A DNA stretch of 37,577 nucleotides from SAR86 cluster bacterium AG-339-G14. GTDB taxonomy: Bacteria; Pseudomonadota; Gammaproteobacteria; Magnimaribacterales; AG-339-G14. The position numbers were made by a program, and so were the translations under genes. This document shows positions 1-37,577 of the stretch, in pieces; the stretch's first letter is position 1; the number at the start of each line of letters is the position of its first letter. The notes under the pieces were generated by a model. That model ran no database searches. It had not been told where the DNA came from and saw only the letters and a list, made by a program, of their open reading frames with translations. Location: positions 1 to 37,577 of the forward strand of contig QCAB01000008.1 of NCBI GenBank assembly GCA_003282105.1, in the 5' to 3' direction.

Positions 1-1
1 A

Positions 2-676
2 AAGGGTAGATCAAGAGTAGAGAATTTAGAGGAGCTTATTTCTGCAACTTCTGAATTTTTCTCTCTAGGCGAAGATAAAAACGATGAGAGGTCTCTACTG
101 GAGCTTTTTTTAGATCAAGCCTCTTTAGACGCTGGTGAAAACCAGGCAAATGAAAATGAAGATGCCATTCAAATGATGACCTTGCACTCTTCAAAGGGCT
201 TAGAATTCCCTTTAGTTTTTATCGCAGGCTGTGAGGAAGGATTGTTTCCGCACAGAAGATCAGCAGAAGATCCTAAACAATTGGCTGAAGAAAGAAGGCT
301 TTGTTACGTTGGAATGACAAGGGCGATGGAAAGACTTTATTTAACTCATGCGGAATCGCGAAATATTTATGGGATTGATAGTTTCAGCCCTGTTTCCAGA
401 TTTATCAAAGAAATACCAGAAGAGTTAATCTATGAAATAAGAGTTTCTACAGAAACAGAAATCAAAGATAAAGGATTTGAACCAAGAATAGTTGGCGGAA
501 CAGATCACAACGCAGGAAAGTTTTCTCTTGGAGATAGAGTAGTGCATAAAAATTTTGGCGAAGGGGTAATACTCAATTATGAGGGGGATGGCTCCAATGC
601 TAGAGTAGAAGTAAATTTTGATGATGGGGGAATTAAATGGCTGGTACTAAGCTTTGCGAATTTAGAAAAACTTTAA
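2..676 (+). CDS. uvrD: DNA helicase II UvrD, C-terminal part (5' end cut by the window)
   Basis: The frame is open from base 2, well before the first ATG at 173, so this is the last 224 residues of a longer gene. Superfamily 1 helicase motif V (MTLHSSKGLEFPLVF) and motif VI (EERRLCYVGMTRA) are intact. They are followed by the UvrD C-terminal extension and the Tudor-like tail (GDRVVHKNFGEGV to WLVLSFANLEKL). UvrD unwinds DNA 3' to 5' in nucleotide excision and mismatch repair. The tail that contacts RNA polymerase in UvrD/PcrA is well conserved, and the residues before motif V (DAIQ) also fit UvrD better than Rep. The last 40 bases overlap the start of the TRAP binding-protein gene. The product is clear; the N-terminal half cannot be judged. 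Confidence 0.95.
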   Translation, partial: KGRSRVENLEELISATSEFFSLGEDKNDERSLLELFLDQASLDAGENQANENEDAIQMMTLHSSKGLEFPLVFIAGCEEGLFPHRRSAEDPKQLAEERRLCYVGMTRAMERLYLTHAESRNIYGIDSFSPVSRFIKEIPEELIYEIRVSTETEIKDKGFEPRIVGGTDHNAGKFSLGDRVVHKNFGEGVILNYEGDGSNARVEVNFDDGGIKWLVLSFANLEKL

Positions 677-1737
677 TTTATTTTTTAGTTCTTTTCTTCT
701 TCGCTGCATGCTCTGAAGATACGTCTCAGAATGAGACAACATTTGAAAAAAAGAGTTTTTCTTGGACGTTGGTTACGACTTGGCCCAAAAATTATCCAGG
801 AGTTGGTCTTGGTCCGGAAAACTTTGCCAAATTAGTTGAGGAGATGAGTGATGGTAGATTAAAAATTAAGGTCTATGGAAACGGTGAGCTTATTCCAGCT
901 TTAGAAGTTTTCGATGCAGTTTCAAGAGGAACGGTTGAGATGGGGCATGGAGCATCATATTATTGGATTGGAAAATTACCTGTGGCTCAATTTTTCACTA
1001 CTCTTCCTTTTGGTTTAAACGCACAAGAGCGAAATGCCTGGCTTCACTATGCTGGAGGATTGGAGCTTTGGGAGAAAGCGTATGAACCATTCAATCTAAT
1101 TCCGATGGCTGGAGGAAACACTGGAGTTCAAATGGGAGGTTGGTTTAATAAAGAAATTAATTCTCTAGAGGATTTAAATGGAATAAGAATTAGAATGCCT
1201 GGATTGGCCGGCGAAGTTTTTTCAAGAGCTGGGGGAGAGGCAGTTTTAATGCCTGGAAGTGAAATTTTTACAAATCTTCAGACAGGAGTAATAGATGCTG
1301 CTGAGTGGATAGGCCCTTACAATGATTTGACTTTTGGATTTCATCAAGTGGCTAAATATTATTATTATCCAGGTTGGCAAGAACCTGGAGCAATGACGGA
1401 ATTTATTTTCAATCAAGAGGCTTTCAATGAGCTTCCAAACGATTTAAAAGCAATCGTCAGAACAGCTGCCAGGGCAGTGAATCAAGACATGTTGGATGAG
1501 TATACGGCTAGAAATAATCAAGCTTTGATTTCGTTGATAGAAGATCATAATGTAATTCTTAAAAAGTTTCCTGATGAAGTCCTTTACGAACTAGAAAGAA
1601 TCTCTAAAGAAGTATTGGAGGAGTTTGTAGAAGAAGATAAATTCGCGACACAGGTGTATCAATCGATCCTTGATTTCAAAAAAGGAGTCGCTAATTATCA
1701 TAAAATTTCTGAAGAAGCCATTTTCGATCTTAGATAG
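637..1737 (+). CDS. TRAP transporter substrate-binding protein, TakP-like (DctP family), probable lipoprotein
   Basis: This is the extracytoplasmic binding subunit of a TRAP carboxylate importer, 366 aa, which is normal for the family. The mature part follows the TakP/chloroaromatic branch: TTWPKNYPG, EVFDAVSRGTVEMGHG, the IRIRMPG stretch whose Arg usually binds the substrate carboxylate, and VIDAAEWIGPYNDL. TakP of Rhodobacter binds 2-oxo acids, so a keto or hydroxy acid is the best guess for substrate. The N-terminus has a hydrophobic stretch ending FFAAC, a weak lipobox, so the protein may be lipid-anchored rather than soluble. The ATG at 637 lies inside uvrD, 5 bases after GGGGGA; no later ATG/GTG/TTG precedes the signal peptide. 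The permeases (dctQM) lie 3.6 kb away on the other strand. Confidence 0.9.
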   Translation: MAGTKLCEFRKTLIYFLVLFFFAACSEDTSQNETTFEKKSFSWTLVTTWPKNYPGVGLGPENFAKLVEEMSDGRLKIKVYGNGELIPALEVFDAVSRGTVEMGHGASYYWIGKLPVAQFFTTLPFGLNAQERNAWLHYAGGLELWEKAYEPFNLIPMAGGNTGVQMGGWFNKEINSLEDLNGIRIRMPGLAGEVFSRAGGEAVLMPGSEIFTNLQTGVIDAAEWIGPYNDLTFGFHQVAKYYYYPGWQEPGAMTEFIFNQEAFNELPNDLKAIVRTAARAVNQDMLDEYTARNNQALISLIEDHNVILKKFPDEVLYELERISKEVLEEFVEEDKFATQVYQSILDFKKGVANYHKISEEAIFDLR

Positions 1738-2088
1738 TTAATTTTTTAGATAGGAAGGATTATCTATAGATACTTTTTCCTTGGAGAGTTCAAATAAAAA
1801 CTCTTCTAAAGAATCTTTACTAAAATTTTCATTTTTAATGTTTTCAATTAACTTTTGTTTTGATGAAATTTCCTCACCAAATAAGCTAAGGCTAAGATCA
1901 TTTAATTTTTTAGAAATTTTGTTTTCATCATTAATTTGTCTTTTTACAATTTTTAAAATATTTAAAGCAATTCTTACTTTAAAAATGTCCAATTCTTCAA
2001 GTTTCTCGAAATCTATTTGTTCAAAAATGAAATAATGCAGAACATCAATTAGTTCTGCTTTTGTAGGTCTATCAAAAAGATTTTTCAA
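1738..2088 (-). CDS. DUF6285 protein, LvaB-like partner of the kinase
   Basis: A 116-aa soluble, highly charged, probably all-helical protein with the pattern RPTKAELIDVLHYF and FKVRIALNILKIVKRQI, which I recognise as DUF6285. This family regularly sits beside APH-fold kinases and acyl-CoA dehydrogenases. Its start overlaps the kinase stop by 4 bases (ATGA), so the two are probably translationally coupled. Pseudomonas putida LvaB is a small protein of similar size that the kinase LvaA needs for activity; equating this gene with LvaB rests on size and position and is inference. Its stop codon abuts the stop of the convergent TRAP gene with no base between. No catalytic motif is visible. Confidence 0.75.
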   Translation of the reverse strand: MKNLFDRPTKAELIDVLHYFIFEQIDFEKLEELDIFKVRIALNILKIVKRQINDENKISKKLNDLSLSLFGEEISSKQKLIENIKNENFSKDSLEEFLFELSKEKVSIDNPSYLKN

Positions 2089-3068
2089 AATTCTTTATTT
2101 TTGATCATGTTCATTAAATCAAATTCCGTTTCAGACACTCTCCTGCCAATTGCAGCTTTTTCAATAGAATTTAAATTATTATTTAGGTGAGCAAAAGTTT
2201 GGATCATGCATATTACCCCCCATCTCAGAGATCCATATATTTGCCAAGCATCTAATTCAAAGCGATCCACTGTTTCAGATGAAATTGATTCATAGCCCTT
2301 TATTAGATCATCTAAGTCTCCTAAACCAGCAACTCTTTTAGAATTATTTCCAAATCGCCATGATTTCACGCAAGCCCAACTTAAATCCTCTGAGGGATCG
2401 CCAATGTGGGCTAGCTCCCAATCGATTATAGATTCAATAGAATTTTCTGAGACTATAAAATTTCCCAACCTGTAATCTCCATGAATTAAAACGTTATTTT
2501 TTTTCTTTATGTTTACTTTAGCTAAGTAATTGAAAACATACTCAAAGACTGGCTGCGGCTCATTGAAGGAAGAATAAACCTCATAAAGCTTGTTAAGAGA
2601 ATCATAAAAAGTCATTTTTTCTAATTCTTTTATTTCGCTTAAATCTGTCCGATGAATTTTTGCTAAAATCTCCCCAATTCTATAGGTAAGGTTTGGTCTA
2701 ATTTGAGCGAACTTTTCGTCTCTTAAAATTTTTCTAGGAATTGTTTCTCCTAAAATAAACTCCATTACATAGCCACTTCCAACCCCGCTTGATTCGTCAA
2801 ATTCTTTAATAATTTCAGGTACCGGTATATTGTTCTTCTTAACAATTTTCTGAACTTTAGCTTCTATTTTTTTTGTAATTGCTAATCGAGACTCTGAATT
2901 TTCAGGTGTTTTTCTTAAAACAAACCTTTTTCCATTTTTTAAAGTAATGTTATAAATATCTGCTGATGCACCTCCTGAAAGGGGATAGAATTTTTCAAAT
3001 TCAGTCTCAAGAAGGCTCTCGACGAATTTTTGAAGATCAGCCATTTTGTTGATTTTGAAGTGAAGCAT
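2085..3068 (-). CDS. APH-fold phosphotransferase (ACAD10/11 kinase-domain / LvaA-like)
   Basis: A kinase-fold protein with a glycine-rich loop (LSGGASADIY), an ATP-binding strand (RFVLRKTPE), the catalytic loop HGDYRLGN and the metal-binding IDWE. These fit the phosphotransferase family that forms the N-terminal domain of human ACAD10/11 and the separate LvaA kinase, which phosphorylates 4-hydroxyacyl-CoA. The ORF track starts 117 bases further upstream, deep inside the acyl-CoA dehydrogenase gene. I chose the ATG at 3068 because GGAGAG precedes it closely; an ATG at 3044 (MADLQKF) fits family alignments equally well but lacks a ribosome site. The gene overlaps the dehydrogenase upstream and the DUF6285 gene downstream. 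Antibiotic resistance is unlikely given this context. Confidence 0.85.
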   Translation of the reverse strand: MLHFKINKMADLQKFVESLLETEFEKFYPLSGGASADIYNITLKNGKRFVLRKTPENSESRLAITKKIEAKVQKIVKKNNIPVPEIIKEFDESSGVGSGYVMEFILGETIPRKILRDEKFAQIRPNLTYRIGEILAKIHRTDLSEIKELEKMTFYDSLNKLYEVYSSFNEPQPVFEYVFNYLAKVNIKKKNNVLIHGDYRLGNFIVSENSIESIIDWELAHIGDPSEDLSWACVKSWRFGNNSKRVAGLGDLDDLIKGYESISSETVDRFELDAWQIYGSLRWGVICMIQTFAHLNNNLNSIEKAAIGRRVSETEFDLMNMIKNKEF

Positions 3069-4248
3069 CTCTCTCTCCAAAATCCCAACCAGATCCATTA
3101 TTTTCGTAATTCTTGAGAATTCTTTTAGCAACAGACTGAATATGGACCTCATCTGGCCCATCATAAATCCTAGCCTCTCTAGCATGTCTATACATTAAGC
3201 TAAGAGGCGTATCATCCGTTAATCCTTTAGCACCATGTACTTGAATTGCCCTATCAATTACGTTGTGAAGCATCTGCGCTCCTAATACTTTAATAAGTCC
3301 AATTTCTATTCTTGCATCATCTCCTTGATCTATTCTTTTTGCAGCATCAAGAGTAAGTTGTCTAGAAGATTGAATTTCACACGCACTATCAAAAACAAAT
3401 TTCTGAAGGAGCTGCTTTTGAGTTAATGAAGTTCCAAAAGTTTCTCTTTCATGCATTCTTGAACAAAGTAAATCAAATGCTCTTTGGGCTTGGCCAAGCC
3501 ATCTCATGCAGTGAAAAATTCTTCCTGGGCCCAGTCGTTTTTGAGCTATCAAAAATCCATGTCCCCTAGGACCAAGTAAATTTTCCTCTGGAACTTCTAC
3601 GTTCTCATATTCAACCTCATAGTGGCCGCCATTTATCCCAAGAACAGGAGTTTCTCTAATGATTTTATAACCAGGATTATCAGTTGGAACAATTATCATG
3701 CTAAAGGCTCCATGACCTGGAGCGTCTAATTCAGTTTTACACATAACCGTTGTATAGGCCGCTCTAGAAGCACCCGTGGTGAACCATTTCCTTCCGTTAA
3801 TTCGCCATACGCCATTTTCTAAGACAGCTGTTGTTTTAAGTTGCGTAGGATCTGAACTAGCAACATCTGGCTCTGTCATTCCAAAACTTGGAAATATGTC
3901 ACCTTTAACCAATGGTTCAAGGTATTTCTCTCTCCAATTATCGGATGCAAATTCTCTTAACATGATTGAATCTTGAAGAGACACTGTTCCAAGACCTACG
4001 TTTGCATAAGCTGATCTTCCAATAACTTCATTGACATAGACGTATTCCATGAATGGCATGCCCCCGCCACCGATGTCTTTTGGATGTCCTAAGGCCCAAA
4101 TATTTTCATCCTTAGCCATTTGAGTAATACTTTTCAGTATTTTTTGAGATTCTTTTGAATGATTGGCTAATACGTCTTCAACCGGATAGATTTCTTCCTC
4201 TATAAAACTTTTTACTTTAGATCTAATTTTGGTCCAATCGTTTTTCAT
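3037..4248 (-). CDS. Acyl-CoA dehydrogenase, ACAD10/11 type (LvaC-like)
   Basis: A 403-aa flavoprotein with FAD-contact motifs FGMTEPDVASSDPTQ and KWFTTGASRAA and the C-terminal YDGPDEVH. In ordinary acyl-CoA dehydrogenases the equivalent of the last motif is YEGT with a catalytic Glu; here an Asp (about residue 363) takes that place, as in the ACAD10/11 branch. The gene starts 6 bases after the dipeptidase stop and overlaps the kinase gene that follows. Together with the kinase this is an unfused version of human ACAD11. In the Lva pathway the equivalent enzyme removes phosphate from 4-phosphoacyl-CoA to give an enoyl-CoA. Family assignment is firm; the exact reaction is inferred. Confidence 0.92.
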   Translation of the reverse strand: MKNDWTKIRSKVKSFIEEEIYPVEDVLANHSKESQKILKSITQMAKDENIWALGHPKDIGGGGMPFMEYVYVNEVIGRSAYANVGLGTVSLQDSIMLREFASDNWREKYLEPLVKGDIFPSFGMTEPDVASSDPTQLKTTAVLENGVWRINGRKWFTTGASRAAYTTVMCKTELDAPGHGAFSMIIVPTDNPGYKIIRETPVLGINGGHYEVEYENVEVPEENLLGPRGHGFLIAQKRLGPGRIFHCMRWLGQAQRAFDLLCSRMHERETFGTSLTQKQLLQKFVFDSACEIQSSRQLTLDAAKRIDQGDDARIEIGLIKVLGAQMLHNVIDRAIQVHGAKGLTDDTPLSLMYRHAREARIYDGPDEVHIQSVAKRILKNYENNGSGWDFGERDASLQNQQNG

Positions 4249-4254
4249 TTAAAA

Positions 4255-5343
4255 TCAGCTTTTAGAGAATTCTTTTACAGCTTTCCATACTCTGAGAATA
4301 TTTCCATTTAAAATTTGGTCTATTTCGCTCTCAGAATACCCTCTTACAAGAAGCTCTTCGATAAGATTTGGAAACTTTGACACATCATTAATGTCTTCAG
4401 GCAAAGGAACTTCACCATCAAAATCAGAACCTAAACCGACATGATCAATACCAACAAGATTTTTTACACGATCAATATTGTCTACTACATTTTTTACAGT
4501 CACTATCATGTCAGGATTTGATTTTGTGTCTGCTACAAAACCAGAGCCAAAGCAAATTTGTAGCACTCCATTGTTTTTAGCCAAAGCAATTAGCATCTCG
4601 TCTGAAACATTTCTCTCCCAACCAGGCGTAAAATGTCTTAATGAGCTATGTGTCGCAATTACGGGAGTTTCACTAATTTCCAAAACCTTCATGAATGCGG
4701 CATCTGAGACGTGGGAAATATCTATCATTACCCCTTGCCTATTCATTTCTTTGACAACTTCAAATCCAAAAGGACTGAGACCGTCTTTCCATCTCTTGTT
4801 CTCATCGTATGAACTATCGGATATGTGATTACTCTTAGAATGCGCTAAGGTAATGTAATTGACTCCAAGATCAGCAAAATATTTTATGTTTTCTAACTTT
4901 CCTTCTATTGGAGCTCCATTTTCGATTCCAAAGGCAATTCCTACTAAATTTTTATTCTCCTCTAAAATACTTATATCTGATGGATCTCTTATAAAAGTAA
5001 ATTTATCTGAATTATCTGAAATAATTTTATTCATCATTTCTATTAATTCTACAGCTAAGTCGAAAGAGGTGCCTTCTGGTTCAGTTCTTGCTGGAATATA
5101 AATTGCAAAAAAAGGAAGATTCAGACCGCCCTCTATGGCTCTTGGATAATCAAAGTGATAGGAAGAAGTTTTTGTTATGTCGTCGCTTACACCGGTATTA
5201 TTTTTTTGACGCCAAATTTGAAAGGGAGTGTCAATATGGGAATCTATGATAATTTTATTTTGACTATACTCTTTTGCTTTTTGACTAAAATCTTCTGCGC
5301 AAGAGACCAATAAAATGATTAAAAAAGTGAAAATTTTTTTCAT
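4255..5343 (-). CDS. Membrane dipeptidase (peptidase M19), lipoprotein
   Basis: A 362-aa member of the renal dipeptidase family, a TIM-barrel zinc peptidase that cleaves dipeptides, often with a D-residue. The metal ligands are visible in order: the HxD of DSHIDTP, the Glu of GIENGAP, then His residues in DISHVSD and IATHSSLR, and the Asp of GLGSDFDG. The N-terminus is a lipoprotein signal (hydrophobic run ending LVSC, then AED), so the enzyme should be anchored on the periplasmic side. It lies between dctM (43-bp gap) and the acyl-CoA dehydrogenase (6-bp gap), in the same direction, so it is probably part of their operon. Why a dipeptidase belongs with a carboxylate transporter is not clear. 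Confidence 0.93.
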   Translation of the reverse strand: MKKIFTFLIILLVSCAEDFSQKAKEYSQNKIIIDSHIDTPFQIWRQKNNTGVSDDITKTSSYHFDYPRAIEGGLNLPFFAIYIPARTEPEGTSFDLAVELIEMMNKIISDNSDKFTFIRDPSDISILEENKNLVGIAFGIENGAPIEGKLENIKYFADLGVNYITLAHSKSNHISDSSYDENKRWKDGLSPFGFEVVKEMNRQGVMIDISHVSDAAFMKVLEISETPVIATHSSLRHFTPGWERNVSDEMLIALAKNNGVLQICFGSGFVADTKSNPDMIVTVKNVVDNIDRVKNLVGIDHVGLGSDFDGEVPLPEDINDVSKFPNLIEELLVRGYSESEIDQILNGNILRVWKAVKEFSKS

Positions 5344-5386
5344 AGCGGTTTTTTAATATAACAAAAAAACTTTTGTTTCGTTAGAA

Positions 5387-6748
5387 CTAAAAGATTAATT
5401 CTGGCAACAATGTAGCTAGAAAAGGAAAATACGCAACTAAACACAAAACCAGAATTTGAATCAAAATAAAAGGAAAAACGCCTTTGTACATTGACTCAGT
5501 ACTAATAGTTTCTGGAGTTACGCTTCTCAAATAAAATAAAGCAAATCCAAAGGGAGGGGTAAGAAAAGATGTTTGCAGATTGATTGCGAGCATCACTCCT
5601 AACCAGAGAGGATCAGCTCCCATTGCCATCAAGATCGGCCCAACGATTGGCACGACTATAAAAGTAATTTCAATGAAGTCTAAAATAAACCCTAAGACAA
5701 AAACTAAAAGCATTACCAAAAGCATTGATCCAAATAATCCGCCAGGTATGGCATTGAAAATTTCAGTTATTAGTTCTTCGCCTCCTAGCCCTCTGAAAAC
5801 TAAAGAAAAAATTGATGCGCCTATTAAAATTAAGAAGACCATAGAAGATATAAAGGCGCTTTGGGTAGTAGATTCCTTTAAAATTTTTAAATTCAATTTT
5901 TTGTGAATTAAAGCAATAATAATAGCGCCTAAAGCTCCTATACCGGCAGCTTCCGTGGGAGAAGCAATCCCTGTAATAATTGATCCTAGAACAGCAAAAA
6001 TAAGAAAGAAAGGCGGGATTAATGTCGAGATTAGCTTAAAAAAATTTTCGTGGTTTTGATTTCCATCTACAGTTAAGATTTCCTTTTTTAAAGAGAAAAC
6101 AAAATAGAGACCATACAAAAATACTAAAATTAATCCAGGTACTATAGCTGCCATAAATAAATCACCAACCGAAAGAGATTTGGCTATGTAGTTACCAATC
6201 TTTAACTGAGATTGTTGATAAGCAGTGGCTAATACGTCTCCTAATATTACTAATGCAATCGAAGGTGGAATTATTTGACCCAAAGTTCCTGTTGCAGCAA
6301 TGAGGCCGGTAGATACTTTTTCAGAATAACCCCTAGCTAACATTGCGGGTAACGATATTAAACCCATAGCTATGACTGTAGCGCCTACAATTCCTGTACT
6401 GGCAGCAAGTAAAGTCCCAACAAATAAGATAGAAATTCCAAGACCGCTTTTATATCTACTGAACAAGTTAGACATAGAAGTTAACAGTAGGTCGGCAACT
6501 TTAGATTTTTCTAAAATAACGCCCATAAATACAAATAATGGCACGGCAACGAGTGTCGCATTTGTCATAATCCCAAAAAGTCTATTTGGCATAGTTTCAA
6601 GCAGGTTTATTTCAAAGACTCCAAAGATACTCGCTACGAAAGCAAAAAGGATGGAAACACCTCCCAAAGTAAAGGCAACTGGGAATCCTAAGAGAAGACT
6701 TAAACAAATTACAAAAAACAATAACAATGGGAGAAATTCAATCATCAT
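5387..6748 (-). CDS. dctM: TRAP transporter large permease DctM
   Basis: The membrane subunit that carries out sodium-driven transport for a TRAP system, about 453 aa with roughly twelve hydrophobic segments. It shows GFPVAFTLGG near the N-terminus, GLIAATGTLGQIIPPS, the GIASPTEAAGIGA signature and SFLTPPFGFALFYLR near the end, all typical of the mannitol/chloroaromatic (FcbT3/TakM) branch. That branch matches the TakP-like binding protein at 637. The track starts at a TTG (6772) inside dctQ; the tandem ATGs at 6748 and 6745, overlapping the dctQ stop by 11 or 8 bases, are better. Operon with dctQ upstream and the dipeptidase downstream. Confidence 0.93.
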   Translation of the reverse strand: MMIEFLPLLLFFVICLSLLLGFPVAFTLGGVSILFAFVASIFGVFEINLLETMPNRLFGIMTNATLVAVPLFVFMGVILEKSKVADLLLTSMSNLFSRYKSGLGISILFVGTLLAASTGIVGATVIAMGLISLPAMLARGYSEKVSTGLIAATGTLGQIIPPSIALVILGDVLATAYQQSQLKIGNYIAKSLSVGDLFMAAIVPGLILVFLYGLYFVFSLKKEILTVDGNQNHENFFKLISTLIPPFFLIFAVLGSIITGIASPTEAAGIGALGAIIIALIHKKLNLKILKESTTQSAFISSMVFLILIGASIFSLVFRGLGGEELITEIFNAIPGGLFGSMLLVMLLVFVLGFILDFIEITFIVVPIVGPILMAMGADPLWLGVMLAINLQTSFLTPPFGFALFYLRSVTPETISTESMYKGVFPFILIQILVLCLVAYFPFLATLLPELIF

Positions 6749-7241
6749 TAAAGTAAGAAAGAATGTTTGCAAAACTTTGCATGAGAAGCAGAACGGCAGA
6801 AACTAAAATAATTGATTTATAAAGGTATACAAATGGCAAACCTCCAGGTTCAGCAGAAGTTTCTTTTATTGACCAAGAAAATGAAACGTAATCGATTGAT
6901 AAAATTAAAATGACCCATAACATAGGCTGCAAGAAAAAAATATTACCCAAAAGATTAATATTTTTTTTTCTTCTTTTGGAAAATTTTCTATAAAAGATAT
7001 CTACTCTTACATGTTGATCTTTGTTAAAAGCATATGCAGCACAAACTAGAAAAGTGATCCCGTGACAATAAATTATAAGCTCCTGTAGGCTTAATATTCC
7101 TATTCCAAAAACATATCTTGAAATAACGACATAAGCTGTCAAAAAGATCATTAGAACCATAAACCAAGTACTTATTTTGCCAAGAATAGAGGGAAAAAAT
7201 ATTAGTATAGATTGGCAAATTTGGTTAATATTTTTTATCAT
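6738..7241 (-). CDS. dctQ: TRAP transporter small permease DctQ
   Basis: A 167-aa protein with four hydrophobic segments, the size of a DctQ/TakQ subunit, which scaffolds the large permease in the inner membrane. Family marks are SRYVFGIGILSLQEL, the DQHVRVDIFYRKFS loop and SAEPGGLPFVYLYKS. It is the first gene of the run on - that continues through dctM to the DUF6285 gene. Only 21 bp separate its ATG from that of yaaA on the other strand, so the promoters of both must overlap each other or the opposite gene. The 3' end overlaps dctM, a normal coupling for these subunits. Confidence 0.92.
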   Translation of the reverse strand: MIKNINQICQSILIFFPSILGKISTWFMVLMIFLTAYVVISRYVFGIGILSLQELIIYCHGITFLVCAAYAFNKDQHVRVDIFYRKFSKRRKKNINLLGNIFFLQPMLWVILILSIDYVSFSWSIKETSAEPGGLPFVYLYKSIILVSAVLLLMQSFANILSYFNDD

Positions 7242-7262
7242 ATTTAAAATCGTAATATAAAC

Positions 7263-8036
7263 ATGTTAGTAGTTATATCGCCAGCTAAGACTTTAGATTA
7301 TTCTCCTCTAAGAGAATCTATCGGTTTTTCTGAGCCATTGTTTATAGATAAAACGGAATCTCTAGTCAAAGAAATGCGAAATTATGACGCCGAGATGCTT
7401 TCATCATTAATGAAAATTAGCGAAAATTTAGGTTTTTTAAATTTTGAAAGATTCCAAACTTGGAAACAAGATTCGGCTCCTGGAGTTGATTCAAAACAAT
7501 CTGTTTTTGCATTTCGAGGAGATGTTTATAAAGGCCTTGACATTTCTTCTTTAGACGAGGATGCTGTTAATTACTCTCAAAAATATCTAAGAATCTTATC
7601 TGGCCTTTACGGGCTCTTAAAACCTCTAGATTTAATTGCTCCTTATCGATTGGAAATGGGTACTAAATTAAAGATTGGAGACTCTTCTAACCTTTACGAA
7701 TTTTGGAAACCATATTTGACCAATGCCATTAATAAAGATTTAAAGATTCAAAAAACTAATTTTTTGATTAATTTAGCTTCTAATGAATACTTTTCTGTGT
7801 TGGACCCTAACAATGTTAAGGCTGAAATCATTTCTCCTGTTTTTAAAGATTTTAAAAATGATGACTATAAAATCATTAGCTTTCATGCAAAAAAAGCAAG
7901 AGGACTCATGACTAGGTTTATCATGACCAACAACATCAAAGATCCAGCAGATATAAAAAAATTTGATTATGAAGGTTACAAGTACTCTTCTAAACTTTCT
8001 AAAGAAAAATCCCCAGTTTTTTTGAGGAAGCCTTAA
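7263..8036 (+). CDS. yaaA: Peroxide-stress protein YaaA (DUF328/UPF0246)
   Basis: A 257-aa cytoplasmic protein, the same length as Escherichia coli YaaA. It begins MLVVISPAKTLDY, the family signature, and carries FRGDVYKGL, LRILSGLYGLLKPLD, YRLEMGT and FHAKKARGLMTRFI. YaaA limits iron-driven oxidative damage and binds DNA; its biochemical activity is not fully settled. It stands alone on +, divergent from the TRAP operon and convergent with the isomerase gene 15 bp downstream. The ATG is the only reasonable start because the N-terminal signature begins at it. Confidence 0.95.
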   Translation: MLVVISPAKTLDYSPLRESIGFSEPLFIDKTESLVKEMRNYDAEMLSSLMKISENLGFLNFERFQTWKQDSAPGVDSKQSVFAFRGDVYKGLDISSLDEDAVNYSQKYLRILSGLYGLLKPLDLIAPYRLEMGTKLKIGDSSNLYEFWKPYLTNAINKDLKIQKTNFLINLASNEYFSVLDPNNVKAEIISPVFKDFKNDDYKIISFHAKKARGLMTRFIMTNNIKDPADIKKFDYEGYKYSSKLSKEKSPVFLRKP

Positions 8037-8051
8037 ATTTCTTAGGATTTA

Positions 8052-8906
8052 TTATTTTTTTCCGTACTCTTTAATTTCTAAAATATCTTCGAACTCAGGT
8101 TCTCTTTTTTCAGCCCTAGACATCATTGCCTCGGCCATATCTTCTTGAGGAAGCATTGCTCCGCTCCAAAGTGCATTATATTCAAGACCATCTTGTATTG
8201 AATGATCACGTGAAAAGTTTAAAACAGCTTTGGTTCCATATACTGCTAAAGGACTTTTGGAAGCAATCTCAGCTGCCATTTCTTGAATCCCTTCCAACAT
8301 GGATTCATGAGACTCGAATACTTTATTAACTAAACCGCATTCTAAAGATTCTTCGGCATACATTCTTCTTCCAGTGTAGGCCAGCTCTCTGACTTTTCCT
8401 TCCGGAACAACTCTGGGTAAACGTTGGAGGGTACCAATATCAGCAGCCATCCCAATATTTACTTCTTGGATACAGAAAAATGCATCTTTGCTTGCAAATC
8501 TTATATCTGCTGCTGTTGCCATATCCAGCCCGCCTCCAATGCAGCCACCTTGGATGCCGCAGAGTACAGGAATTCTTAATTTCTCTAATTTTGTTAAATT
8601 TTCTTGAAGTTCCATGGCAACTCTAAACAAACCTTCGCCAATTCTTGCTTTGTCTGGTCTGTTATCTTTTTTTGCTTCTCCTGTTCCGAGTGTTCCAAAA
8701 TTGGCAAGATCCATTCCTGCACAAAAATGTTTTCCGGTAGATGAAAGAACTAAAACTCTTAAGGACGTATCTTTCCTTATCTCATCAAGTACTCTTGGCA
8801 GCTCATACCAAAAATTTAGAGTCATCTTATTGAATTCTTCACCTCTATTAAGTTTTAGGTGACCAATTCCATTTTCTTTTTTGAAATCAAAACTTTCGTA
8901 AGTCAT
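8052..8906 (-). CDS. Delta3,5-delta2,4-dienoyl-CoA isomerase (ECH1-like crotonase)
   Basis: A 284-aa crotonase-fold enzyme. The oxyanion-hole segments are HFCAGMDL and GGCIGGGLD. The three acidic residues that define mammalian ECH1 (Asp176, Glu196, Asp204) are matched here by Asp128 (GGLD), Glu148 (IQEV) and Asp156 (GMAAD) with identical spacing of 20 and 8. The stretch DIGTLQRLP and the C-terminal KSPLAVYGTK and SRDHSIQDGLEYN are also ECH1-like. The enzyme shifts double bonds during beta-oxidation of odd-position unsaturated fatty acids. A strong AGGAG lies 6 bases before the ATG. It follows the small orphan gene with a 9-bp gap. A generic enoyl-CoA hydratase label would miss this. Confidence 0.88.
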   Translation of the reverse strand: MTYESFDFKKENGIGHLKLNRGEEFNKMTLNFWYELPRVLDEIRKDTSLRVLVLSSTGKHFCAGMDLANFGTLGTGEAKKDNRPDKARIGEGLFRVAMELQENLTKLEKLRIPVLCGIQGGCIGGGLDMATAADIRFASKDAFFCIQEVNIGMAADIGTLQRLPRVVPEGKVRELAYTGRRMYAEESLECGLVNKVFESHESMLEGIQEMAAEIASKSPLAVYGTKAVLNFSRDHSIQDGLEYNALWSGAMLPQEDMAEAMMSRAEKREPEFEDILEIKEYGKK

Positions 8907-8915
8907 TTAATTCTC

Positions 8916-9089
8916 CTAGTCTTTTGTTTTTAAATCTTCGACTAAGCTGTCCGCTATGTCTTCTAATTCTTCTATTAAATCATAAGAACTATGATAAGGA
9001 AGGACAACTTTTCTACTTTTTTTACTGAGTCTTTTGAGACCTTTAGAAATTTCTTCAGCTTTTTTAACTAATTCTCTTTCGTTTTCCAT
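8916..9089 (-). CDS. Small charged protein of unknown function
   Basis: I do not recognise this protein. From the ATG at 9089 it has 57 residues, mostly Lys, Glu, Asp and Leu, with two likely amphipathic helices (ELVKKAEEISKGLKRL and YDLIEELEDIADSLVEDL) around a short VLPYHSS turn. The track begins at a TTG (9170) inside cysQ; the added N-terminal residues are Asn/Leu-rich and look like translated AT-rich spacer. An ATG at 9098 (MRT) is also possible, and an ATG at 9158 would overlap the cysQ start. It is 9 bp upstream of the isomerase gene in the same direction, so probably cotranscribed. Its regular charge pattern argues that it is real. Confidence 0.6.
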   Translation of the reverse strand: MENERELVKKAEEISKGLKRLSKKSRKVVLPYHSSYDLIEELEDIADSLVEDLKTKD

Positions 9090-9156
9090 AGTTCGCATAT
9101 AATTCAAGTTTAATTGTAAATTAATTAGATTATTTTTAAAGTTAGCATTTAATCCC

Positions 9157-9966
9157 ATGGAAATCTCCAAGTTAGACCAACCCGTATATAAAATTTTAAA
9201 AAAAGCATCGTCAATTGCTAAAAAATACTTTGAGAATTTTAAATCTCTTAACGTTCAAAACAAAAAAGATTTTTCTCCTGTTTCTGAAGCTGATTTAAAA
9301 ATAAATGATTTTCTAATCTCGAAAGTATCAAAACTAACTCCTGAAATTAAAATTTTGTCGGAGGAAAACGAATCCCAACCTATAAGCTTTCATGAAAAAT
9401 ATTTCTGGCTGATTGATCCTTTAGATGGCACGAAAGAATTCATAAAGGGGTCTAAGAACTTTTCGATTAACCTTGCCTTAGTTTTTGAAGAAAAACCTAT
9501 TTTTGGTGCAATTGCAAAGCCTTATGAAGAGGAAATTATTATAGGCTCTGTTTATAATTCTGCTAAGTTATTTAAAAACGATATTTCTTATAATTTGTAC
9601 CCTAGATCAATTAAGGAAAAATGCATCGTTAGTGCCAGCGCCAGTCATTCAAGTAAAGAAGAGGAAAAATTCTTTATTAAATTAAAAAAAAAGTTTAAGA
9701 AAGTAGATATTCTTAAAAAAGGAAGTTCTCTGAAATTTTGTGATTTAGGCAGCGGTATTAGTAATATTTACCCTAGGTTTGGACCTGTTTATCAATGGGA
9801 TTTGGCAGCAGGGCAAGCTATTCTTGAGTCTTTGGAAGGCTTAATAATTTTTAAAAATTCTGAAGAGAGTATTTATAAATTTGATCCTTCTAGAAAAATT
9901 AATGGATTCATTGCTGTTTCGTCTAAAGAAGACGAAGAAATTATAAAAAAATTGTCATTTTTCTAA
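9157..9966 (+). CDS. cysQ: 3'(2'),5'-bisphosphate nucleotidase CysQ
   Basis: A 269-aa member of the inositol monophosphatase superfamily. It has DFSPVSEAD near residue 40, the metal-binding DPLDGTKEF, and WDLAAGQAI near the C-terminus, in the order and spacing of CysQ. The enzyme removes the 3'-phosphate from PAP, a by-product of sulfate assimilation and of carrier-protein modification. The ATG overlaps, in the palindrome CATG, a possible ATG of the orphan gene on the other strand. There is no clear ribosome site. It is followed after 68 bp by rpoH and has its own upstream spacer. Confidence 0.92.
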   Translation: MEISKLDQPVYKILKKASSIAKKYFENFKSLNVQNKKDFSPVSEADLKINDFLISKVSKLTPEIKILSEENESQPISFHEKYFWLIDPLDGTKEFIKGSKNFSINLALVFEEKPIFGAIAKPYEEEIIIGSVYNSAKLFKNDISYNLYPRSIKEKCIVSASASHSSKEEEKFFIKLKKKFKKVDILKKGSSLKFCDLGSGISNIYPRFGPVYQWDLAAGQAILESLEGLIIFKNSEESIYKFDPSRKINGFIAVSSKEDEEIIKKLSFF

Positions 9967-10001
9967 AATTGTACCTTTTTTTTTCAACTTAAGACTTTGT
10001 A

Positions 10002-10007
10002 TATAAT
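10002..10007 (+). promoter_or_regulatory. Candidate -10 box for rpoH
   Basis: TATAAT lies 28 bp before the rpoH ATG, in the 68-bp spacer after cysQ, with TG just upstream (TGTATATAAT). No good -35 is visible at the right distance; only a T-run is there. The predicted RNA would have a leader of about 20 bases. This is by eye only. Confidence 0.4.
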
Positions 10008-10034
10008 TTAATTTTTATTATAGAATTCGAAATT

Positions 10035-10886
10035 ATGGGTAAAGAATTACAACCTATGGACGTTTCAGCCCCAGGCCAAAATCTGGAGGCTTATTTATCA
10101 TCTGTTCAAAACATTGCGATTTTGACTCCAGAAGAAGAAAAACGTCTTGCAGAAGATCTCTATTATAGAAATGATCTTGAAGCTGCGAGACAGCTGGTGA
10201 TGGCACATCTAAGATTTGTTGTTCACATTGCAAGAGGTTATTCAGGATATGGTCTTCCTCAAGCAGATCTTATCCAAGAGGGAAATGTTGGATTAATGAA
10301 AGCGGTCAGAAAATTTAACCCAGAAGTTGGAGTTAGATTGATTTCATTCGCAGTGCATTGGATAAAATCTGAAATGCATGAATACATCATTAAAAACTGG
10401 AAAATAGTTAAAGTCGCTACAACAAAAGCACAAAGAAAGTTATTTTTTAATTTAAGAAGTCAAAAGAAAGAACTAAATTGGCTTACCGATGAAGAAATTA
10501 AGACGATATCTAACGAATTAGGAGTGGATGAAAAATCTGTCAAAGAAATGGAATCAAGACTGACTTCATCAGACATGTCTTTTGATCCGCCTACTGAAGC
10601 AAGTGATGATGAAGCTTCTTTTACACCTTCGGGTTTCTTAGCTGACGAAACTTCAGACCCCGCTGATCTTATTGAAAAAGAAAATTCTGAGGAACACAGC
10701 CATGAACTACTCCACAAGGCTCTTTCTGCTTTAGATCCTAGAAGCAAAGAAATACTCATCGATAGATGGTTGCAAGATCAAAAACTAACGCTCCATGAAT
10801 TGGCCGATAAGTATGGAGTTAGCGCAGAAAGAATTAGGCAGATTGAAAAAGCTGCCATGGAAAAAGTAAAAAGTTACGTTTCTTAA
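10035..10886 (+). CDS. rpoH: RNA polymerase sigma factor RpoH (sigma-32)
   Basis: A 283-aa heat-shock sigma factor, the usual length. Region 1.2/2 is seen in LEAYLSSVQN, RQLVMAHLRFVVHIARGY and DLIQEGNVGLMKAVRKF. The RpoH box QRKLFFNLRSQKK, which separates RpoH from other sigma-70 proteins, follows near residue 138. Region 4 ends the protein with TLHELADKYGVSAERIRQIEKAA, the helix-turn-helix for the -35 element. RpoH directs transcription of chaperones and proteases; hspQ, a typical target, is in this window. It probably heads the rpoH-thiS-thiG-trmB run, with a 12-bp gap to thiS. Confidence 0.97.
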   Translation: MGKELQPMDVSAPGQNLEAYLSSVQNIAILTPEEEKRLAEDLYYRNDLEAARQLVMAHLRFVVHIARGYSGYGLPQADLIQEGNVGLMKAVRKFNPEVGVRLISFAVHWIKSEMHEYIIKNWKIVKVATTKAQRKLFFNLRSQKKELNWLTDEEIKTISNELGVDEKSVKEMESRLTSSDMSFDPPTEASDDEASFTPSGFLADETSDPADLIEKENSEEHSHELLHKALSALDPRSKEILIDRWLQDQKLTLHELADKYGVSAERIRQIEKAAMEKVKSYVS

Positions 10887-10898
10887 ACTTTATTTTAA

Positions 10899-11108
10899 AT
10901 GCATGAATTAAGCATAGTCTTGAATGGCGAGTCTTTTAAATTAAACAAGCAAGTTTCTATAAGTGAATTATTTAAAGTTTTAGATCTTTCAAGTAAATTT
11001 ATGGCAGTCGAAATAAATGGCGAAATAATCTTCAGAAGTTCATGGGATTCTCATCTCATCAATGAAAACGACAAAGTTGAACTGGTCAGAGCTATTGGGG
11101 GAGGGTAA
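10899..11108 (+). CDS. thiS: Sulfur carrier protein ThiS
   Basis: A 69-aa ubiquitin-like protein ending in Gly-Gly-Gly, whose C-terminal glycine is thiocarboxylated to carry sulfur to the thiazole of thiamine. Family features are ISELFKVLDL, MAVEINGEII and the final VELVRAIGGG. It lies directly before thiG, its reaction partner, with no gap. The codons for the glycine tail (GGGGGAGGG) sit right before the thiG start and look like its ribosome site. No thiF, thiH or thiO is in the window. Confidence 0.93.
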   Translation: MHELSIVLNGESFKLNKQVSISELFKVLDLSSKFMAVEINGEIIFRSSWDSHLINENDKVELVRAIGGG

Positions 11109-11894
11109 TTGTCTAAACAATCTTTTAAAATTGCAGGAAAAGATTATTCGTCAAGACTTTTAGTCGGCACAGGGAAATATGAAGACGAAGAAATTGCAGT
11201 TGAAGCTATTCAAGCTTCTGGTGCTGAAATTGTAACGGTCGCAGTCAGAAGAATTGAATTAGATTCAAAAAAAAGAGCTGATTGCATCTTAAATTATATT
11301 TCCCCAAAAAAATTTACAATTCTTCCAAACACAGCTGGATGTTTTAATGCAAAAGATGCTATCAGGGTTGCCAAATTAGGTAGAGAAATCTTATCAGATT
11401 CAAATTTAGTTAAATTAGAAGTTCTATCAGATCCTAAATCATTATTGCCAGTAATGGATGAAACGTTAGTAGCCGCTAAAGAATTGGTAAAAGACGGATT
11501 CGAGGTAATGGTTTATTGTACTGATAATCTAGATTACGCCATGAAGTTAGAAGATCTTGGATGTGTAGCGGTTATGCCCTTAGCAGCCCCTATTGGCTCA
11601 GGTTTAGGTATAGTTAATCCAAATGCAATTTCACAAATAGTCAAAAAACTTTCGTGTCCGGTCCTAGTGGACGCTGGAATTGGTACTGCTTCTGAGGTTT
11701 CTCAGGCGATGGAACTTGGTTGTGATGGAGTGCTATTAAATACTGCAATTGCAAGAGCAAAAAATCCTGTACTAATGGCTGAAGCCATGAAAGATGCTGC
11801 AATTTCAGGAAGGAAAGCTTTTCTTGCTGGAAGGATTCCTAAAATAGATAAAGGTTCTCCAAGTTCGCCAACTGAGGGTAGAATAAATTCTTGA
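11109..11894 (+). CDS. thiG: Thiazole synthase ThiG
   Basis: A 261-aa TIM-barrel enzyme that joins deoxyxylulose phosphate, ThiS thiocarboxylate and dehydroglycine into the thiamine thiazole phosphate. The Schiff-base lysine is in NLVKLEVLSD, and the phosphate-binding loops are in PIGSGLGI and DAGIGTASE, followed by GVLLNTAIARAKNPVLMA. The start is a TTG immediately after the thiS stop, supported by the strong GGAGGG 3 bases upstream; the N-terminal residues fit the family. The stop overlaps the trmB start (TTGA). Confidence 0.95.
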   Translation: MSKQSFKIAGKDYSSRLLVGTGKYEDEEIAVEAIQASGAEIVTVAVRRIELDSKKRADCILNYISPKKFTILPNTAGCFNAKDAIRVAKLGREILSDSNLVKLEVLSDPKSLLPVMDETLVAAKELVKDGFEVMVYCTDNLDYAMKLEDLGCVAVMPLAAPIGSGLGIVNPNAISQIVKKLSCPVLVDAGIGTASEVSQAMELGCDGVLLNTAIARAKNPVLMAEAMKDAAISGRKAFLAGRIPKIDKGSPSSPTEGRINS

Positions 11895-12532
11895 AAAATA
11901 GTGTAAGAAGCTTTGTTAGACCTAGGACAAGATTATCTAAAGCTAAAAAAAAACTAATTTCTCATGCATCATCTCAAAAATTTTGTTTGTCAGAAAACTT
12001 TGAAAATTTCAAACAACATTCGCCTTATAAAAAAAATATTTTAGAAATAGGTTTTGGAGATGGAGAAAATCTTATTTCTAATGCCTTAAACGGCTTAGAT
12101 TCATTTCATGTTGGCATAGAAGTCTATGAAGCAGGCGTTGCTAAAGTACTAGAACTTACAAAAAAAAATAATTTAGAAAACATTTTTATAATTCAAGGAG
12201 ACGCGAAAGCGATTCTAGAAAAAAACACTACCACTAAATTTTTCGATGAGGTTATAATTTTTTTTCCAGACCCTTGGCCTAAAAGAAGACATAAAAAGAG
12301 AAGACTCTTATCTAACAATTTTCTAAATTCTCTTAAGATGGTATTAAAAGACAAAAGTATCTTAAGAATAAAAACCGATTGGGACGATTATGCTCAAGAG
12401 ATAGAAAATGACTTAAATCAAATTTTTTCGAACATTAAAAAGCATATCAACAAAAAAACAGATCTTTTTACAAAATACGAAATATCGGCGATTGAAGAAA
12501 AAAGGAATATTATTTATTTTGAAGCTTACTGA
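11891..12532 (+). CDS. trmB: tRNA (guanine-N7-)-methyltransferase TrmB
   Basis: A 213-aa SAM-dependent enzyme that makes m7G46 in tRNA. The SAM-binding loop is ILEIGFGDGENL, the family signature is FFPDPWPKRRHKKRRL, and TDWDDYAQEI and a C-terminal TKYE segment complete the active site. The N-terminus RSFVRPRTR also fits. The gene starts with TTG, overlapping the thiG stop by 4 bases. Its 3' end overlaps rdgB on the other strand by 23 bases. The chain thiS-thiG-trmB followed by convergent rdgB is a common gammaproteobacterial order. Confidence 0.95.
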   Translation: MKNSVRSFVRPRTRLSKAKKKLISHASSQKFCLSENFENFKQHSPYKKNILEIGFGDGENLISNALNGLDSFHVGIEVYEAGVAKVLELTKKNNLENIFIIQGDAKAILEKNTTTKFFDEVIIFFPDPWPKRRHKKRRLLSNNFLNSLKMVLKDKSILRIKTDWDDYAQEIENDLNQIFSNIKKHINKKTDLFTKYEISAIEEKRNIIYFEAY

Positions 12533-13100
12533 GCTCGTTCAACATTTTTTGAACTGATAACGATCTGTGGCTTAACTCCATTCTTTTTTTAAAACTAATT
12601 TGACCCATCGTTTGATTACTATTTTTTATTTTAAACAATGGATCGTAACCAAAGCCTTTATCTCCAATTTCACTTTTACCAATCGTTCCATTTAACTCTC
12701 CATAGGTATAAAGCTCGATATCATTGTTTGGATCATAAAAAAATAGAACGGATATGTATTTCGCTTCCCTTTTTGTCGTGTTGATCATTTTTTTTAAAAG
12801 TTTTTTATTATTTCTCTCGTCGCTTGCGTTTTTACCGGAATAACGAGCCGAATATATTCCCGGCTCGTTCTTTAAAAATTTTACTTCCAATCCTGAATCG
12901 TCTGCTAAAGCTGGAAGCCCAGAGATTTCATTAGCTCTTTTAGCTTTTAAAAATGCGTTTTCTTCATAACTTGTTCCAGTTTCTGGAATATCTATTTTTG
13001 AGAATTCCTTTAATGGAATAATTTTAAATTTAGTCTCTTTAAATAAAAAATTAAACTCTTTAATTTTTCCATGATTGTTTGATGATAGAACTATTTTCAA
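12510..13100 (-). CDS. rdgB: XTP/dITP diphosphatase RdgB
   Basis: A 196-aa house-cleaning pyrophosphatase that hydrolyses dITP and XTP so they do not enter DNA. It shows SSNNHGKIKEF at the N-terminus, ADDSGLEV with the catalytic Asp, GIYSARYSG, GFGYDPLF and ELSHRSLS, all canonical. It is the last gene of the efp operon and overlaps the metW stop by 4 bases (ATGA). The 3' end overlaps trmB tail to tail, so transcripts from both operons are antisense to each other there. Confidence 0.96.
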   Translation of the reverse strand: MKIVLSSNNHGKIKEFNFLFKETKFKIIPLKEFSKIDIPETGTSYEENAFLKAKRANEISGLPALADDSGLEVKFLKNEPGIYSARYSGKNASDERNNKKLLKKMINTTKREAKYISVLFFYDPNNDIELYTYGELNGTIGKSEIGDKGFGYDPLFKIKNSNQTMGQISFKKRMELSHRSLSVQKMLNELSKLQNK

Positions 13101-13684
13101 ATTTTTTGTTTTAACTTATACAAAGCAATTTCGGTAAATAAGTTTGGGGCTAGATTCATTAACATTGTCGATTTCCCAAAACTGTTTGTTAATTTCCTTT
13201 CAATAATTTCAACGTCTAACTTTTGACAAAGATTTTCAAAATCCTTCAACGAACAAAGATGAAGATTAGGAGTTGCATACCATTCATGAGGCAAAGCGCT
13301 AGAAACTGGCATCTTCCCTGTAAGTGCTAGTTGCATTCTGCAACGCAAGTTAGCGAAGTTCGGAATACTTACAACACATTCCTTCCCAATTCTTACAATT
13401 TCTTTCAAAGCATTTTCAGGTTTTTTCAAGGCTTGAATTGATTGGCTCATTATCACTACATCAAAAGAATCATCTGCAAAATTTCTTAAGCCTTTATCAA
13501 TGTCTTGCTCAATGACATTTAGTCCTTTGCTTAAAGATAGCTCAATATTTTTTTCTGAGATATCTATTCCGTAACCTGATACGTTTAGGGTCTCTTTCAG
13601 ACTTGCCAATAGAGTTCCATTACCACAGCCCAAATCTAAGACTTCAGCATTTTTTTGGATCCACGAATTTAAAATACTATTCAT
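13097..13684 (-). CDS. metW: Methionine biosynthesis protein MetW
   Basis: A 195-aa methyltransferase-fold protein with EVLDLGCGNGTLL at the SAM site and the MetW stretches GYGIDISE, VIMSQSIQALKKPE and SIPNFANLRCR. In Pseudomonas-type bacteria MetW works with the neighbouring MetX acyltransferase in methionine synthesis, and it is encoded next to it here with an 8-base overlap. The track start at 13795 lies far inside metX; I moved it to the ATG at 13684 (MNSILNSWIQ), which gives the standard family length and removes an N-terminus unlike any MetW. Confidence 0.94.
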   Translation of the reverse strand: MNSILNSWIQKNAEVLDLGCGNGTLLASLKETLNVSGYGIDISEKNIELSLSKGLNVIEQDIDKGLRNFADDSFDVVIMSQSIQALKKPENALKEIVRIGKECVVSIPNFANLRCRMQLALTGKMPVSSALPHEWYATPNLHLCSLKDFENLCQKLDVEIIERKLTNSFGKSTMLMNLAPNLFTEIALYKLKQKI

Positions 13685-14777
13685 TTTCAAGGAAAGTTTG
13701 GATACTTTTAACATATCTTTCATCAGGAAACAGAAAGCCGTCATGCCCTTGAGAACTTTTAATTTCTGCATAACTAACTGACTTTTTTGAAGCAATTAGT
13801 GCATTAACAATTTCCTTTGATCTTTCAGGAGCAAATCTCCAATCAGAAGAAAATGACAAGACTAAAAAATCTGAATTTGTTTTTTCTAAAGTTTTATTTA
13901 AGTCGTTTCCAAAATCTCTAGATGGATCAAAATAATCTAATGCTTTCGTCATCAATAAGTAGGTGTGCGCGTTAAATTTCTCTGAAAATGTATCGGCTTG
14001 ATATCTCAAATAGCTTTCAACTTCAAACTCTACGTCAAACCCGTAATCATACTTTTCCTTTTTTAAATCTCTTCCAAATTTTTCTTTCATCATTTCCTCA
14101 GAGAGATAGGTTATGTGACCAAGCATTCTAGCTAGTCCCAATCCTCTTTTCGGATGGAAATTACCTTTGTCAAAATTTGGGTCGGTAACTATGGCTTGCC
14201 TCGCCACTTCATTGAAAGCAATATTTTGAGCACTTAATTTGGGCGCAGCAGCTATTACGACACTTTTCTTTATGTGCTCGTCATAATCAATGGTCCACTG
14301 CAGAGCTTGCATTCCTCCTAAACTTCCTCCGGCAACCGCATACCAAAAATCTAATCCGAGATATTCACGGAGTAAGTTTTGACTTTTAACCCAGTCTTTT
14401 ACGGTTATCAACGGAAAGTCTTTTCCGTAAGTTTCTCCAGTCTCTGGATTGATAAATCCAGGGCCGGATGAGCCATGACATCCACCAAGGTTATTGAGAG
14501 ACACAACAAAATACTTATTAGTATCGAAGGCCTTGTCAGGACCGATTAACTCATTCCACCAACCGGCTTTATCTTGATCCTCCTTGGAATATCCAGCAGC
14601 GTGGTGATTTCCACTCAGAGCGTGGCAGATAAGAATTGCATTAGATTTATTTTCATTTAAAGATCCATAGGTTTCATAAATAATCTTAAACCCTTTCAAA
14701 AGCTTTCCAGATTCAAGATGAAAGTCTTCTTTGTAATGAAAGAAGTTTGGTTCAATAATTCCTAAGCTTTCTGACAT
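13677..14777 (-). CDS. metX: Homoserine O-acyltransferase MetX (acetyl or succinyl)
   Basis: A 366-aa alpha/beta hydrolase that activates homoserine in methionine synthesis. The nucleophile elbow GGSLGGMQ places the catalytic Ser near residue 152; the Asp (SSDWRF) and His (SQGHDGF) follow near the C-terminus. HALSGNHH and NNLGGCHGSSGP are typical. Many gammaproteobacterial MetX proteins paired with MetW use succinyl-CoA although they are named acetyltransferases, so the donor is left open. The ATG at 14777 is 2 bases after the yggT stop. Confidence 0.95.
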   Translation of the reverse strand: MSESLGIIEPNFFHYKEDFHLESGKLLKGFKIIYETYGSLNENKSNAILICHALSGNHHAAGYSKEDQDKAGWWNELIGPDKAFDTNKYFVVSLNNLGGCHGSSGPGFINPETGETYGKDFPLITVKDWVKSQNLLREYLGLDFWYAVAGGSLGGMQALQWTIDYDEHIKKSVVIAAAPKLSAQNIAFNEVARQAIVTDPNFDKGNFHPKRGLGLARMLGHITYLSEEMMKEKFGRDLKKEKYDYGFDVEFEVESYLRYQADTFSEKFNAHTYLLMTKALDYFDPSRDFGNDLNKTLEKTNSDFLVLSFSSDWRFAPERSKEIVNALIASKKSVSYAEIKSSQGHDGFLFPDERYVKSIQTFLENE

Positions 14778-14779
14778 CT

Positions 14780-15334
14780 TTAAAATAAACCAGGTAGTTC
14801 TAGGTAAAATCTTAAGTTATGAATCATTCTGTCAATTTGAATTAAAATGAAAAAGACTATTATTGGAGAAAAATCAATTCCTCCAAAGGCTGTTAATCTT
14901 TGAAATGGTCTCAATAGAGGCTGAGTAATTCCATGGCATATAATTAGCAGGGCATTGTTACTTGTTGGCGCTACCCAGCTTCCAATTATAGAGATGAACA
15001 AGGAGTATCTTAGTATTAGAGATATCGTAAGAAGAACGCTTAGACAAGCCCAAGTTATCGACTCAATTGAATCTGTCGATAAAGATTGACTCTCAACATA
15101 AAGATAAAAAGATAGACCTTTAAAAAAAATAGACAACACAAGACTGGAAAAATCTATATTAAAAACAACTGGCAATATTAGTCTCAAGGGTCTAGATATC
15201 GGCTCTAAAATTGAAAACGAGTACTTAACAATTGGGTTTAAAAAACTCAATTCGAAAAATCTAAAAAGTAAATATATTAAAAATAAAATTGATAATAAAT
15301 TTGATACAACCGAAGAAACAAATAATGGATCCAT
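14780..15334 (-). CDS. YggT family integral membrane protein
   Basis: A 184-aa inner-membrane protein with two YggT repeats. Each repeat has a pair of hydrophobic helices around a PxSRPLRLILP or QPLLRPFQRL motif (ILEPISRPLRLILP in the first, GITQPLLRPFQRL in the second). YggT proteins have been linked to osmotic and potassium stress, but their function is unsettled. The start ATG overlaps the proC stop by one base and follows a clear AGGAG. The position between proC and metX matches the pseudomonad yggS-proC-yggT-metX-metW order. Confidence 0.92.
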   Translation of the reverse strand: MDPLFVSSVVSNLLSILFLIYLLFRFFELSFLNPIVKYSFSILEPISRPLRLILPVVFNIDFSSLVLSIFFKGLSFYLYVESQSLSTDSIESITWACLSVLLTISLILRYSLFISIIGSWVAPTSNNALLIICHGITQPLLRPFQRLTAFGGIDFSPIIVFFILIQIDRMIHNLRFYLELPGLF

Positions 15335-16110
15335 TAGCTTTCTCCTAGTTTTTTAGATTTATTTATAGCTTCTTCAATCGCAAATTTTAAAATATCTTCG
15401 ATTCCAGACGATTCTATTTTATTTAAAGCAGCTTCAGTTACTCCTCCTTTTGAAGCAACCATAGATTTAATATCATTGAATGATGGACTTTCATCTGATT
15501 TGTGCATTTCAAAAGTCCCTCCTAAAAGATCTCCTATCCACGGTTCAGGATTATCAAATCCATTAGATTTGGCTATTTCGGAAAGTAGGTTTGCCAAGTA
15601 ACTTATGTAGGCTGGACCAGCTCCAAAAATTGAAGTGAATGCATCAAATTTTGATTCTTCAATCTCAAGGCACCTACCTAATTTATTAAGAATGCCTAAA
15701 CCTTCATTTTTATCAATTTCACAATTAGAACAAATTGCAATTGGGCTAATTCCTTTACTTACCCCCAGAGTAGGCATGGCTCTAATAATATTATTTGAAC
15801 TCTTTAGTTGAGAATTTAGTTTTTCAAGAGATATTCCAGCAATGAATGAGATGATCAATTTTGTCCCGATTAAGTTTTTAATTTTAGATAAAATTTCTTC
15901 TGTCTTATTCGGCTTAATTGTAAGGAAAATAACATCTGAAATCTCACACAATTCATCTAAAGGGACATAGGTGACTCCTAATTTAACGATTTCTTTGGCT
16001 TCTATCGGGTCAAAAGCATAAATTTTATAGGAATCTTTTAAACCTTGAATGGTGTGACGAGCTAAGTTTCCCGCCCCAATAAATCCTATATTTTTATTAT
16101 TCTCTTTCAC
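15334..16110 (-). CDS. proC: Pyrroline-5-carboxylate reductase ProC
   Basis: A 258-aa enzyme for the last step of proline synthesis. The Rossmann motif GFIGAGNLA starts at about residue 8 and the C-terminal domain has FGAGPAYISYL and SKGGVTEAAL, the P5CR signature region (family: PGGTT in the same place). The track begins at a TTG (16128) inside yggS. A GTG at 16110 or the adjoining TTG at 16113 puts the Rossmann fold at the normal distance from the N-terminus; no in-frame ATG exists there. It overlaps yggS by about 14 bases and yggT by 1. Confidence 0.93.
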   Translation of the reverse strand: MKENNKNIGFIGAGNLARHTIQGLKDSYKIYAFDPIEAKEIVKLGVTYVPLDELCEISDVIFLTIKPNKTEEILSKIKNLIGTKLIISFIAGISLEKLNSQLKSSNNIIRAMPTLGVSKGISPIAICSNCEIDKNEGLGILNKLGRCLEIEESKFDAFTSIFGAGPAYISYLANLLSEIAKSNGFDNPEPWIGDLLGGTFEMHKSDESPSFNDIKSMVASKGGVTEAALNKIESSGIEDILKFAIEEAINKSKKLGES

Positions 16111-16762
16111 CAAAAATACCCGTTCCAATTCTAACCATTGACGAACCAGCCTCTACAGCAATTTTAAAATCGCGCGTCATACCCATAGATAATTCACATT
16201 TTTTTTCACTGGGTTCAGAAATTTCTTTTGCTAATTTCCAAGCTTCTTCATAAATAAATTTTAATTCACCATCATCGGCATTGACACTAGGCATAATCAT
16301 TATTCCATTAAAATCAAGATTGCTTAGTTTCTGAACTTCTTGTTTAAAAGAAACTACTTCTTCTCTTTTAATTCCACCCTTATTCACGTCGTCGTCTAAA
16401 TTTACTTGTATTAGAATTTTTAATTTTTTCCCAACTGGAACATATTTATTTAGCTTTACAGCGATTTTTAGCCGATCTAGAGTGTGAACCCACGCAAAAT
16501 TTTCTGCAATGTCTTTACACTTATTAGACTGGATTTTTCCTATAAAGTGCCAAATTATTTTTTCATTCTTTAAATTCTTAATTTTTTCTAAAGATTCTTG
16601 CAAGTAGTTTTCACCAAAATTTTCTATTCCCAATTTATTCGCTTTTATAATTTCAGAACAAGGCTTTTTTTTACTTACGGCAATGACTTGTACTTTTTGA
16701 GATTTATTTTCTTTCGAAATTTCATCTATTGAGTCAAAAATTTTTGTAATTTTCTCTTTCAT
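16097..16762 (-). CDS. yggS: YggS family pyridoxal phosphate homeostasis protein
   Basis: A 221-aa single-domain PLP-binding protein with the alanine-racemase barrel fold. The PLP lysine is in VIAVSKKKP, followed by NFGENYLQE, WHFIGKIQSNK, the VNLDDDVNKGG strand and the phosphate-binding SMGMTRDFKIAVEAGSS with VRIGTGIFG. YggS proteins control free PLP and amino-acid balance and are not racemases. It lies between argS (6-bp gap) and proC. A small departure is Thr-Arg where most relatives have Ser-Asp/Glu after SMGM. Confidence 0.94.
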   Translation of the reverse strand: MKEKITKIFDSIDEISKENKSQKVQVIAVSKKKPCSEIIKANKLGIENFGENYLQESLEKIKNLKNEKIIWHFIGKIQSNKCKDIAENFAWVHTLDRLKIAVKLNKYVPVGKKLKILIQVNLDDDVNKGGIKREEVVSFKQEVQKLSNLDFNGIMIMPSVNADDGELKFIYEEAWKLAKEISEPSEKKCELSMGMTRDFKIAVEAGSSMVRIGTGIFGERE

Positions 16763-16768
16763 CTTAAG

Positions 16769-18478
16769 TTACATTTGCTCAGGAGCATTAATTGCAAGAA
16801 TATTTAAGCCGTCAGTAATTATTCTTTTGATTGATAAAACAATTGTGAATTTTGCATCTCTTAAATTTTTTTCTTCTTCAATAAACTTATTTGCATTGTA
16901 GTAAGAATGAAATTTAGAAGCCAAATCACGCAAATAGAAACACAGAGGATGAATTTCCAAATCAATTTGACATTGCTCAAGAGTGTCTTGAAATAATTCG
17001 ATTTCATTAATTAAAGCTAATTCTTGTTCTCCAGTTATCAAATTTAAGTTTTCAAGACCGTTTTCGGAATCTATTACAAAGTTTCTTTTCTCAACTTCTT
17101 TTAATAGACTACAAATCCGAGCATGCGCATACTGTATGTAATAAACTGGATTGTTCTTGTCTTTTTTAAGTGCTAATTCGACATCAAATTCTAAAGCTTG
17201 ATCACTTTTTCTTGCTAAAAAGAAGAACCTTGATGCGTCTATTCCTACCTCTTCAATTAATTCATTAAGGGATACAAAATCACCTTTTCTGGTGGACATG
17301 CTTACAGTTTTCCCAGATCGATTGAGTGAAACGAATTGAATTATAATTGTTTTAAGCAAATCTCCTTTCAAACCCAAAGCTTCTAAGGCTCCTTTAATTC
17401 TGGAAATATAACCATGATGATCTGCGCCCCAAATATTTACTAAGCGATCAAATTTTCTATCAAATTTAAATTTGTGGTAAGCAATATCTGAAGCAAAGTA
17501 GGTCGGATCTTGGTTATCTCTTATTAAAACTCTATCTTTTTCGTCTCCTCTTTCCTTTGATTTAAACCAAAGAGCATCATCAGATACATATGTTGAATTA
17601 TTCTTTTCTAAAGTATTGATAGCCTCATCGAACATACTCTTTCCTTTTGATTTCTCATAAAGTTTTTTCTCACTTATCCAATTCTCATGAAACACTCTAA
17701 ATTTAGAGAGCACTTTTTTTATGTCATCTATTTGAAGGGAGAGAATAAAAACAGTTAGCTCGTCGAAATCTGGAAATTCTTCTTTTATTCGCCTGAGTAT
17801 TTCTGGAATCACGTCAGAACTTAGTATTGAAGAATTCCCCTTAACAACGTATTTGTCGCCAAAGGTTTTTTTAACCGACTGCGCAGAATGAATTATATAT
17901 TCGCCTTGGTAGCAGTCTTCTGGAAATTTTATTTGTTGGTCAAAAAGTTCTTGATAACGCAAAAATACACTAAGCGCTAAAATGTCTGTTTGCAGTCCTC
18001 TATCGTTAACATAATATTCTTCTTCAACCTCGTTTCCTGAGTGTCTTAAAAGGTTTGCCAGGGCTGAACCAAAAGCTGCTCCTCGCCCATGACCAACATG
18101 TATCGGTCCGGTTGGGTTACTAGAGACGTATTCAATTAAATATTTTTTAGGCGACTCGGTTTTACAAAAGAAAAAATTTTCATTTAAAGCATTATTAAGA
18201 ATTGAAGCCTGAGCTTCTTCTGCTAAAAAAAAATTTATAAAGCCTGGACCTGCAACTTCTACTTTTTTTAGCCACTTCTTTCCGGGAAGTTTTTTAATAA
18301 TTTTTTCAGCTATTACTTTAGGTTGTTCTTTTAATTCTTTACCAAGCACTAAAGCGATATTTGAGCTCCAATTTCCATGTGTCTTTAATTTAGTTCTTGA
18401 GACATCAAAAGCTTCAATCTCTGTAGAAAATAATTTCTTTGTCGTACTTTCTAAAATACCTCTTATTTCAGATTTCAT
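16769..18478 (-). CDS. argS: Arginyl-tRNA synthetase ArgS
   Basis: A 569-aa class I synthetase of normal length. The N-terminal Add-1 domain is followed by the HIGH signature in NPTGPIHVGHGRGAAFG, the YYVNDRG and ADHHGYISRIKGAL segments of the catalytic core, the KMSKS-like VSMSTRKGDFVSL, and the helical anticodon domain with YIQYAHARICSLLKE. The ATG overlaps the efp stop by 4 bases. Pairing with EF-P in one transcript couples tRNA charging to a translation factor, a plausible growth-linked unit. Confidence 0.97.
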   Translation of the reverse strand: MKSEIRGILESTTKKLFSTEIEAFDVSRTKLKTHGNWSSNIALVLGKELKEQPKVIAEKIIKKLPGKKWLKKVEVAGPGFINFFLAEEAQASILNNALNENFFFCKTESPKKYLIEYVSSNPTGPIHVGHGRGAAFGSALANLLRHSGNEVEEEYYVNDRGLQTDILALSVFLRYQELFDQQIKFPEDCYQGEYIIHSAQSVKKTFGDKYVVKGNSSILSSDVIPEILRRIKEEFPDFDELTVFILSLQIDDIKKVLSKFRVFHENWISEKKLYEKSKGKSMFDEAINTLEKNNSTYVSDDALWFKSKERGDEKDRVLIRDNQDPTYFASDIAYHKFKFDRKFDRLVNIWGADHHGYISRIKGALEALGLKGDLLKTIIIQFVSLNRSGKTVSMSTRKGDFVSLNELIEEVGIDASRFFFLARKSDQALEFDVELALKKDKNNPVYYIQYAHARICSLLKEVEKRNFVIDSENGLENLNLITGEQELALINEIELFQDTLEQCQIDLEIHPLCFYLRDLASKFHSYYNANKFIEEEKNLRDAKFTIVLSIKRIITDGLNILAINAPEQM

Positions 18479-19044
18479 TTATTTACTCTATTTTGATATT
18501 CGCAATTACGGGTATCCACTTTAACAATATCTCCTTGTTCAATAAAAAGAGGAACTTTAATTTCTATTCCATTTATTAAAACTGCATCTTTTAAAGTATT
18601 AGTAGAGGTATCTCCTTTAAATCCAGGCTCAGTAGCTGATATTTCAATCTCTACAAAATTTTTAATTTCTACACTCACTATTTTTTCATTCCATATTGAT
18701 ATTTCATATTCTTCTCCTTCGGTCATCCAATTTACTTTTTCTTCAATTAATTTTTTTTCTACATTAGTTTGTTCAAAAGTCTCAGAGTTCATAAATACTA
18801 GCTGATCTTCTTGCGAATACAGAAATTGCATTTTTGAAATTTCAATATCCGCTTTTTCAACTGTTTCCCCAGTCTTGAAGGTTTTATCTAATACTTGAGA
18901 GGTAGAAAGATTTTTATATTTTACCCTCATTACCGCCTGCCCTTTACCGGGTTTATGGAATTGATGATCAATAATTTCACAGAGGTTATTATCAATAATA
19001 ATCTTCATTCCAGTTCTAAATTCATTAGTTTGGACTATAGTCAT
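18475..19044 (-). CDS. efp: Translation elongation factor P
   Basis: A 189-aa three-domain protein that helps ribosomes through proline-rich stretches. The domain I loop reads HKPGKGQA, with the lysine at residue 34 that EpmA/EpmB lysinylate in E. coli-type EF-P; this is not the arginine/rhamnose type. Domain III is recognisable from EISATEPGFKGDT and VPLFIEQGD. It is the first gene of the eight-gene operon running to rdgB. No ribosome site is seen before the ATG; a 6-bp stem hairpin lies just upstream. Confidence 0.96.
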   Translation of the reverse strand: MTIVQTNEFRTGMKIIIDNNLCEIIDHQFHKPGKGQAVMRVKYKNLSTSQVLDKTFKTGETVEKADIEISKMQFLYSQEDQLVFMNSETFEQTNVEKKLIEEKVNWMTEGEEYEISIWNEKIVSVEIKNFVEIEISATEPGFKGDTSTNTLKDAVLINGIEIKVPLFIEQGDIVKVDTRNCEYQNRVNK

Positions 19045-19058
19045 TTTTTTGGATTTTT

Positions 19059-19083
19059 GGACGAAGAGAGGTTAAAATCGTCC
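19059..19083 (-). other. Hairpin in the efp 5' leader
   Basis: On the - strand GGACGA pairs with TCGTCC around a 13-base loop that contains CCTCTCTT. The stem ends 14 bases before the efp ATG and would sit close to the 5' end of the mRNA if the AT-rich -10-like sequence just upstream is used. There is no ribosome site between it and the ATG. A role in mRNA stability or translation is a guess. Confidence 0.4.
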
Positions 19084-19109
19084 GCTATAATTTTTAAGTA
19101 CATTAATTG

Positions 19110-19138
19110 TTGCAAGATAATTTTATTTTACTTAAAGT
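19110..19138 (+). promoter_or_regulatory. Candidate promoter of the TonB operon; its -35 could also serve efp
   Basis: TTGCAA (19110-19115), 17 bases, then TAAAGT (19133-19138) forms a fair sigma-70 promoter pointing to the DUF3450 gene. TTGCAA is its own reverse complement, and on the - strand it is followed after 17 bases by AATTAT, pointing to efp. So one hexamer could serve both operons. The matches are partial and were found by eye. Confidence 0.3.
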
Positions 19139-19146
19139 GAGACTTG

Positions 19147-19191
19147 AAAGGGGCAATTTAAGTTATTTTTTTACTGGGTCCCCTTTTTTTT
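19147..19191 (+). terminator. Terminator-like hairpin in the leader of the TonB operon
   Basis: AAAGGGG (19147-19153) pairs with CCCCTTT (19180-19186) around a 26-base loop, and the second arm runs into eight consecutive Ts. This is an intrinsic-terminator shape on +, but the nearest + gene upstream ends more than 6 kb away. It sits 19 bp before the DUF3450 ATG, so it may attenuate the operon or end a short leader RNA. The loop is long, which weakens the call. Confidence 0.45.
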
Positions 19192-19209
19192 GTAAAAATT
19201 GAGGAGAAG

Positions 19210-19974
19210 ATGTCATTTTTAAAAACAAATAAATTTTTGCCCACTATTTTTCTTTTAGCTTCTTTTAATCTCTTGTCTCAAGTAGATCCCGTTTTACAAG
19301 AAAATAAAGTTAGAGCAGATAATGCTGCAGTATCCCAAGAAAAAATTGATTCTTCTCAAGTCAAAATAGATCAAGATTCTTCAGAATATAAAGGCGTAAC
19401 AAAACAAATTGAGGGGTTAAAGGTTTACAACGCTCAAAAGAAAAAACAAATCAAAAGACAGATTGCTAGGATGGAAGAAATTGAAGAAACAATGAAATAT
19501 GCAGCTGTACTGCAAAGGCAAATTCCTCCTCTATCAAGAAGAATGCACGAGGGACTAACTAAATTTGTTGAGCTAGACCTTCCTTTCAGAACAGGTGAAA
19601 GGACAGAAAGACTAAAATTTATTCAAGACGCTTTAGACAATCCTACGGTTTCTCCTGCTGAAAAACTCAGACAAGTTTTAGAAGGATTTAATGTTGAAGC
19701 AGAGTACGGTCGGAAAATAGATACTTATAAAGATACGGTTATTATTGATGACCAAGAAAGAGAAGTTAACATTTTAAGAGTTGGCAGAATGGTGCTGGCT
19801 TATCAAACTACTGACCAAGACGAAACAGGAATTTGGAATAAGGAGACCAAAAGCTGGGAAAGTCTCCCTGGAAGGTATCAAAGACCTGTTAGAGATGGAA
19901 TTTCTATGGCAAAAAAACTGAAGACAGTTGGAATGCTCGAATTGCCAGTACCAGCCGCTGAGGTAATTCAATGA
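19210..19974 (+). CDS. DUF3450 periplasmic protein of the TonB2/TtpC operon
   Basis: A 254-aa exported protein: a signal peptide (hydrophobic run to about residue 24), then a long coiled coil rich in Gln, Lys and Glu (about 30-100), then a globular part with LPFRTGERTERL and QRPVRDGISMAKKL. This is the DUF3450 family, which is encoded first in Vibrio-type ttpC-exbB2-exbD2-tonB2 operons. It probably works with TtpC in the periplasm during energy transfer to outer-membrane receptors; its exact role is unknown. A perfect GAGGAG lies 4 bases before the ATG. It overlaps the next gene by 4 bases. Confidence 0.88.
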   Translation: MSFLKTNKFLPTIFLLASFNLLSQVDPVLQENKVRADNAAVSQEKIDSSQVKIDQDSSEYKGVTKQIEGLKVYNAQKKKQIKRQIARMEEIEETMKYAAVLQRQIPPLSRRMHEGLTKFVELDLPFRTGERTERLKFIQDALDNPTVSPAEKLRQVLEGFNVEAEYGRKIDTYKDTVIIDDQEREVNILRVGRMVLAYQTTDQDETGIWNKETKSWESLPGRYQRPVRDGISMAKKLKTVGMLELPVPAAEVIQ

Positions 19975-21365
19975 AAACAATAGTCAAATTATCTTTATTC
20001 TTATTTCTGTCATTTTCGGGATTCTTACTTACTCAAGAAAGCGACGATAAACCTGAAAATATAGCATTAGATCTAGATCAACTTTTAGAACTAGTTAAAC
20101 AAGGAAGATTTGCAGAGGCTGAGGAAGCGGCTGAGAGAGAAGAGAGATTTATTAAAGAAAAGAATAGACAGGCAACGCTTTTAGCAAACGCTAAAGCTGA
20201 AAGAGCTCGTCTAGAAGCAGAAGCGTCTCGTTTAGAAACTACCTTTGAAGCTAATGACGCTAAGCTCGTTTTGTTAGAAGATCAATTAAAGACTAGATTG
20301 GGTTCGCTTTATGAAACTTTTGGTCACCTTCAAGGCGTTGCGTCTGATACTCAAGCAACTTTTGAAACCTCTCTTACCTCTGGTCAATTCGGCCAAGATA
20401 GAGAAATATTCTTAGATGATCTTGCTAAGAAAATGGGAGAAGGAGTTAGCGTTGCTACTATAGAAGAATTGGAAAAGCTTTGGTATGAACTTTCAAGAGA
20501 GCTTGTCGCGTCAGGTAGTGTAGAAAAGTTCACTGCTACAGTAATAGACAATAACGGTGATGCTTCTTTAGAGGAAGTTGTCCGAATAGGTAATTTTAAC
20601 GTTGTATCTGAGGGAGAGTATCTTACTTATCTTCAAGGCAGAGGAGCATATGAAACCTTGCCAAAACAACCCAGCAGATTTTTAGATGGATCCTATGATA
20701 TCTTTGATGAAGATTCCGGATTTGTTCAATTTGCATTAGATCCAACTGGTCCTCAAGGCGGAGCTTTGTTAGTAAATCTAATATCTTTACCGTCTTTTTT
20801 TGAACAAATTCAATACGGAAGAATTACTGGTTACACAATAATTCTTCTTTTCTTAATTGCTACAGGAGTTTTTGCCTGGAGATTCTATTCCTTATTTACA
20901 ATAAATAGCGCGATTAAAAAAGAAGTCAGCGGTGAAGAATCCTCTGATAATCCGCTTTCAAGGATTTTTACTGTTGCCAATGAAAATAAAACTGACACAG
21001 AAACTCTCGAATTAAAATTAGCAGAACAAATTCTTACAGAAAGACAGTCCATTGATCAGTACATTTGGGTTGTGAGATTAATTTCTGTTATTTCACCTCT
21101 TCTAGGTTTGTTTGGAACAATAATTGGAATGATTAATACTTTCCAAGCTATAACTTTGTTTGGCACAGGCGATCCAAAAACTATGGCGGGAGGAATATCT
21201 GAAGCTTTAGTTACAACTATGTTAGGGCTTATGAGTGCAATTCCAACTACTTTTATGGCAGCAGCTTTAAGTAATTACTCGAAAGGTATACTTTCAGTTC
21301 TTGAGGAGCAAAGTACAGGAATGGTTGCAGCTCGAGCAGAAGAAACTCAACAAGTAACAAGTTAA
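19971..21365 (+). CDS. TtpC-like MotA/TolQ/ExbB proton channel protein
   Basis: A 464-aa ExbB-family protein with a long extra N-terminal part, the hallmark of TtpC, the fourth component of TonB2 systems. It has a signal sequence, a periplasmic region with a coiled coil (about 55-110), one membrane helix near 285 (ITGYTIILLFLIATGVF), and the TolQ/ExbB core near the C-terminus (SPLLGLFGTIIGM and AGGISEALVTTMLGL). The start overlaps the DUF3450 stop (ATGA), and exbB begins 3 bases after its stop. In Vibrio, TtpC is needed for TonB2 to energise iron-chelate uptake. Confidence 0.9.
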   Translation: MKTIVKLSLFLFLSFSGFLLTQESDDKPENIALDLDQLLELVKQGRFAEAEEAAEREERFIKEKNRQATLLANAKAERARLEAEASRLETTFEANDAKLVLLEDQLKTRLGSLYETFGHLQGVASDTQATFETSLTSGQFGQDREIFLDDLAKKMGEGVSVATIEELEKLWYELSRELVASGSVEKFTATVIDNNGDASLEEVVRIGNFNVVSEGEYLTYLQGRGAYETLPKQPSRFLDGSYDIFDEDSGFVQFALDPTGPQGGALLVNLISLPSFFEQIQYGRITGYTIILLFLIATGVFAWRFYSLFTINSAIKKEVSGEESSDNPLSRIFTVANENKTDTETLELKLAEQILTERQSIDQYIWVVRLISVISPLLGLFGTIIGMINTFQAITLFGTGDPKTMAGGISEALVTTMLGLMSAIPTTFMAAALSNYSKGILSVLEEQSTGMVAARAEETQQVTS

Positions 21366-21368
21366 GCT

Positions 21369-21893
21369 ATGGCTTGGTTTTATAACCTTCAATCAATACT
21401 TTTTGAATTCCTTGAGAAGGGAGGCGGGGTAGTCCTACTGATCGCTTTCTTGATATTAGTTATGTGGTTTTTTATTTTTGAGAGAATTTGGTATTTTCAA
21501 TTTGTTCATCCCACAGTTGAAAGAGACACCATTCAAGAATGGTCAGAGGTAAAGACTCATAAATCTTGGGAAGGCCATGTGATAAGAGTCATGCTCATTT
21601 CAAAAGCCGAACAACAAATTAAAACCAATATTGAATTTATTAGAGTTTGCGTCGCCTTAGCGCCTTTATTTGGTTTGCTTGGTACAATTATTGGTATGAT
21701 CGAAGTTTTTCACATTTTAGCTGTGACTGGCGGCGGAGATGCTAAAGCGATGGCTGGCGGCGTTGCGAGATCAACAATTCCTGCGATGGCAGGTTTAATG
21801 GCAGCTATTCCAGCAAGCATTGCAGCAAGATGGCTTGATAGTAACGTTAGAAAAAAAACAGATTTGTTATCTGAACGTTTAACATACGAATAA
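21369..21893 (+). CDS. exbB: Biopolymer transport protein ExbB
   Basis: A 174-aa inner-membrane protein with three membrane helices: about 18-38 (GGGVVLLIAFLILVMWFF) and two in the MotA/TolQ/ExbB core (LAPLFGLLGTIIGMIEVF and RSTIPAMAGLMAAIPASI). It forms the pentameric proton channel with ExbD that powers TonB. It is the short, standard ExbB next to the long TtpC version, so the operon encodes two ExbB-type proteins. Spacing is 3 bp from TtpC and 7 bp to exbD. Confidence 0.94.
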   Translation: MAWFYNLQSILFEFLEKGGGVVLLIAFLILVMWFFIFERIWYFQFVHPTVERDTIQEWSEVKTHKSWEGHVIRVMLISKAEQQIKTNIEFIRVCVALAPLFGLLGTIIGMIEVFHILAVTGGGDAKAMAGGVARSTIPAMAGLMAAIPASIAARWLDSNVRKKTDLLSERLTYE

Positions 21894-21900
21894 AAAAATT

Positions 21901-22311
21901 ATGAGAAGATCACTAATTAATCAAGCAGTAGAAGACACAGAAGAGCCAAATATTACGCCAATGCTTGATGTGGTTTTTATTTTATTAATCTTTTTTATTG
22001 TTACAGCTAATTTTATTAAAGAACCGGGATTAGAAATAAATCGTCCAGATTCAGAGACATCAGAGATTACTGAAAATGCGGCTATATTAATTGCTATAGG
22101 AGCCGCAGGTGAAATTTATATGGACGGTAGAAGAATTGATGTGAGGCAGGTCAAGGCTAACGTAATTAGATTGATCGCTGAAAACCCACAAGGATCGGTA
22201 GTCATTCAAGCAGACGTAAAATCAACAGCCGAAAAAATAGTAGCGGTTATGGATGAAGTTAGAGAAGCTGGAGTGGTTGATATTTCAATTGCGTCAGAAC
22301 CTAATTTTTAA
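21901..22311 (+). CDS. exbD: Biopolymer transport protein ExbD
   Basis: A 136-aa protein with a short cytoplasmic N-terminus, one membrane helix and a periplasmic domain. The helix starts MLDVVFILLIFFIV, with the essential proton-carrying Asp at residue 23, matching Asp25 of E. coli ExbD. The periplasmic part ends in the ExbD/TolR pattern VIQADVKSTAEKIVAVMDEV. It sits between exbB and tonB; tonB starts immediately after its stop codon. Confidence 0.95.
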   Translation: MRRSLINQAVEDTEEPNITPMLDVVFILLIFFIVTANFIKEPGLEINRPDSETSEITENAAILIAIGAAGEIYMDGRRIDVRQVKANVIRLIAENPQGSVVIQADVKSTAEKIVAVMDEVREAGVVDISIASEPNF

Positions 22312-22977
22312 ATGATTGAAAAATTTTTAAATACTGATTTAGATAACGTTTACCAGAAATATGGGCTTGCTGCCGCTGCCGGTACTACGATATCAATCGC
22401 CTCTTTGATGTTAATGGCAGTTCTAATTGCAACTGGAGACGTCTCATTAGATGACGTAAAAACTCGAAAAATCGTAGACGTTGTAATGCCCCCAAAAGAT
22501 TTGGAATTAATTGATAATTTTGAAAGACCTGATGAGGCTGAACCTGAGCCGGATCAACTGCCTCCAGATGTTGACATTGAGACAGTTGATGACTTTGACG
22601 ACGCTATGAATTTGAATTTTAATTTTAAGGCCAAAAGACAAGGGGTCTTTGCGGATGGCTCTTATGTTCCAATATTCCAAGTTCCGCCGCAATATCCTAG
22701 AAGAGCTGCAGAAAGAGGAATCGAGGGATGTGTGCTTCTAGAATATACAGTTACTCCTCTAGGAGCTGTATCTGAGCCAACAGTCATAGAAGCTAATCCT
22801 CCTGGAATTTTCGATAGAGCTGCAACAAGAGCTGCGTTAAGATATAAATATAAGCCTCTTATTAGAGACGGTGTTGCCGTAGCTGTAGAGGGGGTGAGGC
22901 AAAGAATAACTTTTATTTTGGAAGGTGAAGGAAAAGGGCCGGGCTATGTTCCACAAAACTGTTTGGAGATGATTTGA
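22312..22977 (+). CDS. tonB: Energy transducer TonB
   Basis: A 221-aa TonB with a membrane helix near residues 20-41, an acidic linker with scattered prolines (RPDEAEPEPDQLPPDVD), and the TonB C-terminal domain: PPQYPRRAAERGIEGCVLLEY, then RAATRAALRYKYKP. The C-domain pairs with the TonB box of outer-membrane receptors. The linker is short and has no long Pro-Glu/Pro-Lys repeat, as in TonB2-type proteins that rely on TtpC. No TonB-dependent receptor is in the window. The stop overlaps the TPR gene start. Confidence 0.94.
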   Translation: MIEKFLNTDLDNVYQKYGLAAAAGTTISIASLMLMAVLIATGDVSLDDVKTRKIVDVVMPPKDLELIDNFERPDEAEPEPDQLPPDVDIETVDDFDDAMNLNFNFKAKRQGVFADGSYVPIFQVPPQYPRRAAERGIEGCVLLEYTVTPLGAVSEPTVIEANPPGIFDRAATRAALRYKYKPLIRDGVAVAVEGVRQRITFILEGEGKGPGYVPQNCLEMI

Positions 22978-24371
22978 TGAGGGTTTTAAGTTTTTATTCA
23001 ATATTTTTTGTCTGTTTATTTCTTAGTTCATTTTTGGTTGCACAAGAAAAAGAAGAAAGAAAATTTAATTTTCCTGGATACACCATTGAAAAATGTCTAA
23101 AAGATTACGAAATCGCTAAAAAACCAAAAAGACGTGTTGCAAAATTACCTAGTCAAAAAGCACAAAGGTTCTTAAAAAGATTATTTCCTGCTTTAGAAGA
23201 GGATGACTTACTACTTGCTCTTGAAATACTAGATGAAATGAAAATTTCTGAAGACTTAACCAATGTAGATAAAGCCCAAATGTGGTATTACTATGCTTAT
23301 GTACATTTCAGTCAAGATAAATTAAAAGAAGCAGAAAAAGACTATTATAATTTTTTAAAAATTGAAGAAGCAGATCCTAGGCTAAGAGCAAACGTAATTT
23401 TCAGTCTAGCTCAAATTGCCTACTCTAGAGAAGAATACAGAAAATCTATAGAAACAATGAAAGAATGGCTTTCTATAGAGTCTAATCCTAGCTCAACAGG
23501 ATTTGACATAATGGCCGCTTCTCACTGGCAACTGAATGAAAAGAGAATGGCTTTGAGAAACGCAGACACTGCCATGTGTGTTGCAAAAGCAAATAATTCT
23601 AAGCCGAGAGAATCTACTTACAATCTTTTATTGGCTTTATACAATGAGGCTCAAAAAACTGATGAAATGTTGCCTCTCTATAAAGAGTTGGTAGATTTTT
23701 ATCCTAAAAAAAGATACTGGGTTCAACTTTCATCTTTGTATGGGACTTTGCAGCAAGAATCTAACCAGCTTTCAGCATTGGAAGCAGCTCACGATCAAAG
23801 ATTGTTGGACAAAGAATCAGAATATATAGCTTTGTATCAACTATTAATGCGAGCGGAAGCACCTTTTAAAGCTGCTAAAGCTCTCCAATATGGTGTTGAT
23901 GAAGAGTTTGTAGAAAGAAAAGAAAAGAATATAAAGATGCTGGCTCAAGGTTGGCATATGTCTCAAGAATTAAAAAAGGCTGAACCTCTTTACAAGGAAG
24001 CAGCTGAAAAGTCAGAAGAAGGCGAGTTATTTGTCTTTTTGGGACAACTTTATTTAGCTACGGATAGATACGATTTAGCAATGGACTCTTTAAAGTTAGG
24101 TTTGGAGAAAGGAAAATTAAAAGATCCGGTCACAGTGAATATTCTTTTAGGTCAAGTATCTTATGAAAAACAAAATTTTGACGATGCTACAATTTTTTTC
24201 AGAAAAGCTCTTGATAGGCTAACCGACTTAAAAATAAAGGACAAAAAATTAAAAGAAGAGAAACAAGACAAGCTTAGAGCACAAGCTCTTACATGGCTAT
24301 CTTATACAGAAAAAGAAGCTAAGAGAGTCAAAATTTTAGAGCAACGAAGGAGGGATCTTGAAGAAAGTTAA
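22977..24371 (+). CDS. TPR-repeat protein of the TonB2 operon
   Basis: A 464-aa exported protein with a signal peptide (about 1-22, ending VAQEKEE) followed by tetratricopeptide repeats such as AQMWYYYAYVHFSQDKLKEAE and the later GELFVFLGQLYLATDRYDLA. Its operon position after tonB matches the TPR gene that ends Vibrio tonB2 operons. It may act as a periplasmic scaffold for the complex; its role is not established. The track uses a TTG at 22974; the next codon, ATG at 22977, overlaps the tonB stop by one base (TGATG) and follows GGAG. The stop overlaps folA by 4 bases, tail to tail. Confidence 0.88.
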   Translation: MRVLSFYSIFFVCLFLSSFLVAQEKEERKFNFPGYTIEKCLKDYEIAKKPKRRVAKLPSQKAQRFLKRLFPALEEDDLLLALEILDEMKISEDLTNVDKAQMWYYYAYVHFSQDKLKEAEKDYYNFLKIEEADPRLRANVIFSLAQIAYSREEYRKSIETMKEWLSIESNPSSTGFDIMAASHWQLNEKRMALRNADTAMCVAKANNSKPRESTYNLLLALYNEAQKTDEMLPLYKELVDFYPKKRYWVQLSSLYGTLQQESNQLSALEAAHDQRLLDKESEYIALYQLLMRAEAPFKAAKALQYGVDEEFVERKEKNIKMLAQGWHMSQELKKAEPLYKEAAEKSEEGELFVFLGQLYLATDRYDLAMDSLKLGLEKGKLKDPVTVNILLGQVSYEKQNFDDATIFFRKALDRLTDLKIKDKKLKEEKQDKLRAQALTWLSYTEKEAKRVKILEQRRRDLEES

Positions 24372-24850
24372 TCTTTGATATAAGTTTTAATTTCACATTC
24401 AATTTTGCTTTTTTCATCGGTAAAACTTTCACTGCTTACCTCTTTCCAATTGTCTAAATCAATTGAAAAAAAAGCATCTCCTTTAAATTCTTTCATTACA
24501 TGTGTAAGCACCATCTTGGAACAGTGCGGCTCTAACAGGTTGTAAATTTCAGAGCCTCCAATAATAAAAATCTCTTGATCAAGAGCATTAAGGAAAGTTA
24601 ACAACTCGTTTATTTGTTTAAAAACTTTTATTTCATCTAAAGTTTGGAATCCTTTTTTTGTAAGAATTATATTCATTCTGTTTGGTAAAGGGCGTCCAAT
24701 AGATTCATAAGTTTTTCTCCCCATGACTACTGGACTTCCAGAGGTAAGTTCTTTAAATCTTTTCAGATCTTCTGGGATATGCCATGGCAAAGAATTATTT
24801 TTTCCAATTACGTTATTTTTTGCTATTGCTGCTACGATTGTAAGCTTCAT
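24368..24850 (-). CDS. folA: Dihydrofolate reductase FolA
   Basis: A 160-aa enzyme that reduces dihydrofolate with NADPH. It shows VAAIAKNNVIGKNNSLPWHIPEDLKRF, with the active-site acid as Glu27, then VVMGRKTYESIGRPLPNR and IIGGSEIYN. The track start is a TTG; the ATG at 24850 overlaps the thyA stop by one base and gives the standard N-terminus. Pairing with thyA is functional: thymidylate synthase makes the dihydrofolate that FolA recycles. Confidence 0.96.
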   Translation of the reverse strand: MKLTIVAAIAKNNVIGKNNSLPWHIPEDLKRFKELTSGSPVVMGRKTYESIGRPLPNRMNIILTKKGFQTLDEIKVFKQINELLTFLNALDQEIFIIGGSEIYNLLEPHCSKMVLTHVMKEFKGDAFFSIDLDNWKEVSSESFTDEKSKIECEIKTYIKD

Positions 24851-25644
24851 CAAACAGCTATTGGGGCCGAAATTAATGGGTGGAATTCATAGTCTAAAAT
24901 TTCTATATCTTCATATTTAAAGTCAGATATTTCCTTAACTTTTTTATTTAATTTTAAACGGGGCAAATTTTTTGGGTCTCTAGTTAATTGAAGATTTGCT
25001 TGGTCTAAATGGTTTAAATATAAGTGAGCGTCTCCAAGAGTATGAACGAATCTGTATGGTTTTAATTCACAGACCTGAGCAACCATGTGAGTTAGGAGGG
25101 CATATGAGGCTATGTTGAAAGGTACTCCTAAAAAAACATCTGCACTTCTTTGATAAAGTTGACAGGAAAGATTTCCGTTAGCTACGTAGAATTGAAAGAG
25201 AGTGTGACAAGGTGGCAAAGCCATTTGATCAATTAAGGTTGGATTCCAGCCACTGACAATATGCCTTCTAGAATCGGGATCATTTTTTAAACCTTCAATT
25301 AGATTTCTGATTTGATCAATTGGTTCTTTTCCTGGATTAGGCCATGATCTCCATTGAGCACCATAAACTGGACCAAGCTCACCATTTTCGTCAGCCCATT
25401 CATCCCATATCGATACTCCATTTTCTTTTAAATATTTAATATTTGTAGAACCTTTGAGAAACCATATGAGTTCATGGATTATTGATTTTAAGTGTATTTT
25501 TTTAGTGGTTACGAGGGGAAAGCCTTCACTTAGATCAAAATGCATTTGATGACCAAAGATGCTTTTTGTTCCTGTTCCAGTTCTATCAGATTTTTCAACT
25601 CCTTCATCGAGTATTTTTTGCATTAAATCAAGATATTGTTGCAT
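24850..25644 (-). CDS. thyA: Thymidylate synthase ThyA
   Basis: A 264-aa enzyme, exactly the length of E. coli ThyA, making dTMP from dUMP with methylene-tetrahydrofolate. The nucleophile Cys146 is in [12 protein letters not shown], matching E. coli numbering; [38 protein letters not shown] and DAHLYLNH are canonical. The track start (TTG at 25665) was replaced by the ATG at 25644 (MQQYLDLMQ). It overlaps the lgt 3' end by 17 bases and folA by 1. Confidence 0.97.
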
Positions 25645-26434
25645 TTTTATTTTTATTGAAAGCAAATATTAATAAGATAATTCCCGCCAAAACCATTGGT
25701 AAAGAAAGAATCTGACCACGGGTAATCATATCAAATAAATCAAATCCAATATGAGAATCCGGTGTTCTAAATTGTTCAGTTATGATTCTAAAAAAACCAT
25801 AAAATACTAGAAAATAACCCGACAATGCCATCCGAGGCATCTTTTTCTTAAATAGAAAATACATTATAAAAAATAACACAGGCCCCTCTAAAAAAGCCTG
25901 ATATAGCTGGGAAGGATGCCTAGCTAGCTGAAGGGGATCGCTCCAAAAGGTCATCCCCCATGGAAGGTCAGTTGGCCTTCCAAGCAATTCTCCTCCAAGG
26001 AAGTTTCCAATTCTTACAATTCCTAAACCTAGAGGAAAGCTTATAGCGATGTGATCGGAAAATTCGAAAAAAGGAATATTTATTTTTTTACTAAAGATCA
26101 AGAATGCAACAATTACTCCAAATAGCCCTCCATGAAAAGACAAACCACCTTCCCAAATCCTGAGAATGGAAAATGGATCAGATAATATTTGATCCATTCC
26201 ATAGAACAGCATGTAACCAAGTCTTCCTCCTATAATCGCTCCTAAAACTCCATAAAACAAAAAGTCTTCGACATGCTCTTCAGTGAAATTTGCATTAGTG
26301 GCAATATTTCTTTTGGCAAACCAATGGATAGATAGGATTGCTATTACCCAACTAATCCCGTACCAGTAAATTGGCCACCAACCAACAAAGGGAATGGGTA
26401 AATAGAAAGCAACAGGATTTATATCAATGATCAT
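25628..26434 (-). CDS. lgt: Prolipoprotein diacylglyceryl transferase Lgt
   Basis: A 268-aa inner-membrane enzyme with seven hydrophobic segments that attaches diacylglycerol to the lipobox cysteine of lipoproteins. Key regions are WYGISW, GGRLGY, the catalytic His in LSFHGGLFG (about 101, E. coli His103), [15 protein letters not shown] with the essential Arg/Asn, [10 protein letters not shown] and [10 protein letters not shown]. The usual FINGE is FLGGE here, a mild change. The window has at least two likely substrates, the M19 dipeptidase and the TRAP binding protein. The lgt-thyA-folA order is common in Gammaproteobacteria. Confidence 0.96.
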
Positions 26435-27231
26435 AGGAAAGTAATATAAAAAATCCTTATGGCAACCAAAATAACTAAAATTGAAAAAGCTATTCTTAAA
26501 GATTCCCCTTTCATTTTGTTAGAAATCTCAGCCCCATATTTTGCAAAATAAATACTTGATATTCCGGCCACTAAAATTGCAGGTATAAATACCGAGCCAT
26601 AAACAAAATCTATTTCGTCTAGATCAATGGGTGCAAATAAAAGTCCTCCAATTAATCCTGACAATGCAAAAAAGAAGCCCATGATTGAAGAAGTTCCTAC
26701 AGCTTCATGAATTTTTAAACCTCTGAATTGAAAATAAGGAACCATTAAAATTCCTCCACCTATTCCAACAAATGAAGTAATCAGCGCAATAAAACCTCCG
26801 ACCATGAATAACTCTATTCCGCTAAAAGATGGAATTTTATTTTTTGGAGAAAAATTAAAGGCAAGTTGAATTGCAGCTAAGATAAGTGAGACCGCAATTA
26901 TAATCTGTAGAATACTCCCCGAAATATAGACAGCAATATACCTACCGAACATAGTTGAAATAATTGCTGCTAAAAACATGTATTTCACAATTTCTAAATT
27001 AATATTTTTGTTTAGATAATGGGTATATGCCGCCATTGGAATTGTAATGGCCATAGTTCCCATTGATGTTCCGGTCGCCAACAAGGGAATGAATTCAGGA
27101 GGAAAATTTAAATAATTAAATAGGAGAATATAAGCTGGAACAAGAATGATCCCGCTTCCAATACCAAAAAAACCTGATAATAATCCTGCAAAAATTCCAA
27201 GTAAGATTAAAGGGATAATGATTTCTATCAT
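26431..27231 (-). CDS. TauE/SafE family membrane transporter
   Basis: A 266-aa membrane protein with about eight hydrophobic helices and the two TauE repeats: GLLSGFFGIGSGIILVPAY near the N-terminus and TSFVGIGGGILMVPYF in the middle. The family exports sulfite, sulfoacetate or related organic sulfur anions, or may import them; the substrate cannot be read from sequence. It overlaps lgt by 4 bases (ATGA) and opens the - strand run to folA. A 54-bp spacer separates it from the divergent NRDE gene. Confidence 0.9.
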   Translation of the reverse strand: MIEIIIPLILLGIFAGLLSGFFGIGSGIILVPAYILLFNYLNFPPEFIPLLATGTSMGTMAITIPMAAYTHYLNKNINLEIVKYMFLAAIISTMFGRYIAVYISGSILQIIIAVSLILAAIQLAFNFSPKNKIPSFSGIELFMVGGFIALITSFVGIGGGILMVPYFQFRGLKIHEAVGTSSIMGFFFALSGLIGGLLFAPIDLDEIDFVYGSVFIPAILVAGISSIYFAKYGAEISNKMKGESLRIAFSILVILVAIRIFYITFL

Positions 27232-27285
27232 TTCATCGCATTATCGCTTATCTAAGACCTCTGATAAACTTAAGTTTTCTCAAGC

Positions 27286-28038
27286 ATGTGTTTAATTTTG
27301 TTGTCAAAGCCAAGTTTAGGCGATTATAAATTCGTTCTTTCTTCAAATAGAGACGAATTTTACGAACGGAAAACAAAAAATATGTTTTGGTGGAATAATT
27401 TTGACGGATTACTAGCTGGACAAGATTTAGAACAAGGCGGTACTTGGCTTGGAATAACAAAATCTGGAAGATTTGCGGCTGTAACTAACGTAAGAGAATT
27501 TTACCAAACAGATACAAAAGAAAATTTTTTGTCGCGAGGAGACTTAGTAAAAAATTTTTTAAATTCATCCTTGTCGCCTGAGGAGTATGTTCAAAAAGTC
27601 GAAGCAAACAAATACATGGGCTTTAACTTGGTTGTTTCTGATTTGAAATATTTTTCAATAATTTCCAGTCAAGGAATCGAAAGCTTCAATCAAGAATTAG
27701 TAGTCGTTGGTAATCGAGCTTTGAATACAGAAACAAAGAAATTGAAAAGTGCAAAAGAGGATTTTAAAAGTATCTTAAATCAAACTTTTACTCATCAAGA
27801 TTTAATTGAACTTATGCAAAAACCAAAAAAAAATTATGAATTCAATTTCGAACAAATAAACCAAAACCATGGAAGCGAGTTTGATTCAAGATTTATCACG
27901 TCTGATATTTACGGAACTAGATCGACAACTGTCATTACAATTGATCGGAAAGACATAGTCAAAGTCACAGAGGTAATATATGACAGTTCAAGCAATTTAT
28001 CTGATTCAAACACATTTGAATTTAAAGTTCACTCTTAA
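27286..28038 (+). CDS. NRDE family protein (TANGO2 homologue)
   Basis: A 250-aa protein that starts MCLILL and carries the family name motif in LSSNRDEFYER, then LAGQDLEQGGTWLGITKSGRFAAVTN and a late TYGTRSTTVI-like stretch (IYGTRSTTVITID). The family includes human TANGO2 and resembles Ntn-type hydrolases, where the Cys after the initiator Met could become the N-terminal residue. The biochemical function is not settled; heme or lipid handling has been suggested for the eukaryotic proteins. It precedes rppH by 4 bp and probably shares its transcript. Confidence 0.88.
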   Translation: MCLILLSKPSLGDYKFVLSSNRDEFYERKTKNMFWWNNFDGLLAGQDLEQGGTWLGITKSGRFAAVTNVREFYQTDTKENFLSRGDLVKNFLNSSLSPEEYVQKVEANKYMGFNLVVSDLKYFSIISSQGIESFNQELVVVGNRALNTETKKLKSAKEDFKSILNQTFTHQDLIELMQKPKKNYEFNFEQINQNHGSEFDSRFITSDIYGTRSTTVITIDRKDIVKVTEVIYDSSSNLSDSNTFEFKVHS

Positions 28039-28042
28039 GTAA

Positions 28043-28501
28043 ATGCAAGGATATAGAAAGAATGTTGCAATGGTTGTTCTAAATAGAAATAACCAAGTTC
28101 TTCTTTGCAGAAGAAAAGGAACAGAAAATTGGCAGTTTCCTCAAGGAGGAATAGATGAAAATGAACTTTGTGAAGATGCAATGTATAGAGAGCTTTATGA
28201 AGAGGTAGGGCTCAAATCATCAGAAGTAGAAATTTTGGGTAAAACAAAAGAGGAAATAAAATATGATATTCCTATTACTATTAGATCAAGAGTTTTAGGC
28301 GGAAAATACAAAGGTCAATTACAAACCTGGTTTTTACTAAAGTTGAAAGGAGAAAATTTTTCAATTGACTTGAGTAAAGATGTCTCACCAGAGTTCGATA
28401 AATTCGATTGGGTTTCTTTTTGGTTTCCTCTGGCAAAAATAATACATTTTAAAAAAGAAGCCTATCGATTGGCATTGAAGGAGTTAAGAGAATTGTTATG
28501 A
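28043..28501 (+). CDS. rppH: RNA pyrophosphohydrolase RppH
   Basis: A 152-aa Nudix enzyme that converts 5'-triphosphate RNA ends to monophosphate and so starts RNase E decay. The N-terminus GYRKNVAMVVLN and the Nudix box, read as GGIDENELCEDAMYRELYEE, are those of RppH, with WQFPQGG before it and the late GQLQTWFLL strand after it. It is shorter than E. coli RppH at the C-terminus, which is common. Start 4 bases after the NRDE stop; overlaps the HAD gene by 4 bases (ATGA). Confidence 0.94.
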   Translation: MQGYRKNVAMVVLNRNNQVLLCRRKGTENWQFPQGGIDENELCEDAMYRELYEEVGLKSSEVEILGKTKEEIKYDIPITIRSRVLGGKYKGQLQTWFLLKLKGENFSIDLSKDVSPEFDKFDWVSFWFPLAKIIHFKKEAYRLALKELRELL

Positions 28502-29142
28502 AAAAATTAGCAATTTATGATTTGGACGATACATTACTTTGCGGCGATAGTGAGTTCCATTGGGCTAAATTTACTGTTGAAAAGGGATACATAGAAGAAG
28601 AGGTTTATTTGAAAAAAATTAAGGCCTTCGAAATTGACTATAGATCAGGGAACTTAAATTTTGATGAATATTGTTCATTTCTTCTAAATCCGTTGATTGG
28701 CATGAATGTCAATGACTTAAACAAATTAGTTGAAGAATTTATTGAGTCTCATGAGAGAAAATTGATTGATTCTTTTACGTTTGAGTTACTCAAAAAACAT
28801 GAAAATGATTTTAGGATAATAGCATCCGGATCATTAGATTTTATTGTTGAAGGATTTTCTAAATATTTCGGAATAAATGAATTCATCGGCTCATCATACG
28901 AAGTTATGGACAATAAGATTACAGGAGTGCTAAACAAAGCTGCTTTTGGAATTGGAAAATTAGAGAAAGTTAAAGAGTGGTGTCAAAATAAAAATTATTT
29001 CCTTGAAGAATCTGTTTTTTATACTGACTCGATAAACGATTTGCCTTTAATAAAAGCTTGTCCGAGTAGTATCATAGTTTCACCAGACAAAAAATTAGAG
29101 CAATATGCTTTGGAAAGAAATTTACTAATTTTAAATAGATGA
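28498..29142 (+). CDS. HAD-IB family phosphatase (SerB-like)
   Basis: A 214-aa haloacid dehalogenase hydrolase of subfamily IB. Motif I is AIYDLDDTLL with the nucleophile Asp8 and acid Asp10; motif II is IIASGSLDFI; the motif III Lys lies in GIGKLEKVK; motif IV is FYTDSINDLPL. The residues ISG/GSSYEV arrangement is that of phosphoserine phosphatase-like proteins that often sit beside rppH in pseudomonads. The substrate is not known; a small phosphorylated alcohol or lipid is plausible. Overlaps rppH and lies 7 bp before the aminotransferase. Confidence 0.87.
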   Translation: MKKLAIYDLDDTLLCGDSEFHWAKFTVEKGYIEEEVYLKKIKAFEIDYRSGNLNFDEYCSFLLNPLIGMNVNDLNKLVEEFIESHERKLIDSFTFELLKKHENDFRIIASGSLDFIVEGFSKYFGINEFIGSSYEVMDNKITGVLNKAAFGIGKLEKVKEWCQNKNYFLEESVFYTDSINDLPLIKACPSSIIVSPDKKLEQYALERNLLILNR

Positions 29143-29149
29143 AAATCTT

Positions 29150-30352
29150 ATGACAAAAAAAGAAATAGAAAAAAATTATAAGAAATTATTGGACCAGAAG
29201 TTAAACCTCGACCTGACAAGGGGTCAACCATCCAAAGAACAATTAAAGCTTTCCGAACCCATGGACCAAATTTTGAAAAATAAATTTAATTTCGATGGAG
29301 AGGATTTAAGGAATTACGGTTTAATAAAAGGGTTAGATTCAACAAGAAAATTAGGCGCAATATTATTAGGAATAAATTATAAGAACGTAATAGCAAACGG
29401 AACTAGTAGTCTTAATTTGACTTCAATGGTTATTCAAGCTCTTTTCTTTAAAGGCATCAACGGCGAAGCTTGGAAACATTATAAAAAAATTTCTTTTTTA
29501 TGTCCGGTGCCTGGATACGATAGACATTTTTCTCTCTTAGAAATGATGGGCATTAATATGATAAATGTTCCTCTCAAGGGCGATGGTCCAGATATGGATT
29601 ATGCTGAAAAGTTAGTGAAAAAAGATAAATCGATAAAAGGAATAATTTGCGTACCAAAACATTCTAACCCTACTGGTGAAACATACTCTCTTAAAGTTTT
29701 GGAGCGTCTGGCAAGACTTCCTAAAAAAGCTTCAAAAGATTTTATGATTTTTTACGACAACGCCTATTGTGTTCATGATTTTAAAAAATCAAAGAAACTT
29801 GGAAATATTTTTAATTTTTGTAAAAAATCAAATACTTCAAATAATATTGTTATGTTTGCAAGTACAAGCAAAATTACTTTCGCAGGTGCTGGGATTTCTT
29901 TTTTAGCTGCCTCGGAAAAAACTTTATCTAATTTTTTGTCTTTTTATCAAAACACTAGAGTTGGCTCGGATAAAATAAACCAAGCCAAACATTCAAAGTT
30001 TTTAAAAGATAAAAAATCTTTAGAAAAACACATGGATAAACACTCTTTAGTGTTGTCAAAAAAATTTGAAATTGTAGAAAAGTATCTCTCAAAACTACCA
30101 TCCGATATGGCCAACTGGACAAAGCCAACTGGCGGTTACTTCGTTTCTTTTAATTCAAAACCAGGTAAAGCTAAGAAAATCTACAAGCTATGCGAAAACG
30201 CTGGTTTAAAACTCACTCCAGTAGGCGCAACATTCCCTTATGGAAAAGATCCCAAGAATCAAAACTTGAGAATTTCTCCCACCAAAATAAGCAATTTAGA
30301 GTTAAAAAAAGCGATGGAAGTTTTTATAACTTCGGTAATGTTAGCAGGTTAG
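29150..30352 (+). CDS. Aspartate aminotransferase, type Ic
   Basis: A 400-aa PLP enzyme of fold type I. It has LDLTRGQPSKEQLKLS, CPVPGYDRHF, PKHSNPTGETYS and the PLP lysine in STSKITFAGAG (about Lys241). These mark the divergent Ic group of aspartate aminotransferases, like AspT of Corynebacterium, rather than the AspC group. The reaction is aspartate plus 2-oxoglutarate to oxaloacetate plus glutamate. It closes the NRDE-rppH-HAD run and overlaps hspQ by 4 bases, tail to tail. The substrate range is inferred from the family. Confidence 0.88.
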   Translation: MTKKEIEKNYKKLLDQKLNLDLTRGQPSKEQLKLSEPMDQILKNKFNFDGEDLRNYGLIKGLDSTRKLGAILLGINYKNVIANGTSSLNLTSMVIQALFFKGINGEAWKHYKKISFLCPVPGYDRHFSLLEMMGINMINVPLKGDGPDMDYAEKLVKKDKSIKGIICVPKHSNPTGETYSLKVLERLARLPKKASKDFMIFYDNAYCVHDFKKSKKLGNIFNFCKKSNTSNNIVMFASTSKITFAGAGISFLAASEKTLSNFLSFYQNTRVGSDKINQAKHSKFLKDKKSLEKHMDKHSLVLSKKFEIVEKYLSKLPSDMANWTKPTGGYFVSFNSKPGKAKKIYKLCENAGLKLTPVGATFPYGKDPKNQNLRISPTKISNLELKKAMEVFITSVMLAG

Positions 30353-30681
30353 TTTCTTGCGCCTTGAAGGATTTCGTAAACTTTTCCATTAAAAGGACCA
30401 AAATTAGCGTTTACATCAGGATGTGCTACTGGCTCATTAGACTCATCAACTAATAAGTTTTGTTGAGAAACATATGCAGTGTAGAAAACGTCGTCATTTT
30501 CGGCAAAGACATGATAGAAAGGTTGATCTTTACTAGGCCTTATTTGTGATGGGATGCTTTGGTACCATTCTTCTGTGTTGTTGAACTCGGGATCAACATC
30601 GAAAATGACTCCTCTAAAATCGAGAAATTTGTGCTTAACAACTTGTCCTATTGAAAAATTGGTTTCGACTACTTCTTTCAT
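30349..30681 (-). CDS. hspQ: Heat shock protein HspQ
   Basis: A 110-aa protein with the HspQ (hemimethylated DNA-binding YccV) pattern: FSIGQVVKHKFLDFRGVIFDVDPEF, then PFYHVFAENDD and YVSQQNLLVD. In E. coli HspQ is made under sigma-32 control and modulates the Lon protease. The window also encodes RpoH, the probable controller. A promoter-like region with an inverted repeat lies just upstream. It is convergent with the aminotransferase. Confidence 0.93.
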   Translation of the reverse strand: MKEVVETNFSIGQVVKHKFLDFRGVIFDVDPEFNNTEEWYQSIPSQIRPSKDQPFYHVFAENDDVFYTAYVSQQNLLVDESNEPVAHPDVNANFGPFNGKVYEILQGARN

Positions 30682-30698
30682 TTAATTAATTTATTCTA

Positions 30699-30715
30699 CA
30701 CTATTATATCTAGTG
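30699..30715 (-). promoter_or_regulatory. Inverted repeat over the candidate hspQ -10 box
   Basis: On the - strand TATAAT lies within CACTA-N7-TAGTG, a 17-bp inverted repeat about 18 bases before the hspQ ATG. Further upstream is CTTGAA, the sigma-32 -35 consensus, at 30730-30735, but a matching CCCCAT-type -10 is not convincing. The repeat could be an operator. Short arms make chance possible. Confidence 0.3.
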
Positions 30716-30730
30716 ACATCTTAAATTAAT

Positions 30731-31786
30731 TCAAGCCTTATGAGCTTCTTTTAAGTAATCTTTAGATTGCATTTCTATCAACCTGCTTATCGTTCTTTTA
30801 AATTTTTCTTTAAGATTTATTCCCTTGTAAATATCTCTGAAATCTTCTTCAGCACTGATTATTATTTTAACTCTTCTGTCGTAACATTCGTCGATAAGAC
30901 TAATAAAACGTCTGGCGACATCATCTGACTCAATCTTTTTCATATCAGAAATGATTAAAGTTTGAAATTCTTTAGATATTTCTATGTAATCCATTGAGCT
31001 TCTCGGAGCAGAACAAATGTTGCTGAAATCAAACCAAATAACACCTTTAGAGGATTTTATTATTTCAATTTTTCTTCCAAGAATCTCAATTTGTTTTATT
31101 TGTATTTCATTAATTCCCTTCAAAGAGTTAAATATATTTTCTAACTTTTCTTTAACTATTATTGAGGTTGGAAAAAAAAATAATTCATTTTGCTCTAAAG
31201 TTCTTAAGCGATAATCGTTTATTGAGTTTAGGTTAAAAACTTCGCAATTGGCTTCAATTGCTTGGATTGCCGGAAGAAATAATTTTCTTTGCAGCCCGCC
31301 TTCATAAAGCCTTGAAGGTTCCAAATTAGACGTTGTGATAAAACAAGCTTTAGATTTAAAAAATTCTTGCATAAATTTACCCAAAAGCATGGCATCTCCG
31401 ATGTCCTCAACAAAAAATTCGTCAAAACAAAAAAAAGAATATTTTTTAGTCAAATTTTTAACTATTTTATTGATAGGATCTTTTTGGCCTTTTAATTTAT
31501 TTAAATCCTCGTGAAGAAGCTTCATAAATCTGTGAAAATGTAGTCTTATTTTTTTTTTGGACTTGAGTTCTTTAAAAAATAAGTCCATTAAAAAAGTTTT
31601 GCCTCTTCCAACCTCTCCGTGGATATAAATACTCTTGGGAAGTCTAGATTTCCTAAAAATACTTAATGGAAAAGTATGTCTTTCTGAATTAACTAATTTA
31701 GGTTCTAACTTTTCAATTAATTTGATTTGGTTTTCATCAAATTCTATTTGGCCGTTTTCAACGGCTTGTAAGTAATATTTTCTCAG
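30731..31786 (-). CDS. zapE: Cell division AFG1-like ATPase ZapE, apparent CTG start
   Basis: An AAA-type ATPase of about 351 aa that modulates the Z-ring. The track's ATG at 31588 would delete the Walker A motif. Reading upstream in frame gives RKYYLQAVENGQIEFDENQ and then HGEVGRGKTFLMD, the N-terminus and P-loop of ZapE. Walker B is FFCFDEFFVEDIGDAMLL; ITTSNLEPSRLYEGGLQR and DYRLRTL follow, as in E. coli. An in-frame TAA stands four codons before RKYY, and the only start-like codon between is CTG at 31786, in CTGA with the upstream gene's stop. So initiation seems to be at CTG, coupled to termination. Product certain, start inferred. Confidence 0.9.
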   Translation of the reverse strand: MRKYYLQAVENGQIEFDENQIKLIEKLEPKLVNSERHTFPLSIFRKSRLPKSIYIHGEVGRGKTFLMDLFFKELKSKKKIRLHFHRFMKLLHEDLNKLKGQKDPINKIVKNLTKKYSFFCFDEFFVEDIGDAMLLGKFMQEFFKSKACFITTSNLEPSRLYEGGLQRKLFLPAIQAIEANCEVFNLNSINDYRLRTLEQNELFFFPTSIIVKEKLENIFNSLKGINEIQIKQIEILGRKIEIIKSSKGVIWFDFSNICSAPRSSMDYIEISKEFQTLIISDMKKIESDDVARRFISLIDECYDRRVKIIISAEEDFRDIYKGINLKEKFKRTISRLIEMQSKDYLKEAHKA

Positions 31787-32070
31787 CTTATTAGCTTATG
31801 AGTAGTTATCTCTGGCGCGCCATCTAAAAAGGGTGCTAGCTCCATCGCAATAGTTTGGAAATGCTCGGTTTGAGTATGATTGGCATGGGCTTCCTCGTCT
31901 TTGTAAATTTCTATCATCATAATAATCTGGGGATCAGATGTTTCATGCATTTCATAATATTCACACCCGGGTTCATTTTCAGATACAGCTTGTACAAGTT
32001 TTCTCATTACTTCTTTGAAATTATCTAATTCATTATCTTTTATTTTTAATTTTGCAATTGCTCCAATCAT
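31783..32070 (-). CDS. ABM-domain protein (YgiN-like quinol monooxygenase family)
   Basis: A 95-aa dimeric alpha/beta-barrel protein with the antibiotic-biosynthesis-monooxygenase pattern: AIAKLKIKDNELDNFKEV, NEPGCEYYEMHET, IMMIEIYKDEEAHANHTQTEHFQ. Relatives act on quinols or other aromatic compounds without a metal cofactor; the substrate here is unknown. GAGAGG lies 6-8 bases before the ATG. The stop codon is part of the CTGA shared with zapE. A 72-bp spacer with -10-like TATAAT/TATAAC boxes on both strands separates it from the GST gene. Confidence 0.85.
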   Translation of the reverse strand: MIGAIAKLKIKDNELDNFKEVMRKLVQAVSENEPGCEYYEMHETSDPQIIMMIEIYKDEEAHANHTQTEHFQTIAMELAPFLDGAPEITTHKLIS

Positions 32071-32087
32071 AATATTCCTCTCATTAA

Positions 32088-32095
32088 GTTATAAT
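32088..32095. promoter_or_regulatory. Overlapping -10-like boxes between the ABM and GST genes
   Basis: TATAAT reads on + at 32090-32095 and TATAAC reads on - at 32093-32088. They would serve the GST and ABM-zapE transcripts. No good -35 was found for either, so this is a suggestion only. Confidence 0.25.
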
Positions 32096-32142
32096 TATTC
32101 TACTTTTCTAAATAGTTTGATACAAATCTGGGGATAATAATT

Positions 32143-32757
32143 ATGATAAAAATCTGGGCAACAGAAAGTTCAAGGGCGATGAGACCAATCTGGACGGCTG
32201 AAGAAATGGGTCTGGATTACGAATTAACAATGATGCCTTTTCCTCCAAGAGTATTCATGAAAGAGTATCTCGAGGTAAACATGCTCGGAACAATTCCTTA
32301 CATGATCGATGGAGATGTGAAAATGACTGAATCGGTTGCAATGTCTCAATATCTGGTAGAAAAATATGGTCCGTCTGACTTAAGGGTGATGCCAGATGAA
32401 AAGGATTATCCCACTTATTTGAATTGGCTTTATCATGCAGACGCAACGTTAACTTTCCCACAAACAGTTGTTTTGAGATATAAGCTTCAAGAGCCTGGAG
32501 TTGCAGATGCTGCAGTTGATGGTTACAGCAGATGGTTTGTTTCAAGATTGAAACTTTTAGAAACTTCTTTAGATGGTAAAGAGTATTTATGCTCCGATAG
32601 ATTTACTATTGCAGACATATGCGTTAGTTACGCAATACTTTTGGCAGATTCTCTAGGCATACATCAAGCTTTTAAGCCAAACATTAAGCGATGGACGGAT
32701 TCCCTCTTTGAAAGAGAAGCATTTAAGAAATCTAAATCTTATAAATTCGAAGAATAA
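32143..32757 (+). CDS. Glutathione S-transferase family protein
   Basis: A 204-aa two-domain protein. The N-terminal thioredoxin-like half has ATESSRAMRPIW, the cis-Pro region GTIPYMIDGD and the glutathione-binding MTESVAMSQYL; the helical C-terminal half has the folding motif DRFTIADICVSYAI. The family conjugates glutathione to electrophiles or isomerises them. The active Ser is probably one of the two in ATESS. GGGG lies 9 bases before the ATG. It stands in a redox/detoxification neighbourhood; the substrate is unknown. Confidence 0.9.
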   Translation: MIKIWATESSRAMRPIWTAEEMGLDYELTMMPFPPRVFMKEYLEVNMLGTIPYMIDGDVKMTESVAMSQYLVEKYGPSDLRVMPDEKDYPTYLNWLYHADATLTFPQTVVLRYKLQEPGVADAAVDGYSRWFVSRLKLLETSLDGKEYLCSDRFTIADICVSYAILLADSLGIHQAFKPNIKRWTDSLFEREAFKKSKSYKFEE

Positions 32758-32792
32758 CTAAATTATGGAAATTTAAGAAAATTGTGAAGTTT

Positions 32793-33662
32793 TTAACTCT
32801 TAGGTGGAAGGGGGATCAAGGAGCTTGTTCTTTTTAGGTAATTCAAATAATCCTCCTCATGACCCCACTTTTGCATTCCCTGTCTTTCTAAAAGGTTAAC
32901 ACCGCTAACCATCGTCAGTAAAAAAAAGACAAAAATCGGAGAAATAAGCGCTACATATTGCCAACCTTCAATGATTGGGAAGGCAATAACGGCAATTCCA
33001 ATCCATAAAACAATTTCTCCAAAATAATTAGGGTGTCTGGACCAAGACCAAAGACCGCTTTGAATAAATTTATCTGCATTTTCAGGATTATTTTTAAATT
33101 TACTTTTTTGTTGATCTGATATTACTTCAATCACAAAACCTAATAACCAAATTACTCCACCAGTGACAGCAAAGACGTCGATACCTATTTCTCTCTGAGA
33201 ACTTAAAGCAGCAAAGGCCATTCCTGCAGTAATCAGTACCCAAAGTCCTTGAATAGTCCAGGCCATCAAAAATTGATAGAAATTGGGCTTAATATGTTTA
33301 AACCTTTTATCTTCGCCAGCATTTTTTACTCTTCTTGAAAGAAATAAACCCAATCTACTTGCCCAGATTAAAATAAGAGAACAAATTAATACATCTCTTA
33401 AATTTATCTCTTGGGAAAATAAGGTAACTAATAAAATAGCAGTTATATAGGTCATTGAGCCAGTTAGATCATAATAATGCTCGGTTTGATAAACATAAGA
33501 AGGAATAAAAATTATCCACTGCAAGATAAATATATACAGAGTAACGATATACATTATTGGGATGTCAGCGAAGAGAACAGAGTTAGCAGAAATAGCTAAA
33601 GTGAAAAGAAAGCCAATTGAGAGAGAAAGAAGCGTAAAAAATATTGAAGAAAAAGGCTTCAT
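32793..33662 (-). CDS. DUF1295 integral membrane protein (steroid 5-alpha-reductase-like)
   Basis: A 289-aa membrane protein with about seven hydrophobic helices. The C-terminal signature is GLWSWSRHPNYFGEI followed by WIGIAVIAF and KWGHEEDYLNYLKRTSSLIP, typical of DUF1295, related to the steroid reductase/isoprenylcysteine methyltransferase fold. These may be NADPH-dependent reductases of lipids; activity unproven. On - a TATACT lies only 8 bases before the ATG, so the mRNA may be leaderless. Convergent with the GST gene (35 bp between). Confidence 0.9.
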   Translation of the reverse strand: MKPFSSIFFTLLSLSIGFLFTLAISANSVLFADIPIMYIVTLYIFILQWIIFIPSYVYQTEHYYDLTGSMTYITAILLVTLFSQEINLRDVLICSLILIWASRLGLFLSRRVKNAGEDKRFKHIKPNFYQFLMAWTIQGLWVLITAGMAFAALSSQREIGIDVFAVTGGVIWLLGFVIEVISDQQKSKFKNNPENADKFIQSGLWSWSRHPNYFGEIVLWIGIAVIAFPIIEGWQYVALISPIFVFFLLTMVSGVNLLERQGMQKWGHEEDYLNYLKRTSSLIPLPPKS

Positions 33663-33722
33663 ATTTTGCCAGTATAAACTTAATATAGATTGAAAGGAAA
33701 ATTAAAAGAAAGGAGAAATATA

Positions 33723-34859
33723 ATGAAATCACCAATTTGTGAGATGTTAGAAATTGAATTTCCTCTAGTAGCTTTCTCGCATTGCCGAGACGTAGTAGTT
33801 GCTGTTTCGAAAGCAGGGGGCTGCGGTGTTCTAGGAGCTGTCGGAATGTCGCCGGAACAACTTGAAAAAGAATTGAAATGGATCGATGACCACATTGATG
33901 GAAAGCCTTATGGAGTCGACGTCCTCATTCCAAACAAAATGGTTGGCAAGGATGAAAAGTTTGATCCTGAAAAATTGGCAAAAATGATACCTCAAGAATA
34001 TGCTGATTTTAGGGCCGATGTTCTAGAAAAACATGGTATTGATTCTCCTGAATTAAGAGAAATAGATACCGCAGGATCAGGATTTGCTGAAAATACTCAA
34101 TCCGATGGAGCTAAAGCTTTGCTAGACGTTGCCTTTAATCACCCTATAAAAATTATTGCCAATGCTCTTGGAGTTCCACCAGATTGGATGATTGAGATGG
34201 GTAAAGAAAATAATTGCAAGGTCGCAGCCTTATTGGGAACAGCAAAACACGCTATCAATCAGGTGAAAGCTGGAGTTGATATTCTTGTCGTTTCTGGAAC
34301 TGAAGCTGGAGGACACTGTGGGAGCGTTTCCACGATGGTTTTGATCCCTGAAGTGCACGAAGCTATTCAACCTTACGGAGATGTACCTATTTTGGCTGCC
34401 GGCGGAATTGTGACTGGTAAACAGATGGCTGCTGCTATGGCAATGGGAGCGTCAGGAGCCTGGTGTGGGTCGGTTTGGTTGACCACAATCGAGTCAGAAG
34501 TTGATCCAATTGTAAAAGAGAAAATGGTGGCTGCAAATTCAAGTCAAACGGTAAGATCTAGAAGTAGAACTGGTAAGCATTCTAGGCAATTAGTAACACC
34601 TTGGACGGAAGCATGGGAGTCAGAGACAGCTCCAGAACCTCTACCAATGCCTTTGCAACCAATGGTTGCTGAGCCAGCATTGCAAAAAGTTAATAAACTG
34701 GCAGCAGGAGGACACGATGGTGCAAAAGACCTAGCAACTTATTGGGTTGGCCAAGGCGTTGGATTAATGAATCAAAGTATCTCAGCTAGCGACGTAGTTC
34801 AAGAGTTTAAAGAAGATTTTATAAATGCTTATGAAAGATTGAACGACTTTATAAGTTAA
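33723..34859 (+). CDS. Nitronate monooxygenase-like flavoprotein (NPD/2-nitropropane dioxygenase family)
   Basis: A 378-aa TIM-barrel FMN enzyme. Seen are the N-terminal MLEIEFPLVAFSH, GGCGVLGAVGMSPEQL, the His-bearing GTEAGGHCGS and the phosphate-binding AAGGIVTGKQMAAAMAMGASGAW. The family oxidises nitronates or acts as related flavin reductases; this subgroup is longer than classical Class I enzymes and has a C-terminal extension with PLPMPLQPM. The track start (33690, TTG) was moved to the ATG at 33723, which follows AAAGGAG at the right spacing. The true substrate is uncertain. Confidence 0.85.
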   Translation: MKSPICEMLEIEFPLVAFSHCRDVVVAVSKAGGCGVLGAVGMSPEQLEKELKWIDDHIDGKPYGVDVLIPNKMVGKDEKFDPEKLAKMIPQEYADFRADVLEKHGIDSPELREIDTAGSGFAENTQSDGAKALLDVAFNHPIKIIANALGVPPDWMIEMGKENNCKVAALLGTAKHAINQVKAGVDILVVSGTEAGGHCGSVSTMVLIPEVHEAIQPYGDVPILAAGGIVTGKQMAAAMAMGASGAWCGSVWLTTIESEVDPIVKEKMVAANSSQTVRSRSRTGKHSRQLVTPWTEAWESETAPEPLPMPLQPMVAEPALQKVNKLAAGGHDGAKDLATYWVGQGVGLMNQSISASDVVQEFKEDFINAYERLNDFIS

Positions 34860-34862
34860 AAT

Positions 34863-35327
34863 TTACTTAATTTTAGAGATTTCTTCACCGAGTTCACCTG
34901 CAACTCTGTCGAAACCATAAAGATTACTCCGAAAATCTTCTGTGTAAGGACCTAAGGCTTCTTTAAGCTTTGAACTTGCATTTCCTAAGATTGAAGCACT
35001 TTTAATAGTAAAGTTTTCAACAAATCCTGCTTCCCACTTACTGCCAGTAAAATTTTTCATATGGAATAAAGCTGCTTCGTTGTTTGGATATATTTCTAAC
35101 AAAAAGACTTTGTTTTCTTCGTCAGAGAAGTGATATTGGTAAACCAAAGTTTGCGGTTCATTATTTTTGACGTTTTCTGTAATGTTTGAAACAAAACTGA
35201 CTGCACTTTCTTCCTTTCCTTGGTTAATTTCTAAATCAATAGCAAAAACTATTACATCAAGTTTTCCATGATGCATTGCAAGTAAAGAAGGGGAGATAAG
35301 TAATAAAAGAATTGAAATTATTTTCAT
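34863..35327 (-). CDS. Exported ABM-like alpha/beta-barrel protein
   Basis: A 154-aa protein with a clear signal peptide (MKIISILLLLISPSLLA, cut before MHHG). The mature part resembles an ABM/quinol monooxygenase domain: SFVSNITENVKNNEPQTLVYQYHF, then KVFLLEIYPNNEAALFHM, with an added C-terminal segment. It would be periplasmic. The function is unknown; the resemblance is by pattern only. Its stop is 3 bases from the stop of the convergent monooxygenase-like gene, and 19 bp separate it from the SDR gene upstream on the same strand. Confidence 0.72.
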   Translation of the reverse strand: MKIISILLLLISPSLLAMHHGKLDVIVFAIDLEINQGKEESAVSFVSNITENVKNNEPQTLVYQYHFSDEENKVFLLEIYPNNEAALFHMKNFTGSKWEAGFVENFTIKSASILGNASSKLKEALGPYTEDFRSNLYGFDRVAGELGEEISKIK

Positions 35328-35346
35328 AATTAGGATTAGTCAAACA

Positions 35347-36117
35347 TTAATGATTCCACCAAGCTTGATCTGAAAAAGCTCTGATGTCAATTTCGTGAGT
35401 CCAAGTTGATTTTTTTTGTTTCGCAATAAAAAGGTATGTTTCAGCTACTTCCTCAGGAATTATCATACCGTTTTCACCTTTCTTTTCTTTGAACTGCTCA
35501 AATAATTCAGGGCCTAACATTTTTCCTAAAGTATCTGGAGCATCTACAGCACCGTCAATAATTACATGTGCAACATGAATTCCATCTTTAGAAAATTCCG
35601 CGTTTAAAGACTGACACAACATTCGTCTTCCGCCCATTGCAGCAGCATGAGAATGCTGACCGCCATTGCCACGAACTGCTGATGTAGCAGAGGTAACAAT
35701 AATATTGCCAGATTGTCTTTCTTTCATCTTTGGGGTGAGCACTTGGGCGAGCCTGAATAAACCAAAAGTTGCCATGCGCCAGCCCATTTCAAAAGCTTTA
35801 TAACTTGTATCGGCCAAAGCTCGATCCCCAATTTGTGCGCCGATGTTATAAATCACTGTATCAATAGGACCAATTTCTGATTCAATTTTATTAACTAAAT
35901 CTTCGATAGAACTTTCTTCTATAACATTTAAAAGAGAGCCTGAGGCTTTGCCACCTGCATCTTCGATTTCTTTTATTAGTCTATTTAAACCTTCTTCATC
36001 TGTTCTTCTCGCGAGGTATGCATAATAACCATCGGAGGCAAATTTTTTAGCAACTGTCCCTCCGATCCCAGCTCCAGCGCCAATAACTAAGCAAACTTTT
36101 TCCATATTCTTATTCAT
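35347..36117 (-). CDS. Short-chain dehydrogenase/reductase-like protein lacking the catalytic Tyr and Lys
   Basis: A 256-aa SDR fold: cofactor loop VIGAGAGIGG, YNIGAQIG strand, and the C-terminal half typical of the family (GIHVAHVIIDGAVDAP). The active-site YxxxK is replaced by His157-Ala-Ala-Ala-Met161 (HSHAAAMGGRRM), and the usual structural Asn is Ala in WRMATFG. Related SDRs with the HVAHVVIDG stretch already lack the Tyr but normally keep the Lys. So it may bind NAD(P) without classical reductase chemistry. It overlaps the alcohol dehydrogenase stop by 8 bases; an ATG at 36105 is an alternative start. Confidence 0.87.
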   Translation of the reverse strand: MNKNMEKVCLVIGAGAGIGGTVAKKFASDGYYAYLARRTDEEGLNRLIKEIEDAGGKASGSLLNVIEESSIEDLVNKIESEIGPIDTVIYNIGAQIGDRALADTSYKAFEMGWRMATFGLFRLAQVLTPKMKERQSGNIIVTSATSAVRGNGGQHSHAAAMGGRRMLCQSLNAEFSKDGIHVAHVIIDGAVDAPDTLGKMLGPELFEQFKEKKGENGMIIPEEVAETYLFIAKQKKSTWTHEIDIRAFSDQAWWNH

Positions 36118-37156
36118 GAGTGAGAGAAACCAAGCCCTGAAGCTTACCTGATTTCATTTCTTCTAAGGTTTTTGTAGCTTCAGAAATGTTTCTTGATTCG
36201 ACTTCAACAGGTTCAATTTTTCCTGCTGAAACTAACTTCATTAAATCTTTCATTTCATTTAGACTTCCTACATAAGATCCCATTATTTTTTTTTCAGTCA
36301 GAGTAAGAAGGGGTAAAGGAATAGTAATTTTTCCTCCGAATAAACCTACAACAACTTGTTTACCTCCTTTGCTAAGACATTGATAACCCAAATTTACTGA
36401 AGATTCTGCTCCGACGAAGTCCACTATGGATTTAGCACCACCTTTGGTAGCTTCCATAATTTGTTTCGATGCATCTTCAGATAGAGAGTTTATAGTTAAG
36501 GATGCTCCTAAATCACTCGCAATTTTTAGCTTATCATTATCTATATCTACAACTATGGGATTGATACCATACGCTGCCTTTGCTATTTTTAATGCCAATA
36601 ATCCTAAACCTCCAGCACTAACGATTATCAGTGAATTATCATGTGGGTAAGGTTCAGCTTTACGTAAAGCGCTAAAAGCTGTGAGCCCTCTACATGCGTA
36701 GCTTCCAGCTAGACTATCCGGCGTATCACCAGCGTCAAAAAGATACTTTTCATCTGGAACTAAAACATGATCAGCATAACCCCCACTAACATTAATACCA
36801 ATGTTACTATTGTTCATGCAGTAATGAGTTTTGTCGTTGTTACATAGTTCACAATCTCCACATCCAATCCAAGGATAAATGACATACTTTTCTCCAATTT
36901 TTACTTTTGATACTTCCTCTCCGGTATCTACTATTTTTCCAAAAACTTCGTGACCCATTGTTAGTGGCTCCAAAAGTGGAGTAGGAAGCTTAGCGCCACC
37001 CCCCAAATCGAAGTATCCGTCATGTATATGAACGTCTGAATGGCAAACTCCGCATGCAATGGTTTTTATTAGAACTTCTTTTCCTTTAGGTTTTGGAGTT
37101 TCAATATTTTTTTCTTTTAAAGGCTTTCCGTTTTCTACAATTTGATAGGCTTTCAT
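36110..37156 (-). CDS. Zinc-dependent alcohol dehydrogenase
   Basis: A 348-aa medium-chain dehydrogenase. The catalytic zinc ligands are Cys38 (CGVCHSDVH), His69-Glu70 (MGHE) and the Cys in YACRGLTAF. The structural zinc site is CGDCELCNNDKTHYC. The NAD fold has SAGGLGLLALKIAKA and the acid after VVDID, which favours NAD over NADP. It oxidises an alcohol or reduces an aldehyde; the substrate is not evident. It is the first gene before the SDR, in an overlapping pair. Confidence 0.94.
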   Translation of the reverse strand: MKAYQIVENGKPLKEKNIETPKPKGKEVLIKTIACGVCHSDVHIHDGYFDLGGGAKLPTPLLEPLTMGHEVFGKIVDTGEEVSKVKIGEKYVIYPWIGCGDCELCNNDKTHYCMNNSNIGINVSGGYADHVLVPDEKYLFDAGDTPDSLAGSYACRGLTAFSALRKAEPYPHDNSLIIVSAGGLGLLALKIAKAAYGINPIVVDIDNDKLKIASDLGASLTINSLSEDASKQIMEATKGGAKSIVDFVGAESSVNLGYQCLSKGGKQVVVGLFGGKITIPLPLLTLTEKKIMGSYVGSLNEMKDLMKLVSAGKIEPVEVESRNISEATKTLEEMKSGKLQGLVSLTHE

Positions 37157-37185
37157 TTATTTTAAATTTTATTTTACTTGTGATT

Positions 37186-37488
37186 TCATCCTATACTTTT
37201 GATAACAGATAGATTATGCATGATTGAATTTGGATGTCTGTGTTCTTTCGATAAGTTTTGATATTCCTCATCGTTGTACCATTTGTCAAATTCGTCTTTT
37301 GAATTAAAAGTCCACATTGCAACTCGACCTTTTAAGCCTTCGCCTTCAATTTTTTCAGGAGTATCATCAAATGTTATAAATTCACCACCATGTTTTTTCA
37401 AAATCCCAAAAAAACCTTTTTCATAATTACGAAAATTTTCTGCATCCTCAATTTCAAAATTAGCAATCACGTATACTTTACTTGACAT
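37186..37488 (-). CDS. DUF1330 family protein
   Basis: A 100-aa dimeric alpha/beta-barrel protein with VYVIANFEIEDAENFRNYEKG, ITFDDTPEKIEGE and the RVAMWTFNSKDEFDKWYND stretch typical of DUF1330. No enzyme activity is established. GGGG lies 7 bases before the ATG and a TATAAT about 30 bases upstream on - (37515-37520 region) may be its promoter. It is 29 bp upstream of the alcohol dehydrogenase gene and may be cotranscribed. The remaining 89 bp to the window end show nothing else. Confidence 0.87.
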   Translation of the reverse strand: MSSKVYVIANFEIEDAENFRNYEKGFFGILKKHGGEFITFDDTPEKIEGEGLKGRVAMWTFNSKDEFDKWYNDEEYQNLSKEHRHPNSIMHNLSVIKSIG

Positions 37489-37577
37489 AGTCTTACCCCA
37501 TACTTTCGAAGAATAATTATATTAACAAAAAAAAACAAGAATTTTACCTTATATTATTTTACTGACTCAAAGGCGCC

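Follow-up and report, generated by a model that had tools for sequence, protein, structure and literature searches.

Closest described systems

Growth of Pseudomonas on levulinate requires each of lvaA, lvaB and lvaC, according to a second-hand account (PMC6692424), in which the small protein LvaB (12 kDa) is also pulled down with LvaA and both are implicated in the phosphorylation of 4HV-CoA. In mammals, ACAD10 and ACAD11 pair a kinase with an acyl-CoA dehydrogenase (ACAD) in one fused polypeptide. The residues R626, H634 and R637 are needed in these enzymes, as found by mutation, and modelling of ACAD11 places them in salt bridges to the 4-phosphate, D753 being the catalytic Asp (PMC12440821). 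The identity of LvaC to ACAD10 and ACAD11 has been given as 62% and 56%, respectively (PMC11342911), but between the LvaC used here and the mouse ACAD11 domain it is 33.9%, which is at odds with those figures. A further cluster, on pTT27 of Thermus thermophilus HB8 (TTH_RS10075-10065), encodes an ACAD, a kinase and a protein of the family DUF6285, which is a family without known function and of which no mention was found in the papers searched.

The stretch of DNA analyzed here (37,577 nucleotides, called the window) comes from a SAR86 genome (867,762 bases, about 70% complete) and carries on its minus strand, from 4248 to 1738, three overlapping genes for an ACAD, an APH-fold kinase and a DUF6285 protein; the Thermus cluster has these families too, and in this order. 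These genes probably constitute an LvaABC-type module, which would convert 4-hydroxyacyl-CoA to 4-phosphoacyl-CoA and this to 2-enoyl-CoA, with LvaB as the partner of the kinase.

Layout of the three genes

The features are collected in Table 1. The ACAD product has the N, M and C domains of Pfam (C-terminal domain, 135.3 bits), the kinase product matches Pfam APH with 102.6 bits and the smallest product matches PF19802 (DUF6285) with 40.3 bits against a cut-off of 28.1. The overlap of the genes and the motifs YDGPDEVH in the ACAD and HGDYRLGN and IDWE in the kinase, pointed out in the initial annotation, are all present, with one revision: the kinase open reading frame had been listed as 2085-3185, but its true start is probably the ATG at 3044, because the SAR86 orthologues all align from the M of "MADLQKF...". 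Counted from this start, 8 bases are shared by the ACAD and kinase genes and 4 (TTGA) by the kinase and DUF6285 genes; in lvaABC the kinase and lvaB genes likewise overlap by 4 bases. The order of the window differs from that of lvaABC in that the ACAD precedes the kinase.

Table 1. Genes of the predicted module and its neighbours in the window
Feature	Position	Strand	Size and basis
TRAP solute-binding protein DctP, convergent with the module	637..1737	+	PF03480 202.6 bits; TakP/ketoacid-binder group
DUF6285/LvaB-family protein	1738..2088	-	116 aa; PF19802, LvaB profile match, AlphaFold2
APH-fold kinase, LvaA clade	2085..3044	-	319 aa; Pfam APH, orthologue alignment, tree
Asp-type acyl-CoA dehydrogenase (predicted LvaC/ACAD10/11-like 4-phosphoacyl-CoA lyase)	3037..4248	-	403 aa; Pfam, PDB match, motifs, tree
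M19 membrane-dipeptidase family protein, lipoprotein-like N-terminus	4255..5343	-	PF01244 314.2 bits; nearest PDB relative renal dipeptidase
TRAP transporter large permease DctM	5387..6772	-	PF06808 272.3 bits; in string in the window's genus only
TRAP transporter small permease DctQ	6738..7241	-	PF04290 59.2 bits; in string in the window's genus only

Among 18 SAR86 loci, which were picked through their DUF6285 match, 15 have the ACAD, kinase and DUF6285 genes contiguous and in unchanged order. Because this order is kept in differing genomic surroundings and between diverged sequences (amino acid identity down to 76% for the ACAD and 45% for the kinase), the grouping of the three genes is far from chance.

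DUF6285 is the family of LvaB

The link between DUF6285 and LvaB had been put forward as an inference and is now borne out. A Pseudomonas aeruginosa plasmid carries the whole lva operon (PrpR-type regulator, kinase, lvaB, ACAD, SDR, acyl-CoA synthetase, DUF485 and symporter), and the protein annotated there as LvaB matches Pfam DUF6285 with 85.3 bits against the cut-off of 28.1, a comparison made by profile in place of structure, and the DUF6285 family thus contains LvaB. This link is easy to see once the NCBI naming of LvaB and the Pfam model are put together.

DUF6285 is present in 26 of 299 sampled genomes of Pseudomonadota, and a survey of its neighbours, which had been proposed with the initial annotation, revealed a related kinase adjacent or fused to it in all 24 Pseudomonadota loci inspected in full. 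Natural fusions of kinase and DUF6285 were found in 11 loci in all. The adjacency and the fusions fit the published evidence that LvaB is pulled down with LvaA and that growth on levulinate requires lvaABC, and the 116-residue protein of the window is a probable partner subunit of the kinase. The same linkage bears on another reading, that the kinase is a phosphotransferase of antibiotics or other small molecules with DUF6285 as a chance neighbour. The APH fold and weak matches to the APH(3') and macrolide kinases of NCBIfam speak for such an activity, but these matches lie far below the curated cut-offs (at best 39.8 of 205 bits) and, with 24 linked loci out of 24 in addition to the fusions, we consider it extremely improbable. 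The analysis offers DUF6285 a role that can be tested, namely that of the LvaB-type partner to hydroxyacyl-CoA kinases.

The AlphaFold2 model of the window's DUF6285 protein is all-helical and fairly confident (pLDDT 84.8). A fold search of the PDB with this model gave zero matches at E<=0.001, and a profile search of the PDB with DUF6285 gave matches at chance level only; the predicted helical arrangement may be one for which no structure has been solved yet. Another model was made of a kinase-DUF6285 fusion that occurs naturally in Streptomyces adustus (pTM 0.80, the DUF6285 half being less certain), and its best PDB fold match is a 25-hydroxysteroid kinase, which recalls that alcohols of other kinds can be substrates of this kinase fold.

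Two lineages of kinases

The kinase of the window keeps the catalytic HGD...N and DWE. In the kinase tree a split with 100/100 support separates 60 kinases, including that of the window and LvaA, from 10 kinases including that of mouse ACAD11, although sampling has contributed to this split, as many loci in the tree were chosen through DUF6285. In the LvaA clade DUF6285 occurs in the retrieved locus of every member except L158, mostly as a neighbour or fusion partner of the kinase; L158 adjoins a short open reading frame without a DUF6285 match. On the ACAD11 side none of the 10 kinases has DUF6285 as its own neighbour. Hydroxyacyl-CoA kinases would therefore form two lineages, one partnered by LvaB and one that is ACAD10/11-like and lacks LvaB, the window's kinase belonging to the former and that of mouse ACAD11 to the latter. 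The Arg near the alphaC Glu that is proposed to contact CoA in ACAD11 is conserved neither in the window's kinase nor in LvaA, which counts against the LvaABC-type reading.

Some kinase-DUF6285 pairs, a part of which are kinase-DUF6285 fusions, adjoin an ACAD of the Glu type (FVHQNRIRQAASSLGA ... ITEGSEEIQ) that has neither the Asp nor the phosphate pocket (L034, L035, L036, L039, L041, L042, L044, L045, L054-L056 and L160). These pairs also count against the LvaABC-type reading, and because of them the pair of kinase and LvaB may feed a different second step, that is, serve more than one pathway.

Active site and clade of the dehydrogenase

The best PDB relative of the window's ACAD by sequence is mouse ACAD11 (8v3u). 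The window's ACAD has the catalytic Asp as D363, in YDGPDEVH, together with R238, H246 and R249 (RLGPGRIFHCMR), so that all four equivalents of R626, H634, R637 and D753 are present; they are common to the SAR86 orthologues, to LvaC, with which the HCMR motif is shared, and to ACAD10/11-like bacterial proteins. In the alignment, the catalytic Asp and the R/H/R residues co-occur in every enzyme of the LvaC/ACAD11 type whose C-terminus lies inside the fetched DNA and are missing in the other ACADs.

The Asp-type proteins form a single clade in the ACAD tree (98/96). Within it the window's ACAD belongs to a group of its own (100/99) with members from SAR86, Halieaceae, Myxococcota, Actinomycetota and Chloroflexota, apart from the ACAD11 group and from the LvaC group, in which LvaC is joined by the ACAD of Thermus and others. 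It shares 32% of its residues with LvaC and 36% with the mouse ACAD11 domain, and because of these low values and the separate clade, which weigh against the LvaABC-type reading, its substrate may differ from those of LvaC and ACAD11. The Thermus cluster differs also in that a histidine phosphatase follows the three genes and further acyl-CoA genes flank them.

The comparison with LvaA, LvaC and ACAD11, likewise proposed at the outset and made here by trees, thus places the kinase with LvaA and the ACAD in the Asp-type clade but outside both named groups. The resemblance to LvaABC noted in the initial annotation is upheld by the LvaB membership of DUF6285, the clade of the kinase and the Asp and phosphate-pocket residues of the ACAD. 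The label "unfused ACAD10/11-like" is dropped, because the kinase stands opposite that of mouse ACAD11 in the 100/100 split and the ACAD forms its own clade; in addition, kinase and ACAD are separate open reading frames. Judged by these trees, the genes are properly described as an LvaABC-like set with its own ACAD.

Co-inheritance in SAR86

In 121 genomes of the SAR86 order, the ACAD and DUF6285 are both found in 53 and neither in 62, while the ACAD alone occurs in 3 and DUF6285 alone in 3 (Fisher's test, 9e-27, a figure that overstates the evidence since the genomes are related). More telling than this figure are genomes of the family to which the window belongs that lack both, such as G326 and G334 (each 93% complete). 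G360 and G375 still keep the ACAD although it is encoded elsewhere in their genomes. Furthermore, where a related ACAD stands alone outside SAR86, DUF6285 was found elsewhere in the genome in nine of nine genomes tested, with a kinase adjoining or fused to it in eight of them.

These observations bear on the view that an ordinary acyl-CoA dehydrogenase and a kinase acting on something unrelated are mere neighbours. The ACAD and APH families are broad and the best NCBIfam matches are all below cut-offs, as this view would have it, but the Asp in place of Glu, the R/H/R pocket, the overlap of the genes and their joint loss and retention across SAR86, even where ACAD and kinase no longer adjoin, make it very unlikely.

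Genomic neighbourhood

In the window's genus the genes form the string dctQ-dctM-M19-ACAD-kinase-DUF6285, with dctP convergent. The M19 gene, which lies 6 bases upstream of the ACAD, between it and the TRAP genes, is found there in this genus only. The nearest PDB relatives of DctP are 4pet, 5cm6, 7ug8 (a ketoacid-binding protein) and 2hzk, and its closeness to ketoacid binders suggests small keto or hydroxy acids as ligands. In other SAR86 genera the surroundings of the three genes are unrelated to these: the module follows the genes for homoserine dehydrogenase, thrC, a peptide release factor and lysS, or lies beside SDRs and an acyl-CoA ligase.

Unlike in the lva operon, the module is not adjoined by lvaR, lvaD, lvaE or lvaFG. 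No lvaD (reductase) or lvaE (ligase) homologue was found in the cluster, where the neighbours are the M19 peptidase, the TRAP genes, a YaaA-like gene and an enoyl-CoA hydratase, and the lack of these two beside the module is another point against the LvaABC-type reading. The genome of the window has 6 matches to AMP-binding ligases, 3 to thiolases and 12 to ACADs. PF00725, the classical 3-hydroxyacyl-CoA dehydrogenase, was found in none of seven genomes of the window's genus (that of the window and six others), two of which are more than 90% complete, so that an enzyme of some other family would have to carry out this step of beta-oxidation.

Proposed function

The analysis shows to which families the proteins belong, that the residues of catalysis and of the phosphate pocket are conserved, that the genes are coupled and inherited together, and that natural fusions link kinase and LvaB; the reactions, an obligate role for LvaB and the nature of the substrate are inferred. 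In the proposed pathway, the LvaA-clade kinase with its DUF6285 partner would phosphorylate the 4-hydroxyl of a 4-hydroxyacyl-CoA. The Asp-type ACAD would then eliminate the phosphate without net oxidation, by means of FAD, D363 and the R238/H246/R249 pocket, and the resulting 2-enoyl-CoA would enter beta-oxidation. For the window's genus, the TRAP transporter next to the module probably imports the substrate, which would be a small hydroxy or keto acid; oxidized lipids, suggested originally, found no support in this analysis.

A variant of this proposal keeps the chemistry and changes the substrate to an acyl-CoA that is bulkier or carries different substituents (isoprenoid, steroid side chain or 5-hydroxyacyl) in place of a simple 4-hydroxy fatty acid. 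The separate clade of the window's ACAD would fit it, as would the sister clade, weakly joined (83/62), some members of which sit in SDR-rich clusters, a Rhodococcus relative (L030), which adjoins CoA-transferases, a lipid-transfer protein and a Rieske protein, and the 25-hydroxysteroid kinase match of the related fusion. However, the phosphate pocket has the residues that were tested in 4-phosphoacyl-CoA enzymes, LvaA is a member of the kinase's clade and the type of the neighbouring transporter points to small acids, so this variant is considered rather unlikely. With somewhat less doubt, but still tentatively, it is suggested that the clade of the window's ACAD is a biochemically distinct class of phosphate-eliminating ACADs with its own hydroxyacyl-CoA substrate and an LvaB-dependent kinase; DUF6285 would then be the general marker and activator of one of two ancient lineages of hydroxyacyl-CoA kinases.

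The LvaABC-type reading predicts that many SAR86 bacteria, which are abundant and have genomes of about 1.2 Mb, keep the three genes for a breakdown of the 4-hydroxy-acid type, and such a breakdown would suggest that they draw on a marine carbon source that is not normally counted among theirs.

Related combinations of dehydrogenase and kinase

Another clade of Asp-type ACADs, with HHAMR or HHCMR motifs, is paired with kinases of the DUF6285-less kind (L031, L033, L090 and L091), and two of these loci (L090 and L091) sit in SDR-rich clusters. When lvaC was sought in genus g15 (presumed to be Pseudomonas) with a Massilia ACAD, only members of the HHAMR clade in SDR-rich clusters, not lva, were obtained. 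Moreover, in Roseivivax (L032:4965-7233) an ACAD of the LvaC clade is paired with a kinase of the DUF6285-less clade, and the lineages of kinases and ACADs are therefore not strictly matched.
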